From: Silvibacterium acidisoli
GTDB taxonomy: Bacteria > Acidobacteriota > Terriglobia > Terriglobales > Acidobacteriaceae
Direction of reading: 5' to 3'
Length of the DNA: 64,000 bases
NCBI GenBank assembly: GCA_022870745.1
Contig: CP085323.1
Location: forward strand, 3,038,001 to 3,102,000
A program made the position numbers and the translations under genes. This document shows, in pieces, positions 1 to 64,000 of the stretch. Below the pieces are notes generated by a model that did no database searches, was not told where the DNA came from, and saw only the letters and a list, made by a program, of their open reading frames with translations. Positions within the stretch are counted from its first letter, which is position 1; each line of letters opens with the position of its first letter.

Positions 1-116
1 TCCTCGCATTCCACTCGTACGGCATTTTCGTCATCGACCAGCAGTCGCACAATCTCCTGCACAAATTGTTTTATGGGATCTTCATCACTTAGAACGGACG
101 AGGAGTTGATTGTCAT
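1..116 (-). CDS. KH-domain RNA-binding protein, KhpA-like (5' part only)
   Basis: The gene begins at an ATG at 116 and runs off the left edge, so only about 38 residues are visible. After a short polar N-terminus the segment reads DPIKQFVQEIVRLLVDDENAVRV, broken here as DPIKQFVQEIVRLL then VDDENAVRVECE. This matches the opening helix and strand of the small KH proteins of the KhpA family, which bind RNA and partner with KhpB/Jag. Its start codon overlaps the stop of the upstream HD-GYP gene as ATGA, so the two are probably translationally coupled. The GxxG RNA-binding loop lies outside the window, so the family call rests on the N-terminus alone. Confidence 0.6.
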   Translation of the reverse strand, partial: MTINSSSVLSDEDPIKQFVQEIVRLLVDDENAVRVECE

Positions 117-745
117 GAGCTTGATCTCCTTGTACTGTCCTGGAATAGGCTGAACCGTTTCTTAGGGAAATTGATTGCAGTCATCATCGTGGCGAACGCG
201 GCTAGCAGATCAAGGTCGAGACGTGTTCGCTTCTTCGCCATAGCTGCCAACGCTTCATCCCATTTCATCGCGGCAACATATGGGCGCGGCTCCGTCATCG
301 CTGCGAACACATCACATAAAGTCACAATCCGCACTGCGATGGAAATATCGGGGGCAGTGAGCTTCCGAGGATAGCCGCTGCCATCAAGCCGCTCATGATG
401 GTCACGCGTTGTCGTCAGGAGCAGTTCGTCCGTTTCTCCGTCTTCGAGCAGCATTTCGTGTCCGAAATGAGCGTGACCCTGAACAATCTGTGTCTCTTGA
501 GGCGTGAGAGGAGAAGGCTTTTGCAGGATGGCGGCAAGGACTTTGATCTTTCCGATGTCGTGCAGGAGTCCGGCACGCGTCAGTCCTAGTTGCTGGTCTC
601 GTGGAAGATCGAGGAACGCGCTGAAGCAGGCGCATAGCTCAGACACGAGGATGCAGTGTAGATGAAGGATCGGGTCATGCGCGCGCGCCAGTTTCATCCA
701 TCGGGCATCACGACGCGCTTCGGGTTTCGCGTTCAGAGGGGTCAA
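113..745 (-). CDS. HD-GYP domain phosphohydrolase (probable c-di-GMP phosphodiesterase)
   Basis: A 210-residue protein that is essentially one HD-GYP domain. It has LLHDIGKIK near residues 60-68 (the HD metal ligands) and HHERLDGSGYP near 116-126, followed by the usual CDVFAAMT and RPY segment. Members of this family hydrolyse cyclic-di-GMP. No receiver or membrane segment is present, so it is probably a soluble stand-alone enzyme. The chosen start is a TTG with a GAGGAG ribosome-binding site about 7 bases upstream; no ATG fits. The stop overlaps the start of the KH-domain gene as ATGA. A densely folded non-coding stretch lies just upstream and could be its leader. Confidence 0.85.
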   Translation of the reverse strand: MTPLNAKPEARRDARWMKLARAHDPILHLHCILVSELCACFSAFLDLPRDQQLGLTRAGLLHDIGKIKVLAAILQKPSPLTPQETQIVQGHAHFGHEMLLEDGETDELLLTTTRDHHERLDGSGYPRKLTAPDISIAVRIVTLCDVFAAMTEPRPYVAAMKWDEALAAMAKKRTRLDLDLLAAFATMMTAINFPKKRFSLFQDSTRRSSS

Positions 746-781
746 GCTCGGCTCCTCGACAGCGGCCTCAGAGCAAATCGC

Positions 782-994
782 TTGCGGTGCGCCCCCGCAA
801 ACATGCCCTAAAACCCTTGGTCGGGGAGTTCGAAAGCCGTTAAGACGCGGCTCCTGTGACCTTTAGCTTTAGGGGCCTGGACATACGTCACAGGCTCCCC
901 GACGCAAAAGGCGTAGGGAATCCAGCAACACGCAATGAAGCGTGTCAACTTGTCTTAAGGGGTTTCGACACCCCAGGACGGTGCGTGCCCGTCC
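782..994. ncRNA. Candidate structured RNA with a three-way junction and two possible pseudoknots
   Basis: No gene fits this stretch, but it is full of perfect pairings. A closing stem pairs 821-828 (TCGGGGAG) with 895-902. Inside it are a hairpin 835-839/848-852 and an 8-bp stem 853-860/887-894, which make a three-way junction. Further hairpins are 782-787/795-800, 902-905/911-914, 928-933/940-945, 959-963/970-974 and 976-981/989-994. Two long-range 7-bp pairings would be pseudoknots: 806-812 with 868-874, and 840-846 (a hairpin loop) with 952-958. Extra G-U pairs appear more often if the minus strand is the RNA, which would make it the leader of the HD-GYP/KH operon. I do not recognise the class. 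Confidence 0.5.
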
Positions 995-1134
995 CACTCT
1001 CCATCATCCTTGAAAGGCCATGCTTTGGGCAAGATGAACCGTTACTTGCCGAGCAATGTACACTTTCGCCTAGCTGCTGCCATCGAAGCGGCCGAACTGC
1101 GAATGCCACATTGCCAAGTAGGACGGAGGGGCCA

Positions 1135-1602
1135 TTGGCAGTAAAAAAGGGCACGAGAACGCCGCAGGCAAAAAACGCCGAGCTTCTGGTAGCGATGACC
1201 GGCAAGGCGAGTCCCGCGAAGGCGGCCGAAGGCGACAAGCCGGTATTTGCCTATATCGAGAGCCTTCCCGAACCGCAGAAGAGCATCGCCAAACGTGTCG
1301 ATGCCTTGGCCGCCAAGGCACTGCCGGAACTCAAACGCGCGGTGAAATGGGGAATGGCGTACTATGGCGTTCCTGATGGGTGGTGCTTCACTTCCGGCGC
1401 CTTTGTCGGTCACCTGAAGCTGATGTTCATCCGGGGGAACGAACTGCAACCAGAACCCCCAGTGACACCGACCGGAATGGGTAAGGCAACACGAGGCGTC
1501 GAGTTGGCCGCCATGGACGAGCTCGACGAGAAACAGGTGCTTTCGTGGATGGTTCAGGCCGCCGAGAAACCGTTCGTCACAGCGGCGATGAAGAAGAAAT
1601 AG
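1135..1602 (+). CDS. DUF1801 family protein
   Basis: About 155 residues with the DUF1801 (YdhG-like) pattern: a lysine/alanine-rich N-terminus, then VFAYIESLPEPQKSIAKRVDAL, and later VKWGMAYYGVPDG and LKLMFIRGNEL. The biochemical role of the family is not established. The open frame extends back to 856, but that extension runs through the folded non-coding block and has no protein-like character. A TTG at 1135 with GGAGGG about 6 bases upstream is therefore the better start. The frame ends in a KKK tail, as is common in this family. It stands alone between the folded stretch and a 347-base gap. Confidence 0.75.
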   Translation: MAVKKGTRTPQAKNAELLVAMTGKASPAKAAEGDKPVFAYIESLPEPQKSIAKRVDALAAKALPELKRAVKWGMAYYGVPDGWCFTSGAFVGHLKLMFIRGNELQPEPPVTPTGMGKATRGVELAAMDELDEKQVLSWMVQAAEKPFVTAAMKKK

Positions 1603-1949
1603 GCTTCCCGCCGGCTCAGCAGGCTACCTAAAATGCAGTTCTATTCTTTCGGCTTCGAGCTAGATTTAGGAGAGCGCGGTCGCCCGCGATTGGCATTCTA
1701 TTGAGATCTATTTCTCTCCTAAGCCTCCGTACCCTCACGAATGAGCAAACTCTTTTGCACCTCATATGACTCCCCAGATTTTGTGATCCGGATCTTCGAT
1801 CCTTTGGCACATTGTCGTGCAACCTTCCCATTATGTGGTACTGTACGGTCTAGTTCCATATGGTTCCGGTTGGGGTTTCCCAATGCAATCGCTGTGGTTC
1901 GAAGAGTGAGAAATTGAACGTTGGAAATGGGAATGGTTTGTCTTAACTC
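1603..1949. other. Intergenic stretch with one TetR-type operator
   Basis: No convincing gene is seen here. The only structured element recognised is the 15-bp operator-like sequence at 1840-1854. The rest, including a short minus-strand frame at 1628-1831, has no recognisable protein pattern. Confidence 0.6.
1840..1854 (+). promoter_or_regulatory. Operator-like site ACTGTACGGTCTAGT
   Basis: An imperfect palindrome of the form ACT..AC.GT..AGT, repeated nearly identically at 5684-5698 and 5715-5729 beside the TetR gene. It sits about 100 bases upstream of the VOC gene at 1950. This suggests that the same TetR protein controls that gene and perhaps the following oxidoreductase. Confidence 0.65.
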
Positions 1950-2303
1950 ATGAAGATCAAGCGGATCATCCCCAACATCGCGGCGCAGGACACCACAAAG
2001 GCCAAAGAGTTTTACGGGGACTTGCTTGGCCTCGACGTCGTTATGGACATGGGATGGATTGCGACCTTCGAGGCAGATGCTCTCGTGCAGCCGCAGCTCA
2101 GCGTAGCAACGAAGGGCGGATCAGAAACGTCCGTTCCCGATTTCACTTTCGAGGTCGATGACTTGGAGGAAGCGCTACGCCGATTTCGTGAGGCAGGGGT
2201 GTTGATCGAATACGGACCCGCAACAGAACCATGGGGAGTACGGCGCTTCTACGTCCGCGATCCATTTGGGCGTCTGCTCAATGTCATGACGCACTGCCAA
2301 TAG
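1950..2303 (+). CDS. VOC (glyoxalase/bleomycin resistance) family protein
   Basis: A 117-residue single VOC domain with two beta-alpha-beta-beta-beta modules. It opens MKIKRIIPNIAAQDTTKAKEFY, then has FYGDLLGLDVVMDMGW and a C-terminal module ending FYVRDPFGRLLNVM. The E/H metal-site pattern is only partly obvious, so glyoxalase activity cannot be assumed. A copy of the TetR operator lies upstream. A second VOC gene (5757) carries the same operator, so the two are probably co-regulated, perhaps in a response to a reactive or toxic compound. Confidence 0.85.
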   Translation: MKIKRIIPNIAAQDTTKAKEFYGDLLGLDVVMDMGWIATFEADALVQPQLSVATKGGSETSVPDFTFEVDDLEEALRRFREAGVLIEYGPATEPWGVRRFYVRDPFGRLLNVMTHCQ

Positions 2304-2338
2304 AGGGACACGAGCGCAAATATTCGCTCTCTGTGAAG

Positions 2339-2575
2339 CTAAGACGTTTTCGACTTGCCTTGATCTTTCCGTTTCTTCTTCTCGGCGACTGTTGTTTCGG
2401 GCAGTTCCAGATACCAATGGCAAGCCCCTCGAATGAGCTCCGTGAAAGTCATATCGTTTTTTTGGAGTCTGGCCTTTACCTGCTCTACAAGCTCTTTGGG
2501 TAGCCGTACCTGTACAGGGACAAGCTCTCCGCGCTCTTCGAGGTAATCCAACAGTGTTTTGGCTTTGATTGGCAA
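2339..2575 (-). CDS. Ribbon-helix-helix protein
   Basis: A 78-residue protein with a short N-terminus, then VPVQVRLPKELVEQVKARL and MTFTELIRGACHWYLEL. These fit the beta strand and two helices of the MetJ/Arc/CopG fold, with a basic tail. Such proteins bind DNA as dimers and act as antitoxins or small repressors. No toxin partner is seen next to it: the left neighbour is a convergent VOC gene and the right neighbour a divergent oxidoreductase. It could regulate the divergent promoter at 2652-2681. Confidence 0.75.
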   Translation of the reverse strand: MPIKAKTLLDYLEERGELVPVQVRLPKELVEQVKARLQKNDMTFTELIRGACHWYLELPETTVAEKKKRKDQGKSKTS

Positions 2576-2651
2576 CGCTACCTCGCTCTTGAAGTGAAGC
2601 CTAGATTATCACTTGGCAGCGCCACAGCTCGCAATCTTCATTCGGATTGTA

Positions 2652-2681
2652 TTGACGAAATATCATTACAAACTGTATACC
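2652..2681 (+). promoter_or_regulatory. Probable sigma70-type promoter of the quinone oxidoreductase gene
   Basis: TTGACG (2652-2657) and TATACC (2676-2681) are separated by 18 bases and lie about 40 bases ahead of the start at 2723. The short overlapping sequence GTATAC could also be a small operator half. Confidence 0.45.
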
Positions 2682-2722
2682 TTGAATCGACCTTAGCTGT
2701 TCGGACAAAGGAGTAGAAGTTG

Positions 2723-3709
2723 ATGCGAGCGATAGTCGTGGAGCGGCATGGTGGCCCGGAAGAACTTATCTTGACGGATGTTCCGGTGCCGCAAGCCCCG
2801 GGCAGAGGCCAAGCGATCGTCCGCATCGCAGTGGCTGGGGTGAACTTCATGGATATCGGATTCCGTAGCGGGATGTACCCGCATGCGGTTCCGTTTATGC
2901 CGGGATCGGAAGGAGCGGGCGTCGTAGAGTCTGTCGGCGAAGGCGTCGAGCACGTGAAAATCTCTGACCGTGTCGCTTTTGGCGGCCAAAAGGGAGCCTA
3001 TGCGGAACTCATTCTTGTAGACGCGGACCGGCTGATTCCGCTTCCAGATGATTTGAGCTTCGAGCAGGGAGCGTCTTTACCAGTACAGGGATTGACGGCG
3101 CAGTATGTAATCACCGAATTCCGCAGACCCAAGAAAGGCGACTTCGTATTGATCCATGCCGCTGCCGGCGGTATGGGTGGGTTGCTCGTTCAATGGGCAT
3201 CCCATCTCGGAGCAGAGGTGATCGCGACAGTCTCAAACGAAGATAAGGCTCGCACTGCGAAACAACTGGGGGCCGGGCATGCGGTTCTCTACACGAGTCA
3301 GGATTTTGTTGCCGAGACTCAGAGGATTACCGGTGGTCGTGGAGCCGACCTGATTTTCGACGGCGTTGGCCGCGAAACGTCTGAGAAGAACCTGGAAGCT
3401 GTCGCGTTGCGGGGACACATCGTTGCTTTCGGGGCATCAAGCGGTTTTCCCAGTCCGGTTTCGGTCTACACGCTCATGCGTCGTTCAATTTCTCTCTGCG
3501 GCGCGAGCCTGGCACACATGCATACACGAGACGAGCTTTTGCGACGTGCTGATGAAGTCATCTCGGGTGTCAGAGAAGGATGGCTGGAGCTGAACCTGAC
3601 TCATAGCCTGCCGCTTGAACAAGCAGCGGACGCACATCGGATGATCGAGAACCGCGACTCTCAAGGAAAGCTCTTGTTGTCTGTGGCTCATTTGGCCGGT
3701 GCTTCCTAG
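2723..3709 (+). CDS. Zinc-independent NADPH:quinone oxidoreductase, MDR superfamily
   Basis: About 328 residues. The N-terminal GroES-like domain carries VAGVNFMDIGFRSGMYP and MPGSEGAGVVESVGEGV, typical of quinone oxidoreductases without the structural zinc. The Rossmann half has HAAAGGMGGLLVQWA near residue 150, and the segment GGRGADLIFDGVG follows. The family reduces quinones or reactive enones with NADPH. The ATG at 2723 has AAAGGAG about 10 bases upstream; a TTG precedes it in frame but is less well placed. The next two genes encode small membrane proteins on the same strand with short gaps. Confidence 0.9.
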   Translation: MRAIVVERHGGPEELILTDVPVPQAPGRGQAIVRIAVAGVNFMDIGFRSGMYPHAVPFMPGSEGAGVVESVGEGVEHVKISDRVAFGGQKGAYAELILVDADRLIPLPDDLSFEQGASLPVQGLTAQYVITEFRRPKKGDFVLIHAAAGGMGGLLVQWASHLGAEVIATVSNEDKARTAKQLGAGHAVLYTSQDFVAETQRITGGRGADLIFDGVGRETSEKNLEAVALRGHIVAFGASSGFPSPVSVYTLMRRSISLCGASLAHMHTRDELLRRADEVISGVREGWLELNLTHSLPLEQAADAHRMIENRDSQGKLLLSVAHLAGAS

Positions 3710-3751
3710 AGGTTATGGCCTCCAGACTCCAAAAATCCGAGAGGACACTTG

Positions 3752-4447
3752 ATGCCGATCTCAGGAATGGTCTTCGCCGTCACGATGATTGGAATGGGGC
3801 TCGTTGGGATCGTCAACAGCGATTTGATGCCGGTGTGGAACCCTGTCTTTGGCACCGGATCAGCACACAAGCTACTTGTCGAGTTTGGAATTGGCGTTTC
3901 GCTCGTGTCAGGTACGGGACTGCTCTTCAGTCGGTCTGCCGCCGGAGCTGCTCGCTTGCTGCTCGCTACTCTATCGGTCTGGGTGCTCCTGTTCCGTCTA
4001 CCGAACTTTATTCGTACATCGCCATTCGAGGCTTGTTGGACCGTATTTCCTCTCCTAGTGATGATCTCTGGAAGCATGGTCATCTACGTTTGGGTTGCCG
4101 TTGAATGGGACCATGAACACGTTCGCTGGATCAGCACAACGAACGGCCTGCACGTAGCGAGGGCACTCTACGGTCTTGCGCTTATCTTCTTCGGGATCGC
4201 CCATCTCATTGATGTCCCGGATACTGTTTCGCTCGTACCTAGGTGGCTGCCGAGCCCCTTGTTTCTGGCTTATTGCAACGACTTTACCTTCATTGCGGCC
4301 GGTGTGGCGGTCCTGTTGTTCAAACGCTGGGCACAACTAGCTGCGGCGCTATCGGCGATCCAGATCGGATCGTTCTTGTTGCTGGTGTGGATACCCATCG
4401 TCATGCGAGGTTCCAGAGTCCGGTTTCAGTGGAGCGAGACCTTTTGA
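3752..4447 (+). CDS. Integral membrane protein with a duplicated DoxX-like layout
   Basis: About 231 residues, almost entirely hydrophobic, with seven or eight predicted membrane segments arranged as two similar halves. Each half has an FGxG- or FFGIAHL-like turn (PVFGTGSAHKLLVEFGIGV; GLALIFFGIAHLIDVPD). It resembles DoxX/DUF4267-type small membrane proteins but I cannot name a function. It follows the quinone oxidoreductase by about 40 bases and precedes a true DoxX-like gene. The group of three may therefore form a redox-related transcription unit. Confidence 0.6.
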   Translation: MPISGMVFAVTMIGMGLVGIVNSDLMPVWNPVFGTGSAHKLLVEFGIGVSLVSGTGLLFSRSAAGAARLLLATLSVWVLLFRLPNFIRTSPFEACWTVFPLLVMISGSMVIYVWVAVEWDHEHVRWISTTNGLHVARALYGLALIFFGIAHLIDVPDTVSLVPRWLPSPLFLAYCNDFTFIAAGVAVLLFKRWAQLAAALSAIQIGSFLLLVWIPIVMRGSRVRFQWSETF

Positions 4448-4514
4448 ATGCAGCGCTCCTAGCGGCTTCATGGGTAGTTGCCGACTCTTATCGATCTACA
4501 AGAAGGAGTTCCGA

Positions 4515-4910
4515 ATGAAATTTCTATGTCCACTCGGAAGAGTTCTATTCGCTTTGAATTTCGTTGTGGCACTTCCGTATCACTTTACCCACGGAGCCGT
4601 TCAAGCTGCCGCCGGGCAAGGGGTGATGCTTCCGGCATTGGTCGTTCCGCTGTCCGGTGTGCTGGCTTTTATCGGAGGCCTCAGCGTTGCACTCGGCTAT
4701 AAGGCCCGATGGGGAGCGTGGGCTTTGGTCGCGTTTTTGGTTCCCGTCACCCTCTACATGCACGCATTCTGGAGACTGAGTGATCCCCAAATGACTTTTG
4801 TAGAGGAAGTGCTGTTTCTGAAAAACATTTCGATGCTTGGTGGGGCGCTGTTGATCTCGCAGTTGGGTGCTGGCCCTACGAGTTTCGATCAGCGCAATAT
4901 ACCGGGCTGA
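4515..4910 (+). CDS. DoxX family membrane protein
   Basis: A 131-residue protein with four hydrophobic segments in the DoxX order: PLGRVLFALNFV at the start, LVVPLSGVLAFIGGLSVALGY, WALVAFLVPVTLYMHAFW, and FLKNISMLGGALLISQLG at the end. DoxX proteins occur beside quinone-linked enzymes. The ATG at 4515 has GAAGGAG 7 bases upstream; the open frame extends back to 4470 without a site. The strand switches after it, with the convergent TetR gene at 4982. Confidence 0.8.
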   Translation: MKFLCPLGRVLFALNFVVALPYHFTHGAVQAAAGQGVMLPALVVPLSGVLAFIGGLSVALGYKARWGAWALVAFLVPVTLYMHAFWRLSDPQMTFVEEVLFLKNISMLGGALLISQLGAGPTSFDQRNIPG

Positions 4911-4981
4911 CCGCAATTCGAGAGCCCAACAAATCTCGATGCAATGTCATAGCTTGCACAGAGGAGTTCGTGCAGGTGAGT

Positions 4982-5644
4982 TCAACCTTTGCGCTCATAG
5001 GCGGCGAGAAATACGCGCACGCTCTCCGCGACATGACGGCGGAGTGCTGCGGGCTTCGGAATCGCGTCATCGCCGAGGAGCATCGCCCGATTGAGGGGTT
5101 CGGACATCACGAGCCAGTTGAAATGCGAGGCGGCAGTCTTTGGATCTTCGATCTTCAACAAGCCGCGTTCACCAATCTGTTCGAGAATCTTGGCAAAGAT
5201 CGTCATGGCGCGTTGCGGCCCGCGCTCATAAAGAACTTGCGCGAGTTCCGGGAAGCGGCTTACTTCGCCAATGACTAGACGGCGGAGCTGCATGATGGGC
5301 GGCGTGAGGACGATTGACAATTGCCGCAGTGCATACATCTCTAAATATTCCGAAAGTTCACCGCTATCGCTGAACTCCGGCACGTCGTTGTGTACTGCAT
5401 CGCCCGCCCTGTCGGTCATGCCCCTCACAATGCCGACGAACAGTGCCTCTTTGCTAGCAAACTGCTTGTACACAGTTTGCTTGGAGACCTGCGCAATAGC
5501 AGCAATTTCATCCATGCTGGCCCCAAGGTAGCCGCTCTTCAAAAAGACACCCATCGCCGCCGCCAGAATCGCTTGACGCTTCTTCTCCGAATTGCCCGTA
5601 TCCTCTTTTACTACCGTCTTCTTAGCAGGCCGGGAACGTGCCAT
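4982..5644 (-). CDS. TetR/AcrR family transcriptional regulator
   Basis: A 220-residue repressor. A basic, lysine-rich N-terminus precedes the helix-turn-helix at about residues 22-68 (AILAAAMGVFLKSGYLGASM, then SKQTVYKQFASKEALF). The remainder is helical and of the AefR-like C-terminal type. The ligand is unknown. Its start lies 40 bases from two operator-like palindromes that it shares with the divergent VOC gene. It therefore probably represses itself, that gene, and the VOC gene at 1950, which has a third copy. Confidence 0.9.
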   Translation of the reverse strand: MARSRPAKKTVVKEDTGNSEKKRQAILAAAMGVFLKSGYLGASMDEIAAIAQVSKQTVYKQFASKEALFVGIVRGMTDRAGDAVHNDVPEFSDSGELSEYLEMYALRQLSIVLTPPIMQLRRLVIGEVSRFPELAQVLYERGPQRAMTIFAKILEQIGERGLLKIEDPKTAASHFNWLVMSEPLNRAMLLGDDAIPKPAALRRHVAESVRVFLAAYERKG

Positions 5645-5683
5645 CTTTCACCTCGATGAAACTACTTAATCTTGACACACAGT

Positions 5684-5698
5684 ACTGTGCAGTCTAGT
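5684..5698 (+). promoter_or_regulatory. Operator-like site ACTGTGCAGTCTAGT
   Basis: This palindrome has the same form as the sites at 1840 and 5715 and lies in the divergent intergenic region. A TTGACA at 5672-5677 overlaps its left side, so a bound repressor would cover the probable promoter of the VOC gene at 5757. Confidence 0.65.
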
Positions 5699-5714
5699 CT
5701 TCTGATTAATCGGT

Positions 5715-5729
5715 ACTGTACCGTCTAGT
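5715..5729 (+). promoter_or_regulatory. Operator-like site ACTGTACCGTCTAGT
   Basis: It differs by one base from the site at 1840-1854. It starts 31 bases after the site at 5684, about three helical turns, so two dimers could bind on the same face of the DNA. Confidence 0.65.
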
Positions 5730-5756
5730 TCCTAACGACTGATTGGGGTTCGAAAT

Positions 5757-6119
5757 ATGCGCATCAAATTTGCGGAACTTCCCGTGTTCAATCAAGACAG
5801 GGCAAAGGCTTTTTACACAGAACACTTCGCTTGTCAGGTTGTCGCAGACGCTCCTATGGGGCCAGATAGTTGGCGTTGGATCGAGCTGCTGTTTCCAGGG
5901 ACAGAAACGACGCTGCATTTTCTCCAGCGCCCCGATGAGAACCCTTCCAAGGGACCAGTGATGGTGCTCGTGGATGACGATCTGGCCGGTGTCATCTCCC
6001 GTCTGAAGGCAAGCGGCGTGAAGGCCAATGATCCGAAGCCCGCGCCCTGGCAACCGGGGGTAACGGTTGCCGAGTTCTGGGATAGCGAAGGAAACCGCAT
6101 GGTTCTCAGCAGTCACTGA
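5757..6119 (+). CDS. VOC family protein
   Basis: A 120-residue VOC domain beginning MRIKFAELPVFNQDRAKAFY, with WRWIELLFPGTETTLHF in the first module and a C-terminal strand reading VAEFWDSEGNRMVLSS. It resembles the PhnB/glyoxalase-like group with no assigned substrate. Its promoter region carries two copies of the TetR operator. It is followed after 7 bases by a DUF1569 gene and then a coupled YdeI-like gene, so the three probably form an operon under TetR control. Confidence 0.85.
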   Translation: MRIKFAELPVFNQDRAKAFYTEHFACQVVADAPMGPDSWRWIELLFPGTETTLHFLQRPDENPSKGPVMVLVDDDLAGVISRLKASGVKANDPKPAPWQPGVTVAEFWDSEGNRMVLSSH

Positions 6120-6126
6120 GACCAGA

Positions 6127-6588
6127 ATGGGAGAGGCGCTCGTGAAGAACCTGTTTGAACCTTCTTGCGTAGCAGAGATCAAAGGCCGGATTGAACGTTT
6201 GCGGCCAAATAGCGAGAGGCACTGGGGCGTGATGTCACCTGCTCAGATGCTGGCTCATTGTTCTGCCTGGATGGAGATGGCTGCGGGACTTAACAAACCA
6301 CCCCGCAACTTCCTTGGGCGGATCGTAGGCAAGTTCGCGAAGAAGTCGATCTTGGAGAGACCCATCAAGAGGAACATGCCCACAGACAAGAGCCTGCTGG
6401 TTGAAGACGAGAGGGACTTTGCTACGGAGCAGCATCGGCTCCTCAGTTGGCTTGACAGATTTTCAGCCGCTGGACCAACAGGTTGCACAACTCACCCTCA
6501 CAGCTTCTTCGGCCACATGACGCCTATGGAATGGTCCGCGATGGGATACAAGCATCTTGACCATCATTTGAGCCAGTTCGGCGTATGA
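6127..6588 (+). CDS. DUF1569 (DinB-like) protein
   Basis: A 153-residue protein with RHWGVMSPAQMLAHCSAWM near residue 35 and a C-terminal HSFFGHMTPMEWSAMGYKHLDHHLSQFG. This is the three-histidine layout of the DinB/YfiT fold that usually binds a metal. Some DinB-like enzymes are thiol transferases, but no activity is known for DUF1569. The start at 6127 is chosen because it follows the VOC stop closely; the open frame before it overlaps that gene. Its stop overlaps the next start as ATGA. Confidence 0.8.
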   Translation: MGEALVKNLFEPSCVAEIKGRIERLRPNSERHWGVMSPAQMLAHCSAWMEMAAGLNKPPRNFLGRIVGKFAKKSILERPIKRNMPTDKSLLVEDERDFATEQHRLLSWLDRFSAAGPTGCTTHPHSFFGHMTPMEWSAMGYKHLDHHLSQFGV

Positions 6589-7181
6589 AGAAATCTGAAT
6601 CCCTTCCGACGCTGACCTTCAAGAGTTCGCGAGAGCTTCAAACCTACATGTCCGGCCAGCCGCGGGCGGCTGAAGGCTTTTGGCTCAAACTTTCGAAGGC
6701 CGGTGCGCCCGAGGCGACGATCTCAAGAGACGAAGCGATCGATACCGCGCTTTGTTGTGGCTGGATCGATGGTCAGCTCGCAAAGTTCGATGACTCGTAC
6801 TTCCTCATCCGTATGACTCCGCGCCGTGCAGGGAGCCGCTGGTCCGCGAAGAACCGCGCAGCAGTCGATCGTTTGGCAGGGCTAAACCGTCTCTTGCCAG
6901 CCGGCATTGACGAGATCAATGCTGCGAAGGAGGATGGCCGATGGGATGCGGCATATGCCTCGCAGGGTAAGGCTGAGCCGCCTCAAGATTTACTCGCGGC
7001 ATTGCGCTCGAATAAGGCCGCATTGCGTTTTTTCGAAGGGCTAGATCGCGCGAACCGATACTCAATCATCTATCGGGTCGGCGAAGCGAAGCGGCCTGAG
7101 ACGCGCGCCAATCGCATAGCAAAGTTCGTCGCAATGCTGGAGCGCGGAGAGACGATCCACCGATCCAAGAAGAAGGCGTGA
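6585..7181 (+). CDS. YdeI/OmpD-associated family protein
   Basis: A 198-residue protein with the family features: FWLKLSKAGAPEATISRDEAIDTALCCGWIDGQ early, then FLIRMTPRRAGSRWSAKN, and a C-terminal EAKRPETRANRIAKFV helix ending in a KKK tail. The molecular role is not established. It is translationally coupled to DUF1569 (ATGA overlap), which places it in the TetR-controlled unit. Confidence 0.85.
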   Translation: MKKSESLPTLTFKSSRELQTYMSGQPRAAEGFWLKLSKAGAPEATISRDEAIDTALCCGWIDGQLAKFDDSYFLIRMTPRRAGSRWSAKNRAAVDRLAGLNRLLPAGIDEINAAKEDGRWDAAYASQGKAEPPQDLLAALRSNKAALRFFEGLDRANRYSIIYRVGEAKRPETRANRIAKFVAMLERGETIHRSKKKA

Positions 7182-7194
7182 CGAAGACTGTGAG

Positions 7195-7359
7195 ATGACG
7201 ATGGCCCTGCTCGACTACATCCGGGTTGCCTTTACGATCCAGATGGCAATCGATGGTTACTACAGGAGCGTGGTTACCGACACGAATGATCTTCAACCCT
7301 TTGCAGTCGACTTGGGAGTGGTACTCGGACGCCTATGGTTTGGGATACGGGCTTACTAA
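7195..7359 (+). CDS. Small hypothetical protein (54 aa)
   Basis: A 54-codon frame beginning MTMALLDYIRVAF and ending VVLGRLWFGIRAY. It is mildly hydrophobic with a regular codon pattern and starts 13 bases after the YdeI stop, so it could be the last gene of that operon. I do not recognise a family. It may be a short real protein or the remnant of a longer one. Confidence 0.4.
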   Translation: MTMALLDYIRVAFTIQMAIDGYYRSVVTDTNDLQPFAVDLGVVLGRLWFGIRAY

Positions 7360-7390
7360 ACGATCACGTTCTGTTCAACGACTAAACACT

Positions 7391-7588
7391 ATGGCGCTTG
7401 ATCCAAAAAGCGATAAGCCGACACCGCTGTGGGAGAGTGTCCACAAGTGTCCCAGTTGCGATTACGAACTGAACCTCGAAAAAATCGACTTTCGAGGGGC
7501 AACGACCGGCATCGCCACATGCCCCCGATGCGAGTGGGAAGGTCAGATCAACGTGCAGATTGTCCTCTCTGAGCCGTCTGAGGACTAA
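7391..7588 (+). CDS. Small zinc-ribbon protein
   Basis: A 65-residue protein with two CxxC pairs (HKCPSCDYEL and TCPRCEWEG) about 24 residues apart, which make a one-zinc ribbon. The start at 7391 is an ATG just before this domain. The open frame before it overlaps the preceding small gene and has no protein character. The function is unknown; such ribbons bind nucleic acids or other proteins. Confidence 0.65.
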   Translation: MALDPKSDKPTPLWESVHKCPSCDYELNLEKIDFRGATTGIATCPRCEWEGQINVQIVLSEPSED

Positions 7589-7749
7589 CCATACTGGAGA
7601 CACTCTCATGCTACGTCGATGCGCGCGGTCACCTGCCGTCAGAGGCACGCACGCTCTGACCGAGGCCAATGCCAATCTCGGAGAACACCATCTCTGATCT
7701 GACTACTTTGAGCTCTTTCGGCGGCAGGCGGGAGAAGATACCGCGAGAG

Positions 7750-8685
7750 CTATGCAGTCAGCGCTATCGGAGACCGGGTGACTGCCGCGAGGTTACGAAG
7801 CTTTCGCATAAAGGTTCTTTCCAGCTCGCTGGTCACTTTTGACCTGTTCTCTCCAAGCGACACCAGATAGGTCTTTAGAGAAAGGGTTTCTTCGGCCAGC
7901 GGCCTTACCGTCACTCCATTGCGCGCCAACAAGAGGGCGCCTGCCTTCGTGAGAAAGGCGACGCTGTTACCTTCGAAGAGAAACGGAAAAGCCTCCTCTT
8001 GCGAGGTGATGTGCTGTACATCGGTGGGGGGCACCTTCTGCTGCTCTGCCTGTTGGATCAGTGCGTCGTAGAGTGGCGGGTGTAAGCGCCTCGCGAAAAG
8101 AATCCATCTCCGTTTGCGGAGATCATGCAAGGTGACGCTCGGTTGATTGGCAAGCTCATCTCCCCTCAGCATTCCTATATAGAACGGGCTTTCGGCGATT
8201 TGTACCTTCGTAATCTGCGCAGACGATGGCGGCTCATTGGCAATGGCGAGGTCGAGACGGCCAGACATCAACTCGTGGACCAGGTCATACGAGAACTGGC
8301 TCGAAACTTCTATCTTTAACTGCGGGTAGAGAGGCAGCCGTATGGACATCAGCATCGACAAGAAGAAAGGATCGGTATACGGAGATCGTCCAACGTGCTG
8401 CACGACATCGGCCTCTTGAGCAACCGCGAGGGCCGCAGTGAAGGCGCGTTCTCCATATAAAAGTGCTTTTCTCGCGTGTTCGACATAGGCGCGTCCAGCA
8501 TCGGTGACGCTGACCCCCTTGCGGTCCCGCACAAACAACTGCACACCCAGCGTGCGCTCCAGTGCCTTGATATTTTTCGTGATGGTGGATTGGCTGACGT
8601 TGATTTTGATGGCAGCCAACGTAAAGCTGAGCTCTTCGGAAAGAGCAACCGCCGATTCCATAAATCGTGTTTGATTGCGTGCCAT
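7750..8685 (-). CDS. LysR-type transcriptional regulator
   Basis: About 311 residues. The winged helix-turn-helix occupies the first 60 residues (FMESAVALSEELSFTLAAIK, then SQSTITKNIKALERTLGVQLF). A periplasmic-binding-protein-like effector domain follows, with SSQFSYDLVHELMSGRLDLAI as the usual marker. The ATG at 8685 is preferred; the frame extends to a GTG at 8724 without a ribosome-binding site. It is divergent from a second LysR gene with about 260 bases between them, in the arrangement of paralogous regulators. Its target is unknown. Confidence 0.9.
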   Translation of the reverse strand: MARNQTRFMESAVALSEELSFTLAAIKINVSQSTITKNIKALERTLGVQLFVRDRKGVSVTDAGRAYVEHARKALLYGERAFTAALAVAQEADVVQHVGRSPYTDPFFLSMLMSIRLPLYPQLKIEVSSQFSYDLVHELMSGRLDLAIANEPPSSAQITKVQIAESPFYIGMLRGDELANQPSVTLHDLRKRRWILFARRLHPPLYDALIQQAEQQKVPPTDVQHITSQEEAFPFLFEGNSVAFLTKAGALLLARNGVTVRPLAEETLSLKTYLVSLGENRSKVTSELERTFMRKLRNLAAVTRSPIALTA

Positions 8686-8947
8686 GATGATCCCTGCCTG
8701 CTCTGCGATGGAAGGCGGAACCACTGGGATGGGCCGATACGACTCCAGCTCAAGACGAGGATGATTCCGTCAGAGATGCTGTGGTTTAGACGCTCCTCTC
8801 TTTAAAGGACGTAAACATAAGGCGGCAGGACGCGGATTCGTTATTCCTTTTGGAATTTCGGAAATCGTTTCGGGAATTGGACTTTATCCAAGGCTTCATA
8901 GTCTCTTAGAGCACACCGGTGCACTTTGGCCGTCCAAGGCGGGTCTT

Positions 8948-9871
8948 ATGCAGAGCAGGCATCCATTGGAAGTCAATATTCTGGTCGTTATCATCGCACA
9001 GGAAGGCAGTTTTATCCGGGCTTCGAAGAAGCTGGGTATTGCGCCACCGTCGCTCACACGGAGGGTGGCTTCACTGGAAAGGAACATCGGAGTCAAACTG
9101 TTCAACCGGTCCACCCGTAGCGTGGCACTGACCGACGCGGGAAGGCTGTTCGTTCAGGAATCCTCTCTTTCCCTGAGCCACGCCGAACGCGCGTGGGACC
9201 TGGCCCGATTCCATGCGCAGACCGAGAGTGGTCCCTACCGTTTTGGATACTCTCCATACACCCACAGCGCATTCCTGCCACTCTTGAATGGATTGAGTCC
9301 TGCACCGCATCCGCCAGGGGATGAGCCGTCCAACATTGTTCTAGAGACCGCAAACACGGTCGAGCTGATAGAGCGGGTGCTTCGCGGTCAGCTTCACGCC
9401 GCGCTGGGGACAGGCCCCATCGTAGACCGGGACCTATGGGTGCACCGAGCCGGACGCGAGGGGTTTACGGTCTGCCTGCCGAGAGGCCACCACCTGGCTC
9501 AGAAGGCCAGCGTGACCGCACATGACCTTGATAGGGAAACAGTCTTCTGGATGCCGCGGTCGTCGCATCCGCGCTTCTACGGTCAGGTGATGAGATACAT
9601 CAGGAGTTTGGGAGTCCGACCCCTCTTCCGAGAAGTCAGGGGTGCAATGCACGCGCTTGAGTTCGTCGCCCGTAACTCCGGTCTGGCTCTGCTACCGCGT
9701 TCCGCATCCCGCATTTCTCATTCCGGGGTGGTCTTCAAGCCATTGGCAGACCGCTATCTCGGAATCGAAACCATGCTCTTCATGCGGCGCGATCTGCGCT
9801 ACGGAAAGCTCAAAGACATTGTCGATGTGTTTCTCGCCCAACTTCTTGCTCTCAAGATGGAGATCAATTAG
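8948..9871 (+). CDS. LysR-type transcriptional regulator
   Basis: A 307-residue regulator with an N-terminal helix-turn-helix (GSFIRASKKLGIAPPSLTRRV, ERNIGVKLFNRSTRSVALTD) and a LysR substrate-binding domain (EHALRGQL-type segment VIERVLRGQLHAALGTG region). It is divergent from the LysR gene at 7750-8685 and shares with it the motif order GYSPYTHSAFLPLL / GRSPYTDPFFLSML, so the two look like paralogues. A short broken lipoprotein gene and the defence island follow on the right. Confidence 0.9.
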   Translation: MQSRHPLEVNILVVIIAQEGSFIRASKKLGIAPPSLTRRVASLERNIGVKLFNRSTRSVALTDAGRLFVQESSLSLSHAERAWDLARFHAQTESGPYRFGYSPYTHSAFLPLLNGLSPAPHPPGDEPSNIVLETANTVELIERVLRGQLHAALGTGPIVDRDLWVHRAGREGFTVCLPRGHHLAQKASVTAHDLDRETVFWMPRSSHPRFYGQVMRYIRSLGVRPLFREVRGAMHALEFVARNSGLALLPRSASRISHSGVVFKPLADRYLGIETMLFMRRDLRYGKLKDIVDVFLAQLLALKMEIN

Positions 9872-9915
9872 AGCCGAAAATCTCTGCTCGTTCAACTACT
9901 TGACCGGAGGATGAT

Positions 9916-10062
9916 ATGCGAAGATTCTCTCTTCTCTTTCTTGCGGGTGTTATCTCCCTGACCGCATGCGACAACACAAGGAAGCCAAGCAACAGTAACT
10001 TCAGATAAGCGATCAATCAATATCTAGCGAAGCACGGGGAAACTTGTACAGGCCCGACATGA
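9916..10062 (+). pseudogene. Broken small lipoprotein gene at the left edge of the defence island
   Basis: A start at 9916 gives MRRFSLLFLAGVISLTACDN, a clear lipoprotein signal peptide with an LTAC lipobox, preceded by a GGAGG site. After 30 codons a TAA (10006-10008) interrupts. The same frame then continues AINQYLAKHGETCTGP and stops at 10062. The continuing segment looks like the N-terminal part of a secreted family, so the gene seems broken by a nonsense change and cut short. The defence island begins 6 bases later, which suggests that the insertion removed the rest. Confidence 0.5.
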
Positions 10063-10068
10063 ACGTCG

Positions 10069-11163
10069 CTAACTAAATGGAGCTTCGGTGGAAGCATCCT
10101 TCAAGATCTTGCGAATTTCTTGACGCAGCAATTTCTTGTTAAAGATTCCCTCAGCCTTTTCCGCTATGAGGGAGACGCGCGGATTCTTGTCCAGTGATGA
10201 ATGACTTGCGACAATCTCAGCGGCATTTGGCGACGCAACAATCAGCCTCAACCCTGAGTTTTTCTTCATACCCTGATCAATGATTTGGTTAATATGCTCG
10301 TCCGCGAAGCTATATCCAACCACAGCAAGAATCTGAGCTTTGAGTGTTGCCCTTGAAAAGTTATAGGCCAACGTCAGAAACGGTTCCTTGGCGGATAATT
10401 TATGCGCAGTACCAAAAACAAGGTGAGGACGGGTGTCATCCCCCTGCATCGTATCCGCGCTTTCATGTCGAGGATATGCGAGCGAACAGAGTCCATATAT
10501 AGGATCGTCAACCCAGTCGAGTGATCCGTGAAGCTTGAAAAGATTGATCCCGGAAGCGCTTGAGAAACTGTCGGGTGACCAGACCCCGTTTTCATCAAAG
10601 CCGTTTATAAACTTTTCCGAAGCCGCACTTAAGGCGCTTTCGACACACAGATCATAGTTCAGACTAAAAATATCGAGGCCTGAACCGTCTATACATAAAT
10701 CCTTTAGGCCCTCCAAATACGAAACATCCTTGGGAGTACGCAATTCCTCTTCGACAGAGCGATACGTGAAATCCAAAAATGAACTTAGCAGTTTGGAGTC
10801 TCTGGTTTCCAGATCTTCAATCCGCTTATGCCATCCGGCTGCATATGCCGCAAGGGGATTTTTGGTCCTATGGTGCAACTCTTCTGCGGCGATTGCTATT
10901 TGCTCAATATTTACAGGGCTTCCCGGATTTCTATTAAGGATCCCCTCCTGAAATCGCACTCCGCCTTCAAGGAAATGAAAAAGCGCAAGCCAGCGTTCAG
11001 CCTGTTCGCGTTCTGTCATGGCAACACTGGTGCCTTCGGATGTCGCCGCTCTTGTAAGCAGTTTCTCGCGGAGTCTCCTTGCCAACTCAACCGACATAGG
11101 TAAACCAGCATCCGCGCTCAAACCCGCGCCCGCGAGTAAAGCGATACGGGGTAGCTTGGTCAT
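10069..11163 (-). CDS. SIR2-family effector of an Argonaute system
   Basis: About 364 residues with a SIR2 Rossmann fold. It has LLAGAGLSADAGLP near residues 9-22, FSLNYDLCVE (the Asn-Asp motif) near 169-171, LFKLHGSLDW (catalytic His) near 212 and a late VVGYSFADEHIN. In known SIR2-linked Argonaute systems the SIR2 part depletes NAD+ after guide-dependent target recognition and causes abortive infection. Here it is a separate polypeptide with no APAZ extension. The start at 11163 gives an ATGA overlap with the MID-PIWI gene, so the two are coupled; a GTG three codons earlier is also possible. It is the last gene of the minus-strand island operon. Confidence 0.85.
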   Translation of the reverse strand: MTKLPRIALLAGAGLSADAGLPMSVELARRLREKLLTRAATSEGTSVAMTEREQAERWLALFHFLEGGVRFQEGILNRNPGSPVNIEQIAIAAEELHHRTKNPLAAYAAGWHKRIEDLETRDSKLLSSFLDFTYRSVEEELRTPKDVSYLEGLKDLCIDGSGLDIFSLNYDLCVESALSAASEKFINGFDENGVWSPDSFSSASGINLFKLHGSLDWVDDPIYGLCSLAYPRHESADTMQGDDTRPHLVFGTAHKLSAKEPFLTLAYNFSRATLKAQILAVVGYSFADEHINQIIDQGMKKNSGLRLIVASPNAAEIVASHSSLDKNPRVSLIAEKAEGIFNKKLLRQEIRKILKDASTEAPFS

Positions 11164-12473
11164 ATGAACCACATTCTTTCCTGTAGAAGCTGAAGCGAAG
11201 ATTCAGGAAGATTTTTTATACGTTCAGCGGCAATGTGGCTAAGCAGTCGAGCGATGAGTTCGCCATAGTAGTTGGAGATCGGTTTTGATCGAGCGTTGAA
11301 TCCACGCCAATTAACTTGGCTCAAATCATTGATCTGCCGGATAACCGTCTTAATGCCACCTGGATGTCGCGCTCCGCCCTGCGGTGTGATTCGCAGAGCT
11401 ACCGGTACTCGAAAATTTGCCCAAGACTCTTTCTCGTCGCGACCTTCCGTATATAGAAGGTAATCACGATCATTTATTTGCAAGATCGTGCCCCGATGCG
11501 GGATTCCATCTTTGAATCTCGTATCGACTGCAAAGAATGTTTCCTCTTCTGAAATCTTCACAACCACAATTTGAAGAATGTTTTGCTTTGCATGGTTCCG
11601 TACGGCCCCATACACAGCATCCATTTCTTCACGGCTCATGTGTTTGGGCACATGTAATGTCACCGAGGAAACAGTCCTGCCAATGGCTTCGGCACGCTTC
11701 AATGAGTTCGCGACTACGTTCTCTAAAAGTTTCAAGTACTTCTTGCGATCATCGGTCACTTCCGCCAATGCTACAAACTGAAAGGCGCCGCGGGCGGAAA
11801 AACAGGCTGTGAATCCCATGTAGCCAGTTGTCTGTCGGGATTGGGGATCAAATAAGTAAGAACGTCCAAGACCGATAATCAATTCTTGATCCAGTTCCTT
11901 ACCGTAAACAATCCATGGAGTGCCGCCAAGTTTAACAAACGCTCCCAAGGCAATGTTCGCTGCCGACCAGCGAAATTTGGCCTCATCGGCCAGGAGTTCC
12001 GCTGTGATGCTCTGGGAAAGTATGCCTTCCGCCAAAAGTCTTGCCTTGCAGGCGTAATAGGGAGTATCAGGCTCCGACGCGGAGGTTTGAGGATGGATGA
12101 TAAAGAACATGTGGGGCTTGGGATTCGACGCACCAGCATTCCAGTTCAGGATTGCTTCCTGATAGAGCTTCGCTGCATCATGGGGACTCTTGCCTCGAAT
12201 GCTAAAGCCGGTGACGGGAAATACTTGATCTTTAGTGAGTCGAAAGCGGAAGGTCGATTCAACACCCTTAAAAGAGCCGACACCGTTCTTCAGAGCTAGG
12301 AATAATCGGTTCGCATAATCGCGATACTCTGTCGGAAAGACAAAGCCAAAGATTGGATCCTCATCAAGCGCGCGATATGGACCAAATTCGACAAGTCCAC
12401 GGAGCTTATCCGGTCGACTCCTCTCGTTGCCGAAGGCGAATTGCACTGGCTGGAGTATGTGGCCGTTCACCAT
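11160..12473 (-). CDS. Prokaryotic Argonaute, MID-PIWI half
   Basis: A 437-residue protein. It begins in an L2/MID-like segment (LVEFGPYRALDEDPIFGFVFP). It has the MID guide-binding pattern YYACKARLLAEGILSQ near 139-154 and then a PIWI domain (LGGTPWIVYG, QTTGYMGFTACFS, VNWRGFNARSKPISNYYGEL) that ends in the hydrophobic WFI expected of Argonautes. The first catalytic Asp of the DEDX tetrad appears replaced: the usual GID-like strand reads IIGLG near 199-203. It is therefore probably a guide-binding, non-slicing Argonaute. It overlaps the gene before it by 7 bases and the SIR2 gene after it by 4, so all three are coupled. Confidence 0.85.
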   Translation of the reverse strand: MVNGHILQPVQFAFGNERSRPDKLRGLVEFGPYRALDEDPIFGFVFPTEYRDYANRLFLALKNGVGSFKGVESTFRFRLTKDQVFPVTGFSIRGKSPHDAAKLYQEAILNWNAGASNPKPHMFFIIHPQTSASEPDTPYYACKARLLAEGILSQSITAELLADEAKFRWSAANIALGAFVKLGGTPWIVYGKELDQELIIGLGRSYLFDPQSRQTTGYMGFTACFSARGAFQFVALAEVTDDRKKYLKLLENVVANSLKRAEAIGRTVSSVTLHVPKHMSREEMDAVYGAVRNHAKQNILQIVVVKISEEETFFAVDTRFKDGIPHRGTILQINDRDYLLYTEGRDEKESWANFRVPVALRITPQGGARHPGGIKTVIRQINDLSQVNWRGFNARSKPISNYYGELIARLLSHIAAERIKNLPESSLQLLQERMWFI

Positions 12474-13441
12474 GAACTCCCCAGCGTTGCTTCCATAGGG
12501 CTAAGACTTACAGCTAGTGAACCAGATTCGAACGATTTCAAAGGAACCACAAGCTGGTCTGTTGAAGAACCCGACTCCTGAAGTAGTTCACGAATCGCCA
12601 TCAAACGATCACGGAGCACCGTGACGCTTCGTCGATTATCCCTTGTGAGGCTCAGATTGAGTCTTTGAATCTCACGGACGACCGCTGAGGTACCCGATCT
12701 CCCTCTAACTTTACTTTCATATTGCTTGATAACGGCCGGCGAAGCTTCGAGCCGCAAATCTTGAAGAGAAATGACACGATGCTGATCGTCTTTACAAAGA
12801 ACCGTCGCGGTTCCATCACGTTCAACGCTTCTGATGCGACCAATGAAACGATTATGGAAAGGGGAAAGATCGCGTGAGATTGTTGCTCCTATAGGGCGGT
12901 ATAGAACTGGCATTCCTAACGCAATCCCCGCTAATGCCGGGTTCGCCAAACTTTCTTTGAAGTGAGCTTGAACGACCCATCGAAAAGCGACCGCGAATCT
13001 GTAAGCTTCTTCCCGGAATGGTCGTTGAACCAGAAATGAGATTCCTGTCGCTAGTTCGATAGCGTCATCCGGAGACATGCGATATGGGCGCAACGCGACA
13101 TTCTCAAAATGGCTTTGTTCAACCATAAAACCGCGTTGTGAGAAGTGAGATGCAAGTGCCTGTTCAGCCAACAAACTGCCGATTCGCCAAAATCTTCCAA
13201 TATCAAATGATCTGTGGGTCGCTCCGGTTGGAACCGCCAAACCATTCAAAAAAACCATTCGGATGCGCCTTGTGGATGAGCTTGCTTCGTCATCATCCAT
13301 TTCATAGCGCCACGTTTGGTAGTCGCCAAACTCGGAATCCCTCGCTTTCGTCGATTCGTCCCATGACGTGTAATCGAGGAACGGAAGCGATGGCTCGACC
13401 GGCATCAGATCCGCAGCGAAATTATTGATGACAACTTGCAT
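12467..13441 (-). CDS. Argonaute N-terminal half / APAZ-like subunit
   Basis: A 324-residue protein with no membrane segment. A central block reads ATGISFLVQRPFREEAYRFA then VAFRWVVQAHFKESLANPAL, followed by GMPVLYRP and a beta-rich region (RFIGRIRSVERDGTATVLC). This resembles the N/L1/PAZ-like or APAZ portion that precedes MID-PIWI in prokaryotic Argonautes. Its length plus that of the next protein (761 residues) is about that of a long Argonaute. The ATG at 13441 lacks a strong site but sits 27 bases after the endonuclease gene. The 7-base stop/start overlap could be a natural gene split or a one-base loss in a once continuous gene. Confidence 0.6.
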   Translation of the reverse strand: MQVVINNFAADLMPVEPSLPFLDYTSWDESTKARDSEFGDYQTWRYEMDDDEASSSTRRIRMVFLNGLAVPTGATHRSFDIGRFWRIGSLLAEQALASHFSQRGFMVEQSHFENVALRPYRMSPDDAIELATGISFLVQRPFREEAYRFAVAFRWVVQAHFKESLANPALAGIALGMPVLYRPIGATISRDLSPFHNRFIGRIRSVERDGTATVLCKDDQHRVISLQDLRLEASPAVIKQYESKVRGRSGTSAVVREIQRLNLSLTRDNRRSVTVLRDRLMAIRELLQESGSSTDQLVVPLKSFESGSLAVSLSPMEATLGSSW

Positions 13442-13468
13442 GTCTATCCAGTCAGCGCTCCTATTTTT

Positions 13469-14134
13469 TCAATCCTCTTCGCCTTCGGCTGTGCCGATGT
13501 CTCCAGCCTCCTCCGTGGGAACAAGAGGTACAGCCTGCCCAGCAAAGTACTCCGCCAGTCTGGTACTCAGCGCTTCCGCAGTTAAACCTCCATCTGCGAG
13601 TTTCTCTGCGAATTTCCGTCCAGGATGCAACACATCCCACGGGGATTTGTATTGGGCTGCGCGTCGCATACCTGGATCTTTATTGCCAAAACCATCGACC
13701 ACCAAGTTCCAAATGGGCTTGAACTGTTCAATCATCATGTTTTCGCCAAGAGGAATCCAGATATCGTCCACCACCAACGAGCGATAACGGAAATCCGTTA
13801 CATCCAAATTTATCGCTTCATCTATAGAACTAGCGTGCTGTCGCAAGCGGTCACGCAAAGCCTTCCCCTTAGCCGCATCGAAAGCTAATCCGCCCTTACG
13901 TGCGCCTTTAGGAACCGCCTTACCTACATAGATAGGCTGCGAAAACTCTTCGTCACGATTCTTTTGAGCGACAGGTTGGTAAGGTGAAAACGACCCTATG
14001 TAATAGATCGCGTAAACGCCAGCACCGGCGAGCTCCGTTGTCTCTGTAAGCGGCGTCACTGGACGCAGCAGAAGAGCTTCCGCCACACTGCGTCCAAGGT
14101 TCAGTTTGTCGAGAGGATTATAGGGACTCTCCAT
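13469..14134 (-). CDS. Eco29kI-family type II restriction endonuclease (GIY-YIG)
   Basis: A 221-residue enzyme with the GIY-YIG pattern of the Eco29kI family: GVYAIYYIG near 39-47, PIYVGKAVPKGARKGG near 67-82, LRDRLRQH with the Arg and His near 96 and 100, and WIPLGENMMIEQFKPIWN with Glu and Asn near 131 and 143. Eco29kI cuts CCGC^GG. The specificity here is inferred only from the family and its methyltransferase partner. It follows the methyltransferase gene after 2 bases, so the pair is one restriction-modification unit. The acidic tail (EEAGDIGTAEGEED) is probably disordered. Confidence 0.88.
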   Translation of the reverse strand: MESPYNPLDKLNLGRSVAEALLLRPVTPLTETTELAGAGVYAIYYIGSFSPYQPVAQKNRDEEFSQPIYVGKAVPKGARKGGLAFDAAKGKALRDRLRQHASSIDEAINLDVTDFRYRSLVVDDIWIPLGENMMIEQFKPIWNLVVDGFGNKDPGMRRAAQYKSPWDVLHPGRKFAEKLADGGLTAEALSTRLAEYFAGQAVPLVPTEEAGDIGTAEGEED

Positions 14135-14136
14135 GC

Positions 14137-15309
14137 TTACTCATGTCCTCTCATCTTGAGCAAGGTATCAGCGACAGAACTTGCAACAACTTCAGCCAAC
14201 CGTACTGGTACGGCATTGCCAAGTTGACGCATCGCCTCGGTCCAAGCGCCCCGAAAAATATAGTCGTCGGGAAAAGTTTGAAGCCGCGCTGCCTCCCGCG
14301 TTGTGAAGTACCGTACCGAACCGTCCACTCTGGCAAGCATATTCTCACCGCCAGGTACACCGTGATCACCCGCTTTTAGGGTCTTGGCAGGCTCATCATA
14401 AGGGCTTCCTGTATGTCCGGGGTAGCTTCGAGCTCCCGGGCTAAAGACGTGGTTGGCAATGCCATTACGAGGTTGCTTCTCAGGATCCGGCAGTCCAACA
14501 AGTGCATCGCGCACAGTGAGCCATGGCTCTTTGCTGTCGTTCAACAGTTCGGCAAGCTTATCTACTCGGGCAGCTTGACGCAGAGCCAACGTAGGCCGAT
14601 GGCGTTTTGCTACTTTATGTCGATCCCAATACTCGCCGGTTATCCATTGCGAATGCAACAATGAATCCTCCGAATGTTTCTCCTCAGGAAAATTCCACTG
14701 CACTCCTAGGTCTGAACGGAACCCGACTAAAAATACACGCTCGCGGCGCTGTGGCACACCATAATTTGCGGCGTTCAGAAGACGAAAGACGACATTGTAT
14801 TCTGAGCGGACCCGTCGCGAGGTATGGTGGCGCTCTAGGCGAATACGGTGCTCTCCCCATGACTCATCCTTACGGCGGATCAAGTTTGGGTGGGTCAATT
14901 GCAAATGTATGTACTCGAAATAGTCTGCGAAGCTTTCGCGTAGAAGTCCCTTTACGTTCTCGAAAATGAAAGCCTTGGGGCGCAATTCACGTACGGCGCG
15001 CACGGCCTCAGGGAACATATCGCGAGCATCGAGATATCCTTGGTGCTTTCCCCCAAGCGAGAACGGCTGGCAGGGAGGACCACCAGATACGACCATGACC
15101 TCTTCGGAAATAGTGGAGTAGTCGAATTTCCGGACATCGCCTTCAAAAAGGGGCCACCGCTCAACGGAGCTCATATGATGTCGCTGATTCTCGCGAAATG
15201 TCTCGCAAGCATCGTGATTCCACTCGATGACAGCAGCATGATCAAAACCGGCATTCGCCATTCCTATGGCTAGGCCTCCCGCTCCCGCGAAAAGCTCGAC
15301 ACTACGCAT
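14137..15309 (-). CDS. DNA (cytosine-5) methyltransferase of the restriction-modification system
   Basis: A 390-residue enzyme with the C5-methyltransferase motifs in order: ELFAGAGGLAIGM (motif I) at the start, SGGPPCQPFSLGGKHQG (motif IV, catalytic Cys near 80), FIFENVKGLL (motif VI) near 115-123, a variable target-recognition region, YFTTREAARLQTFPDDYIF (motif IX) and QLGNAVPVRLAEVVA (motif X). It protects host DNA against the GIY-YIG endonuclease next door. Its start overlaps the Vsr stop by 8 bases. Eco29kI relatives suggest methylation within CCGCGG. Confidence 0.92.
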   Translation of the reverse strand: MRSVELFAGAGGLAIGMANAGFDHAAVIEWNHDACETFRENQRHHMSSVERWPLFEGDVRKFDYSTISEEVMVVSGGPPCQPFSLGGKHQGYLDARDMFPEAVRAVRELRPKAFIFENVKGLLRESFADYFEYIHLQLTHPNLIRRKDESWGEHRIRLERHHTSRRVRSEYNVVFRLLNAANYGVPQRRERVFLVGFRSDLGVQWNFPEEKHSEDSLLHSQWITGEYWDRHKVAKRHRPTLALRQAARVDKLAELLNDSKEPWLTVRDALVGLPDPEKQPRNGIANHVFSPGARSYPGHTGSPYDEPAKTLKAGDHGVPGGENMLARVDGSVRYFTTREAARLQTFPDDYIFRGAWTEAMRQLGNAVPVRLAEVVASSVADTLLKMRGHE

Positions 15310-15709
15310 CGAGGAACCTCCTTATCACTTGCTTCAGCCGCTCGATATCCTTCAACTCGCACTCCCAAATGGTCAAAACTTTCCAGCCATCTCTCATCAA
15401 TAGTTCTGTGTTTCGTGCATCACGTTCTTTATTGGCTTGAAGTTTAGGCTCCCAAAAGTCGAGTCTTGATTTCGGCATGCGCGCAAGGGCGCAATTTTCG
15501 TGACGATGCCAAAAACATCCATGAACAAATATGACCTTATTGCGACCTTTGAAAACAAGGTCGGGACATCCCGGCAATTTCCGTCCATGTAAGCGATAGC
15601 GATAACCTGCCGCGAAGACAAGTTTCCGAACCGCCATTTCTGGCTTGGAATCCTTCGCACGAACCCGCGACATAATTTCTGATCGCTCGGAAGGTGGAAT
15701 GTTGTCCAC
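15302..15709 (-). CDS. vsr: Very short patch repair endonuclease (Vsr)
   Basis: About 135 residues with the Vsr signature: SRVRAKDSKPEMAVRKLVF, then YRLHGRKLPGCPDLVFKGRNK (catalytic Asp in CPD), VIFVHGCFWHRH (active-site His residues) and RDGWKVLTIWECEL. Vsr nicks DNA at T:G mismatches made by deamination of methylated cytosine, so it accompanies C5-methyltransferases. The start is taken as a GTG at 15709 with GGGAG about 7 bases upstream. It lies just after the RHH stop; the open frame extends further but overlaps that gene. Confidence 0.9.
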   Translation of the reverse strand: MDNIPPSERSEIMSRVRAKDSKPEMAVRKLVFAAGYRYRLHGRKLPGCPDLVFKGRNKVIFVHGCFWHRHENCALARMPKSRLDFWEPKLQANKERDARNTELLMRDGWKVLTIWECELKDIERLKQVIRRFLDA

Positions 15710-15713
15710 ACGA

Positions 15714-15908
15714 TTACGCTCCCTCTGGGCGGCCAAAGAGTGGCCATTTGCTCGCGATATATTGTTCTGCCGCATCGCGCATCACCCATGCCAAGGACAC
15801 CTTCTTCTCGCGCGCAATGCGCTCCAGCGTCTGATGAACATCAGGCGCCAGCGTCACGGAAACTCGCGAAGTCCCGGGTTTAGAACTCGGATCTTTGATG
15901 GAGGGCAT
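15714..15908 (-). CDS. Ribbon-helix-helix regulator of the restriction-modification operon
   Basis: A 64-residue protein: a basic N-terminus, SRVSVTLAPDVHQTLERIAR (strand and first helix) and KVSLAWVMRDAAEQYIASKW (second helix), in the Arc/CopG fold. The ATG at 15908 has AAAGGAGG 8 bases upstream; a longer frame to 16115 has no such site. It is the first gene of the minus-strand operon and probably plays the timing role that C proteins play in other restriction systems. A set of three 7-bp repeats with 10-bp period lies just upstream as its likely operator. Confidence 0.8.
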   Translation of the reverse strand: MPSIKDPSSKPGTSRVSVTLAPDVHQTLERIAREKKVSLAWVMRDAAEQYIASKWPLFGRPEGA

Positions 15909-15926
15909 TCGGAACCTCCTTTCAGT

Positions 15927-15953
15927 TGCAGCAAGATGCTGCAGAGTGCTGCA
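15927..15953 (-). promoter_or_regulatory. Tandem operator: three 7-bp TGCAGCA/TGCTGCA repeats with 10-bp period
   Basis: On the plus strand TGCAGCA is at 15927-15933 and TGCTGCA at 15937-15943 and 15947-15953, separated by 3-base spacers. Starts exactly 10 bases apart put all copies on one face of the helix. That is how Arc/CopG-type dimers usually line up. The array sits 19-45 bases ahead of the RHH start, so autoregulation is likely. Confidence 0.65.
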
Positions 15954-16145
15954 TTGATCTCTGAGGATTGTATCGAGTTCCCCCACTGTGGAACAGTGTG
16001 AAACAATTATTTTGCCTTGTCGCACTTCGAAACTGGCCTTCATGTTGGACATTGACTTTATAAGCCGTGTGCAATCAATGAGATCGATCAAAGAGGATCG
16101 AGTTCGCATTCTCACGGATAAAGGGAAAACTGCTGCGGCGGAGCG

Positions 16146-17408
16146 GTGAGTGAGATGAAGAAACGGATCAAAGGCGCATGGCTTTTACATCATGGGCGGA
16201 AACTGCAAGCGACGACAAATCAAGATTTCGACGCAATCTCCTTTTCCAGCAAATGCGGTATTTTGCTGTCAGCCATTTCAGGTGAGCAGCAAACCTCGAT
16301 ACTTCAGCAGCGAATGGACGCCTTGGCTCGCGCAAATCAGATAAGCGCGAAGACCGAAGCGCCAGCGATATTAGCGGAGCTTGAAAAACAACGGCTCATC
16401 GCCAAGGGCAAAGGCGGCTATGAAGTGCTCGGTATAACCGGACAAGCTGTTCTTGAGCACACTGCAACGATTTTTGAAGATTCCGCTCCGCAATCTCATG
16501 AACGTGCCGTAATCGACATCGCTGAAAAAGTATCCGACGAGCCGATAACGGATCGCATAGCCTCGGAGATGGTTGGAGATACGTATAAGCTGCCGAAGGC
16601 GGAAGCTGAGAGTGCCCTTCTGTTAGGCGAAAAGATTGGCTTCTTTGATTCCGAAGTAATCTCCAACAATGAGAAGTTGCTATTCAATGGCAATTTATTT
16701 CGCCGGGACAACCTTAAAAAGGTCAATGCCGTCCTGAGTTCCTTGAAGCCGGACGAGTCCAAACTCGTCGTTGAGCTTAATGAAAGACTTCAGGCTTCCG
16801 GTTGCCTTCCCCTCCCAGTAGTGACCCACCTCCTAGGGCAAGCGCTGTTCGATAAGCTCCATTCTATTGGCATGTTGGATGTGAGCGTAGTGGGTAACGA
16901 CACTGGCAAGACTTACTTTGTAACGCGTCCCGCAGCATTTTCAAAGTTTACTAATTCAATTGCTGACGATGCGCTTGACTTGGCTAAAGCGCTTGTAGCC
17001 TCTCTCACATATGGGATGACGATCAGTTCATATTCACGCGGACGAATCCGAATGATTGAAGCGTTGATGAACCGGCTTATAGCAGGAGGCAGCATCGGTC
17101 CCGCAACGGCAATCGGTAATGACTACCAGGCATTAGAACTGAAGGGTGTTGTCGAAGTTAAGCCTGCATATGGCGGGATGTTCTACATGAAACTTCTCAA
17201 GCCCGAAGTGGGGCGACTGGCGCTAACAGTAATTCAGGACGGCGACATCACCGCCGAAAGCATCCAGCAGCTCCCAGGCGCAGCCGTGACCGAATATATA
17301 CATCCTGAAGCAACCCGTGAAGTAAAACGAAAGAATTCGACGCAGGCGACCAAGACAAGTGCGCGTAACCTCCTCAACGAAATCAGAACTGGGGGGCTAT
17401 CGAAATGA
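16146..17408 (+). CDS. Unassigned protein of the defence island (420 aa)
   Basis: A 420-residue soluble protein that I do not recognise. It looks alpha/beta with repeated winged-helix-like blocks. One is LQQRMDALARANQISAKTEA followed by LEKQRLIAKGKGGYEVLGIT; another, near the C-terminus, is IGPATAIGNDYQALELKGVV followed by VEVKPAYGGMFYMKLLKPE. It ends in a basic, disordered stretch (KRKNSTQATKTSARN). The GTG at 16146 has a GGAGCGG site; an ATG three codons on is possible. It is divergent from the restriction operon and overlaps the next gene by 4 bases (ATGA). A DNA-binding sensor or specificity subunit for the nuclease is a guess from context. Confidence 0.55.
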   Translation: MSEMKKRIKGAWLLHHGRKLQATTNQDFDAISFSSKCGILLSAISGEQQTSILQQRMDALARANQISAKTEAPAILAELEKQRLIAKGKGGYEVLGITGQAVLEHTATIFEDSAPQSHERAVIDIAEKVSDEPITDRIASEMVGDTYKLPKAEAESALLLGEKIGFFDSEVISNNEKLLFNGNLFRRDNLKKVNAVLSSLKPDESKLVVELNERLQASGCLPLPVVTHLLGQALFDKLHSIGMLDVSVVGNDTGKTYFVTRPAAFSKFTNSIADDALDLAKALVASLTYGMTISSYSRGRIRMIEALMNRLIAGGSIGPATAIGNDYQALELKGVVEVKPAYGGMFYMKLLKPEVGRLALTVIQDGDITAESIQQLPGAAVTEYIHPEATREVKRKNSTQATKTSARNLLNEIRTGGLSK

Positions 17409-18436
17409 CAGAGATAATGGCAAAGGGTCCAAAGGCGGAAGAAGCCTTGAGAAACTATTTCGTCGGGGCCGGCTTCTTTGTAGTGCGTGGATGTAAATTC
17501 CGGTTCAATCAGTTTGACGTAACCGATATCGACATTTGGCTGTATAGCAAAACGTCTCCGCTTGGCCGCCAACGATTGAACGTCGATATAAAAAACAAAA
17601 AAACGCCACAGGCCCTTGAACGAATTTTTTGGGCCAAGGGTTTGCAGTCCGTCCTCGAACTAGATGGATGCATCGTCGCCACGACTGATACACGTCCAGA
17701 TGTGAGAGAGTTCGGTTTACAGCACGAAGTCACAGTGCTGGACGGCAAATTCCTCGCGAGGCTAACGAAGAACGGGCGTACGCCTTCTCAACGAATTAGC
17801 GAAGAGGAATTACTTGTGGAACTGGAGCAAGGATCCATGGGCAAGCTGGGAGGAGACTGGAGAGGGAGATATGAGTTAAGTAAATCACGGCTCCTCACGT
17901 CACTGACCTTCGACGGAAGCAATGCGTGGCTTCAAGATGTTGCATATTTTCTTGAAGCATTTGCCACAGCCCATGCTCCGCAGCCGACGCTCTTACGAAT
18001 GGTGTACATCTGTTCCGCATATTTTTTGGTCTCAGTCGATTTCATTCTTCGCGAACATGTAGTCGCGGAACATGAGCAGCGCAGAGAACTGCTAGATAGC
18101 GGCTTTCGTTACGGTTCTGCCGGCAGGGCTTTCACTGAGAAGGTTGGTCGGATGGCTGCAAGTCTTGTAGAAGGTGTTTCGAACCAAGTTGGTATAGGGG
18201 AAACAATCGTACAGGAGCTTGGTGAACAGGTTAAAGTCATCAGGGCGGATTTATTGGCTGACTTTTTTTCTCGGACGTCTACACATAGCTACCTCTTCGA
18301 AATGGCTAAGGATTTCGAGTCTGCCGCTTTTGCGGTGTCTGTTCCAACCCCATCCCAGTTGCCATCACAAACCCAATCCGTTCTTGGCGTGTTTGCCGAT
18401 TTTTGCTCATTGGATCGGAAGCGAATCCTTGTGTAA
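17405..18436 (+). CDS. Putative PD-(D/E)xK-like nuclease of the defence island
   Basis: A 343-residue protein. Residues 10-100 fit a restriction-endonuclease fold: an N-terminal helix with Glu 12 or 13 (KAEEALRNYFVGAGFFVVRG), then TDIDIW with Asp 43 and LNVDIKNKK with Asp 61 and Lys 63 (DxK). After that come FWAKGLQ and a predicted strand reading DGCIVATTDTRPDVREFG. The last 200 residues are helical with no recognised domain. The coupling to the 420-residue protein (ATGA overlap) suggests that the two act together. Assigning nuclease activity is inference from the motif order. Confidence 0.5.
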   Translation: MTEIMAKGPKAEEALRNYFVGAGFFVVRGCKFRFNQFDVTDIDIWLYSKTSPLGRQRLNVDIKNKKTPQALERIFWAKGLQSVLELDGCIVATTDTRPDVREFGLQHEVTVLDGKFLARLTKNGRTPSQRISEEELLVELEQGSMGKLGGDWRGRYELSKSRLLTSLTFDGSNAWLQDVAYFLEAFATAHAPQPTLLRMVYICSAYFLVSVDFILREHVVAEHEQRRELLDSGFRYGSAGRAFTEKVGRMAASLVEGVSNQVGIGETIVQELGEQVKVIRADLLADFFSRTSTHSYLFEMAKDFESAAFAVSVPTPSQLPSQTQSVLGVFADFCSLDRKRILV

Positions 18437-18456
18437 ATGGAATTAGAGAATTAGCC

Positions 18457-18861
18457 ATGAAAACGAGCACGGTCGTTGGTCGTAGATCTCTAATGGGAAC
18501 TCAGTTTCCCCTCAAAATCGAAGTTAAAGTCGAATCCTTGGACTATGGCCCGCATACCGGAGGTTTTGGAAAGGTCTTCTCTTTGATGTTTGGAGATCGG
18601 CGGCAGTATGTCTTGCGTATTGGCCGAGGCAACCGATCCACGAAAACGGGAACTTATGTTTTCAATCTTCCACCAGACTTTGGAGGACTCCCCCTATTCG
18701 AACAAGCGAAAGCTCTCATTACAGAATTCGTTCGAATCAAAGGGGAAGAGGCCGCTTCGCAAGGTCGTCCCGCAATGCCTCTCTATGGTTTCTACTACGA
18801 TTCAAAGGGTGAAGTTCTGATTAGCGAGGATGAAATTCATTGTGATGAAGGCGAATGGTAA
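18457..18861 (+). CDS. Unassigned small protein following the nuclease-like gene
   Basis: A 134-residue protein with regular codon use and no recognised family. It is beta-rich in the first half (PLKIEVKVESLDYGPHTGGF, RQYVLRIGRG) and helical in the middle (FEQAKALITEFVRIKGEEAA). The end is acidic (ISEDEIHCDEGEW). It starts 20 bases after the nuclease-like gene, so it is probably the third member of the unit, and it is the last gene before the right flank of the island. Confidence 0.5.
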   Translation: MKTSTVVGRRSLMGTQFPLKIEVKVESLDYGPHTGGFGKVFSLMFGDRRQYVLRIGRGNRSTKTGTYVFNLPPDFGGLPLFEQAKALITEFVRIKGEEAASQGRPAMPLYGFYYDSKGEVLISEDEIHCDEGEW

Positions 18862-19387
18862 GTTGACTGTACCCGCTCATGCGACATGATTGTCGCCGGA
18901 TGAAGACGAAGCCATTCAGAGGAACACACAGCGGTGTGTAAATGTTGGACGAAGAGCCGTAGCTGGACTCCATTACTGCCACTCCACCGACCATGGAACC
19001 TGGGCTTCGCCGTGGGAGGCCGTGTTCATGCCGCAGTATTCAACCGTGGATTTAGAACAATACCCGCTGCCGGGAGCCGGAATGGGGTGTGTAGCAGTGA
19101 TGGTGGCCAGAGACGGCTTTGGTCAGTGCTACACACCCCGCTACGGATATCCGCCGAAGGAATCACTCTAAATCCGCGCTTGGGTGCGGAAGCCTAAGAC
19201 CTCATCATCATTGATCTGCAGCTCTCACCGACGTCTGATGTGACAGTTACGCTAACTGATTGTTTCTAAAAGATTTCATGGGCGTTGTGGGTAACTGCAG
19301 TACCCAATGTAACGAAGGTGAGGTGAGCGGACTTTCGCTGGGTTTTGTGGCACTTGAATATCATCAAAATAGAAAGGACGTGCTCGA
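18862..19387. other. Intergenic right flank of the defence island
   Basis: No convincing gene is seen. A 93-codon plus-strand frame at 18890-19171 has no recognisable pattern. The stretch holds a long inverted repeat (19084-19139) and a smaller hairpin around 19172-19190. It then leads into the AraC promoter region. The right boundary of the island must lie here. Confidence 0.5.
19084..19139. repeat. 13-bp perfect inverted repeat with 30-bp loop
   Basis: GGGGTGTGTAGCA at 19084-19096 is exactly complementary to 19127-19139. The loop contains a further partial pairing (CCA...TGG). There is no T-run after it, so it is not a typical terminator. It may be an element end, a recombination site or part of a folded RNA. 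Confidence 0.6.
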
Positions 19388-20260
19388 GTGCATTCGCGTT
19401 TGAAGCCTGTCCCACCGCAGCAGACACCTCGGATTCTCTTCTCAAGCGCTGACAGAGGCTGGAATGCGCTTGATGCCGACCTCGTACATATACCGCGTGG
19501 CCGCACATGTGCCCCTGGTGCAGAGCGGCATGTTTTGGGCATGCACTTCGGGCGGCCCGTGAACGCAAACTGTTCTGTCGGCGGAACTCGGATGCGGGGG
19601 GTGCAGAAGCCAGGGGACATCGGTGTTATTCCCGCGGGGATGGACGGTTCCTGGGAGGACGATGCGGACTGCCAAATTCTGCGACTAAGCTTTCGTCCGT
19701 CGCTCCTTGAAGAAGTTGCAGAACAAATGGGAAGGAGCTCGACGAAGGCTAAACTCATTCCTTGCTTTGGACTCCGCGACACCCGTATTGAAGCGATCGG
19801 CTGGGCTATCAAGGCGGATCTTGAGGCCGATGTTCCCTCCGATCCGCTTTATATCGATCTTCTGGCGAACGCGTTAGCAGTGCGCATGGTCGAGTTAGTT
19901 TTCGACCGCATGTCGCCTCCAGAGCGCTCCAGCACGCCGCGATTGTCGGCGCGTCAGTTACGGATTCTGATCGAGTTTATCGAGACGAATCTCGATAAGA
20001 AGCTTCATCTGGCCGATCTCGCATCCGTGGCCGGTGTCGGCACAACGCGTCTCAAAACGCTATTCCGCAATAGCACGGGAACGCCTGTCCATCGCTACGT
20101 GATTGGCCGCCGCATCGAGTACGCACGTGCGATGTTATCCACGACGAAGATGCCTGCAAGCCAGATCGCGCTTGCGGCCGGGTTTACCCACCAGAGTCAT
20201 ATGGCTTCTACGATGCGCCGCGTTCTCGGTCATGTTCCAAGCGAGATTACTCGTCCGTAG
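19388..20260 (+). CDS. AraC family transcriptional regulator
   Basis: A 290-residue regulator with an N-terminal cupin-like sensor region and a C-terminal double helix-turn-helix at about residues 190-290 (DKKLHLADLASVAGVGTTRL; RRIEYARAMLSTTKMPASQI; ALAAGFTHQSHMASTMRRVLG). The start is a GTG at 19388. It is followed after about 100 bases by an NAD(P)-binding oxidoreductase gene on the same strand, a common pairing in which the regulator controls its neighbour. Confidence 0.9.
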   Translation: MHSRLKPVPPQQTPRILFSSADRGWNALDADLVHIPRGRTCAPGAERHVLGMHFGRPVNANCSVGGTRMRGVQKPGDIGVIPAGMDGSWEDDADCQILRLSFRPSLLEEVAEQMGRSSTKAKLIPCFGLRDTRIEAIGWAIKADLEADVPSDPLYIDLLANALAVRMVELVFDRMSPPERSSTPRLSARQLRILIEFIETNLDKKLHLADLASVAGVGTTRLKTLFRNSTGTPVHRYVIGRRIEYARAMLSTTKMPASQIALAAGFTHQSHMASTMRRVLGHVPSEITRP

Positions 20261-20358
20261 ACAAAATCTGCCCGAACTTGCAAAATCATGTCTGAATCTG
20301 CGCGATCCCAAATGCCCTCGTTCTTTAGTCTCGCTCCATAGCAACGGAGGATAAGGGC

Positions 20359-21234
20359 ATGTTTGCAATCATCGGGGCGTCTGGAAACGTCGGACGATCA
20401 ACATCGTCAGCACTACGCCAAGCGGGCGTGCCGGTTAGAGCAATCCTTCACGACTCGGCAAAGGGTGCCGGTCTCAGAGAGCAAGGGTGTGAAATCGCCG
20501 TGGCCGACTTGCAGGATTCTGCTTCTCTCGTCAAAGCAATACGCAATGCCGATACTGTGCAGGTCATCATCCCACTGCGGCCCCAAACGAAGGACCCAGC
20601 CGGAGACTTGCGACTCTCGGGCGAGAGCATCATTAACGCGCTCAGACAGACGCATCCCAAGCGCGTGCTGGCCATTTCCGATTACGGCGCGCACGTTTCC
20701 GAGGATATCGGCATGCCAAGCATCTTCCACGAGTTCGAGGCCCTGTTTCATACACTCGATGGGCATAAGGTAATCCTTCGTTCTGCCGAGCACACGCACA
20801 ATTGGGGACGCGTCATCCCAGTGGCGCTTGCATCCGGAACTCTGCCGACCTTCCAAGATTCGATTGACAAGGTGCAACCAACGATCTCAGCTCAAGACCT
20901 CGGTCTCATCGCCGCCAAACTACTGCTTCGACCTGAGAGTGGACGCGATCTTGACGTCATCCACGCAGAGGGGCCGCGTCGATATAGCGCGAGTGATGTG
21001 GCTACGGCTCTGAGCCAGCTGTCAGGCCGCACGATCCATGCTCAAGCTGTACCCCGCTCCCAGTGGACCAAGGCGTTCGAGCAGATACCCGGGAGTCTTG
21101 CAGATCTCCTGATCAAGGCGAACGAGGCTAAAAACAAAGGCGGCCTGGTAGACATAGAGCCAAATGCCGATGAGGTGATCTATGGCACAACGGGACTGAC
21201 CGACGCGCTAAGGCCCCTTCTGCCGCCGCAGTAA
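20359..21234 (+). CDS. NmrA-like NAD(P)-binding oxidoreductase
   Basis: A 291-residue atypical short-chain dehydrogenase. The N-terminal Rossmann motif reads MFAIIGASGNVGRSTSSALR (GxxGxxG), followed by VPVRAILHDSAKGAGLREQG. No YxxxK active site is evident, as in NmrA and related sensor or reductase proteins. ATG 20359 follows GGAGGATAAGGG. It lies downstream of the AraC gene and is convergent with the MOSC gene. Confidence 0.85.
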   Translation: MFAIIGASGNVGRSTSSALRQAGVPVRAILHDSAKGAGLREQGCEIAVADLQDSASLVKAIRNADTVQVIIPLRPQTKDPAGDLRLSGESIINALRQTHPKRVLAISDYGAHVSEDIGMPSIFHEFEALFHTLDGHKVILRSAEHTHNWGRVIPVALASGTLPTFQDSIDKVQPTISAQDLGLIAAKLLLRPESGRDLDVIHAEGPRRYSASDVATALSQLSGRTIHAQAVPRSQWTKAFEQIPGSLADLLIKANEAKNKGGLVDIEPNADEVIYGTTGLTDALRPLLPPQ

Positions 21235-21348
21235 ACGATGGCCTGCTTCAGCAAAGTCCGGAAGCGGAAGAAATCTCGGTGGAGCGCGCAACGTTCTTCC
21301 GTCAGGTAGAAAGTGGGTGGTCTTCCACATCTTTTGTACTCACCGCGT

Positions 21349-21373
21349 GTAGGCGATCTGAAGATCGCCCTAC
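21349..21373. terminator. Hairpin between convergent genes
   Basis: GTAGGCGATCT (21349-21359) pairs with AGATCGC and CTAC (21362-21373) around a two-base loop, with one unpaired base. It lies between the convergent NmrA-like and MOSC genes, so it may end transcription from both sides, although no clear T-run is present. Confidence 0.4.
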
Positions 21374-22036
21374 TCATCTGGCGGGCGATCTACCTGCAAA
21401 GCTGTATATGCGTTCCTTCCAGAACGCAGGAAGCTGTTCCAAGGCCTCGATCTGCTGTAAAGTGACCGGCCTGGCTTGACGTTTGAAGCTAAGTGCCCAC
21501 ACATCTGCTATGGTGATGGCTTCCTGTTTGCGGTCGGTAAGAGAGACCAAATCTCCTGGCGAGATACTGCCAGACTTCAATACCGAGAAGTACCAGCCGG
21601 GATGACCTTCCCTCACAAACAGGGCGACAGCATCCGGCCTATCGAACCGAATCTGGAGTTTGTAACAAGGACTGCGAGGCTGGGTCACCTGCAGGAGTGC
21701 GTCTCCGATGGCGAAGGTGTCGCCTATGTACACCTGCTCTTCCGTGAGCCCCTGAATGGTAAGGTTCTCACCAAAGCTTCCCCAAGAGAGTCTATCTTTG
21801 CCAAGCGTCCGTTCCCACGAGGGATAGTGCTCTCCCGGGTAAGCGTAGACAGCTTTATCCCACCCGCCATGCACAGTCGGATCAGCCTGCTCGTCGCCGC
21901 TCAAGCCTAACGGACCAGCTTCTATCTTCCGGTTGACCGGGTCCTTGAAAAAGGCAGTCCTGACGATGTTGCCAGCGAGTGGAAACTCTCGTATCTTGCC
22001 GATGTTGATGGATGCGATGTGTGTGGTCGATTGCAT
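21374..22036 (-). CDS. MOSC domain protein (YiiM-like)
   Basis: A 220-residue protein with the MOSC core: GLSGDEQADPTVHGGWDKAVYAYP near 43-66, WGSFGENLTIQGL, and VTQPRSPCYKLQIRF with the conserved Cys that binds sulfur or the molybdenum cofactor. YiiM-type enzymes reduce N-hydroxylated compounds. It is followed on its own strand after 6 bases by the upstream SDR gene, so it is the last gene of a minus-strand group with SDR and hydrolase genes. Confidence 0.88.
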   Translation of the reverse strand: MQSTTHIASINIGKIREFPLAGNIVRTAFFKDPVNRKIEAGPLGLSGDEQADPTVHGGWDKAVYAYPGEHYPSWERTLGKDRLSWGSFGENLTIQGLTEEQVYIGDTFAIGDALLQVTQPRSPCYKLQIRFDRPDAVALFVREGHPGWYFSVLKSGSISPGDLVSLTDRKQEAITIADVWALSFKRQARPVTLQQIEALEQLPAFWKERIYSFAGRSPAR

Positions 22037-22042
22037 GTGAGA

Positions 22043-22813
22043 CTAGATCCCCTTTACCTCTCCACCGTCCATCCGCACGGACGTGCCCGTCATCCACTTG
22101 GCTGCAGGAGAGACCATGAAGCCAAGAAGCTCCGCGATCTCTTCAGGTTCCCCGTAGCGTCGGATGCCCGCATCCTCGGGAAACTTCTTGGTGGCATCCT
22201 CCACACTCATGTTGTGAGCCGGTGCCCACTTCTCAAGGAAAGACCGCCGACGGCCCGTCATGACCGCGCCCGGGACGATGCTGTTGACCTGTACGTCATC
22301 TTTGATGCCTTGCTCTGCAAACGCCTTCGCGAGTGCGATGATCGCGGCATTGGTCGCTGCAACCGCTGCAAAAGCAGGCTTCGGATCGAGAGCCGCGCTG
22401 CCCGACATGAAGACGACGGAGCCTTGCGCTTGTTTGAGTACGTCCCAGGCGCGAATGGTAAGGCGACGCGCCCCATGGAGCTTAAGCTCCATGCCGGCCT
22501 TCCACTGCTCATCTGTCATTTCGAAAAGATCGATCTGCGGTACCGCACCGGCTATATTCAGCAACGCGTCGATCCGACCAAACTTCTTGAGCGCACCATC
22601 GACCACCGTGGTCGCTGCTTCCGCCTGGCTGAGGTCTACTGCGCAGATGAGCGGCTCGGCACCCGCCTGCCTGACGGCTTCGGCAACCTCGTCGAGTGCC
22701 CGGCCGTTTCGAGCGGCAAGGACAATGGCTTTGAAATCACGCGCGAGACGGATTGCGGCCGAGCGGCCGATTCCCTGACTAGCTCCCGTTACGATGGCAA
22801 CTGTGTTCTTCAT
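22043..22813 (-). CDS. SDR family protein lacking the usual YxxxK
   Basis: A 256-residue Rossmann protein with VTGASQGIGRSAAIRLA at the start and LLNIAGAVPQ in the position of the NNAG motif. The catalytic Ser is present in VVFMSGSAAL, but where YxxxK is expected the sequence reads FAAVAATNAAIIAL, without Tyr or Lys. It may be a non-canonical reductase or may have lost activity. It ends GTSVRMDGGEVKGI, the usual SDR terminus. It lies in a minus-strand group between a hydrolase and the MOSC gene. Confidence 0.85.
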   Translation of the reverse strand: MKNTVAIVTGASQGIGRSAAIRLARDFKAIVLAARNGRALDEVAEAVRQAGAEPLICAVDLSQAEAATTVVDGALKKFGRIDALLNIAGAVPQIDLFEMTDEQWKAGMELKLHGARRLTIRAWDVLKQAQGSVVFMSGSAALDPKPAFAAVAATNAAIIALAKAFAEQGIKDDVQVNSIVPGAVMTGRRRSFLEKWAPAHNMSVEDATKKFPEDAGIRRYGEPEEIAELLGFMVSPAAKWMTGTSVRMDGGEVKGI

Positions 22814-22843
22814 AGAACCTCCTTTAGGACAATTCGGAACGGT

Positions 22844-23539
22844 TTAGAGTGTCGCCCTGGCTGCGGCAAGCACGATGTCGATGACGTGCGAGGGGGCGGT
22901 GAGCATAGGAGTGTGATCAACCGCCAGCGAGACCGTTGTTGCGCCCATGCGCTTCGCCATAAAGCTCTGCGTCGCAGGGTTGATCATCCGATCCTTCTCG
23001 GCGATGAGAAACCAGGATGGCTTTTGCTTCCAGGCTGGTGAGGGCGCTGGCTCCTGGATGCAGCGAACGGAGATCGGGCGCTGCACCGCCTTCGCTATCG
23101 AGATCTGTTCACCTGAGGCTTCCTGAGCAACAGCATTTGTAAAGCCATCGTCGGGCATCCAGATCCAGCCTTCGGCGTCCGGTGCGAGCTGAGGTGCTTG
23201 GGGATGGGAGGCATCTTTGTAAAAGACTTCAGCTACGGTTTCACCTTCGTCCGGAGCAAGCGCAGCCACATAAACGAGGGCTCTGACACGCTCATCGACT
23301 GCGGTCGCGATGACGGCTCCCGCGTAGGCCTGGCCCACAAGGATCAGCGGCCCTGTTGTTCTGGCTATGGTCCGCGCTAAAGCCGCCGAATCGTCGGACA
23401 AGGAAGAGAGTGGCAGGGGTGCCGCTACGACACGAAGGCCCGCGTTTTCGAGTGGACCGATGACCTCTCGCCATATCGAACCATCAGCCCACGCCCCGTG
23501 GGCCAAAATCACCGTGGCATTCTCTAGAATCAGCATCAT
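22844..23539 (-). CDS. Alpha/beta hydrolase-fold protein, nucleophile altered
   Basis: A 231-residue protein of the esterase-like group that begins with ATVILAHGAWADGSIWREVI (oxyanion HG). The nucleophile elbow reads LVGQAYAGAVI, where most relatives have GHSYGG or GHSYAG. Ala stands in place of the catalytic Ser, so hydrolysis by the usual mechanism is unlikely. The late His is present in VDHTPMLTAP. It starts at an ATG with GGGAG upstream and belongs to the minus-strand group controlled from 24483-24512. Confidence 0.85.
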   Translation of the reverse strand: MMLILENATVILAHGAWADGSIWREVIGPLENAGLRVVAAPLPLSSLSDDSAALARTIARTTGPLILVGQAYAGAVIATAVDERVRALVYVAALAPDEGETVAEVFYKDASHPQAPQLAPDAEGWIWMPDDGFTNAVAQEASGEQISIAKAVQRPISVRCIQEPAPSPAWKQKPSWFLIAEKDRMINPATQSFMAKRMGATTVSLAVDHTPMLTAPSHVIDIVLAAARATL

Positions 23540-23580
23540 GTGCTCCCATCTGCCGATCTGCTCGGCACGTTCTTCTGCGT

Positions 23581-24429
23581 TTAGGCGAAAAAGCGGATGA
23601 TTTGCCGCGCGATGAAGTCACAGGAGTCTTCAAGCGCGAAGTGGCCGGTATCGAGCAGATGCAGTTCAGCGTTCGGGATGTCACGCAAATAGGCCTGCGC
23701 GCCTTCCACTGTGAAGAAGGGATCGTTTTTGCCCCAGGTGATTAACGTTTTCGGCTGCTTGCTGCGGAAAAACTGATGCCAGTCGTCGTACTTCGCCAAG
23801 TTGTTCTGGTAGTCGTGGAGCAACGCGAGCTGGATGGCATCGTTCCCCGGACGGTCCAGGAAGAGCTGATCGAAGGTGTACGCGTCTGGATTGATCGACG
23901 AAGCGTCCTTCGTTCCGTGTGTGTACTGGAAGATCGTTGTCTCCTTCTTGAGGAGATCCCGGACCGGCTTCTCGGTCTCAGCAGTACGTCTGGCCCAGAA
24001 CGGCTTCATCGGATCGAAGGCCGCACCGATCCCTTCCACATAGGCGTTGCCGTTCTGCACCACGATGCCTTCGATAGCGTCCGGATGTTTGTATGCGATG
24101 CGGTACCCGACCGGCGCCCCGTAATCCTGGACATAGATGCTGAACTTCGTCAGACCGAGTGCTTGAAAAAGGAACTGCTCCATCTGTTCGGCGAGGTTGT
24201 CGAACGTGTATGTAAAAGCATCCGGGGAGGGCGCATCGCTGTATCCGAAGCCGATGTAGTCGGGTGCGATCACATGGAATTTGTCCGCGAGCTTTGGAAT
24301 GAGGTCGCGAAACATGTGTGAGGAACTCGGAAAACCGTGCAGCAGCACAATTGTCGGAGACGATTTGGAACCGGCTTCGCGGTAAAAGATCTTACGACCG
24401 TTGACAGCGATACTTTGATATTTCGTCAT
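23581..24429 (-). CDS. Alpha/beta hydrolase (haloalkane dehalogenase / epoxide hydrolase type)
   Basis: A 282-residue hydrolase: IVLLHGFPSSSHMFRDLIP (HG oxyanion), VIAPDYIGFGYSDAP, and an elbow IYVQDYGAPVGYRIA with an Asp nucleophile, as in dehalogenases and epoxide hydrolases. The acid is probably in TWGKNDPFFTV and the base in LDTGHFALED. ATG 24429 follows AAAGGTG; the open frame extends to 24477 with no site. It is the first gene of the minus-strand group, divergent from the CGNR regulator. Confidence 0.9.
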   Translation of the reverse strand: MTKYQSIAVNGRKIFYREAGSKSSPTIVLLHGFPSSSHMFRDLIPKLADKFHVIAPDYIGFGYSDAPSPDAFTYTFDNLAEQMEQFLFQALGLTKFSIYVQDYGAPVGYRIAYKHPDAIEGIVVQNGNAYVEGIGAAFDPMKPFWARRTAETEKPVRDLLKKETTIFQYTHGTKDASSINPDAYTFDQLFLDRPGNDAIQLALLHDYQNNLAKYDDWHQFFRSKQPKTLITWGKNDPFFTVEGAQAYLRDIPNAELHLLDTGHFALEDSCDFIARQIIRFFA

Positions 24430-24482
24430 GGGACACCTTTCAAGAGCGCCTTGCGCTCTGCTTACAGAACTGAACACTACGC

Positions 24483-24512
24483 AACACCGTTATAAATGTC
24501 AATAACGGTGTT
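24483..24512. promoter_or_regulatory. Perfect 11-bp palindrome, probable CGNR operator
   Basis: AACACCGTTAT (24483-24493) and its exact complement ATAACGGTGTT (24502-24512) flank an 8-base spacer. On the minus strand a TTGACA lies in the spacer and left arm, with a TAGTGT 17 bases on. Binding would therefore block the promoter of the hydrolase group. It lies 26 bases ahead of the CGNR gene. Confidence 0.75.
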
Positions 24513-24538
24513 ACACTAGTTTTGAACAAGGAGATCAA

Positions 24539-25156
24539 ATGCCCACGGCAGTCCAGGAAGAATGGAAAGACGGTTTTCCCTTCATCGGCAACCAGCGCAT
24601 TCTGGACCTGCTGAATACAAAGCCGGTCCTTCCTGCAGGTCCCACAGAGTTGTTGTCCGATTACCCGGCATTCGAACGGTGGCTCATTGCTTCGGGCACA
24701 GTCACCTTCGCAGAAGAGAAGGCAGTGCTGCGCTCCTGGCGCGGTTCGGCAGAGACCCAGATTTTCCTTCATGAGGTCATCGCGTTTCGTGAGCGCCTAC
24801 GTGGGGCCGTTGTGCGCATCGAAGGCGGGCACCTTCCTACCGATGGGTTTCTTTCAGAACTGAACACCCTTCTGCTTCGGCATCCAACGCATGCGCTGGT
24901 GTGTCGACATGGCAAAACGTTGATCAGACAGACGCGTGATGAACTGAGTCAACCGAGCGATCTCTGGACGCGTCTTGCTGAATCGACTGCGCAGCTTATC
25001 GTCGAGGCGGATCACTCGCGTCTTCGACAGTGTGAGGCGTGTGTCTTGCACTTTTTGGATACAAGCAAGAAGGGCTCACGACGCTGGTGCAGTATGAACA
25101 TCTGCGGCAACAAGCTGAAGGTCGCTGCCTACCAGCAACGAAGGCGCAACCCCTGA
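24539..25156 (+). CDS. CGNR zinc-finger transcriptional regulator (ABATE domain)
   Basis: A 205-residue protein. The N-terminal ABATE-like region reads FPFIGNQRILDLLNTKPVL. The C-terminal finger has RQCEACVLHFLDTSKKGSRRWCSMNICGNK, written here in two parts: CEAC near residue 162 and WCSMNICGNK near 180. The usual CGNR is CGNK, followed by the basic helix KVAAYQQRR. Such proteins are DNA-binding regulators. It is divergent from the hydrolase operon with a perfect palindrome between them, so it probably controls both directions. Confidence 0.88.
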   Translation: MPTAVQEEWKDGFPFIGNQRILDLLNTKPVLPAGPTELLSDYPAFERWLIASGTVTFAEEKAVLRSWRGSAETQIFLHEVIAFRERLRGAVVRIEGGHLPTDGFLSELNTLLLRHPTHALVCRHGKTLIRQTRDELSQPSDLWTRLAESTAQLIVEADHSRLRQCEACVLHFLDTSKKGSRRWCSMNICGNKLKVAAYQQRRRNP

Positions 25157-25468
25157 TCGAAACAGCTGGATCTCGCGTCTAAATTGCTATTGGTATGTCG
25201 GCTTGTGGTGAGTGATCCGTTTGTTACGCCAAGAGCGTTTCTCAATACGTTGAAATACAATAATAGGTGTCCTTCGAGCTCAAATCACCGCATGGCTTAG
25301 CTCAATTTGAGGTCCAGCAACAGCAATGGCTGGGCATTGATCTGCTTTGCGTCACGCAGAACATCTCCGCAAAGAGGTCATGGCAAAGTTTTGCTTCGGA
25401 TCAGGCCATAGTTTCAGTCATCCTCCGCCAAGGCGGAGGTAGCGACGGTATGCTTTGGAAAGAAGGGG
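25157..25468. other. Intergenic stretch
   Basis: A plus-strand frame from 25267 has weak protein character and is not called. Nothing else is recognised. The right part may hold the promoter or 5' end of the small membrane frame at 25469. Confidence 0.4.
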
Positions 25469-25690
25469 TTGCCGTATGCAGTTCTAGCGTTCATCGTTGC
25501 AGAGGGCGTGCTCCTGCACGCTGTCCTTATGGGGTCGACGATCCTGTTCCTGCACGGCAACATCGAGCCTTCGCTGCTGCCGGTCATCCAAATACTGAAT
25601 GCATCTCTGTTCTTTCTGCGTGTCTGGCTCGCAGAAAGATGGCATAGAGGCAAACTCGTCCATTCTGATATCGCGGCTAAGTCTTCATAA
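25469..25690 (+). CDS. Possible small membrane protein
   Basis: A 73-codon frame beginning at a TTG: MPYAVLAFIVAEGVLLHAVL, then a second hydrophobic stretch ending SLFFLRVWLAERWH and a polar tail. It has two likely membrane helices. The frame is open to about 25402, with a GAAGGGG sequence directly before the TTG. It could be real or the 3' part of a longer gene; no family is recognised. Confidence 0.35.
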   Translation: MPYAVLAFIVAEGVLLHAVLMGSTILFLHGNIEPSLLPVIQILNASLFFLRVWLAERWHRGKLVHSDIAAKSS

Positions 25691-25782
25691 GCGCTGATAG
25701 TGGAAGTTGGCTGCACGCTAGTCTCCTAGTCGGCCGCAGGCCGAGAAAACTGGGGAACTGGCTAGACACTGGCCCATAATAA

Positions 25783-25794
25783 ATGTATATACAT
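25783..25794. promoter_or_regulatory. Palindrome ATGTATATACAT ahead of the MarR gene
   Basis: A perfect 12-bp palindrome 4 bases before the MarR-like start codon. MarR proteins commonly bind short palindromes of this type in their own promoters, so it may be the operator of the gene that follows. Confidence 0.55.
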
Positions 25795-25798
25795 CGAT

Positions 25799-26241
25799 AT
25801 GCTTGGTCAGGCTTTGAAGAATCCAGTCACACTTCCGTGCACTTGCGCGAATCTCCGCTCGGCTTCCCGCGCAGTCACGCGCCACTACAACCAGGAACTG
25901 AAGCGGGAGCAGATCGAGATAACGCAGTTCACCATTTTGATGGCCCTAAACATCGCGGGCGAGATCGCTCAGAAAGACCTGGCACAACTATTAGAGATGG
26001 ACTCAACAACCCTGACTCGAACACTTGATTTATTGAAGGGCCACGGATGGATTGGCTTCAAAGAGGGGCCGACCGGCGTTGTAAATTGTTCACGCTTACT
26101 GAGGCGGGGATCGAAAAGTATAAGCGCACAAAACCTCATTGGATGCGAGCCCAGACACGATTGAAAGAGAAGATGAGGATAGCGTCGTTCGATCCATTAA
26201 CCAACGCACTCATGACGGTGATCGCTGCCACGAGAGACTAA
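25799..26241 (+). pseudogene. MarR family regulator, frameshifted
   Basis: Frame one (25799 onward) gives the first two thirds of a MarR protein: AVTRHYNQELKREQIEITQF, then IAQKDLAQLLEMDSTTLTRT and LDLLKGHGWIGFKEG (the winged helix-turn-helix). Near 26070-26080 the match moves to the next frame, which continues DRRCKLFTLTEAGIEKYKRT and ends at 26241. The change equals one missing base close to a GGGG run. The gene is inactive unless this is a sequence error. It probably regulated the operon that follows. Confidence 0.8.
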
Positions 26242-26244
26242 AAA

Positions 26245-26537
26245 TTGTCATCGTCGAAGATGCACGACGACATGGGCTTCGCGTTAAGCCCATTGACGTT
26301 CAAGTCTCGGATTGGCCAAGTTTGTACTTTTTCTGGACGTGGCATCGAGGCGAGCCAGAATTCTTGAGAGGGGTGCCTCTCAGACGTCTTCTCCTAGATT
26401 CAGACGCACTTCATTCCAAAGAAGAAGCACTTCGTTGCCACCGGTCCCAGCTCAACCACCCATCCGGCGAACCGATTCTGCCGGACTATTTACTTGGGCC
26501 GGTCCGTTGGCCATTTGAGGTCTTCGCGACGGAATGA
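26245..26537 (+). pseudogene. C-terminal remnant of a PIG-L family deacetylase
   Basis: An open frame that ends at 26537 carries the typical end of PIG-L/LmbE deacetylases: a TWHRGEPEF-like turn, then SKEEALRCHRSQLNHPSGEP, ILPDYLLGPVRWPFEVFATE. The N-terminal zinc-binding HPDDE part is absent. The stop overlaps the next start as ATGA, which is the ancestral operon junction. The gene therefore lost its 5' half, and the MarR gene now abuts the break. The recognition rests on the C-terminal pattern only. Confidence 0.5.
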
Positions 26538-27109
26538 GAAATGTGACGACAACTGCGGCTTTCTTCGAAACCATGTATCGACGGCATGTCGACCCTTGGA
26601 ATTTTGAAGGTAGCAGTTACGAGCAAGAGCGCTACGTCAAAATTCTGGAGTCAGTGGACGGGCGGCGATATTCGAGAGCATTCGAACCGGGTTGCTCCAT
26701 CGGAGTGCTTACTCGGAATCTAGCTGGCCTGTGCGACCGGCTCGAAGCACGCGAAATCTCTCCAACCGCCGCTTCGAACGCGAAGGAGCGCTGCAAGGAT
26801 CTTCCTCAGGTTCACCTTGAATGCGGCTCGCTCCCTGAAGCGATGCCTGCAGGAGAATTCGATCTCATTGTCTTCAGCGAGATTGGTTACTACTTCGAGG
26901 AAGAAGAACTGCGGGTCATCGTGGATCACCTTGCAAATAAACTGTCCCCCGGCGGGTACTTTATTGCAGTCCACTGGCTGGGGACATCCGCGGACCATCT
27001 TTTGAGCGGGGATGCAGTTCACGGAGTTATCCGCGAGTGTGCTCTGCTATCGCTCGATGATCAGAAGCGATACGCTCACTTCCGTCTAGACCGGATGGTG
27101 AGAAGATGA
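26534..27109 (+). CDS. SAM-dependent methyltransferase, NodS-like
   Basis: A 191-residue methyltransferase with the NodS-type opening FFETMYRRHVDPWNFEGSSY, then a SAM-binding segment RAFEPGCSIGVLTRNLAGLC and a late FDLIVFSEIGYYFEEEEL. NodS itself N-methylates chitooligosaccharide backbones; the substrate here is unknown. It is the only intact gene of a four-gene set (deacetylase, methyltransferase, GT2, acyl-CoA dehydrogenase) joined by ATGA overlaps, so its partners are probably lost. Confidence 0.85.
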   Translation: MRNVTTTAAFFETMYRRHVDPWNFEGSSYEQERYVKILESVDGRRYSRAFEPGCSIGVLTRNLAGLCDRLEAREISPTAASNAKERCKDLPQVHLECGSLPEAMPAGEFDLIVFSEIGYYFEEEELRVIVDHLANKLSPGGYFIAVHWLGTSADHLLSGDAVHGVIRECALLSLDDQKRYAHFRLDRMVRR

Positions 27110-27806
27110 TGCGACCGTGGCATATCTGCGTTCTCATTCCAGCACGCAATGAAGAAGAACTTCTGCCGCGGTGTCTTAAGTCCGTGCTCGACGCCTGCAG
27201 CATGTTGCCCCGCATATCACCTGGGACATCGTCGTTGCCGTCGACGCATCCACGGATGGAACATTGAAGATTGCGGAGGAGATTTTGAGAGGAAAGGGCG
27301 AGGTCGTCATCACAGACGCTGGAATCGTGGGTTGCGCGCGGGCTGCAGCGGCACGCCGCGCATTGGGCCGCTGCAATGGAATGCTTTCGCTGTGTTGGCT
27401 TGCTCATACGGATGCCGATTGCATCGTTCCAGAGGACTGGCTTGTGAAGCAATTGCTTCTCGCCGAGGAAGGCGTCGAGGCCGCGGCCGGAATTATCTCT
27501 GTGGACACCTTCTGCGAGCACGGTCCTGAAGTGCAGGAACGCTTTCACATCAGCTATCTCATCAACACCGATGGAAGACATTCGCACGTTCATGGTGCAA
27601 ATCTTGGAATTCGCGCGGATGCTTATCTCGAAGCGGGAGGATGGGCAAACCTTGCCAGTGCTGAAGATCATGATCTTTGGAATCGCCTGGGGGAGGCACG
27701 AATTTCGACCGCGGCTCTTCGGGTGACGACCAGCGGAAGGCGCATCGGGCGCGCCCCTCACGGGTTCGCAGACGCGCTGGCCGCCCACAATGAGGCCCTC
27801 GCATGA
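27106..27806 (+). pseudogene. Family 2 glycosyltransferase, frameshifted
   Basis: The gene starts at 27106 (ATGA overlap with the methyltransferase) as HICVLIPARNEEELLPRCLK. Near 27200 the match moves one base and continues ITWDIVVAVDASTDGTLKIA, with the DxD-like HTDADCIVPEDWL. It ends at 27806, overlapping the next start. The break lies in GTTGCCCCGC and equals one missing base. GT2 enzymes transfer sugars from nucleotide donors. As read, the product would end after about 50 residues. Confidence 0.85.
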
Positions 27807-28695
27807 CTGGCGACGAGTTGATTTCAGAACTCCGAACCGAGCTTCAACAAGAGATGCCGTTGCCGGGTCGTGGCAGCACGCTCAGCGACATTTGCGACTA
27901 GTGGAATTCGGGCGACGAGATCTCTCCCTCGCTCGAATGGCGGAAGCCCATTATGACGCAGTGGCAATCCTTGCAGCGGCAGGCCGACTCTCTACAGATA
28001 ACGCGGTATACGGAGTCTGGGCCTCGGAAATTCAAGGAAAAGGTATAGAGCTTCATCGCACACGCGAAGGACTCGTCGTCAAGGGCAGCAAGATGTTTTG
28101 CAGCGGCGCGTCCTTGATTGACAAAGCTCTGGTGACGGCTACCATCCCCGATCATCAATTGATCGTGGTTGATCTTCGAGCCTCCGCCCATACGATTGCC
28201 ATTGACGATCGCGACTGGAAGGTTCGCGCATTTCAAGAAACCAAGACAGCCACGGTCCGGTTCAAAAATACTCCCATATCAGAAACAGACATCATCGGGA
28301 CCCCAGGCTGGTACCTAAAAAGACCCGGATTTTGGCATGGCGCCTGTGGTCCCGCAGCATGTTGGGCGGGAGGCGCGGAAGGACTGATGGATTATGCGCT
28401 GCAGCCAAATCGCAGGGACAGTCATACCTTGGCTCATCTGGGCGCCATGCAGGCGGGAGTTTGGGCGATGAAGTCATTCCTCGAAAGTGCAGGCCGGCAG
28501 ATTGATGAAAGGCCGGATGACAGCGAGGGAGCGCAACGCCGCGCGCTGATCGTCCGTCATGTTATTGAGCAGGGATGCACTGACATACCGCGGCGTTTCG
28601 CGCGCGCATATGGCCCATATCCACTCTCGATGGATGGAAGCATCAGCCAACGATATGAGGAACTCGATCTGTATCTTCGTCAATCTCATGCGTAA
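27803..28695 (+). pseudogene. Acyl-CoA dehydrogenase-like protein, frameshifted
   Basis: The ATG at 27803 (ATGA overlap) gives MTGDELISELRTELQQEMPL. Near 27880 the frame changes and continues RHLRLVEFGRRDLSLARMAE, with ILAAAGRLSTDNAVYGVWAS and GLVVKGSKMFCSGASLIDKAL. These are the flavin-binding and middle-domain segments of the acyl-CoA dehydrogenase fold. The change equals one missing base. Its usual association with PIG-L, NodS-like and GT2 genes suggests a role in modifying a glycoconjugate rather than in beta-oxidation. Confidence 0.8.
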
Positions 28696-28908
28696 AGAGA
28701 TTTAGAGGCGCTTGCGAGAATGACACGAGATTGACCGACTTTCCGGCCGTTGGGCCACCCTCCAGATATGCGATCTCCAATATATCCGTATGAATCGTTT
28801 TCATCTCGTTCCGTTAGATACGCAGAGTCAACTGGATGACGTCCGGTATACCGATCGACGGAAGTTCTCGTCTGCATCGAAATGCGATAGGGGCTTTGAG
28901 AGGGGAGC

Positions 28909-29595
28909 ATGTTTCATCTTTTCGCGCTATTGTCCTTGTCTATCTCGATTCTGAGCGCGGTTGTGATCTCCATCGATGAGGCCTTCAATCCACAACCAAT
29001 GTGGATCATGAATGTCGTTTGGCCGGCAACCGCCCTCTACTTCGGCCCGCTTGCGCTGTTCTTTTACTTTCGAGTCGGAAGGAAACCACAGAAACAGGCG
29101 GAAGATTCAAGCCGGGAGCAAGTGCAAAAGAAGACAGAGCACATTGAAGATTGGACTCAGATTGCGATGGCCACGAGCCACTGCGGCGCTGGTTGTGCCT
29201 TGGCGGACCTCGTAACAGAGTTCGTGTTGTTCGTCTTCGGTATCACCTTGCTGGGGTCGGAACTATGGGCAAGTTATTTATGGGACTTCGTCATTGCATG
29301 GATGGTAGGGATCGCGTTTCAGTATTTCACGATCAAGCCGATGCGTAGCCTTTCGCCATCCCAGGGACTGGCAGCTGCCGCCAAAGCGGACACCTTATCA
29401 ATCCTGGCATTTCAGGTCGGGATGTACGGATGGATGGCTATTGTCTACTTCGTGTTCTTTCGGCAGCCGCACTTGCACCCCAATCAGGCGACATACTGGT
29501 TCATGATGCAGATAGGGATGATTTGCGGGTTTATCACTTCCTATCCGATGAACGGCGTGCTATTGCGTATCGGCTGGAAAGAGAGAATGGGGTAG
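28909..29595 (+). CDS. DUF4396 membrane protein
   Basis: A 228-residue protein with about six membrane segments: an N-terminal helix (LFALLSLSISILSAVVISID), a second helix ending LALFFYFRV, a charged cytoplasmic loop, then ATSHCGAGCALADLVTEF (the conserved Cys/Asp signature of the family) and three later helices. The role is unknown. A GAGAGGGGAGC site precedes the ATG. It is convergent with the PAS kinase gene. Confidence 0.85.
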   Translation: MFHLFALLSLSISILSAVVISIDEAFNPQPMWIMNVVWPATALYFGPLALFFYFRVGRKPQKQAEDSSREQVQKKTEHIEDWTQIAMATSHCGAGCALADLVTEFVLFVFGITLLGSELWASYLWDFVIAWMVGIAFQYFTIKPMRSLSPSQGLAAAAKADTLSILAFQVGMYGWMAIVYFVFFRQPHLHPNQATYWFMMQIGMICGFITSYPMNGVLLRIGWKERMG

Positions 29596-29625
29596 TCTCT
29601 CCAGACCTCAAGGCTATTTCTGACC

Positions 29626-30759
29626 CTACACAGGCAGATCAAACACCACGGTTGTTCCGCGGCTGGCGCCATCCTGATGGCTCTTGACTGTGATTTTGCC
29701 AGAATGTCTATGGACAATCTGCTCGCACATCCAGAGACCAAGGCCGGTTCTTGTCGGTCCCTTCGTCGTATTGAAAGGGTCGAACAGACGTTCGAAAGTA
29801 TCTTTGTCGATGCCGACGCCATTATCGGTGACGATGATTCTGACAATCTGACCGCTTTCAACAGAAGTATCCACAAGACGAGCTTGGATACGCAGAAAGC
29901 CACTGCCGTGCATCGCATCGAGGGCATTCCCGATCAGATTGACGAAGACCTGCTTAATTTCCCCGGCATGACAAACGATCGACAGGGGCTCTTCACACTG
30001 TTTGTCGACAAGAATGCTGGCAGCATCGATTCGATGCTGATGAATCAGGAGGGCCTGATCGATGATTTCGGATAGGCGACTTGCTGAAGGTGGACCGCTC
30101 TCCTGATAGAAGCCCAGTGCTTGAGTTGTGATCTGCGCGACGCGCGCTAATTCACGGTCTGCCATGGAGAGGAACTCTGAAGCTCGTTCAGAAAGGCTCT
30201 CACTCTTGAGGAGGTACAGCAGATTAGTGAGGGCGGCGAGGGGATTGTTGATTTCATGCGCGACGCTCGCTGCGAGGCGTCCGGCAACGGCCAGCTTCTC
30301 AGTCTTGCGGATTAGTTCTTCCGAACGCTTGCGATCGGTGATTTCACGGATGATCTTCGCTCCGCCGATGATCTTCCTATTCTCGTCGCGAACCGGTGAA
30401 ACCGAGACGGATACGTCAATGCGAGTTCCATCTTTTCTGCAACGCTTCGTCTCAAAGTGACTCGCTCTTTTTCCTTCTCGGATCAGTTGCAGAATGGCAT
30501 CCAGTTCTTGCGCATCCCCCTCAGAGTGCAAAATGGATACGGACTGACCGATAGCTTCCGTCCGCGTGTAGCCAAACATCCGTTCGGCGCCTGCGTTCCA
30601 ACTTGTAATGATCCCGTCGAGGCCCTCTCCGATAATTGCATCTTCCGAGGACTCGACGATGGCTGCCAGAAACTGGGTCGCTTCCTCTCTCGTGAAATGA
30701 GGAGCAAATTCCATCCAGGGGGGACCGGAAGGGAACAAACCTGGCGGAAGCGACGACAC
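29626..30759 (-). CDS. Soluble PAS-domain sensor histidine kinase
   Basis: A 377-residue kinase without membrane segments. A PAS domain covers about 25-130 (IVESSEDAIIGEGLDGIITS, TEAIGQSVSILH) and ends in EITDRKRSEELIRKTEKL. The phospho-acceptor His is in LAASVAHEINNPLAAL. The ATPase domain has VNLIGNALDAM (N box), VTDNGVGIDKD (G1) and GLGLWMCEQIVHRHSGK (G2). No response regulator gene is adjacent, so it is an orphan kinase. Confidence 0.9.
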   Translation of the reverse strand: MSSLPPGLFPSGPPWMEFAPHFTREEATQFLAAIVESSEDAIIGEGLDGIITSWNAGAERMFGYTRTEAIGQSVSILHSEGDAQELDAILQLIREGKRASHFETKRCRKDGTRIDVSVSVSPVRDENRKIIGGAKIIREITDRKRSEELIRKTEKLAVAGRLAASVAHEINNPLAALTNLLYLLKSESLSERASEFLSMADRELARVAQITTQALGFYQESGPPSASRLSEIIDQALLIHQHRIDAASILVDKQCEEPLSIVCHAGEIKQVFVNLIGNALDAMHGSGFLRIQARLVDTSVESGQIVRIIVTDNGVGIDKDTFERLFDPFNTTKGPTRTGLGLWMCEQIVHRHSGKITVKSHQDGASRGTTVVFDLPV

Positions 30760-30924
30760 CCTTGACCTCCTGACGAACGAAACCTGTTATGAACTGGCGA
30801 ACGCACCCGAGTAGCAACGGGAGAACCTAGGAGTTCAAGAATACAGGAGATCGAAGAAAGATCGAAGACTGCGCTGCACAGGCAGGTGCAAGAAGTCCAC
30901 TCCGGTGGCATACAATTCTCATTC

Positions 30925-31635
30925 ATGATGACGGAGATCCATTGGCCCGCGATAGCCCTTCGACTGATCCTGACGATCGTCGCGGGAGGCATTCTCGGAG
31001 CGGAACGCAGCAAGAGCGGGCACCCAGCGGGATTGCGAACCACGCTTCTGGTGACCTTGGCTGCCTCAATTTCCATGATTCAGATGAATCTGCTGATTCA
31101 GACCAACGGAAAACCTCACGATTCCTATGCCGTAATGGATCTCATGCGTCTGCCATTGGGCATTCTGACCGGCGTGGGGTTCATCGGGGCGGGCGCCATT
31201 GTCAGAAAAGACGAGATGGTTCTGGGAATCACAACGGCTGCGACCATGTGGTTTTCGACGATCGTCGGACTATGTCTTGGTGGAGGTCAGGTCGTACTTG
31301 GGAGCACGGCCACCATCATAGGCTTCCTGGTTCTCTGGGCGCTTCGTTTCGGAGAACAGCGCCTCGAAACTTACCAGCGGGGGGCCTTGACGATCATCAG
31401 CAACGGAAACAACGTTTCTGCCCAATCACTTTCCCGACTTTTGCGAACCGAACAGCTGCACATAAAGTCCGCGTCTGCGCGCTATGATGCCGAAGATCAA
31501 CGCAATAAATTCCAGTTCGAAATACGGTGGCATCGTCATGAGGCAGCCGCGATGCCGGACATCGTGGAGCGCCTCAGGCAATTGCCTGGCGTCGTGACAT
31601 GTGAATGGAGCGGTACTGGAAAACCGATGAACTGA
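30925..31635 (+). CDS. MgtC/SapB family membrane protein
   Basis: About 236 residues. The MgtC domain has four or five helices with IVAGGILGAERSKSGHPAGLR near the start, LPLGILTGVGFIGAGAIVRK and ITTAATMWFSTIVGLCLGGGQ. A soluble ACT-like C-terminal part follows. MgtC proteins help growth under low magnesium or acid stress. Two ATGs (30925, 30928) are possible; the frame extends back to 30886 but without a site. It is convergent with the GH15 gene. Confidence 0.88.
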   Translation: MMTEIHWPAIALRLILTIVAGGILGAERSKSGHPAGLRTTLLVTLAASISMIQMNLLIQTNGKPHDSYAVMDLMRLPLGILTGVGFIGAGAIVRKDEMVLGITTAATMWFSTIVGLCLGGGQVVLGSTATIIGFLVLWALRFGEQRLETYQRGALTIISNGNNVSAQSLSRLLRTEQLHIKSASARYDAEDQRNKFQFEIRWHRHEAAAMPDIVERLRQLPGVVTCEWSGTGKPMN

Positions 31636-31659
31636 ATCGAGAGAAAGAGAGGCCGACTC

Positions 31660-33408
31660 TTACATGAAACCCAACGTCCTCGCAGCATTGATCAGCGCGA
31701 TATGAGAAAGCGCCTGCGGGAAATTCCCCATGAATCGGTTTCGCATCGGATCATATTCCTCGGAGAGAAGTCCTACGTCGTTTCTTTTACGGACGAGCTT
31801 GTCAAATAGCCTCTCCGCCTCGGTCCGCCGTCCGGAACCCGCGAGATTCTGGACCATCCAGAATGAGCAAGCTACGAAGGCGGATTCACGTTCTTTCCCT
31901 TTGCCTGGTACAGTGCGATAGATGAACCCATCCCTACTCAATTTTCTCTGAATGACATCCATCGTGCTTCGGACGCGTTCATCGTCGAAGGGTATAAATC
32001 CGGAGATCGGGATGAGCAATGTGGAGGCATCTAGAACGTCCGAGTCGTAGGACTGTACAAAGCTTCCCAGTTCCTTATTGAATCCTCGCCGGCATATCTG
32101 TCGATACAGTCGATCGCGAGTGACTACCCATTCCGCACTTCTTCTGCCCTTGGTATTGACAGCTCCATGATGAAGCGCCAGCCAGGCCATGACTTTGGAG
32201 TAGGTGTAGTGCTTCTTTTCCTTCCGCTGTTCCCATAGCCCTGACGCGGGCAGATGGCAGATGGAAGCAACATGGTCAGTCAGTTCTCGTTGAAGTTGCA
32301 GAAGACGGGCGCTGGGCTGAATTCCAGCACGCTTCATGCTCATCATGGCGTCGACAACTTCACCGTATACGTCCAACTGTAGTTGGTCAGACGCTGCGTT
32401 ACCCATTCGAACCGGCTGGGAACGTCGATACCCTCTCAACCACGGTAGCTCACATTCAGGAAGATGGCGCTCGCCGCGCATGCCGTACATGATCTGCATA
32501 CCTCGAACGTCGCTCCCTACCGCTTGTAGCAACCAGTCGCGCCATGCCTTCGCTTCTTCGTGGTATCCCGAAGCAAGAAGGGATTCAAGCGTGAAAGCAG
32601 CGTCACGGAGCCAGCAGAAGCGATAATCCCAATTACGATCTGCTCCAAGGCGCTCCGGCAAAGAGGTCGTGGGAGCTGCGACAATACCTCCGGTGGGGCG
32701 ATAGGTGAGCGCTTTGAGTGTGATCAATGAACGTTCGACCTCTTCCTGCCACGCTCCCTGATATATGTTCTGCGAGCACCATTTCGTCCAGAAAATTTCA
32801 GTCTGCTTCAATGCCTTCTGGACATTAATGCGGCGAGGTGCACGCTCATTCGCGTGGACATACGTTAATGCGAAAGAACGGTGCTGCCCCTTGCTAAGCG
32901 TGAATTCGGCGATCGCTGTATTGTCCGTGGTCTGCACCGGTTGTTGCGTTCGAAGATAAGCGATCCCCGTTCCTGCAGCTGCAGTCCAGGAATTTCCTTC
33001 ATGCGGACCGGTCCATGGAACTGTCCGACCATAGTCGAAGCGGATGCACAACTCCATGCGAATTTTTAGCGTGCCTTCGAGGCAGGTGGCGATGCGCACC
33101 ACATCCGAATGCATCTCTCGCACCGGCATGAAGTCCGTAAGCAAGAGAACGCCCGAAGCAGTATCGAATCGAGTTTCGAGGATGAGGCTGTGTTCCCGAT
33201 ATCGACGCGTTATTCGCGTGCAGGGCTCTTTGGGGGCTACCAGCCATCTGCCATTTTGCCTGGTTCCCAGAAGCGCAGCAAAGCAAGCTGGCGAGGAGAA
33301 ATCAGGCCAGCACAACCAGTCGATCGAGCCGTCCTTACCGACAAGGGCGGCTGTTTCACAATCGCCAATCAGAGCATAATCTTCGATCGCCAAAGCCACG
33401 CATTCCAT
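31660..33408 (-). CDS. Glycoside hydrolase family 15 protein (glucoamylase/trehalase type)
   Basis: A 582-residue enzyme of the bacterial GH15 group: an N-terminal beta domain beginning IEDYALIGDCETAALVGKDG and SIDWLCWPDFSSPACFA, then the (alpha/alpha)6 barrel with LGADRNWDYRFCWLRDAAFT, LPASGLWEQRKEKKHYTYSK and a C-terminal EEYDPMRNRFMGNFPQALSH. Relatives hydrolyse alpha-glucosides or trehalose; the exact substrate cannot be read from sequence. No signal peptide is seen, so it is probably cytoplasmic. Confidence 0.92.
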   Translation of the reverse strand: MECVALAIEDYALIGDCETAALVGKDGSIDWLCWPDFSSPACFAALLGTRQNGRWLVAPKEPCTRITRRYREHSLILETRFDTASGVLLLTDFMPVREMHSDVVRIATCLEGTLKIRMELCIRFDYGRTVPWTGPHEGNSWTAAAGTGIAYLRTQQPVQTTDNTAIAEFTLSKGQHRSFALTYVHANERAPRRINVQKALKQTEIFWTKWCSQNIYQGAWQEEVERSLITLKALTYRPTGGIVAAPTTSLPERLGADRNWDYRFCWLRDAAFTLESLLASGYHEEAKAWRDWLLQAVGSDVRGMQIMYGMRGERHLPECELPWLRGYRRSQPVRMGNAASDQLQLDVYGEVVDAMMSMKRAGIQPSARLLQLQRELTDHVASICHLPASGLWEQRKEKKHYTYSKVMAWLALHHGAVNTKGRRSAEWVVTRDRLYRQICRRGFNKELGSFVQSYDSDVLDASTLLIPISGFIPFDDERVRSTMDVIQRKLSRDGFIYRTVPGKGKERESAFVACSFWMVQNLAGSGRRTEAERLFDKLVRKRNDVGLLSEEYDPMRNRFMGNFPQALSHIALINAARTLGFM

Positions 33409-33496
33409 CCTCGTTCATTCAACGCTTTAGATGCTGTTTGGCTTCTCGTTGCGCGCATCTAAACAGATGTCGGGCTTCGACTTGGAGGAGATGGCG

Positions 33497-34495
33497 ATGC
33501 GAGAAACGCTCCATGTGGTGATTACGGGTGCTTCAGCAGGCTTAGGCCGCGCCATAGCGCATGAATTCGGCAAGACCGGAGCTCGCGTAGGACTGATCTC
33601 TCGCGACCTGCCGGCACTCGAAGCAACGGCGGATGAAGTCAGGAAACTGGGAGGTGTAGCGGCCACCTATGCCGCCGATGTGAGTGATGACCTGGCTGTT
33701 GAGGCCGCGGCAGCTTCTTTCGAAGAACGCCTTGGTCCGATCGATATATGGCTCAACAACGCTATGGTGTCGGTATTCTCCCCAATTAAAGAAATGGAAG
33801 CCACCGAATTTCGCCGGGTCACTGAGGTGAACTATCTCGGCTATGTCCACGGCACACTCGCTGACCTGCGCCGGATGCTTCCACGAAACCGAGGACGAAT
33901 TATCCAGGTCGGTTCAGCTCTTGCGGTGCGGAGCATACCTCTGCAGGCGGCCTACTGCGCCACGAAGCACGCCATTGTCGGCTTCACGGACTCGCTACGA
34001 TGCGAGCTCTATCACGATAAGAGCGCTGTCAAGGCTGTCGTCGTCCACATGCCGGCGATGAACACGCCACAGTTCACTTGGGTCAAGAGCCGCCTCCCGA
34101 ATCTGCCGCAGCCCGTGCCACCGATCTATGAGCCGGAAGTCGGCGCCAAGGTCATAGTGCACGCCGCGTTAACTTCATCACCCAGACGTGAATACTGGGT
34201 CGGGGGCTCGACGGTCAAAGCGATCATCGGACAAAAGCTCTTTCCCGGTTTGCTCGATGTCTATCTTGGCAAGACCGGCTATAAGGCGCAGCAACGCGAA
34301 GAAGCCGACTCGCCCGATCGGCCAAACAATGTGTGGCAGCCTGTCTCAACCTCGCTCGGCGCGCATGGACCGTTTGATACGAAATCGCGTCCCTTCAGCA
34401 TCGAGGCGGAAGTGTCGAAGCATCGCGGCTGGTTTGTGTTTGGATGTGGGATTCTTGGAGCGGCTCTCTGCGCAAGAAAACTTCTCTCCCGCTAG
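33497..34495 (+). CDS. Short-chain dehydrogenase/reductase
   Basis: About 332 residues. It has VVITGASAGLGRAIAHEFG (coenzyme site), IDWL-type NNAMVS, the catalytic Ser in IIQVGSALAVRS and the active-site Tyr and Lys in AAYCATKHAIVGF. A C-terminal extension ends in a possible membrane helix (WFVFGCGILGAALCARKLL). The ATG at 33497 follows GGAGGAG; an in-frame ATG two codons earlier sits too close to that site. Its stop shares CTAG with the stop of the convergent GMC gene. Confidence 0.9.
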   Translation: MRETLHVVITGASAGLGRAIAHEFGKTGARVGLISRDLPALEATADEVRKLGGVAATYAADVSDDLAVEAAAASFEERLGPIDIWLNNAMVSVFSPIKEMEATEFRRVTEVNYLGYVHGTLADLRRMLPRNRGRIIQVGSALAVRSIPLQAAYCATKHAIVGFTDSLRCELYHDKSAVKAVVVHMPAMNTPQFTWVKSRLPNLPQPVPPIYEPEVGAKVIVHAALTSSPRREYWVGGSTVKAIIGQKLFPGLLDVYLGKTGYKAQQREEADSPDRPNNVWQPVSTSLGAHGPFDTKSRPFSIEAEVSKHRGWFVFGCGILGAALCARKLLSR

Positions 34496-36186
34496 GCAAT
34501 GCGAGGATTCCCCTTGAATCGCGTGTAGGGCGGGCTGAGGTCGTAGCGAATCCCTGGTTCAGTCAGATCCCGACGATTCGAAAAGAAGGTGGCATCGCCC
34601 TGTTGGATCAGATAGTCCGCAGTCCTCGCTGCTAGCGCTTGAATTGTGAGGCCGGGGTTCGCCGATCCCTGCGTAGGCAAGATGCTCCCATCGCAAACGA
34701 ACAAATTCGGAATGTCATGGGTACGTCCAAACTTGTCGACTACTGACATCGATGGATCGCTACCCATGCGGACAGCTCCGACGAGATGAGCAAACCTGGA
34801 TTCCTGTACCACCTGCTTTGCTCCAGCAGCCCACATGATTTCCATGACCTTGTTCTTGCCGAACTCGATCAGCTTCTTGTCGTTGTCGTGAAGATTGAAG
34901 GTGACCTTTGCCACCGGCAAGCCATGCTGATCCTTCTCGTCGGCCAGCTCAACGCGGTTGTCCTCCCACGGAAGAATCTCGCCAAGGACACCGAGTGTGG
35001 CCCAGTGGTTGTAATCCATCATCACGCGGCGCATGCCCCAGCCCCAGGCACCCATGGCCGCCGTCATCTGTTTGGCGAAGGCTACCGGAAGTGGACCCAC
35101 GGTTTGGACCGCGAAGCCTCGGGCAAAGCCGCGACGCGGGTCTGTCTCATAAAACTCTTCTGAGAGGGCATGGGCTGGCGGCGCTTTATATAGGCGAATG
35201 AGCTCTTCGAACCGACCAGCGACAACGTTTCCTGCCTGAGCCATCAGGTATTTGCCCAGCGTTCCGCTGGAGTTGGCAAGGCCATGACGGTGACCGGGAC
35301 AAGCAGAATTGAGAAGAAGTCGCGGTGTTTCGATGGCGTAGCCGGAGACGATCACCGCACGAGCACGCTGGAAATGCTCTTTTCCTTCCCGGTCGAAATA
35401 GACCACCCCATCGACACGCCCGTCTTCACGCAGACTGATGCGGGAAGCCATCGAATGAGCACGAATTTCTGCGCCGTGAGTAATGGCGTCCGGTACATGG
35501 GTGATAAGCGTGCTTGCCTTTGCGCCGACTTTGCATCCCTGAAGACAAAAGCCTCGGTAGATGCAATGCGGTCGATCCCCATGTGAAGCGGAGAGGATCG
35601 CTACCGGACCGCCGGCGACCGAGCGAATACCGAGCTTCGTGCAGCCACGAACGAGTACATCGCCTACCCCGCCTAAGGGATGTGGGCCATAGGGATGACC
35701 GTGCGGATCGCCCCATGGAAACCATGCTGGCCCAGCCACAGGAATCTCTCGCTCCAGTAGTTCGTAGTATGGCTTCAGATCCCAATAGGAGATGGGCCAG
35801 TCAGCGCCCACGCCGTCCTCGGTATAGACACGGAAATCGGAAGGATGAAAGCGCGGCGCGAATGCGGCCCAGTGAACAGATCCCCCTCCAACGCCCTTGC
35901 CGCTATTATTTGCGCCTAGCGCGAGAGGATGCGTGCCGCCGGTGATGCGAAGATCGTTCCAGTAAAGCTCGTGCGATCCCTTCTCATCGCTCACCCAGTC
36001 CTTCTCTGTGTCCCAGAAGGGTCCCGCTTCAAGGCCGACCACACGTAAGCCCGCTCTCGCCAGGCGCTGAATCAGAACACCACCCGCACTCCCAACACCA
36101 ACAATGCAGTAGTCAACGCATTCGTCAGCGGCAAACTTCTTCATCGGCGATGGAAGTATCTGCATCGGCCCCAATCGATGCGGCAT
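34492..36186 (-). CDS. GMC family FAD-dependent oxidoreductase
   Basis: A 564-residue flavoprotein: YCIVGVGSAGGVLIQRLA (FAD-binding GxGxxG) near 25-45, the GMC signature GKGVGGGSVHWAAFAPRFHP, and a C-terminal HLVGAVRMGSDPSM and GSANPGLTIQALAARTADYL. Such enzymes with a small partner subunit oxidise sugars or sugar acids such as gluconate. Its start overlaps the stop of the gluconate-dehydrogenase-like small subunit (ATGA), so the two are co-translated, consistent with a complex. It is the last gene of the operon that begins at 41430. Confidence 0.92.
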   Translation of the reverse strand: MPHRLGPMQILPSPMKKFAADECVDYCIVGVGSAGGVLIQRLARAGLRVVGLEAGPFWDTEKDWVSDEKGSHELYWNDLRITGGTHPLALGANNSGKGVGGGSVHWAAFAPRFHPSDFRVYTEDGVGADWPISYWDLKPYYELLEREIPVAGPAWFPWGDPHGHPYGPHPLGGVGDVLVRGCTKLGIRSVAGGPVAILSASHGDRPHCIYRGFCLQGCKVGAKASTLITHVPDAITHGAEIRAHSMASRISLREDGRVDGVVYFDREGKEHFQRARAVIVSGYAIETPRLLLNSACPGHRHGLANSSGTLGKYLMAQAGNVVAGRFEELIRLYKAPPAHALSEEFYETDPRRGFARGFAVQTVGPLPVAFAKQMTAAMGAWGWGMRRVMMDYNHWATLGVLGEILPWEDNRVELADEKDQHGLPVAKVTFNLHDNDKKLIEFGKNKVMEIMWAAGAKQVVQESRFAHLVGAVRMGSDPSMSVVDKFGRTHDIPNLFVCDGSILPTQGSANPGLTIQALAARTADYLIQQGDATFFSNRRDLTEPGIRYDLSPPYTRFKGNPRIA

Positions 36187-36938
36187 CAGTGGCTTCCCCC
36201 GTGTCCATGAAGTGATTGGTGCTCAGGTGGAGCGTCTTGTTCTTCGAGTTGCGAAAGAGAATCTACGGGAGCATTCCACTCGTAGCGCTGTTCATCTTTC
36301 TCCCATGGTTCAGGCAGGCCGTTTTCGAGTCGCATGTAGCCGCGAGGGTATGCGGGACCGCCGAACCCTATCTCGTCCCATGCCCATGGATGCGAGTAAT
36401 AAGCCGTCACGCAATCCTCCATCAACATGGCCCAGAAACGATGGATCGGCATCTTCTCCCACACTGCGTTCGCCGGATCGGGTTGGCCATCATGGATCGA
36501 CTTGAGAATCAGTTCTTGGCGATGCACCGTCAGATTCACAAAGGGTTCGCGAAAGCGCTCGCGCGCCATCTCTTCGATTGCCTTTAGCCCAAGTTGATAG
36601 GCTTCCTGATCCGACGGCATATCTTCGTATCGAAAGCCGCTGATTGAATTCTTGAACAAACGTTCGTCGAGGACGGGGAGAATAGGAATCATTCGCTCCA
36701 CCGAGCGATCGTCCTGCGGCATCACACGATCAATCACCGCTCCGAGCAGAGCTGCATCATCTTGCGAAAAGAACCGGATCGGCGGGACCTTTTCTATTCG
36801 GTCGGTCACCACATTCCGCGTGGCCTGTTCCCAACTTTTCTTCTGCGACACAGTGCTGAAGCCGCCGTAATATCCTGGCTGCTCAAGGTCCCGGAGTTCA
36901 CCGCCCGTCGCGTGGGATGGAAAGGATTTTCTGGTCAT
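36186..36938 (-). CDS. Gluconate 2-dehydrogenase subunit 3 family protein
   Basis: A 250-residue protein with the subunit-3 pattern: FFSQDDAALLGAVIDRVMPQ, then AYQLGLKAIEEMARERF, FVNLTVHRQELILKSIHDG, a central WEKMPIHRFWAMLMEDCVTA and YYSHPWAWDEIGFGGPAYPR. In known dehydrogenases this subunit assists the flavoprotein. No Tat signal is evident at the chosen ATG (36938), unlike many relatives. It overlaps the GMC gene by ATGA and the upstream membrane-protein gene by 4 bases. Confidence 0.85.
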   Translation of the reverse strand: MTRKSFPSHATGGELRDLEQPGYYGGFSTVSQKKSWEQATRNVVTDRIEKVPPIRFFSQDDAALLGAVIDRVMPQDDRSVERMIPILPVLDERLFKNSISGFRYEDMPSDQEAYQLGLKAIEEMARERFREPFVNLTVHRQELILKSIHDGQPDPANAVWEKMPIHRFWAMLMEDCVTAYYSHPWAWDEIGFGGPAYPRGYMRLENGLPEPWEKDEQRYEWNAPVDSLSQLEEQDAPPEHQSLHGHGGSH

Positions 36939-37894
36939 CTCTTCTCCCTTCGCAAAAGACTGGCCATGAGGCCGAGGAACCCGCAAGCGGCAAATAACAG
37001 CGGGGCAAAGATAGGTGGGCCGTAGAGCGTGTTGTAGAGAGGCTTCTTCATGCCGCCGGGCCTGCGTGCGATACCGCGAGCGTGATAGTAGAAGCCAAGC
37101 GCCCCATCAGCCAGGGCGAGCGCGGAGACGGCTGGAAGTGCGGTGTTCGCAATGCGCCGACTCTTTATCGCGCCGACACCAACCGCCATCAGAATCGGCG
37201 TGAGAAGCACCGGTGTCCATTGCGCCTTGTAGCGGAAGTTCGTCTTGTAGTGCGAATACAGGGCTTCAAAGCCGCTGAAGAATGCCCAAAGAACAGTCAA
37301 GGCTGAAAGATGTTTTTGGAATCTTCCATGGCGTAGATCGTCGCGCCAGCCTGGATTTTCCGGAGCGATGAGATTGCCAAGCCTTTCCGTAAATCGTCCC
37401 AAGTCCTCTTCGCGCCGCAAGTAGGACGCCATCAATCCGAGATACGCACTTGTCCCGAAGAGCAACGGAGCAAAGATTGGCGGTCCCATGACGATGTTCG
37501 TGGTCGGAAGGCTCCAGCCACCGGGCTTTCTCGCGACACCCCGAACATGAAACCAGAAGCCGACGATGCCATCCGCGAGAGTCACTACGCTGACCCAACG
37601 AAGCACGGTGCGTGCAGCTACTTCGCTGAAGACCCCTAGCAGCCCTGCTCCTGCGAGCGCGCCGCTCAAAATCACTGGCGTGTACATCACCAGATTGCTA
37701 TAGCTACCTTTGTAGTGCTCGTATCCAACTTCGAGGCCGCTGGCGACGCTCGTGACCGAGACGATGAGACAGAGGCTGCGTTGAAAACATCCTTCTCGCA
37801 GATGTTTGAGGATTGAGGTCGCGGCCTCGGAAAGCGGTGCCGGGAGATTTCGGTTCGCACCTCGCTCCAGTTCGGTCGTCAAGACAAAGGTCAT
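36935..37894 (-). CDS. Membrane protein with internal duplication
   Basis: A 319-residue protein made of two similar halves. The first has GLEVGYEHYKGSYSNL, GFWFHVRGVARKPGGW and MGPPIFAPLLFGTSAYLGLM; the second has GFEALYSHYKTNFRYK, GFYYHARGIARRPGGM and YGPPIFAPLLFAACGFLGLM. Each half has about four hydrophobic segments. The function is unknown. Because it lies between the cyclase and the dehydrogenase subunit genes and overlaps both by 4 bases, it may anchor the GMC complex in the membrane. The start at 37894 forms the ATGA overlap; the frame extends to 37933. Confidence 0.7.
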   Translation of the reverse strand: MTFVLTTELERGANRNLPAPLSEAATSILKHLREGCFQRSLCLIVSVTSVASGLEVGYEHYKGSYSNLVMYTPVILSGALAGAGLLGVFSEVAARTVLRWVSVVTLADGIVGFWFHVRGVARKPGGWSLPTTNIVMGPPIFAPLLFGTSAYLGLMASYLRREEDLGRFTERLGNLIAPENPGWRDDLRHGRFQKHLSALTVLWAFFSGFEALYSHYKTNFRYKAQWTPVLLTPILMAVGVGAIKSRRIANTALPAVSALALADGALGFYYHARGIARRPGGMKKPLYNTLYGPPIFAPLLFAACGFLGLMASLLRREKR

Positions 37895-38553
37895 GCCATC
37901 TCCCCATCGTCCCAAGCGACCGCCCGTGTCCATGCTCCACCTGCTCCCTGAATCAGAACTGGAAAAGCAGCGAAATGCCGTCGCTTTCCATCAAGCAATG
38001 CTTCCGGGATGCGAATGTCTTCGATGATGAGCTTCTTCGCACTCAGCAGAGCTTTATGGGCAGCGGTCTCTTTCTCCGGATCATCGAAGCCGCCGATGCT
38101 GAGTCCTTCGATTCCCACGCCGTGGATGCCGAGAGAGATCAGGTAATCCGCTCCTTCTCCACTCAGATAAGGCCAAGCAGTCAGAAACTGTTTGGTGAGA
38201 GCCCGCTTTTCTGCCCAACCCGTTTTCAGAAGAACGATCGCGCCCTGTTCGATCTGGTTAGCATGAGGTTCAAGATCCTTTGCCTCGATGCCGCTCCCTG
38301 CTTCCTTGTGCCTCAAATCGAGTGCTACGCAAGGGCCATGAAAATGGCTCAAAGGAAGTGCGTCGACAGTTTCAAGATCGGAGAAGAAATGAAACGGCGC
38401 GTCGATGTGCGTTCCCGTATGTGTCATCAACTCAAGATGCTCGACGTTCGCCGACTCAATCGCGGTGAGGTGCGGGATGGTCATGGTGCTGGGGTGAAAC
38501 TTAGGCCACTGGGGCACGTTGTTGAAAATCGGCTGGCTCAAATCGTAGATCAT
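37891..38553 (-). CDS. Cyclase family protein (kynurenine-formamidase-like)
   Basis: A 220-residue metal-dependent hydrolase: IYDLSQPIFNNVPQWPKF at the start, then the metal-binding motif HTGTHIDAPFHF near residue 50, ALDLRHKEAG and GVGIEGLSIG. The family includes kynurenine formamidase and cyclases acting on ring-opened acids. In this operon it may open a lactone or a related intermediate (inference). The start at 38553 overlaps the upstream stop as ATGA. Confidence 0.85.
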   Translation of the reverse strand: MIYDLSQPIFNNVPQWPKFHPSTMTIPHLTAIESANVEHLELMTHTGTHIDAPFHFFSDLETVDALPLSHFHGPCVALDLRHKEAGSGIEAKDLEPHANQIEQGAIVLLKTGWAEKRALTKQFLTAWPYLSGEGADYLISLGIHGVGIEGLSIGGFDDPEKETAAHKALLSAKKLIIEDIRIPEALLDGKRRHFAAFPVLIQGAGGAWTRAVAWDDGEMA

Positions 38554-39659
38554 TTGCTTCTCCACACTAGGAACTGCTCTGCATCGCGATGCTTGAAGGA
38601 GAGACCAATGCCCGGCCTCGTACGGTCAGGCATCAGTTTCCCACCACGCGGTGGCATAAACCCGTCGAAGAGCATGGCTTCGATGCGAGCGTGATCGTGA
38701 AAGTATTCGACGTGGCGGAACTGAGGAACGGCACAAGCTACGTGCATGTGAAGGGAGGGAGCACAGTGTGCGGAGATGGGGCACTCGAAGCTTGATGCAA
38801 CAGCGGCTGCTTCCAGGAATCCTGTAAATCCTTTACAGCGGGTAGCGTCCAGTTGAATGACATCGACGGCCTCGGCCTCGAGCATGCGTCGAAAATAGAA
38901 GGAGTCGTACCCGTATTCGCCTGCCGCGATCTCCATCGCGGCAGGCGCGTGATCACGCACTCGCCTCAGTCCGGCAAGATCGTCGGAACTCACCGGTTCT
39001 TCAAACCAAGTGACATCGAACTCAGTAAACTTGTCCGCAAACGCCAAGGCCTCTCTCGCATGGAACGCGCCGTTGGCATCCACGAACAACTTCGCCGAAG
39101 GACCGATTGCTTCACGCGCAACCCGGACTCGATCTAAATCTGCTGCCGGATTCGCACCAATCTTCATTTTGACGCTTGTTACTCCGTCAGCAATCCAGCC
39201 GGACAACTGTGACGTCAGTTGTTGACTGTCGTAGGTGGTGAATCCGCCACTTCCATAAGCCGGCACACTGTCACTCGCCGCACCCAGCAAGTCTGCGATG
39301 GAGCGACTAAACGCTTTCGCTTTGAGATCCCACAGAGCAATATCCAATGCAGAGATTGCCATCGATGCAATTCCACGGCTTCCGTCATTACGCACCCGGG
39401 CCAGCATATTCGCCTGTATACGTGGAATATCGAGCGCTGATGAATGGAGCAGACACCTCGCCGCCAGTTGGTGCGCAACGAACGCCGTGGCTTGGTTGCC
39501 ATAGGTGAACCCGAGCCCCGTCTGATTGCCGGCATGCACTTCGCAGACGATCAGTGTTGTCGAGTCCCACCTGAGCGTGCCGTCGCCCTCTGGAGCGTCC
39601 GTCGGAATCGAGTAGGCGGAAACATCCACCTTCTCCACCGCAATGTCCGGACGCTCCAT
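38550..39659 (-). CDS. Enolase superfamily enzyme (mandelate racemase/muconate lactonising type)
   Basis: A 369-residue enzyme with the capping N-terminus and a barrel carrying SVKMKIG (KxK base) near 163, LFVDANG (Asp), TWFEEPVS (Glu) and MEIAAGEYGYD (Glu), which supply the Mg ligands. ISAHCAPSLHMHVA supplies a His. Members dehydrate sugar acids or isomerise related compounds through an enolate. The KxK pattern and the operon context point to a sugar-acid dehydratase (inference). It starts 25 bases after the TPP-enzyme gene. Confidence 0.88.
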   Translation of the reverse strand: MERPDIAVEKVDVSAYSIPTDAPEGDGTLRWDSTTLIVCEVHAGNQTGLGFTYGNQATAFVAHQLAARCLLHSSALDIPRIQANMLARVRNDGSRGIASMAISALDIALWDLKAKAFSRSIADLLGAASDSVPAYGSGGFTTYDSQQLTSQLSGWIADGVTSVKMKIGANPAADLDRVRVAREAIGPSAKLFVDANGAFHAREALAFADKFTEFDVTWFEEPVSSDDLAGLRRVRDHAPAAMEIAAGEYGYDSFYFRRMLEAEAVDVIQLDATRCKGFTGFLEAAAVASSFECPISAHCAPSLHMHVACAVPQFRHVEYFHDHARIEAMLFDGFMPPRGGKLMPDRTRPGIGLSFKHRDAEQFLVWRSK

Positions 39660-39684
39660 CTCGACGGCTGCTCCAGTCTAAGGG

Positions 39685-41430
39685 CTATACGAGTTCGCGG
39701 ATCTTGTCGTGCGCGTTGGTAAGTGCAATCTTCATTCGGTTAGGTTCACCACGCAACAATGCTTCACCCAGTTTGATCGCCTGGCCAGCTTTGATCTTGG
39801 CTGGCATCGGCGGAGTGAACTGATCGACAACCGCCTCAATCAGAACTGGCCCAGGACGTCCGACAACGGCATCCAGTTGAGCGCCACATGTCGCTGGGTC
39901 TTCAATCTGAATTGCTTCAATACCAGCTCCGCGGGCTATGGTGACGAAATCGGCAGGATAGAGATCGCACGCGTACTCGGGATTTCCGAGGAACACCATC
40001 TGCTCCCACTTGATCTGACCAAGTGTGTTGTTCTTGATGACGATGATCTTGATGTTGAGCTTATAGGCCGCAACGGTGATCAACTCGCCCAACAACATAC
40101 TGAGACCGCCGTCGCCGATGATGCAATAGACAGGCCGGTCAGGATAGGCGACTGCTGCGGCGATGGCGTAAGGGAGTCCACATGCCATGGTCGCCAGATT
40201 GCCCGAACAACTATGCTTCTGACCTCGCAGCGCCGGCACATACCGCGCCCACCAGGTGGTGATTGTTCCGGAGTCTGAGGTGACGATTGCATTCGATGGT
40301 ACTCGCTTACCAAGCTCCCAGCCGACGACTTGCGGTTTCATCGGTCTGTCGTCTCGCGTGCCTCGCTCCTCCATGAGTTTCTGCCACTCTAGCTTGGCTT
40401 TCTGGGCCTTTTCCAGGAACCCTTTACCGTGCTTCTCGAGTAGCGGTAACAAGCCGCGTAGGGTGTTCTTCGCATCACCGACGAGGCCGACGTCGACTGG
40501 ATGACGAAGGCTGATGCGCTGTGGGTCGATATCCACCTGCACGCACTTGATCGATCCCGGCTCGGGCAAGAACTCGATATAGGGAAACGACGTGCCGACC
40601 ATCAGGAGCGTGTCGCAACCTTCGATGGCGTCCTGGGATGGTTCCGTGCCGAGAAGTCCTATACCGCCTGTCGTGTACGGACTATCGTCAGGGACGGACG
40701 CTTTACCCAACAACGCTTTGATAATCGGGGCGCCAAGTGTTTCAGCTAGTTCTTCCAACTCCTGAGTTGCGTGTAAGGCTCCCTGGCCCGCAAGGATTGC
40801 GATCTTCTTTCCGCGATTGAGAATATCTGCAGCATGCTCCAGCTCAATTCGCGCGGGAACCTGATCGAAATACGCGGGAGTTGCAGAGGTGTGATGAATG
40901 GGATTCCGTTCCGAACGGCCCTTCTTCACTTCCTGAACCTGCACATCAACCGGAATTGTGATGTGCGCAACGCCTCGTGAGGCCAGCGCCGTGCGGATCG
41001 CGAGATCAGCCACACTTTCCATGTGAGCTCCGCTCATGATTCGCTCGTTGTAGACAGCAACGTCAACAAACAGTTTGTCGAGAGCAACATCCTGTTGTGT
41101 GAATGTGCCAATCAGGTCGCTGTGTTGGAGCCCGGTAATCGCCAATACGGGCGCATGGTCCATCTTCGCGTCATAAAGGCCGTTGAGGAGATGAATCCCT
41201 CCCGGTCCGGATGTGGCGATGCAAACCCCAAGCTTGCCGGTAAACTTTGCGTAGGCACATGCCATGAAGGCCGCAGCCTCTTCATGCCGGACGTGAATGA
41301 ATCGTATCTGCTCTTTATGAGTGCGCAGGGCCTCGAAAACCCCGTTGATGCCATCACCAGGCAGACCAAAGATGGTGTCGACGCCCCACGCGAGAAGGCG
41401 CTCTACGAGTATGTCGGATGCGTTGGTCAT
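39685..41430 (-). CDS. Thiamine-pyrophosphate enzyme (pyruvate oxidase/dehydrogenase type)
   Basis: A 581-residue TPP enzyme with the three-domain layout: VERLLAWGVDTIFGLPGDGI and VRHEEAAAFMACAYAKFTGK (catalytic Glu) in the first domain, a central FAD/Rossmann-like domain, and a C-terminal TPP site IIGDGGLSMLLGELITVAA with KNNTLGQIKWEQ. It resembles PoxB-type pyruvate oxidases, but acetolactate-synthase-like decarboxylases have a similar plan. ATG 41430 has GGAG 7 bases upstream; the frame extends to 41523. It is the first gene of the six-gene minus-strand operon. Confidence 0.88.
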   Translation of the reverse strand: MTNASDILVERLLAWGVDTIFGLPGDGINGVFEALRTHKEQIRFIHVRHEEAAAFMACAYAKFTGKLGVCIATSGPGGIHLLNGLYDAKMDHAPVLAITGLQHSDLIGTFTQQDVALDKLFVDVAVYNERIMSGAHMESVADLAIRTALASRGVAHITIPVDVQVQEVKKGRSERNPIHHTSATPAYFDQVPARIELEHAADILNRGKKIAILAGQGALHATQELEELAETLGAPIIKALLGKASVPDDSPYTTGGIGLLGTEPSQDAIEGCDTLLMVGTSFPYIEFLPEPGSIKCVQVDIDPQRISLRHPVDVGLVGDAKNTLRGLLPLLEKHGKGFLEKAQKAKLEWQKLMEERGTRDDRPMKPQVVGWELGKRVPSNAIVTSDSGTITTWWARYVPALRGQKHSCSGNLATMACGLPYAIAAAVAYPDRPVYCIIGDGGLSMLLGELITVAAYKLNIKIIVIKNNTLGQIKWEQMVFLGNPEYACDLYPADFVTIARGAGIEAIQIEDPATCGAQLDAVVGRPGPVLIEAVVDQFTPPMPAKIKAGQAIKLGEALLRGEPNRMKIALTNAHDKIRELV

Positions 41431-41615
41431 CACTAACTCCGAAACAGATTGGTCCCACCGGGCTGGACACTCGGTTGGACGCGACTTCGTCGATAGGGGT
41501 TTGACCGAGTCATCGTTGGTCAAAAGCGCTCAAAGTCTGTCCGCCGACTGCTGGCGACGTCAGACGCCCTAACGTGAAACTCACTGTGAGCATCCAACGG
41601 GCCAGAGGGCAATAG

Positions 41616-42047
41616 ATGCGTTCTAAACTCATCGCCGACCACCCCAAGACTTTTGCGCTCATTCTCGAAACGGGAGACGAGATTCTCTCTTCACTCAAGA
41701 AATTCGCGCATACCCAACACTTAGCAGCGAGCAGCTTCAAAGCAATCGGCGCGCTCAGCAATGTTGAGTTGGGTTGGTTCAACTGGGAGACGAAGAAGTA
41801 TCAGACCGCCGTCAAGCTTGAAGAGCAAGTCGAGCTTCTCTCACTGATTGGCGACATCGCGCTCAAAGACGACGAACCACAAGTCCACGCCCATCTTGTC
41901 ATTGGACGCCGCGATGGCACCGCTCATGGAGGACACCTGCTTCATGCAACTGTGCGGCCCACATGCGAGATCGTCATCACAGAGAGCCCGCAGCATCTTC
42001 AGAAAGAGATCGATCCGGAATCGGGCATTGCGCTCATTCGTATATGA
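41616..42047 (+). CDS. PPC (DUF296) domain protein
   Basis: A 143-residue single PPC domain: FALILETGDEILSSLKKFA, then FKAIGALSNVELGWFNWETK, and the conserved PQVHAHLVIGRRDGTAHGGH followed by LLHATVRPTCEIVI. PPC proteins form trimers; in plants they join DNA-binding AT-hooks, whereas bacterial stand-alone forms have unknown roles. It starts a plus-strand pair with the Gfo/Idh/MocA gene 33 bases later. Confidence 0.88.
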   Translation: MRSKLIADHPKTFALILETGDEILSSLKKFAHTQHLAASSFKAIGALSNVELGWFNWETKKYQTAVKLEEQVELLSLIGDIALKDDEPQVHAHLVIGRRDGTAHGGHLLHATVRPTCEIVITESPQHLQKEIDPESGIALIRI

Positions 42048-42080
42048 CACCACAACCGTAGAACGCAGAGGAGTAACGAC

Positions 42081-43241
42081 ATGGGAATCAAAGAGTTAGT
42101 CGGGATGGATTCTGAGCCTAAAGTACGGTACGCGATCGTTGGACTTGGCGACATAGCGCAAGAGGACATGATGCCCGGTGTGGATCACACCGGCAATTCA
42201 CGCATCACGGCGTTGGTGACCTCAGACGCAGTAAAAGCGGACGAGCTAGGACGCAAATACGACGTCGAAGCGACCTACAGCTACGAGCAGTTTGAAGCGG
42301 CCCTTGCATCCGGAACCTTCGACGCCATCTATCTGGCAACTCCGAACTGGCGTCACGCCGAATTCATTATTCCGGCCCTCGACGCTGGAATCCACGTGCT
42401 GACGGAAAAGCCACTTGAAGTTTCTACGGCGAAGTGCAAACAGATCCTGGATGTTGCTGCGAAGTCTGCAGCGAAGTTGATGGTTGCATATCGTCTGCAC
42501 TTTGAGCCAGGCACACTCGACACAATCTCACGGATTCGCGCCGGAGAACTTGGCGAAGTGCATCTGTTCGCATCGACCTTCTCGCAGTTGGTCGATCCGG
42601 ACAATCACCGAGTCAAAAATGGAGAGTTAGCAGGCCCGGTATTCGACATGGGGCCTTATCCGGTCAACGCTGCCCGCTACATCTTCGAAGACGAGCCGAC
42701 CGAAGTTGTGTCCGCCGTCGGAACGAGGCACCCAGAGTCAGGTTTTCCGCAGGATTTCTTTGACACCGTCGCCGTGACGCTACGCTTTCCAAAAGAGCGG
42801 TTGGCCCAATTCAACCTCTCTTACTTTGCAAGTTCCTCAAACTCACTGTTCGCCGTGGGCACCAAAGGCACGATTGAGTTGAATCCCTCCTACACTTTCG
42901 GCAGGCCGATCGAACAGACCATTGCATTTGGGAAAAAGATTGAAGACCACTCGTTTAAGAACGTTGACCACTTTGGCGGCGAGATGAAGTACTTCTCCGA
43001 ATGCATCCTCAATGACGAGCATCCCGAACCTGATGGTGAAGAGGGATTTGCTGATGTACGCATCCTTGAGGGCATCGTTACCGCGCTTCAGAGCAATAAA
43101 TCCGTTGTGCTGGAGCCATTCCAACGTTCACGGCGAATCGACACCGACCGCCAGAAGATGACTTTAGGCGCTGTCTCAACGCCCGAGCTCGTGCACGCTG
43201 GAAATCCAGCTCGGGGCGCAGAGAAGAAACCTAAGAACTAA
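42081..43241 (+). CDS. Gfo/Idh/MocA family oxidoreductase
   Basis: A 386-residue NAD(P)-dependent sugar oxidoreductase: YAIVGLGDIAQEDMMPGVDH (Rossmann), then FDAIYLATPNWRHAEFIIPA, LTEKPLEVSTAKCKQIL (the EKP motif) and MVAYRLHFEPGTLDTI in place of the catalytic segment. No signal peptide is present, unlike periplasmic glucose-fructose oxidoreductases. A GAGGAG site precedes the ATG. It may act in the sugar metabolism suggested by the neighbouring operon. Confidence 0.9.
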   Translation: MGIKELVGMDSEPKVRYAIVGLGDIAQEDMMPGVDHTGNSRITALVTSDAVKADELGRKYDVEATYSYEQFEAALASGTFDAIYLATPNWRHAEFIIPALDAGIHVLTEKPLEVSTAKCKQILDVAAKSAAKLMVAYRLHFEPGTLDTISRIRAGELGEVHLFASTFSQLVDPDNHRVKNGELAGPVFDMGPYPVNAARYIFEDEPTEVVSAVGTRHPESGFPQDFFDTVAVTLRFPKERLAQFNLSYFASSSNSLFAVGTKGTIELNPSYTFGRPIEQTIAFGKKIEDHSFKNVDHFGGEMKYFSECILNDEHPEPDGEEGFADVRILEGIVTALQSNKSVVLEPFQRSRRIDTDRQKMTLGAVSTPELVHAGNPARGAEKKPKN

Positions 43242-43269
43242 TCTCGCAGGTTAGTCATCGTAGCCCTAA

Positions 43270-43285
43270 CTAGGCATTCGCCTAG
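43270..43285. terminator. Hairpin after the Gfo/Idh/MocA gene
   Basis: CTAGGC and GCCTAG pair around ATTC about 30 bases after the stop codon. There is no T-run, so termination activity is uncertain. Confidence 0.35.
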
Positions 43286-43320
43286 GGTCTGCATGATTAA
43301 TTTGGAAGAGTTCCGCATGT

Positions 43321-43342
43321 ATGTGATCTGGTCCCATCACAT
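43321..43342. promoter_or_regulatory. Palindrome ATGTGAT-N8-ATCACAT
   Basis: A perfect 7-bp inverted repeat with an 8-base spacer, about 140 bases ahead of the formaldehyde-dehydrogenase-like gene. TGTGA and TCACA are the half sites of Crp/Fnr-type regulators, although the spacing (8) is wider than the Crp norm of 6. A regulator site is plausible but unproven. Confidence 0.45.
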
Positions 43343-43479
43343 GCGCATCATACCCATCACTTAGTTCGTTCTGACCTCTTCGATCGCTGCATCAGGTCGC
43401 ACCTCCAGTTGAATTAGCAAACGTCCCTAGCCAGCGAGCGCCTCGCGGAGGTCTGCGGGTAGGACTGAGGAGAGACGCC

Positions 43480-44637
43480 ATGAAAGCACTCGTGTATCAC
43501 GGACCCAAGAAGGTCTCCGTCGACACCGTTCCAGACGCAAAGATCGAGAAGCATACTGACGTAGTCATCAAACTGACCACCACAAACATCTGCGGCTCAG
43601 ATCTGCATATGTATGAAGGACGCACAGATGTCGAAAAAGGAAAGATCCTTGGCCACGAGAACCTCGGTGAAGTTGTCGAAGTAGGTGAGGCTGTGGACAC
43701 CGTCAAGAAGGGCGACAAGGTTGTCCTTCCGTTCAACGTTGGCTGTGGGTTCTGCGCGAACTGCGAACGAGGGCTCAGCGGATATTGTTTGACGTGCGCT
43801 GATCCAAGCGTAATGCCTGGTATGGCCGGCGCAGCATATGGATTTGCAGGCATGGGCCCGTATAGCGGAGGGCAAGCGCAGTATCTGCGTGTTCCGTACG
43901 CCGACTACAACTGTTTGCAATTGCCGCCCGATGCCGACGAAAAAGAAACCGACTACGTCATGTTGTCCGATATCTTTCCTACGGGCTGGCACGCAACTCG
44001 CCTCGCCAATCTTGAACCGGGGCAATCTATCGTGATCTACGGTTCAGGCCCAGTGGGATTGATGGCCGCACTGTCGGCACGAATTCAGGGAGCGGCACAG
44101 ATCTTCGTCGTTGACGACATTGATGAGAGATTAGCGCTTGCAGAGCAGATAGGCGCCACTCCTATCCATACGAAGAAAGGCAACATTGGCGACCAGATTC
44201 GTGAAGCCACCGGTGGATGGGGTGCCGATTGCGGCGCCGAATGCGTCGGTTATCAATGCACGAACGGAAGAGGAAAGGAAGTTCCCAATCTGACCATGAA
44301 CGCCCTCGTAGATGCGGTAAAGGCCACAGGACAAATCGGGGTTATTGGAGTGTTCGTGCCACAGGATCCGAAGAGCGAAGATGAACTCGCGAAGAAAGGT
44401 CAGATAGCGTTCGACTTCGGCAAGTTCTGGTTCAAAGGTCAGAAGATGGGCACGGGTCAGTGCAACGTCAAAGCCTACAATCGGCGCCTACGAGATCTCA
44501 TTCACCAGGGTAAGGCGAACCCTTCCTTGATCATCTCGCACGAGCTATCACTCGAAGAAGCTCCTACAGCGTACCAACACTTCGACAACCGCGACAAGGG
44601 CTGGACAAAAGTCGTGCTTCATCCGAACGCGGCCTAG
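43480..44637 (+). CDS. Zinc-dependent alcohol dehydrogenase (glutathione-independent formaldehyde dehydrogenase type)
   Basis: A 385-residue MDR enzyme: TTTNICGSDLHMYEGRTD (catalytic Zn Cys), ILGHENLGEVVEVGEAVD (His-Glu), VGCGFCANCERGLSGYCLTC (structural Zn cysteines) and IYGSGPVGLMAALSARIQGA (NAD site). The insert PGMAGAAYGFAGMGPYSGGQ is typical of the FdhA group, which disproportionates or oxidises formaldehyde with tightly bound NAD. The ATG has GAGGAGAG upstream. It is separated by hairpins from its neighbours, so it is probably monocistronic. Confidence 0.9.
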   Translation: MKALVYHGPKKVSVDTVPDAKIEKHTDVVIKLTTTNICGSDLHMYEGRTDVEKGKILGHENLGEVVEVGEAVDTVKKGDKVVLPFNVGCGFCANCERGLSGYCLTCADPSVMPGMAGAAYGFAGMGPYSGGQAQYLRVPYADYNCLQLPPDADEKETDYVMLSDIFPTGWHATRLANLEPGQSIVIYGSGPVGLMAALSARIQGAAQIFVVDDIDERLALAEQIGATPIHTKKGNIGDQIREATGGWGADCGAECVGYQCTNGRGKEVPNLTMNALVDAVKATGQIGVIGVFVPQDPKSEDELAKKGQIAFDFGKFWFKGQKMGTGQCNVKAYNRRLRDLIHQGKANPSLIISHELSLEEAPTAYQHFDNRDKGWTKVVLHPNAA

Positions 44638-44680
44638 ATCAGAGCTGCTTCACTTCGGCCTATTGCTCGCCGAATCGACA

Positions 44681-44712
44681 TTGTGGAGGCCGGCCGACGC
44701 CGGCTTCCACAA
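44681..44712. terminator. Long perfect hairpin downstream of the dehydrogenase gene
   Basis: TTGTGGA-G-GCCGGC pairs with GCCGGC-T-TCCACAA around CGAC, giving 13 pairs plus one mismatch. It lies 44 bases after the stop. No T-run follows, so it may terminate weakly or protect the mRNA 3' end. Confidence 0.5.
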
Positions 44713-44787
44713 GTCATTTCCGTAAAAGGTTGCAGCGTGGATTGCCAGACATCCTCCTGTGGATCCTTTCAATGAAGGAGATATGTC

Positions 44788-45795
44788 ATGAGTTCTTCGG
44801 AGAACATAATTTCCAGACGCAACCTCGTCGCAAATCTCGGCGCGGGTATCGCTGGTGCTGCCCTCACTTCTGCGGTACCAGCGTCAGCTCAGACCTCCGG
44901 TGACGGGACGGCGGCACCTTTTGTAGATCCCACGACAAAATACCCAAAGCCGCCGTATCCAGGCCAGTCGCAGCCTTGGCCAGGCCTTGCCAGCAAGATG
45001 AATCCCCGCCCAGATCACGGTGAAACCAGCTACAAGGGGTCGGGGCGACTTAAAGGTAGGAAAGCACTTATCACTGGCGGTGACTCGGGCATGGGCCGTG
45101 CTGCTGCAATCGCCTATGCGCGTGAAGGCGCCGATGTCGTCATCAGCTACTATCCATCGGAAGAGCCCGATGCCAAAGAAGTGATTCAGCTGATCAAGGC
45201 CGAGGGGCGAAAAGGGATTCCACTTCCCGGCGATTTGCGGGAAGAAGTTTATTGCAAGTCGCTTGTAGCGAGGGCCGTTGAAGGTCTTGGTGGACTCGAC
45301 ATCGTGGTCTCGAATGCCGGCCGCCAGCAGCAGTGCGAAGACATAATGCAGCTCACAACAGAAGCATTCGACGCAACGATCAAGACTAACATCTATGCGC
45401 CGTTCTGGATCATCAAGGCAGCCCTCCCTCATCTGCGTCCCGGCTCCGCAATTATTGCGACCACATCCGAACAAGCTTACGACCCGGCTGGCAATCTCTA
45501 TGACTATGCTCAGACGAAGGCCGCGACGATGAATTACGTAAAGTCGCTCGCGAAGCAGTTTGGACCGAAAGGAATTCGAGTAAACGGCGTTGCGCCCGGC
45601 CCAATTTGGACACCTCTCCAGATATCTGGCGGTGCAACGCAAGATCACCTAATCCACTTCGGTGAGACGTATCCGCTGCGGCGGGCTGGTCAACCCGCAG
45701 AACTCGCGAGCATCTATGTGCAGCTTGCCGCCAACGACGCCAGCTACACCACCGGGAACATCTACGGAGCCGGCGGCGGGGCGGGGCAACCATAG
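44788..45795 (+). CDS. Tat-exported short-chain dehydrogenase
   Basis: A 335-residue SDR of the general-stress-protein-39/YdaD group. The N-terminus SRRNLVANLGAGIAGAALTS followed by ASAQ is a Tat signal peptide. A proline-rich linker and ALITGGDSGMGRAAAIAYA follow, then SNAG, a catalytic Ser in ATTSEQAYDP and YDYAQTKAA (YxxxK). It ends GNIYGAGGGAGQP. A GAAGGAG site precedes the ATG. A periplasmic or membrane-side SDR is unusual but recurs in this subfamily. Confidence 0.92.
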   Translation: MSSSENIISRRNLVANLGAGIAGAALTSAVPASAQTSGDGTAAPFVDPTTKYPKPPYPGQSQPWPGLASKMNPRPDHGETSYKGSGRLKGRKALITGGDSGMGRAAAIAYAREGADVVISYYPSEEPDAKEVIQLIKAEGRKGIPLPGDLREEVYCKSLVARAVEGLGGLDIVVSNAGRQQQCEDIMQLTTEAFDATIKTNIYAPFWIIKAALPHLRPGSAIIATTSEQAYDPAGNLYDYAQTKAATMNYVKSLAKQFGPKGIRVNGVAPGPIWTPLQISGGATQDHLIHFGETYPLRRAGQPAELASIYVQLAANDASYTTGNIYGAGGGAGQP

Positions 45796-45879
45796 AGTTA
45801 TTGCGCCACGCGGCAAAAACACGATAGACGCGTAGCACAAATCATGATCTAGACAACGAATCAGACAAACGGAGGAACT

Positions 45880-46038
45880 ATGCTCATCATCATTTTGATT
45901 GTGCTCATTCTGGCTGTTGGCGGCGGTGGATATTACATGGGACCTGGCGTCGGCTACTACGGTGGCGGAGGACTCGACCTTGTCCTGATCATCGTCTTGC
46001 TCTTTCTGCTCTTTGGAAGAGGCCGCTCACGACTTTAA
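45880..46038 (+). CDS. Small DUF3309-like membrane protein (52 aa)
   Basis: A 52-residue protein: MLIIILIVLILAVGGGGYYM, then GPGVGYYGGGGLDLVLIIVL and LFLLFGRGRSRL. Two hydrophobic helices flank a glycine-tyrosine-rich turn. GGAGGAAC lies before the ATG. It is shorter than most annotation cut-offs. The sequence resembles small stress-induced membrane proteins, and a truncated relative occurs at 49443. Confidence 0.75.
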   Translation: MLIIILIVLILAVGGGGYYMGPGVGYYGGGGLDLVLIIVLLFLLFGRGRSRL

Positions 46039-46080
46039 CAATGCACTTCTGCGGAGACAAACACTCAGAGGAATCTCAAG

Positions 46081-46392
46081 ATGATGTCACGATCTCAGCT
46101 CAAAGTCTTAGTGGTCGGTACTGCAGGGCCGACCGCTGGTTTGGTGCCGGCCGAGTTGCGCAAGCGATCGAGCTATATTCGAGGTTTGGTTCACAAAAAA
46201 GACGATGAAGAGGCTGCTCTAAAACGCGGCTGTCACGAAGTTGCAATCGCGGAGTTGAGCGACGCCAAAGCTGTCGCGAAAGCGCTCGATGGTATCGACG
46301 CGGTATTCTATGTGGCGCCAGTTGAACTCAAAGATGGGGCTGCGAACTCGAACCCTCACGATATTCCCTTAATAAATCTTCACGAGTTCTAG
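46081..46392 (+). pseudogene. 5' fragment of an NmrA/NAD(P)-binding protein
   Basis: The 103 codons cover only the first Rossmann unit: LKVLVVGTAGPTAGLVPAEL, IRGLVHKKDDEEAALKRG and VAKALDGIDAVFYVAPVELK. The normal family length is about 250-300 residues. The frame stops after an unrelated tail (SNPHDIPLINLHEF) with no later fragment recognised, so the 3' two thirds are probably deleted. Confidence 0.55.
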
Positions 46393-46755
46393 AAGCAGAT
46401 ACATTTTTCTCGGGATCTCCGTCGCCCGCGAAAGTTGCGGCGTCGTTCATTCGTGTGAAACCTCGGCGATTTCCGGAATTACGTTCCAGGCGAGCGCCTG
46501 ATCAAGGTGACCATCAGAGTTGAAGCTGAAGGAATTTGAACTAAAGAACTCCAGACACTTCGCTTTAAGGCTCGCGGAGCTTCGACCGAGGACTTATCGA
46601 GTGGTACTTTCGCTCCCGTTTTAAGAATGAGTGAATCATATTCATGAGAGAAAACTGGGATTTGCCGTGTTTGGCATGTCGAGCTACTCAGTGTTGAGCA
46701 ATGCCCTCCAACCGCGCCGCACGCTTTGAGCCTTACCAAATGATAAAACTGACGG
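46393..46755. other. Intergenic stretch between two broken genes
   Basis: No gene, repeat or hairpin of note was recognised. It may be the scar of the deletion that removed the end of the NmrA-like gene. Confidence 0.4.
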
Positions 46756-47950
46756 ATGCCGATTCCAACAAAGCGAGGGGCCGGTCCAGACGAGCGCCCT
46801 GAAATCCTCAAACAGCGTCAACAGGCTAAGATGGCTGAGTCCGCCCATGCCTATGTCAGGGGCAGTACGGCCAACTTCTATGACTGGCTGAGGCGGAATA
46901 GAAAAATCATCCCCGATGGGCCGACCATCTGGATTTGCGGCGATTGTCACGTCGGCAATATCGGCCCTCTCGCGGATGCCAACGGAAAGATCGAAATTCA
47001 GATTCGGGATCTGGATCAAACTGTCATCGGCAACCCTGCACACGACCTATCCGCCTGGCTCTTTCACTGGCGACGGCTTCACGGGGCTCTGATCTGCCGG
47101 GGGTAACCGTCGCTAAAATCATGGAGCAGATGATCATTGGCAATGAGAGCGCACTCAAGGCTCCAAAGACAGCCATCGCCATGCAGGGTAAGCTCGATCC
47201 CATTCGGACTGTGCTTCATCTGTCCCGCCGCAGGAAATGGCATCATCTTGCCGAAGAGAGGATCGAAGATGTGCGTCCCCAGATTCCGCTCGGTCGGCGC
47301 TTTTGGACCCTCACTGACCAGGAGCGAGGAGCGATCAAAAAGCTGTTTGAAGAGAAGGACGTCACCAACCAGATCACCGGGTTGAAAGGCCGGAAGGATT
47401 CGGCCAAGGTACGAGTGATCGATGCCGCATATTGGGTAAAGGGGTGCAGCTCGCTTGGCCGGCTGCGATACGCGGTGCTCGCAGGAATCGGCCCGGAAAA
47501 GAATCGAAGCTACTGTCTCGTTGACTTAAAAGAAGCCGTGGCTTCCTCTGCGCCTTCTATTGAGCGCTTCGCCGGTACGGATGCCGAGCGAGTAGTGCAG
47601 GGCGCGTGCGCTCTATCTCCAAATCTTGGGGAGAGAATGGCGGCCGTTAGGCTTTTGCGAAAGGACATTGTAATGAGAGAGCTGATGCCCCAGGATCTTA
47701 AATTTGATTTAGATCTTTTGACCCGCGATGAAGCTGTCGATATCGCGAGGTTTCTAGCCGGAGTCGTGGGCAAGGCGCATGGCCGGCAGATGAATCGAAA
47801 GATGCGCTCTAAGTGGCTGGCCACGCTCGGCAGCCGGCACCCAAAGGATCTGAATGCCCCAGTTGGCTGTGGGAGTGCGTAACCTCACTCATCGCCGAAC
47901 ATGAAGTCGCATATCTGGAACACTGCCGTAGGTTTGCTTTGCAGTACTAG
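46756..47950 (+). pseudogene. DUF2252 protein, frameshifted twice
   Basis: The first frame gives MAESAHAYVRGSTANFYDWL and IWICGDCHVGNIGPLADANG, the kinase-like core of DUF2252. Near 47050 the match moves one base and continues IRLALSLATASRGSDLPGVT, KLDPIRTVLHLSRRRKWHHL and RDAAYWVKGCSSLG-like segments. Near 47855 it moves again and ends SLIAEHEVAYLEHCRRF with a stop at 47948-47950. Both changes equal one missing base. The exact N-terminus is uncertain. DUF2252 proteins are stress-associated with unknown activity. Confidence 0.85.
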
Positions 47951-48214
47951 ATTCTGCATGGCGAGGCGGCAGCATCCCGCTGAGTATTCGGTCTAATCGT
48001 CCGGCTGAGGCGAGCGCGTTTCTCTCGAGGGCTTATGAGCCAATCTACCTTTCAGCCCGCACAAAGCGCACCGTGTTGCGCCTTCCGCTCCGTGGCCAGC
48101 CTTGCTGATTTAGACTTCCGTCCGGTACTCGTATTCGATTCTTACGCTATTTCCCCAAAAAGCAAAAATGTCGGAGGAGTATCGCGTCTTGGCGAAGTTT
48201 GCCTCGGAGCCTCG
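47951..48214. other. Intergenic stretch
   Basis: No convincing gene or structured element was seen. A plus-strand frame opens at 48035, but its first 60 codons have no family resemblance. Confidence 0.4.
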
Positions 48215-48385
48215 ATGAGTCAGTCATTCATTCATGAGGCATCATGCTCGGACTATCTGGACGGCTGTGAACGAACGATACGCATCCGTTCAACCTGCCG
48301 TCATTGTGGTGAGTCGAGAATTGTGTCGGCATTCAAGGGGCCTTTAGGAGAGGGGGGACTCACACGCCCGCACTTCTCAAAATGA
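48215..48385 (+). CDS. Small hypothetical protein with a CxxC motif
   Basis: A 56-residue frame beginning MSQSFIHEASCSDYLDGCER, with RIRSTCRHCGESRIVSAFKG in the middle. The Cys pair resembles half of a zinc ribbon as in short Acidobacteria proteins of unknown function. The start is uncertain; it could begin upstream at 48035. It is followed by about 470 bases without a gene. Confidence 0.45.
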   Translation: MSQSFIHEASCSDYLDGCERTIRIRSTCRHCGESRIVSAFKGPLGEGGLTRPHFSK

Positions 48386-48854
48386 GAAGAGTGTGGAAGA
48401 CCGAAAAACCCGGAAAGCGAATGCGACGCACCGTCCCATGCCGACCGATGATTAAGTCGATCCTGTTTCAAGGTTCAAGTCGGCGACCCACTAACATTGG
48501 AAGGAAAAGCCCCTCGGTGGCCTAAGCTGAGGAGCCCTTGATCGGCAGTCGCGAAACTTAAGCCTGCGTTGAAAACTCGCTTGACTGACTCTTCGCTGCC
48601 GTACGAGTACACACATGGATTGTCGCAGTGATGGGTTCTGGATGAACCTGTGGCTTTGGTCCGCATTAGCGGAGCAGTTGCTTCCATCACGAGGCCCAAT
48701 GGAGGGCGCGAGAGGACTGATCGCCAGCGGTGGTACGAACGTCTTTCTGTGTCCCTTGTGGGGTTAACAACATTTTGAGCGTCGTGCAACTCACTGACGT
48801 TACGAAGATTCCCATTGAATGTGTTTGCACTTTAAAACCACCATCGGAGCACCC
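48386..48854. other. Intergenic stretch ahead of the DUF4142 gene
   Basis: No convincing gene is seen. A minus-strand frame (48475-48789) has no protein-like pattern. The right end should hold the promoter of the DUF4142 gene. Confidence 0.4.
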
Positions 48855-49364
48855 ATGCGCACCCCCAAAACAACTCTCTGCTGTACCGCCCTTGCGATAA
48901 TCTCGCTGTCCGTGACAATAGGCGCACGAGCGCAGTCAGACGATGATAAGAAGTTTCTCGCCACTGCCGCCCAGTCCGGTGTCAATGAGATTAAGCTCAG
49001 CCAACTCGCGGAAGAGAAGGCCTCAAATGCGGATGTCAAGGCTTTCGCGCACAAAATGGTGGTTGAGCACAAAAGACTCTCGGCGCAGATGAAACCGTTT
49101 GTTACTGAGTGGTCCATCGCGCCCCCGACAGACTTGGACGACGATCACAAAAAGGAATATGCGAAGCTCAACGGCCTGTCAGGTGGAGACTTTGATAAGG
49201 AGTACATCGATGAGATGGTGAGCGACCACGCCACTGCGCTGAGGGACTTCACTTCAGAGGCAAAAGATACCAAGGATGTAAAATTCCGCGCCGCGGTATT
49301 GAAGGGCAAGACGGTCGTGGCTGCTCACAAGAATATGGCCTACGACTTGAAGAAAAAGCTGTAA
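48855..49364 (+). CDS. DUF4142 exported stress protein
   Basis: About 169 residues with a signal peptide (TLCCTALAIISLSVTIGARAQ) and the ferritin-like four-helix DUF4142 domain: KKFLATAAQSGVNEIKLSQL, VKAFAHKMVVEHKRLSAQM, and GGDFDKEYIDEMVSDHATAL. It is probably periplasmic. The function is unknown; expression under stress is common in the family. The ATG at 48855 begins the signal peptide directly. A hairpin with a short T-run follows the gene. Confidence 0.9.
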   Translation: MRTPKTTLCCTALAIISLSVTIGARAQSDDDKKFLATAAQSGVNEIKLSQLAEEKASNADVKAFAHKMVVEHKRLSAQMKPFVTEWSIAPPTDLDDDHKKEYAKLNGLSGGDFDKEYIDEMVSDHATALRDFTSEAKDTKDVKFRAAVLKGKTVVAAHKNMAYDLKKKL

Positions 49365-49389
49365 CTGGTATGACAATTTCAAGCGCAAG

Positions 49390-49412
49390 GGCCCAGCACG
49401 AGCTGGGCCTTT
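49390..49412 (+). terminator. Rho-independent terminator candidate after DUF4142
   Basis: GGCCCAGC and GCTGGGCC pair around ACGA and are followed by TTT. It lies about 25 bases after the DUF4142 stop. Confidence 0.6.
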
Positions 49413-49442
49413 GGAGACGTAAGCTATCAAGAGAGGAAAAGC

Positions 49443-49482
49443 ATGCTCATCGCTATATTGGTCGTCCTAATAATCCTGGTGG
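49443..49482 (+). pseudogene. Start of a small membrane protein gene cut by the IS element
   Basis: After an AGAGGAAA site the frame reads MLIAILVVLIILVV and then runs into the IS end, where a TGA follows one codon later. The sequence resembles the start of the small membrane protein at 45880. The 3' part is missing and is not found on the other side of the IS, so it was deleted. Confidence 0.6.
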
Positions 49483-49514
49483 TGGCCTGACCGAAGTTTT
49501 GTACAGTTGGATTG

Positions 49515-50440
49515 TTAGTGTAGCGCAGCGATCTCCGAGTTCGGATCGAAGCAGGATATGGCAGGCGGAGGAGGCGTGAGCGTAGCGAACGGCTCCTCCG
49601 CCTGCCGAGTGGTCGATGCCAGCCGTACCTCTGGCGCTGGTGGTCGATAGCCCAGCGAGGAGTGCGGGCGGACGGTGTTGTAGTGCTTGCGCAGCGTTCG
49701 GCGAGCACACGCAGCTCTTTCATCGAGTAGAAGATCTCACCGTTCAGGAACTCGTCACGCATCTTGGAGTGGAAGCTCTCGCAGTAGCCGTTCTCCCAAG
49801 GAGAGCCAGGTTCGATGTAGGCCGTCTTCGCGCCCGTATCCGCAAGCCATTTGCGAAGATCATGCGCAACGAACTCGGGCCCGTTGTCTGATCGCAGATG
49901 CCCAGGAACGCCCTTGGCCACCATCGCATCGGCCAGCGCACCGATAACCTTCGCAGACGACCATCTCCGTTCGAACCGCACCAGCAGCGCTTCTCTCGTG
50001 TGCTCGTCGATCAGGTTCAGCGTCCTGGCCATGCGGCCATCGTGCGTGCGCACACTCACGAAGTCATAGCTCCACACATGGTTCACATGTGTAGGACGCA
50101 GCCGCACGCACGAGCCGTCGTTGAACCACAGCCTGCCACGCGGCTTCTGTTTCTGCGGGACCTTCAGCCCTTCGCATCGCCAGATCCGTTCCACGCGATC
50201 CGTGCCGACCGTCCAGCCGGCATGCACCAGCAGCGCCGTGATGCGTCGATAGCCATACCGGCCATACTGGCCAGCCAGAGTGACGATCGCGCGGGTAAGT
50301 TGATCTTCATCCGCCCGTTGCGTCGGCCGGTAGCGCTGCGTGCCGCGTGGCTGACAAGCCAGACGGCACGCTCGTCGCTCCGTGAGACCGTGTCGCTGCC
50401 GCGCATGCTCCGCAGCCTGTCGCCGACGCGCCGGGCTTAG
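49515..50440 (-). pseudogene. IS3 orfB transposase (DDE), frameshifted
   Basis: The catalytic core is intact: VNHVWSYDFVSVRTHDGRM (first Asp), HLRSDNGPEFVAHDL (second Asp) and EPGSPWENGYCESFHSKMRD (Glu). Upstream, ERRACRLACQPRGTQRYRPT runs into TLAGQYGRYGYRRITALL. Near 49692 one base seems missing (the codon for Trp in AERW). The frame then changes, and the true C-terminus (HYNTVRPHSSLGYRPPAPE) lies in the next frame and stops at 49515. Translation would need -1 slippage from orfA at G GGA AAC. Confidence 0.85.
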
Positions 50441-50718
50441 AAGTTTCCCGAGGCGAAGTCCTTCAACACAAGGTTATCCAGGCTCAGGTTCGCAACCAGC
50501 CGCTTCAGCTTTGCGTTCTCCGCCTCGAGTTCCTTCAACCGCTTCGCCTGGTCGACCTGCAAGCCGCCGTACTCCTTGCGCCAGCGGTAGTATGTCTGCT
50601 CTGTAATCAATGCTTCCTTGCAGGCCTGAACCGTCGTCTTCCCGTTCGCAACTCCCACTTCGATCTGGCGAAGAAGGTTCACTACCTGCTCCGCGCTATG
50701 CTTCTTGCCCCTCGGCAT
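50437..50718 (-). CDS. IS3 orfA (helix-turn-helix subunit of transposase)
   Basis: A 93-residue protein: KKHSAEQVVNLLRQIEVGVA, TTVQACKEALITEQTYYRWR (helix-turn-helix) and a leucine-zipper-like KRLKELEAENAKLKRLVANL. The ATG at 50718 has GAGGAG 7 bases upstream; the frame extends to 50748. The end contains the heptamer G GGA AAC, a classic -1 slippery site, just before the TAA, so an OrfAB fusion can be made. Confidence 0.88.
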   Translation of the reverse strand: MPRGKKHSAEQVVNLLRQIEVGVANGKTTVQACKEALITEQTYYRWRKEYGGLQVDQAKRLKELEAENAKLKRLVANLSLDNLVLKDFASGNF

Positions 50719-50780
50719 ATCCTGCTCCTCGTACTCAGTCTCTATCACTCAGTCTGGGACAAATTTCGCCGGGCAGACCA

Positions 50781-51428
50781 CTGCGCGCAAGCGTGCTTCT
50801 GAGTCGGTTGCCGGAGCTCTTCGATTTCATTTCCGAGGCTTTGGGCTCAGCGTCCCTGCATGAGGTTTATGGATTAAGAGGCCGCATCGGAATGATTCGC
50901 GAATATGTCACCGAATGTCTGGAACGGATTCTTCACCTTGACCTTCCCGAAACGGTACTCCATGGTGACCTGAATCTGGGCAACATTGTCAGAACCGTGG
51001 ACGGAAGATGTCAGTTCATCGATTGGAGCGAGACGTATGTGGGGACTTGCGTGGCAGCGCTCCCGCAACTGCTTCAGTTGGGTGCGCCTGGAAGCGCCGA
51101 CTCGTCCTATCTTGATTCGGAGAACCTGAAGCGTCTTTATCTGATGACGTGGCGGCAAACCCGACAGACAGCGGCCCTAGAGAAATCTCTTCCGTACATT
51201 CCGGTGCTCGGCGCCATATCAGCGTTACACGGGCGTGGAGATTGGCTGCCTTCGTCGGAACGAAGAAGCGCGCGTTGGGAGTTTACGCGCAGGCTTGTCA
51301 CTAAGCTGGATCGCACGTCGAATCCGATTCCATCCGGGGCCTGTGATGTCGTTGGTAGAACGCAAGGAACGAAATCTGTCGAGCGATTGTCGTCCTTTGG
51401 AAATGAGGGCGAAGCTGTCAGTTGTTGA
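50781..51428 (+). pseudogene. Phosphotransferase/kinase of the lasso cluster, 5' end lost
   Basis: The remaining 215 codons include ETVLHGDLNLGNIVRTVDGR and CQFIDWSETYVG, the catalytic and metal-binding loops of the aminoglycoside-phosphotransferase/kinase fold (HGDxxxxN and DW). The N-terminal lobe has been removed; the open frame now runs back into the IS. Next to a lasso cyclase and B2 gene, a role in phosphorylating the peptide is possible, as for kinases in other lasso clusters (inference). Its 3' end overlaps the B2 gene. Confidence 0.7.
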
Positions 51429-51786
51429 GAGCTGGCTGCTACTCCTGTCTGTCGAGACGAGACTGCATGTTTTGGGATTTCGTTCCTTGCATCGATATGT
51501 TCGTGGTCAGAAAGTACGAACGTCGAAATTGCGGTTTCCGCTATCGGTGGAGAGATTGAACTTAGCGATCAACCTTGCCTGCGTCTTTTCTGTTAGGAAG
51601 ACCACTCTGCTCGAACGCTCGGCGGCGTCGACACTGCTTCTGCGGCGGCACGGCTTTGATGCCAGCCTTGTGATCGGAGTGCAGGTATTGCCATATGAGT
51701 CGCATGCCGGGGTGGAAATAGATGGCAAGGTCGTCAGCGATGACGAGAAGCTGCCAGAGGTTTATCGCGTGCTGGAACGGTGCTGA
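51346..51786 (+). CDS. Lasso peptide B2 protein (transglutaminase-like), active-site Cys absent
   Basis: About 146 residues. The C-terminal part has the B2 pattern LLERSAASTLLLRRHGFDAS, LVIGVQVLPYESHAGVEIDG and KVVSDDEKLPEVYRVLERC. The His and Asp of the catalytic triad are present (SHAGVE; VVSDD). The Cys expected at CLxRS is Leu (LLERS), 32 residues before the His, and the usual HAWVE reads HAGVE. It may therefore be inactive. The start is uncertain (51346 or 51403). It overlaps the kinase remnant and is followed 12 bases later by the cyclase gene. Confidence 0.75.
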   Translation: MSLVERKERNLSSDCRPLEMRAKLSVVESWLLLLSVETRLHVLGFRSLHRYVRGQKVRTSKLRFPLSVERLNLAINLACVFSVRKTTLLERSAASTLLLRRHGFDASLVIGVQVLPYESHAGVEIDGKVVSDDEKLPEVYRVLERC

Positions 51787-51798
51787 GAGGGAATCGGT

Positions 51799-53631
51799 AT
51801 GAGTACGATCTTCGGAAAGCTGACGTTCGATGGACGGCCGATCGAGATGGATGAACTCACGGCGCTCAGTGCTCGGACGGAGCATTATGCGCCGGACGGC
51901 AGCTCCTTATTCGTTGAGAAGCAACTTGGAATGGGATATCAGGTGTGTCACACTCACAAGCTGTCCGGAATCGAGAAGCAACCACTCGCTGGCGAGCAAG
52001 CCTGCATGCCGAGCTGGGACGGCCGCCTGGATAATAGGGACGAACTCTCCGGTCTGCTTGGAAAACGGGCCTCGCTCGCGGCTGACTCCCAAATTGTCCT
52101 CGAGGCCTTTGAACGTTGGGGAGAGAACTGTTTTGCGCACCTACTGGGCGATTGGTCGCTTGCTCTGTGGTCAGCTAAGGAGCGGTCTCTCTATCTCGCG
52201 CGGGATCATGCCGGCAGCCCAACACTCTACTTCGAACAGACAGCGAATGGAGTCAATTGGTCCACGCACCTCGAGACCTTCGTGGCGAATGCCAAGACCT
52301 ATGTATTCGATCAGAGGTATGCTGCCGCTTATCTCATGAATCTCCCAATCGGAGAACGGACGCCCTACAAAGGCATCGAAGCCGCTCCTGCTGCCCACTG
52401 GTTGCGATTCAAGGACGGTCACCGCGTAGCAGTTCGATACTGGACTCCACTGTTCCGAGACAAGATTCGTTACACGAGTGATGTCGACTATGAGCGACAT
52501 TTCTTCGCCCTGTTCCAGCAAGCGGTGGCGCGGCGATGCGCTCCGGGAGAACCGGTAATTGCCCAATTGAGTGGAGGTCTGGATTCAAGCTCGATTGTTA
52601 CCATGTAGGACTGGATACGCAGGCAATCAGGGGCAACCTCGGACGAGCTGATCGATACGGTTTCCTACTACGACGATTCGGAGTTGAATTGGAATGAGAG
52701 ACCATACTTCACCGCAATGGAGCGGCAGCGGGGGAAGGCCGGCGTTCATGTGCCTGCACTCTTCTCAGCTCGGACGCTCGAGAAGCCCGAAAGGGAATAC
52801 TTACTCCCTGGAGCCGATGCGAGCACTAAGGCACGGGAAGAACGACTCGAGAACGCAATAGAACCCGGCCGTTATCGGGCGGTGGTCTCGGGAATTGGCG
52901 GAGACGAGTTGTTGGGTGGCCCGATCAATCCGCTTCCGGAATTGGCAGATCTGCTGGTATTAGGAAAGCTTCATCGTTTTCTAAAGCAATCCGTCGCCTG
53001 GTGCCTGACAGAAAGGGCACCGATCCTCCATCTTGTTCCGGAGGTCGTTGGGTTCAGCCTCAAAAGGTACTCTGGCTGGAATGGGACGAGTGATAGCGAT
53101 CCACGCTGGTACACCCAGAATCTTCTTAGGGCGTTTCCTCAACAACGCAATCGCATGCGAAGGGATCGCATCGGTCTTCTGCCAAGCTGCCTCGAAGGCG
53201 AGATGATGTGGACGTCGCTCCTCGAGACACAGCCCCATCGTTTTCCGGCGATCACGGTGCGGTATGAATACCGCTATCCACTACTCGATAGGGAACTGGT
53301 GGAATTTGTTCTGCGGGTGCCTCCGGAACAGATCAGAAGTCCCGAAAACCGCCGCTCGTTGATGCGGCGAGCGATGGGAGCGATCCTTCCCACGGAAATC
53401 CTGGAACGCAGAAAGAAGGCGTTTCCCGCGCAGGCGAACTCGCGCTTACTTGCCGAGCATCGGGTGGAGATCGAATCTCTGTTTCGTGGCTCGCGCCTGG
53501 CTTCCCTTGGGTACATCGACGAGAGGAAATTCCTATCCGCTTTTTCAAGTTCCAATTTTCATCAGTCTCCAGTGCTGATGAGAATGATCGGGCTCGAGCT
53601 CTGGCTAAGAAATGACCTGGTGACGACATAA
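51799..53631 (+). pseudogene. Lasso peptide cyclase (asparagine-synthase-like C protein) with in-frame amber stop
   Basis: The frame 51799-53631 would encode 610 residues. The N-terminal glutaminase-like domain starts MSTIFGK with no Cys at position 2, as in lasso cyclases that do not use glutamine. The PP-loop reads AQLSGGLDSSSIVTM near 256-270. A TAG at 52606-52608 follows, and the same frame continues DWIRRQSGATSDELIDTVSY and, later, GIGGDELLGGP and YRYPLLDRELVEFVLRVP. One codon thus interrupts an otherwise intact gene. The cyclase would activate a ring-closing Asp/Glu with ATP. Confidence 0.85.
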
Positions 53632-53720
53632 CGATCCCTGCCGAAGCTCAAGGGGATCCGTGTGAAGAGAAGACTCATGAAATTCGCTCCGCGCGGAAAT
53701 TCAGCAACATGAGGTGCACG

Positions 53721-53879
53721 ATGAAATATACTCCTCCAGCAATCATGAAGGTCGAAAGCACGAACGCTGCCTTCGCTAAGAAGCAGTCCAACGCGGTCTT
53801 CGCAAGCGTGAAGATCGGCCTGAACCCTGATGGTGCGGACACGCAGTCCGCTTCGTCTGGCTACGTCGCGAACGCCTAA
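53721..53879 (+). CDS. Candidate lasso/RiPP precursor peptide (52 aa)
   Basis: A 52-codon gene 90 bases after the cyclase, with GAGGTG upstream. It opens MKYTPPAIMKVES, and Y-x-x-P at residues 3-6 fits the recognition motif of lasso leaders. If Gly 33 is the core start, the core reads GLNPDGAD and then TQSASSGYVANA. Asp 8 would close an eight-residue ring with a 12-residue tail. The usual Thr two residues before the core is Lys here. A strong terminator follows, so it ends the operon. The cleavage site is inference. Confidence 0.6.
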   Translation: MKYTPPAIMKVESTNAAFAKKQSNAVFASVKIGLNPDGADTQSASSGYVANA

Positions 53880-53891
53880 CCGCCAACTTAG

Positions 53892-53932
53892 AATGGGGTG
53901 GACGGAGAAGCTTCCGTCCGCCCCATTTTATT
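53892..53932 (+). terminator. Strong rho-independent terminator of the lasso operon
   Basis: AATGGGG-T-GGACGGA pairs with TCCGTCC-G-CCCCATT around a short loop and is followed by TTATTTT. It is the clearest terminator in the window, just after the precursor gene and before the convergent RND gene. Confidence 0.85.
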
Positions 53933-53954
53933 TTCAATGCATTTCGAGTTCTCG

Positions 53955-56900
53955 CTACTGCTCGACTCTGCGTTCACCATAAGCTAAATAAAATCCGGCC
54001 GGAACCAAAAAAATCGTTAGAACTACCGAAAGAGTCAATCCTCCAATGAGGGCCTGAGCCAGTGGGGCATAAGCCTCGCTTCCTTCGCCCATTTTTAGAG
54101 CCATCGGCAGCAAGCCGATCAAAGTTGCCAACGAGGTCATCAGGATTGGACGTAGGCGCACCCGGCAGGAGGTGATGATCGCTTCACGAACGCTCTTTCC
54201 TGCCTTTAGAAGATGGTGGGCAAACTCGACGATAAGAATACTGTTTGAGAGTGCGATGCCTGCGAGCATGACGACACCCATCAGCGACATGACATTGAGG
54301 GTTGTACCCCATATCAGTAGTGCCAGAATCACACCTATGATTCCCGGCGGCAGCGCCAGCATGATGATGAAGGGGTCAACGACGGATCGAAACTGCGCGA
54401 CGAGGATCAGGTAAAGCAGCAGCACTGAAAGCGTAAGACCAATGGCGAAACTGCGGAAAGAAGCATTCATGGAGGCGACACTTCCCGTAATGGCTACGTC
54501 GATGCCGTGCGGGGGAGTCGCCCTATCGACAATGGCCTGTATCTGCGAAGCGATGCGGCCCAGGTCTTCATTCTGGGGACGCACATAGATATCAATCACC
54601 CGGCGGATCTGGGTGTGATCCATCTCTGTCGGCGCGTTGAATCGTTGAATATCGGCGACCATATCGAGGCGCGTGGGGCGATTGATGTGTTCGCCGTGAA
54701 GCGGAATGGCACGAAGATCGTCAAGTGACTTGATTTGGCCCTCCCTGTACATCACGGTCAGGAAATAGTTATTCCCGCTCTTCGGATCGATCCATATGCT
54801 GGGCGCAATCATCTGATTGGAGGTTAAAGCGGTAATGATGTTCGATACTACTTCCTTTTCACTCAATCCCAACTCGCTAGCACGTGTGCGATTGATAGAA
54901 ATTTGCAGGGAGGGGTAGTCGATGTCTTGCGGGATGTATGCGTCCGCTACGCCGCTCACTGCGCGTATCTGGCTGGCCAGACGCTGGGCGGTGGCATAGT
55001 CGGCTGTCATGTCGTTGCCGGTCACACGTACATCGATGGGCGCGGGCGCTCCCATGTTCAGGACACCGTCGACGAGGCTCCCGGATGAGTAGAAGGTCTG
55101 TAGCTCGGGCAGCTCTTTCGCGATGGCCTTTTTCACTTCATCGATGTAGGTAAAGCTGCTGACCTTGTGGTCCGGGTTCAAAGCTACCTGAGTAAAACCA
55201 GTGTGCATAGCCGAGTTTGTGGAGAAGAGTGCGGAGAACCCGGGATCCACACCGACGTTCGTGACGGTCATCGAAAGGTCGTGAGGAGACACCACGCGGC
55301 GAACAATGGCCTCGAGCGTTGCTGCCTCCTGTTCCGTCGCATCAAGCTTCGTGCCCGATGGAGATTTGAACTGGATGACCATCTGTCCTGCATCCGTTCT
55401 GGGAAAGAACGAAAGACCAAGCAAAGGAAAGAGGAGCAGACTCAGCAAGAAAACGACGCCAAAACCTGCCAGTGTTGCACGAGGAGAATCAAGCGCCTTG
55501 CTTACCAGGATGTCGTAATGACGAAGCATGGCATCGAAGCCCGCGGTAAAACGGGCGTTGAACCGTGCCCACAGACCTCGGTGGCTTTTGGCAACGGCAG
55601 GGGAGATGCTGCGCTCTTCTTCTGCCGATTCGTGAACAACATCTCCATGGGCGCTCTTGATGAAGTTTGCACAGAATAGAGGTACGACCGTGAGCGCGAC
55701 AAAATAGGACGCGAACAGCGAGACGACTACCGCCAAGGCTAATGCTGAAAAAAGAAACCTGCTGACTCCATAAAGCATGGTGACAGGGAAAAACACAACC
55801 ACCGTAGTGAGCGTGCCGGCGAGCACTGGCAACGCAACCTCTTTGCCGCCGTCTTCCGCCGCCTTCCGTGGCGACTCGCCTTCTTCCAGATGGCGGAAGA
55901 TGTTTTCGAGTACGACGACAGAATTGTCAATGAGGCGGGAGAGTGCAAGCGCCAGGCCGCCAAGCACCATGCTGTTAACGGAGCTTCCCGCGAGATTGAG
56001 CACGAAGAACGTAGCCAGTAGCGAGAGCGGAATCGAGAAGAAGACCGCGGCGGTCGCTCGCATGCTGCCCAGGAAAATCAGGATCATCAGGCAGGTCAGA
56101 AAGAGTCCAACGCCACCCTCGTGCAGGAGTGTTTCGATGGCCGTTTTGACGAAGCGGGACTGATCGAAAACAACCTCGCTTGTGAGAGATGCTGGAACAT
56201 CGTAGAGTTTCTTCAGCGTTGCCCTCACTCCATTTACGATCGCGATGGTATTGGAGTCAGCACCTGCTTTGAAGATAGGCAGGTATACAGCTCTCTGGCC
56301 GTTCACTCGGACGATGTTGTACTGCAGCCCGAATGAGTCCTGCGGCGTCGCTACGTCGCCGACCCGAACAGGTGACTGCCCAACCATTTTGAGCGGCACC
56401 TGTGCGATGTCCGATGCTCCTTTGAGCATTGAGTTTGTGTAGATGTCGTAGTCGTAGCGGCCGATCTGTACATCGCCAGCGGGCAGGATGACATTTGCGT
56501 CGTTGACTGCACGCACAACGTCCATCGGGCTGAGTTGGTTGGCTTCGAGCTTGTAAGGATCTGCATATAACATGATCTGGCGCCAACGCCCTCCAAAGGG
56601 CTGTGGCACCGATGCTCCCGGAACACTGGCGAGCTGGTTGCGGACAAAGTTCTGGCCGATGTCTTTCAGTGTGCTTTCGTTCAAGCCGGCACCGCTAAGA
56701 GGAACAAGCGCGACAGGAACGCTGGAGGCATCTTGTTTGAGTACGATGGGCGGGTACGTGCCTGGCGGCATATCGCGAAGATCGCTCATCGCGAGCGACG
56801 AGATAGTAGATGCGTCCGCATCCGGATCGGTACCGGTGCGAAAGTACACTTTGATCAAGCTAACGCCGGGCAAGGAACGCGACTCCATATGATCGATGCC

Positions 56901-57119
56901 CGACGCCAATGTAAATTGGCGCTCGAGGTGATAAGTGATGTTGGTCTCGATCTGCTGTGGCGGCATGCCGGAGTAAAACGTTGCGACTGCAACGACGGGC
57001 AGTTTTACGGGCGGAAACATATCCACCGGCATATCGGCAACGCTGACCGTGCCAAGAATCATGACGACCAGGCATACGACGACAATCAGATATGGATTAC
57101 GGATTGAAAATCCCGACAT
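53955..57119 (-). CDS. RND efflux pump permease (HAE family)
   Basis: A 1054-residue inner-membrane transporter with twelve helices and two large periplasmic loops. The start SIRNPYLIVVVCLVVMILGT, MPVDMFPPVKLPVVAVATFY and the TM4 region ALALSRLIDNSVVVLENIFR are typical. TM4 has a single Asp (LIDN) rather than a DD pair, as in several HAE-type pumps. Domain repeats appear at GLTLSVLLLYLILVAQFRSV. It works with the adaptor and TolC-like genes upstream in the same operon, starting 21 bases after the adaptor stop. Confidence 0.93.
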   Translation of the reverse strand: MSGFSIRNPYLIVVVCLVVMILGTVSVADMPVDMFPPVKLPVVAVATFYSGMPPQQIETNITYHLERQFTLASGIDHMESRSLPGVSLIKVYFRTGTDPDADASTISSLAMSDLRDMPPGTYPPIVLKQDASSVPVALVPLSGAGLNESTLKDIGQNFVRNQLASVPGASVPQPFGGRWRQIMLYADPYKLEANQLSPMDVVRAVNDANVILPAGDVQIGRYDYDIYTNSMLKGASDIAQVPLKMVGQSPVRVGDVATPQDSFGLQYNIVRVNGQRAVYLPIFKAGADSNTIAIVNGVRATLKKLYDVPASLTSEVVFDQSRFVKTAIETLLHEGGVGLFLTCLMILIFLGSMRATAAVFFSIPLSLLATFFVLNLAGSSVNSMVLGGLALALSRLIDNSVVVLENIFRHLEEGESPRKAAEDGGKEVALPVLAGTLTTVVVFFPVTMLYGVSRFLFSALALAVVVSLFASYFVALTVVPLFCANFIKSAHGDVVHESAEEERSISPAVAKSHRGLWARFNARFTAGFDAMLRHYDILVSKALDSPRATLAGFGVVFLLSLLLFPLLGLSFFPRTDAGQMVIQFKSPSGTKLDATEQEAATLEAIVRRVVSPHDLSMTVTNVGVDPGFSALFSTNSAMHTGFTQVALNPDHKVSSFTYIDEVKKAIAKELPELQTFYSSGSLVDGVLNMGAPAPIDVRVTGNDMTADYATAQRLASQIRAVSGVADAYIPQDIDYPSLQISINRTRASELGLSEKEVVSNIITALTSNQMIAPSIWIDPKSGNNYFLTVMYREGQIKSLDDLRAIPLHGEHINRPTRLDMVADIQRFNAPTEMDHTQIRRVIDIYVRPQNEDLGRIASQIQAIVDRATPPHGIDVAITGSVASMNASFRSFAIGLTLSVLLLYLILVAQFRSVVDPFIIMLALPPGIIGVILALLIWGTTLNVMSLMGVVMLAGIALSNSILIVEFAHHLLKAGKSVREAIITSCRVRLRPILMTSLATLIGLLPMALKMGEGSEAYAPLAQALIGGLTLSVVLTIFLVPAGFYLAYGERRVEQ

Positions 57120-57140
57120 GCTTCCCGCTGGTTCCTTTCG

Positions 57141-58346
57141 TTAGGACTGGGACGTTGAAGACTCGTAGGCAGCAGGCTGCGCATCGACCTGTTGCCCATC
57201 TGAAAGCCCGGTGTGACGGCCAACGACGACCTTGTCGCCAGCCCGGACTCCAGAGAGGATTTCCACGTGAGTAGGTGTCTGGAGGCCGACGGTGATGGTT
57301 GCAAGGTGGATCACACCGTTACGCACGACGTATACCTGTTGCACGCTGGTGCCGAGACCGTCGACCGCATCGATGGGAACGCTCAGCACGTTGTGCCGGT
57401 TGGCCAGGTGAAGGTGAACCTCAGCGTACATTCCGGGGAGCAGCAAATTGTCCGGGTTCGACACGTCGACTTCGGTATCCATGGTGCGCGTGGACATCTG
57501 TACGGAATTTGAGTAACGGGTGACTTTACCCTTCAGCGTTTTCCCCAAACTAACCACGTCGACGTCGACGGATTCGCCGTCGCGAATTCCGGCCACATCT
57601 GCGACGGGAACCGGCAGAATGAGCCGGAGCAGATCGTTCTGTGCGAGGCTGACTACGGGCATGGACTGCGTCTGTGAAGAAATGCCTGCCTGAATCATGG
57701 AGCCGGTATTGGCATAGCGCTTTGTCACAACGCCGGTGAACGGAGCCCGAATGGTTGCATATTGCATCATCGTTTGAGCGCGGGCATATTCGGAATCTGC
57801 TTCGGCTTTGCGTTCCTGGGCCGCCTTCAGTTCGGAATTGGCACTCGCAAGCTGTGCAGTTGCTTCGAGGCTGCGTGACTGGGCTACGTCTATGTCCTGC
57901 CTCGGCACTAAACCCTTGTCACGTTTGGCCACATCCTGGATGCGCTGGAAGGATAGTGAGGCGATATTTGCGCCTGCTTCGGCGCGTTGTACCGAAGCAT
58001 GAGCAGTTACGATCGCAGCCTCAGCGGCGGCGACTCCGGCCTTTGCCCGCGCGACGTCATCTCTGATCTCGGGCACTTCAAGCGTTGCAAGCACGGCATT
58101 CGTGCGGACATGATCGCCTATGTCCACGTTGATCTGTTTCACGTAACCTGCCACCTTGGCCATTACATCCACTTCCTGGAAAGGATGAAACTCAGCCGTG
58201 AGTATCAGGTCGTTTTCAAGCGTCGCAGGCCCGACAGTAGCCACAGGAACGGTGGTTAGCACGGCGGACTGCTGTTTAGACTGACGGCAGGCAGTCAGTG
58301 ACAGCGCGATTATGCTGAGCCAAAGGGTATGTCTCACGTGCTTCAT
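57141..58346 (-). CDS. RND periplasmic adaptor (membrane fusion lipoprotein)
   Basis: A 401-residue adaptor. The N-terminal LWLSIIALSLTACRQS is a lipoprotein signal with an LTAC lipobox. It then has the biotinyl-lipoyl-like halves (VMAKVAGYVKQINVDIGDHV; YATIRAPFTGVVTKRYANTG), a long alpha-hairpin with coiled-coil character between them, and a beta-barrel (DNLLLPGMYAEVHLHLANRH). It links the inner-membrane pump to the outer-membrane channel. It starts 12 bases after the TolC-like stop. Confidence 0.93.
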   Translation of the reverse strand: MKHVRHTLWLSIIALSLTACRQSKQQSAVLTTVPVATVGPATLENDLILTAEFHPFQEVDVMAKVAGYVKQINVDIGDHVRTNAVLATLEVPEIRDDVARAKAGVAAAEAAIVTAHASVQRAEAGANIASLSFQRIQDVAKRDKGLVPRQDIDVAQSRSLEATAQLASANSELKAAQERKAEADSEYARAQTMMQYATIRAPFTGVVTKRYANTGSMIQAGISSQTQSMPVVSLAQNDLLRLILPVPVADVAGIRDGESVDVDVVSLGKTLKGKVTRYSNSVQMSTRTMDTEVDVSNPDNLLLPGMYAEVHLHLANRHNVLSVPIDAVDGLGTSVQQVYVVRNGVIHLATITVGLQTPTHVEILSGVRAGDKVVVGRHTGLSDGQQVDAQPAAYESSTSQS

Positions 58347-58358
58347 GCGTTGTGCCTC

Positions 58359-59744
58359 TTAGTTCAAGAGACCGGCAGCGAAATCGAGTTCAGCGCGCCT
58401 GCTCAGGTAGGTGTAGTTGGAGTCGGCCGCTGAGATTTCTGCGGAGGTTTCGTTCAGTTGTGCTTCATTCAGCTCCACGATGCTGCCGAGTCCCGCATCG
58501 TAGCGGTCCTGGGCCAGGTGCAGAGCTTCCTTGCTTTGCGCTACCAGCCGCGCTGTCACATCCAGACTCTTTTGAGCTTCGTCGGCGCGAAACCATGCGT
58601 CCCGCACCTGCTCACTCACTTCGAGCCGAACGGCCTGAACGTCGCGGCTTCGTGCCTCTGCTTCCTGTGTGGCCTCGGCGCGGCGTGCTGCGAACAGACC
58701 ACCGTTCAACACGGGAACGTTCAGATTGAAGCCGATCCCCGCATAACTGTCCTGCAGGGTGCGATCGCGATACGGGATCTGGCCAGCAGCTGCGAGGATA
58801 TTCAACGTGGGGTAGCTAAGGCGTTTTTCAGCTGCCGCGAAGTGTTGTGCAGCCTGTTGCTGCGATTGTGCGGCCCCAAGGTCCGCACGGAACGAATATC
58901 CCTGCTGGATCAATTCATCCGGAGATGGAGGTAGTGGCCCAGGATTTGTTTCGTCGGCCAGCATGGCTGTTACAGGCTGATCCATACCCATGGCCGTGCC
59001 GAGACGCGCACGCTGTTGAGCCACCGCACTCCGTGCATGGACCACTGCGAGATCTGCTTCGCTCACAAGGACATTTGCGAAATGTACATCCAGTGAAGAG
59101 CGCAGTTCGCTCTTCGCCAGGGCAGTGAGCTGCCGTGCGACCAGCGCACGATTATCGCGTGCAGCCTGGGAAGCCTGTAGCACAGCTTCCGCTCCCAGTA
59201 CCTGGAAGAAAGCTTCTCGCACATTCAGGCGGACCTGCGCCCGGGTCAACGTAGCGATTTCTCCCTGCGCCTGCGCGGTGGCTTTCGCACTGCCGATCAA
59301 GGCGCTGGTGCGGCCAAAGTCCATCACAAGCTGCGAGAGATTGCCCCCGTAGGCGAGCCGATCCGAAATGGATGATGTCGTGATGTTGCCGGCGGCCGTA
59401 GAAGTTCCGGTATCGGCAACCTGCGCGCCGGTTGCATTGAAATTGACAATTGGCATGAGTGCGGACCTCGCTTCACGAATCCGCTCTGCAGATGCCCTCG
59501 CTCTGAGCTGAGCCGCGAGCATACGCGGCTGGTTCGCAAGCGCGGTCGCTTCAGCCTGCACAAGCGTCATGGCCTGTGCTGTGACTGATGGTTTTGTCGC
59601 CTGCCCAAACAACTCACCGCAGCAAGACATAGCGAGCATAACGAAGGGAAAAGATGCGCGCAGCATGAGCGTGAGACGATGGCTGCACTGAGAGCTGCGC
59701 GATCCTGGCGAGCGGTGGTCTACATGCCTTTCCACCTTCAGCAT
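58359..59744 (-). CDS. TolC family outer membrane channel
   Basis: A 461-residue protein with two similar halves of long coiled helices, for example AEATALANQPRMLAAQLRAR, and, in the second half, a typical NLNVPVLNGGLFAARRAEAT and RYDAGLGSIVELNEAQLNET. ATG 59744 has CAGGAG about 9 bases upstream, which gives a long basic n-region before the signal peptide (ASFPFVMLAMSCCGELFGQ). A start at 59666 would be the shorter alternative. It is the outer channel of the adjacent RND pump. Confidence 0.9.
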   Translation of the reverse strand: MLKVERHVDHRSPGSRSSQCSHRLTLMLRASFPFVMLAMSCCGELFGQATKPSVTAQAMTLVQAEATALANQPRMLAAQLRARASAERIREARSALMPIVNFNATGAQVADTGTSTAAGNITTSSISDRLAYGGNLSQLVMDFGRTSALIGSAKATAQAQGEIATLTRAQVRLNVREAFFQVLGAEAVLQASQAARDNRALVARQLTALAKSELRSSLDVHFANVLVSEADLAVVHARSAVAQQRARLGTAMGMDQPVTAMLADETNPGPLPPSPDELIQQGYSFRADLGAAQSQQQAAQHFAAAEKRLSYPTLNILAAAGQIPYRDRTLQDSYAGIGFNLNVPVLNGGLFAARRAEATQEAEARSRDVQAVRLEVSEQVRDAWFRADEAQKSLDVTARLVAQSKEALHLAQDRYDAGLGSIVELNEAQLNETSAEISAADSNYTYLSRRAELDFAAGLLN

Positions 59745-59774
59745 TGTTTTTGGCTTCTCCTGGATGTTGTGCGC

Positions 59775-60548
59775 CTATCGAGCCGCAACGTTCTGCTGAG
59801 TCGATAACACCTCGAGTAGCGCGGTGCTTCCGCTCCACACCTTGGGAGAACCATGCGATGAGACCAGCGTGAGGGTGGAAGGAGTGCTCGAAGAGCCGAA
59901 TTCCGTTGCTGCAGTTCCCACAAACCCATACTGCCCACAAGCCGATGCAGAATAAATACCGACAGAGACTTCCGTGTCGCTACCATCACAGCGACCGCTT
60001 GCGATGAGGTGTGCATATACGCCGCCCCGCTTGTTGTAAGCGACGACATCTCCGTCTGCGTTCCGCACCTCTTTTTCGAAGGGTGTCAATTGGTCGCCGC
60101 CGATCTGTGTTGTGGTTCCTGACGAATCGATATCCGATGCCTGCGGCTGAAGCGCTTCGCGGCTGGTGATCGGATCGGCCATGGCCCGAACCGTCACATC
60201 GAGGGGCACTGCTGTGCCGCGAATCTGTACGGAATCGAAGTGTACGGTGAGAACGGATGCCTTTTGGCGGGCATATGGTGTCTTGTCGTAGGTAAAACCG
60301 ACCGCGGACGCGATATGTCCGGAGACCCTTGCGCCTTTGGGAAGCGAGGCTCCATTGGGAAGCTCAACCTGCTGTGTCGTCTTCGCTGATACGGTATCCC
60401 CGACCTTCGAATGGTCGGCGCTGATCGTTCGCGTGAAAACAATGGGAATGGTTGTCGGGGCCTGCAAGGCGGGGCCAGATGAAGCTGTCTGGGCAAGTGC
60501 CGCGGAGCAGGACAGGAGCAGGGCAGAAAGCGCTACGCGATGGATCAT
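59775..60548 (-). CDS. Exported protein of unknown function, first gene of the RND operon
   Basis: A 257-residue protein with a signal peptide (VALSALLLSCSAALAQT). After it comes a beta-rich domain, IPIVFTRTISADHSKVGDTV followed by SAKTTQQVELPNGASLPKGA, which resembles the barrel-like TrbI/VirB10-type or capping domains seen in several Acidobacteria secreted proteins. No function is assigned. It lies 30 bases ahead of the TolC-like gene, so it is probably co-expressed with the pump, and it is divergent from the two-component genes. Confidence 0.7.
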   Translation of the reverse strand: MIHRVALSALLLSCSAALAQTASSGPALQAPTTIPIVFTRTISADHSKVGDTVSAKTTQQVELPNGASLPKGARVSGHIASAVGFTYDKTPYARQKASVLTVHFDSVQIRGTAVPLDVTVRAMADPITSREALQPQASDIDSSGTTTQIGGDQLTPFEKEVRNADGDVVAYNKRGGVYAHLIASGRCDGSDTEVSVGIYSASACGQYGFVGTAATEFGSSSTPSTLTLVSSHGSPKVWSGSTALLEVLSTQQNVAAR

Positions 60549-60688
60549 GGATCACCTCCGTTGCCAAGGAATCTTGGCTATTCGCAGTGAAACACCAGGT
60601 TCTCTGACGGCACCTTACAAAACTCTGACATCATCCCTTTACCTATTGCCTCGCTCCTCAGCTTGAGAAATCATGATGTTAGAGCGTT

Positions 60689-61396
60689 ATGGTGACTGGA
60701 ACAGCACGCGTAAGGATCTTGATTATCGAGGACGACCGGAAACTTGCCGCCGCCTTGAGAGCGGGTATCGAAGCTGTAGGGTATGAAGTTCTGACCGCAG
60801 CTTCCGGCGAAGAAGGCTTCTTTCTTGTGCACAGCGTGCGCCCTGATCTTCTAGTGCTCGATCTCACTCTGCCCAGTCGAAATGGATTGGACATTCTGCA
60901 GCAAATTCGCGCAGAAGGTATCGACATCCGCGTGCTTATTCTCACCTCGCACGACACGGTCGAGGACAGGGTTGCAGGCCTGAAGACCGGAGCGGATGAT
61001 TATCTCGGCAAACCGTTCTCCTTCCCGGAACTGGTAGCGCGCATCGATGCTTTACTTCGCCGCTTTGCAGCCACAACGCCATCTACTCTCCTTACGATTG
61101 CCGATCTTGCGATCGATACACGAGCACGAACCGCAACGCGGAGCGGGCGAAAGCTCGATCTGACGGCGCGGGAATTTGATCTAGTGCTTTATCTTGCGGA
61201 AAACCATGGACGCACGGTTTCCCGCGAAATGCTGGCGCGGGATGTCTGGCGGGAGACCTCGCGGTACACACCCATCGACAACGTAATCGATGTACAGATA
61301 GCCCGCCTGCGACGAAAAATCGACGATCCCTTTCAGGTAAAGCTGCTTCAGACGATTCGAGGGATGGGGTTCAGCCTGCAGGAGACGCAGCCGTGA
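60689..61396 (+). CDS. OmpR-family response regulator
   Basis: A 235-residue regulator: a receiver with ILIIEDDRKLAAALRAG (acidic pocket), the phospho-acceptor near Asp 58 in LLVLDLTLPSRNG, and LGKPFSFPELVARIDALLRR. The C-terminal winged helix has LDLTAREFDLVLYLAENHGR and NVIDVQIARLRRKIDDPFQV. It overlaps the kinase gene as GTGA. Divergent from the RND operon with about 140 bases between, it probably controls that operon in response to the signal sensed by the kinase. Confidence 0.93.
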   Translation: MVTGTARVRILIIEDDRKLAAALRAGIEAVGYEVLTAASGEEGFFLVHSVRPDLLVLDLTLPSRNGLDILQQIRAEGIDIRVLILTSHDTVEDRVAGLKTGADDYLGKPFSFPELVARIDALLRRFAATTPSTLLTIADLAIDTRARTATRSGRKLDLTAREFDLVLYLAENHGRTVSREMLARDVWRETSRYTPIDNVIDVQIARLRRKIDDPFQVKLLQTIRGMGFSLQETQP

Positions 61397-62832
61397 AGTT
61401 TTTGCGACCGACCAGCCTGCGCAGCCGCCTGACACTGTGGTACGTGTCGATCCTGGCCGTGCTGCTTTTTGTATATGCCGCACTGGTCTTCGTTTTTCAA
61501 TATGGGGTGCTGTCGCGTCAACTCCTTCATGATGAAGTACAAGATATCGTCACTGTTGAAGGTCTCTTGCACTTCGCCAACGATGGCACATTGCGTCTGA
61601 GCCAGGATTACTTTTCGCGTCCGCAATCGCACCTGCTGGTCGACAGACTTATGGAGGTGCGTGACCTGGATGGCAATGTGCTCTACCGTAGCCCCACGTT
61701 GAAAGGCATGCCGCTGGGAGGAGTTAATCGCAGGCACGAGGGCGATACAGGTTTCGATGAGCGAATCGTGCAATTGGAAGACGGCACGCATGTCTTTCTC
61801 GTAAGCCACATGCACTCCCTGCAAGGGAAAGCTTTATTGATCCGTCTTGGATACAGCCTGGCCCCACTGCGCGCGCGAATGATGCAGTTTCTGCTGCTCC
61901 TGCTCGTAGCGATTCCTCTGGCACTCCTTCTTGCCGGCGTGGCCGGTCAGTTGATTGCCCGCAGTGCGCTTCGACCGCTTGAGAACATGACTCAACTGGC
62001 CGCAGGCCTTACCGCCAATCGCCTGAGCGGACGACTGGAAATACTCAATCCTGAAGATGAGCTTGGCCTTATGGCCAAGGTATTCAACCAGCTTCTGGAT
62101 CGCCTGGAGCAGGCATTTCAGCAGCTACAGCGTTTTACCGCGGACGCTGCGCATGAGCTTCGTGCGCCGCTCGCGGCACTGCGGGCGGTCGGGGAAGTCG
62201 CCCTCGAGCGGAACGCGGGCGAAGACGCTTGTCGCCGTGCTCTGGGAGACATCCTAGAAGAAACGCAACGTCTCAGTGAGACGATTGACAGTCTCCTTCT
62301 ACTCGCCCGGGCAGAGGCCACGCAAAACTCGTCTGAGACGGAAACCTTTCAGGTGACCGTACTCAGCGACGAAGTCGTGGATCTGCTCAGCGTCGTTCTC
62401 GAGGAGAAAAAGATCACAGTTCTGCGCATTGTCGAACTAACTCAGCGGTCGCTCGTGCAGGCAAATCGCAAACTGTTGCGCGTGGCAATTCTTAATGTTC
62501 TACATAACGCGCTTAAGTTTTCTCCCGACAACTCTATTCTGCGCATCGGCTATGAATACGTGGAAGGTACTTCACCAAAGCTTCGTGTCACCATCCACGA
62601 CTCAGGACCAGGGCTCCAGAAGGGTGAGCACGAAAAGGTATTCGATCGCTTTTACACTGGTCCGGATTCGTCGGCATCTCCACACCGGGGTATGGGACTT
62701 GGCCTATCCATCGCCAAACTAATCGTAACGAGGGACGGGGGAGCGATCTGGTTCGATACCGCTGTCGAGCGTGGTGCAAAATGCGTCATTGAACTACCTC
62801 CTGCAGATATCAAGCCGCAGATCGGAGTCTAG
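61393..62832 (+). CDS. Membrane sensor histidine kinase
   Basis: A 479-residue kinase. TM1 is near 14-37 (LWYVSILAVLLFVYAALVFV), a periplasmic sensor region spans about 40-155, and TM2 is near 158-182 (FLLLLLVAIPLALLLAGVAG). HAMP follows. The phospho-acceptor His lies in TADAAHELRAPLAALRAV, and the ATPase has LNVLHNALKFSPDN, IHDSGPGLQ and GMGLGLSIAKLIV. The start is a GTG that overlaps the regulator stop. The organisation resembles metal- or drug-responsive kinases beside RND pumps. Confidence 0.93.
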   Translation: MKFLRPTSLRSRLTLWYVSILAVLLFVYAALVFVFQYGVLSRQLLHDEVQDIVTVEGLLHFANDGTLRLSQDYFSRPQSHLLVDRLMEVRDLDGNVLYRSPTLKGMPLGGVNRRHEGDTGFDERIVQLEDGTHVFLVSHMHSLQGKALLIRLGYSLAPLRARMMQFLLLLLVAIPLALLLAGVAGQLIARSALRPLENMTQLAAGLTANRLSGRLEILNPEDELGLMAKVFNQLLDRLEQAFQQLQRFTADAAHELRAPLAALRAVGEVALERNAGEDACRRALGDILEETQRLSETIDSLLLLARAEATQNSSETETFQVTVLSDEVVDLLSVVLEEKKITVLRIVELTQRSLVQANRKLLRVAILNVLHNALKFSPDNSILRIGYEYVEGTSPKLRVTIHDSGPGLQKGEHEKVFDRFYTGPDSSASPHRGMGLGLSIAKLIVTRDGGAIWFDTAVERGAKCVIELPPADIKPQIGV

Positions 62833-63500
62833 AAGAGTCCTGCACATCCGTGGAAGCTGTAGAGCCGCTTTCCATCTCCCGTTTTCTCTCTGATTCAGCG
62901 CGAGACCGAGCTTTTCCAATGCGACCAGTGTTCGTAAGTGTCTTCTTTTCAGGTGACAAGTCTCGATCGTTCTGCAGCCAGAAGCGAGATCAATCGACAT
63001 TCCCTTGTTGGGAAGCGAGAAGCTGGTGTGGCTGCTGCAAAATGTGCTGATTGTCGGGATGTAGACCAGATCGACAGCCTTTCCCTGTTGATAGAGGGAA
63101 GTGAAGCCGGAAGGCCCGTTGATGGACAATATTGCCGGAACTGACGACCATGAACCATAACTATCGGCGGGCGTTCATTCTTTACTTGAAGGACCAAATC
63201 AGGGTGGCTGGTATAGGTCTTCTGGACCTCCGGTCCACCGCGCCATCCCTTGGTTCGATTGACGCAGCTCGACGTGTGTTGATAAGTTAGGTTTAATGAA
63301 GCGCGTTCAACAATCCGACTGCCGTTGTTGTTGTCGCTTCGTCTCACCGCTCGGTGAATGATCAGGTTTTCCCGCCTCGCCTGGAATGTTCTTTCTACTT
63401 CCGCTAAGGCGACCCGCCTCATCCGCCGTCTCTAGTCCAATATTTTGATTGGATTCTCCGGCTCCGGTCTCTCTCGATTACGAATAAGGATCAGTTCGAT
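62833..63500. other. Intergenic stretch ahead of the TonB receptor
   Basis: About 670 bases in which I see no convincing gene. Minus-strand frames at 62794-63129 and 62949-63422 lack protein-like patterns and a clear start site. The right part should hold the promoter and leader of the receptor gene. Confidence 0.5.
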
Positions 63501-64000
63501 ATGCAAGTTCCGTTCTTTCCGGCGGGCGCGTCGCGCCGTCTTAGAAGCTTTTTGCCAGTGTTTGCCTATGCATTGCTTGCTGCCTTAGTGGTGCTCCTCC
63601 CGGCATTTTCCGCGTTTGGCCAGATCGTTACCGCGTCAGTCCGGGGTACAGTTCAAGACCCTGGAGGCGCCGTGATCGCGGGTGCGTCGGTAGACGCACT
63701 CAATACCGCTACCGGAGTACGCAACCATGTTGTTGCCGATGGCGGGGGCCGATTTGTATTCGCCTCGCTCGCGCCCGGAGGTCCGTACACGATCACGGTG
63801 ACAGCTAACGGCTTCAAGAGCGAGGATCGCACCGGTATTCATCTCGAGGTGAACCAAGTCGTGGACTTGGAGATCCCGCTGCAGCTTGGTAGCTCACAAC
63901 AGCGCGTGGAAGTACACGCAGATGCAACCCAGCTCGAAACGTCGACCGCCGCGCTCGGGCAGGTAATCGACAATCGCAACATCGTGGATCTTCCGCTTAA
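63501..64000 (+). CDS. TonB-dependent receptor with N-terminal carboxypeptidase-like domain (5' part only)
   Basis: The ATG at 63501 (AAGGA about 12 bases upstream) opens a frame that runs off the right edge. A signal peptide (YALLAALVVLLPAFSAFGQ) is followed by ASVRGTVQDPGGAVIAGASV, TGVRNHVVADGGGRFVFASL and YTITVTANGFKSEDRTGI, which form the carboxypeptidase-regulatory-like beta domain. A plug-like start, LETSTAALGQVIDNRNIVDL, follows. These Oar-type receptors are abundant in Acidobacteria. The ligand is unknown. Confidence 0.88.
   Translation, partial: MQVPFFPAGASRRLRSFLPVFAYALLAALVVLLPAFSAFGQIVTASVRGTVQDPGGAVIAGASVDALNTATGVRNHVVADGGGRFVFASLAPGGPYTITVTANGFKSEDRTGIHLEVNQVVDLEIPLQLGSSQQRVEVHADATQLETSTAALGQVIDNRNIVDLPL

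Follow-up and report, generated by a model that had tools for sequence, protein, structure and literature searches.

A group of genes that resemble no known family stands beside a restriction operon of Silvibacterium acidisoli, and the question that it raises is which of these genes belong together and whether they form a defence system of their own. The window, meaning the whole stretch of 64,000 nucleotides that was analysed, holds three consecutive reading frames on the forward strand (Table 1), and the first two of them form the unit discussed here. This pair lies on mobile DNA, often near virus-defence genes and in many unrelated bacteria, and it is therefore probably an undescribed defence system. 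The unit had been described as divergent from a restriction operon, and Vsr, a C5 cytosine methylase and an Eco29kI-type nuclease are indeed encoded on the opposite strand. The start of the ribbon-helix-helix gene at the head of that operon is an inner ATG by our own reading (the ORF as called spans 15714-16115), and a consensus scan of the region between this gene and gene 1 gave no sigma-70-like match. When the window's island was set against its genus, the flanking regulators were mostly missing or far off, which left the empty-site comparison uninformative.

Table 1. Features of the gene pair and its surroundings, in positions of the window (residue numbers for protein regions)
Feature	Position	Strand	Remarks
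Gene 1 (P0001)	16146..17408	+	420 aa, GTG start; four predicted tandem winged-helix domains
Gene 2 (P0002)	17405..18436	+	343 aa, ATG start; predicted PD-(D/E)xK nuclease and helical part
ATGA stop/start overlap of genes 1 and 2	17405..17408	+	Couples both genes
Gene 2, nuclease region	Residues 7-112		Predicted PD-(D/E)xK nuclease domain; E12, D41, D43, D61, K63
Gene 2, C-terminal region	Residues 133-342		Predicted all-helical part
Third ORF (P0003)	18457..18861	+	134 aa; orphan, judged outside the unit
Intergenic region, ribbon-helix-helix gene to gene 1	15912..16145	.	Divergent promoters would lie here
Ribbon-helix-helix (CopG-like) gene	15714..15911	-	Head of restriction operon
Vsr	15302-15775	-	Restriction operon
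C5 cytosine methylase	14137-15309	-	Restriction operon
Eco29kI-type nuclease	13469-14134	-	Restriction operon
324-aa ORF	12467-13441	-	After restriction operon; unassigned
PIWI-half argonaute (pAgo) ORF	11160-12473	-	Context
SIR2 gene	10069-11172	-	Context

Genes 1 and 2 constitute a constant, co-evolving two-gene unit. Gene 2 lies directly 3' of gene 1 in 96 of 98 related loci (92 pairs found by tblastn, three by alignment A2 and L020 by profile), and at the remaining two, L076 and L077, the contig runs out inside gene 1. The ATGA coupling noted in the original prediction was found with its coordinates correct, and a comparable junction recurs in most relatives, with a 4-base overlap in 53 of 92 pairs and a 1-base overlap in 27, together 80 of 92. 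Furthermore, the distances among gene 1 homologues follow those among gene 2 homologues (r = 0.923, n = 62), a value equalled in none of 2000 permutations. The idea of a three-gene unit, in contrast, was abandoned: a relative of the 134-residue ORF was found at none of the 98 related loci, in no plasmid and in no viral contig of the scan, and in its own genome the ORF matches only itself. It is therefore not regarded as a member of the unit.

By predicted fold and motif, gene 2 is a PD-(D/E)xK nuclease, as had been proposed. Its AlphaFold model (pLDDT 91.7) places an N-terminal nuclease before a C-terminal helical part, and both superfamily features that were checked are present, namely an αβββαβ core (H7-21, E25-34, E37-49, E55-63, H70-83, E88-93) and the acidic and (D/E)xK residues. 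The residues singled out earlier, Glu 12/13, Asp 43 and the DxK at 61-63, are conserved far beyond chance: E12, E13, D41, D43 and K63 occur in all 68 homologues, with position 61 occupied by D in 67 of them and by E in one. In a nine-sequence set that includes three Actinomycetes, E12, D41, D43 and K63 are again invariant and position 61 is D in six and E in three, while E13 is kept in only four. The best structural match of the nuclease domain (residues 1-128) is the archaeal AF1548 (PDB 1y88; Z 12.8, 8% identity), for which we know of no counterpart of gene 1. The CRISPR ancillary nucleases Can2/Card1/Cdn1, together with EndoMS/NucS, come near the same fold with Z values of about 9-11 over stretches of some 100-118 residues, Can2 and EndoMS being at about Z 11; identity is 10-17%, and gene 2 differs in having the nuclease first and the helical part after it. 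The Can2/Card1/Cdn1 nucleases have a CARF domain. MspJI and AspBHI were the top nuclease matches in Foldseek, and in the VIA list the defence proteins Shedu (SduA), Lamassu LmuA and Upx matched the domain weakly, at Z 6.7-7.9; their accessory domains and partners differ from those of gene 2.

Gene 1 is modelled as four tandem winged helices, so that the single winged-helix-like protein first described appears in the AF2 model as four predicted copies. Each unit comprises three helices and a beta-wing (pLDDT 80.9, moderately confident), with bounds taken from the model at about residues 28-96, 99-181, 190-262 and 274-352, and the fourth is the best conserved (GPATAIGxDYxxLExKGVV). Structural matches are weak, with a best VIA Z of 7.2, and single domains resemble PerR, SarX, ORC and others at Z 6-7, below the tool's telling level. 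The best Foldseek match is RPC62/RPC3 (E 2.7e-4), an RNA polymerase III subunit that is itself a tandem winged-helix array; the alignment is poor (TM 0.15), and the likeness is therefore taken as architectural, with no claim of homology. The predicted winged helices are not notably basic, with K+R about equal to D+E and an acidic domain 2, so that DNA binding by all four domains is not obvious. Winged helices often bind protein.

The earlier statement that no known defence family is matched holds for the collections searched. Neither Pfam nor PADLOC 2.0.0 gave a family at E <= 1 for P0001, P0002 or P0003, NCBIfam and PHROGs gave only three matches (E 0.20-0.23, taken as noise), and PDB-sequence profile searches gave one and zero matches at E <= 1, the one being Rpb6 (E 0.44, likewise taken as noise). 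Literature searches by accession found no paper, those by topic gave no title that describes the pair among the matches listed, and the available part of one related text names no such pair (PMC9519451). According to the available part of the DefensePredictor report, 42 E. coli systems were validated, and of 31 of these, 13 contain PD-(D/E)XK domains (PMC13092281).

The distribution of the pair is rare and scattered. Relatives are the same adjacent pair in about 14-15 bacterial phyla with a mixed tree, and the pair was counted in one of 200 relatives, three of 399 class genomes and three of 395 phylum genomes, thus in <1% of sampled genomes; each count includes the window's own genome, and G336 enters both the class and the phylum set. 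Plasmids of Vibrio, Mesorhizobium, Rubrobacter, Pseudarthrobacter, Rhodococcus and Streptomyces carry it, and relatives also occur in tRNA-anchored islands and as cargo of P2-like prophages, at a site different from the P2 hotspot, which is gpA-gpQ in the available part of the source (PMC9122126). In E. coli it occurs on the chromosomes of 22 of 5426 genomes, in islands in the four examined, and adjoins relaxase/integrase genes; the allele of one tRNA-Pro island has the accessions WP_023142848 / WP_023142847, and a further accession pair is WP_000377565/WP_000723546. Gene 1 had no match in 50,697 records of deposited phage genomes and is present in predicted viral contigs. In the annotated records both genes are called hypothetical protein, except in the one from Pseudarthrobacter, which gives gene 2 as a response regulator.

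Defence genes are enriched beside the pair. An N6-methylase (PF02384) lies within 20 kb in nine of 47 genomes (10 of 82 hits, against 0.77 expected from a Poisson calculation with rounded genome sizes and hits taken as evenly spread; two of the ten near hits are probably one ORF), whereas the C5-methylase PF00145 is not enriched within that distance (none of 41 hits, 0.33 expected, omitting four further rows that are second pieces of one gene). These proximity tests covered 47 of 80 genome loci, picked for long contigs; for the control aminotransferase PF00155, one hit within 20 kb was read by eye among the best-scoring matches listed. In PADLOC, 146 neighbour genes matched 254 models and 132 control genes, taken 100 kb away in the same 20 genomes, matched 14, a count of models, many of them on one gene, rather than of genes; neighbour models are known by name for the first 25 of the 254 among the matches listed. 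Individual defence models were matched by control genes as well, namely QatD, ZorB, LmuA (one model, 1.7e-12) and RtcR. An ABC-three-component (ABC-3C) operon lies directly upstream of the pair in seven of 91 loci, and probes matched LmuB at six, GajA at five and DUF1016/PDC-S02 at six of 80 loci.

Altogether, type I R-M, Gabija, Lamassu, ABC-3C and DUF1016 genes lie near the pair far more often than near matched controls, and the defence-island context proposed from the window thus recurs far beyond it; a role in defence is therefore highly probable. Two outcomes had been named as speaking against the prediction, namely that homologues lie mostly outside defence contexts or belong to a housekeeping family. 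The latter was not found, the family being rare and mobile. As to the former, 24 of 80 loci and none of 20 controls matched one or more of the 17 defence probes, and 56 of 80 loci matched none, so that the enrichment is seen at a minority of loci; 11 of the 17 probes were taken from tested loci or their records, eight of the 24 matching loci having themselves supplied probes, and the controls amount to 0.16 Mb, compared with 1.35 Mb tested. No family recurred within four genes of the pair in more than seven of 91 loci in blastp clustering, where far-diverged families may split. A cognate methyltransferase partner, as in type I/II R-M, was not found, and the window's own C5 methylase belongs to the divergent Eco29kI operon.

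DpnI is a PD-(D/E)XK-wH fusion endonuclease, and Dam is carried by E. coli, Vibrio, Shewanella and Brenneria. The fusion enzymes FcyTI and Psp4BI perform N6mA-dependent type IV restriction, according to the available part of the source (PMC11037411), and have in common with the pair a winged-helix sensor, a PD-(D/E)xK nuclease and, as a rule, the lack of a neighbouring methylase; they are one chain, whereas the pair is two chains with four predicted winged helices and no family match. A modification-dependent, type IV-like restriction, with the winged helices as sensor of a modified base (N6-methyladenine, for example) and gene 2 as the cutter, would fit this likeness, the MspJI and AspBHI matches and the absence of a constant methylase partner. 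The pair is, however, open in E. coli, Vibrio, Shewanella and Brenneria, so that a Dam-GATC trigger would be suicidal; GATC-6mA sensing of the fusion type, and with it Dam-GATC-triggered cutting, is argued against, and N6-methylase genes near the pair are enriched rather than depleted. Other modifications could serve as trigger, and potential-conflict cases exist among the fusion enzymes (section 17 of PMC11037411, in the part available), yet overall this reading appears rather unlikely. An abortive-infection or toxin-antitoxin-like role, in which freed gene 2 would damage host DNA (or RNA) and gene 1 would repress or inhibit it and sense infection, is judged unlikely as well. A co-inherited operon of two genes, led by the putative regulator, is consistent with it, winged-helix proteins being commonly regulators, as are the Lamassu, Gabija and ABC-3C neighbours, systems of self-sacrificing or conflict type. 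A free toxin should be costly, and gene 2 is nevertheless open beside a broken gene 1 in three of 92 pairs, two from metagenome bins with an in-frame stop in gene 1 (L031, L063) and one from an isolate lacking about 70 N-terminal residues of gene 1 (L089); likewise, on the Vibrio plasmid pHZ52-3 an ISVa2 element interrupts gene 1 and the gene 2 protein is identical to that of the intact plasmid. This counterpoint is weakened by possible sequencing error in the bins and by the chance that lost translational coupling silences gene 2.

The occurrence on plasmids, in P2-like prophages and near relaxase/integrase genes in E. coli would also suit anti-plasmid or inter-element competition, or element maintenance, in which the pair shields the element that carries it, whether plasmid, prophage or island, against competing mobile DNA. 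Chromosomal loci near anti-phage systems speak against this reading, which is considered improbable; it overlaps the preferred one, the target being the only difference. From the EndoMS/NucS-like fold of the gene 2 nuclease one could imagine a housekeeping pair for DNA repair or recombination, with no defence role, but this is very hard to reconcile with so low a frequency around the window's own genome, the spread over phyla and the mobile context of the annotated records examined; because of this distribution, a housekeeping family was rejected.

The explanation favoured, by a modest degree, is a mobile two-gene defence system acting by DNA cutting, in which gene 1 reads and gene 2 cuts. Gene 2 would be a metal-dependent nuclease whose helical part may be regulatory or partner-binding, and the tandem winged helices of gene 1 would read DNA, or the DNA-bound state of the invader, and position or license the nuclease against incoming mobile DNA. 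Self would be spared without a dedicated methylase, and the trigger must therefore be something displayed by phage or plasmid DNA and missing from the host chromosome. We infer in this a complex of both proteins, DNA as the target, the nature of the trigger and protection as the outcome. More tentatively, and with somewhat more doubt than belief, the pair may represent an undescribed two-component form of DNA interference, in which a protein with four winged helices acts as reader on invading DNA, where it brings in or unlocks a nuclease of Card1/NucS type, and self is distinguished from non-self without a methylation mark, a nucleotide messenger or a guide.

In all but one of the annotated records examined, both genes bear the name hypothetical protein despite their presence across phyla, plasmids, prophages and islands. 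A natural E. coli allele makes the question directly testable. If the favoured reading is true, the pair would be a compact two-gene immune module with a solution to self/non-self discrimination that needs neither methylase nor guide.

The three ORFs at the focus of this analysis had been predicted to form one unit, divergent from a restriction operon. The coordinates of the first two, gene 1 (winged-helix protein) and gene 2 (predicted PD-(D/E)xK nuclease), and their ATGA overlap were recovered as described, and the divergent neighbouring operon was found with Pfam to encode Vsr, a C5 methylase and an Eco29kI nuclease. The third ORF has to be removed from the unit, since no relative of it was found in 98 loci carrying relatives of the pair (L-numbers), in plasmids or in viral contigs; the constant unit consists of two genes. 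Gene 2 lies downstream of gene 1 in 96 of the 98 loci examined jointly. Of these assignments, 92 come from tblastn and three, in Actinomycetes, from alignment; the last, L020, was made through profile comparison (probability 97.8, E 1.2e-12), and its gene 2 has a long extension at the N-terminus. In the remaining two loci (L076, L077), the contig stops inside gene 1. By tblastn, 10 plasmid records contain gene 1 and seven contain gene 2, adjacent to gene 1 in all seven. Scanning a single genome for each species gave 106 gene-1 relatives and 80 retained loci (L021-L100). Another 11 gene-1 relatives were found in viral contigs.

Coordinates of the pair and of related features (positions in the window, or within the locus for L-numbered loci)
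Feature	Sequence	Position	Strand	Description
Gene 1	window	16146-17408	+	ORF, 420 aa
Gene 2	window	17405-18436	+	ORF, 343 aa
Third ORF	window	18457-18861	+	open frame, 134 aa
Argonaute	window	11160-13441	-	two overlapping ORFs
Gene-2 relative	L019	11293-13014		distant, 573 aa
Gene-2 relative	L020	11250-13037		distant, 595 aa
Broken gene 1	L031	10001-11260		stops; gene 2 open; metagenome bin
Broken gene 1	L063	2824-4090		stops; gene 2 open; metagenome bin
Broken gene 1	L089	318-1400		N-terminus lost; gene 2 open
Broken gene 1	L137	2004-4329		split by ISVa2; gene 2 open; Vibrio plasmid pHZ52-3
Pair adjoining Hxs operon	L135	6017-9414		E. coli island
Pair adjoining Hxs operon	L136	6017-9414		E. 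coli island
Downstream protein	L102	14298-16346		682 aa; E. coli tRNA-Pro island

Removal of four duplicates and the two loci lacking gene 2 left 92 pairs, in which the genes overlap by 4 bases (53 pairs), 1 base (27) or 26–38 bases (four), are separated by 0–7 bases (seven), or, in one pair, lie 185 bases apart because gene 1 carries a stop. Furthermore, gene-1 and gene-2 distances were correlated (r = 0.923, 62 pairs; none of 2000 permutations as high), which shows that they have travelled as a unit. The distant gene-2 relatives in L019 and L020 are longer than the window protein, and in L020 the nuclease domain begins near residue 225.

The AlphaFold model of gene 2 (alignment of 68 homologues, mean pLDDT 91.7) comprises a PD-(D/E)xK core at residues 7–112 and a helical region at residues 133–342, to which no known fold was assigned. 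In VIA comparisons the core matched AF1548 (Z 12.8, rmsd 3.0, 111 aligned) and, at Z ~10–11, Can2, EndoMS, VC1899, Cdn1 and a Pyrococcus repair endonuclease; Foldseek ranked MspJI (E 4.5e-3) and AspBHI at the top, with no match at E <= 0.001. Residues E12, D41, D43 and K63 are invariant across the 68 rows and, together with the modelled core, uphold the predicted nuclease-like character. Position 61 is D in 67 rows and E in one; it is E in three Actinomycete plasmid copies, so that the (D/E)xK rule is kept. The model of gene 1 (65 homologues, pLDDT 80.9) contains four consecutive helix-helix-helix-wing units, in agreement with its proposed winged-helix nature. No solved structure matched it strongly, the top VIA matches being single winged helices (best Z 7.2), and the first Foldseek matches were to the RNA polymerase III subunit RPC62 (E 2.7e-4, poor overlay). 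Conservation is highest in the fourth unit (mean commonest-residue share 0.67 vs. 0.50–0.55), and of the 21 invariant residues counted across the five segments, 13 fall within this unit; its motif, GPATAIGxDYxxLExKGVV, presumably resembles a winged-helix recognition helix and is a candidate for one. As the units have no clear basic character, they could bind protein just as well as DNA.

The simplest reading is that gene 2 would act as a nuclease directed or released by gene 1 as reader. No methylase serves as the partner, because no neighbour family exceeds 7 of 91 loci. Both genes are open in E. coli, Vibrio and Shewanella, hosts that we take to carry Dam, which makes Dam-methylated DNA an unlikely trigger. 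A preference for DNA of this kind is described for single-chain enzymes combining a winged helix with a PD-(D/E)xK domain (PMC11037411). The trigger may be another modification, a replication fork, a DNA end or a phage protein. The main rival is a self-damaging module that gene 1 would hold in check; against it, gene 2 is open beside a gene 1 broken by stops, N-terminal loss or insertion in four loci, although gene 2 could there be silent through lost translational coupling.

All three window proteins lacked any match at E <= 1 in Pfam and PADLOC 2.0.0, consistent with the predicted absence of a known defence family, and the sole matches in NCBIfam and PHROGs were at E 0.20–0.23. Beyond the Eco29kI operon lie a 324-aa ORF, a pAgo_II-type PIWI-domain ORF and an Aga_SIR2 protein (PADLOC). 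The 437-aa PIWI-half ORF aligns with long argonautes, beginning at about their residue 300 or its equivalent, and the 324-aa ORF, without family matches, could be the N-terminal half; this argonaute is either a split long argonaute with a SIR2 partner or a frameshifted long argonaute.

Around the pair, 10 of 82 matches to the N6-methylase PF02384 (expected 0.77) fell within 20 kb, in nine of 47 genomes; none of 41 C5 methylase matches did; the aminotransferase control, read by eye, gave one near match among the matches listed. In 20 genomes, 146 genes within 5 kb of the pair matched 254 PADLOC models at E <= 1e-8, among them those for GajA, LmuA/B/C, type I restriction genes and a dCTPase, whereas 132 control genes 100 kb off in the same genomes matched 14, single components such as RtcR, QatD, ZorB, one LmuA model and a phospholipase effector, a ratio that overstates the difference because models rather than genes were counted. 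Recurrent neighbours among 91 loci include an ABC-3C operon (PDC-M68A/B) directly upstream in seven, GajA/GajB, LmuB, DUF1016 (PDC-S02) and integrases. The former, a DUF2326 ABC-three-component operon (PADLOC candidate PDC-M68), occurs in L055, L056, L057, L060, L061, L091 and L098, with Pseudomonadota and one Planctomycetota bin among the hosts, as though operon and pair moved as one cassette; the small gene preceding it in several loci is, we assume, RelB-like. The expected defence context of homologues was borne out in part: 17 defence probes, 11 of them derived from the loci or their records, matched in 24 of 80 loci with source loci included (1.35 Mb, flanks <=10 kb) and in none of 20 control stretches (0.16 Mb), while 56 loci, several on short contigs, matched none.

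The pair is carried on plasmids of Vibrio, Rubrobacter, Pseudarthrobacter, Rhodococcus, Streptomyces and Mesorhizobium; in Mesorhizobium its neighbours include an Eco57I-type methylase and an N-6 methylase. In the predicted prophages L011-L015 it is oriented opposite to the late genes and lies between those for the baseplate and those for tail completion and the tail terminator, flanks being tested for L011 and part of L014 and judged by gene sizes for the remaining ones; we take this gene order to be P2-like. Each of the four E. coli regions inspected is an island bearing integrase or relaxase genes, and the pair there accompanies an ABC-three-component system (tRNA-Pro island), follows an integrase, a DUF3732 three-component system and an Hxs operon (NCTC9040), or occurs with Hxs, a relaxase and two integrases (XJ5.2). 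In L135 and L136, the adjoining Hxs (His-Xaa-Ser radical SAM) operon includes a DUF6119 or TIGR04141 gene; the protein downstream of the pair in L102 has no Pfam match at E <= 0.001.

Homologues in the 65-row gene tree span 14 phyla, one of them archaeal, with Actinomycetota carriers in addition, on plasmids. The archaeal homologue lies on a 6.5 kb Lokiarchaeota metagenome contig that may be a binning error. Phyla are mixed in the tree (19 label changes; minimum 13), yet still clustered (shuffled mean 28.0). The family is rare: counting the window's own genome each time, it occurs in 1 of 200 relatives of that genome, in 3 of 399 genomes from the same class and in 3 of 395 from the same phylum. 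The E. coli allele, present in 22 of 5426 complete genomes, encodes proteins 43% and 37% identical to those of the window.

Literature searches by accession found no paper, and none of the papers listed by topic has a title on this pair. DefensePredictor describes 42 E. coli systems that were validated, many of which contain PD-(D/E)XK domains (PMC13092281), and on that account an earlier listing of the pair is conceivable, if rather unlikely. By kind, the pair would be a variant of nuclease-based defence in which the multi-winged-helix partner is a protein of its own.
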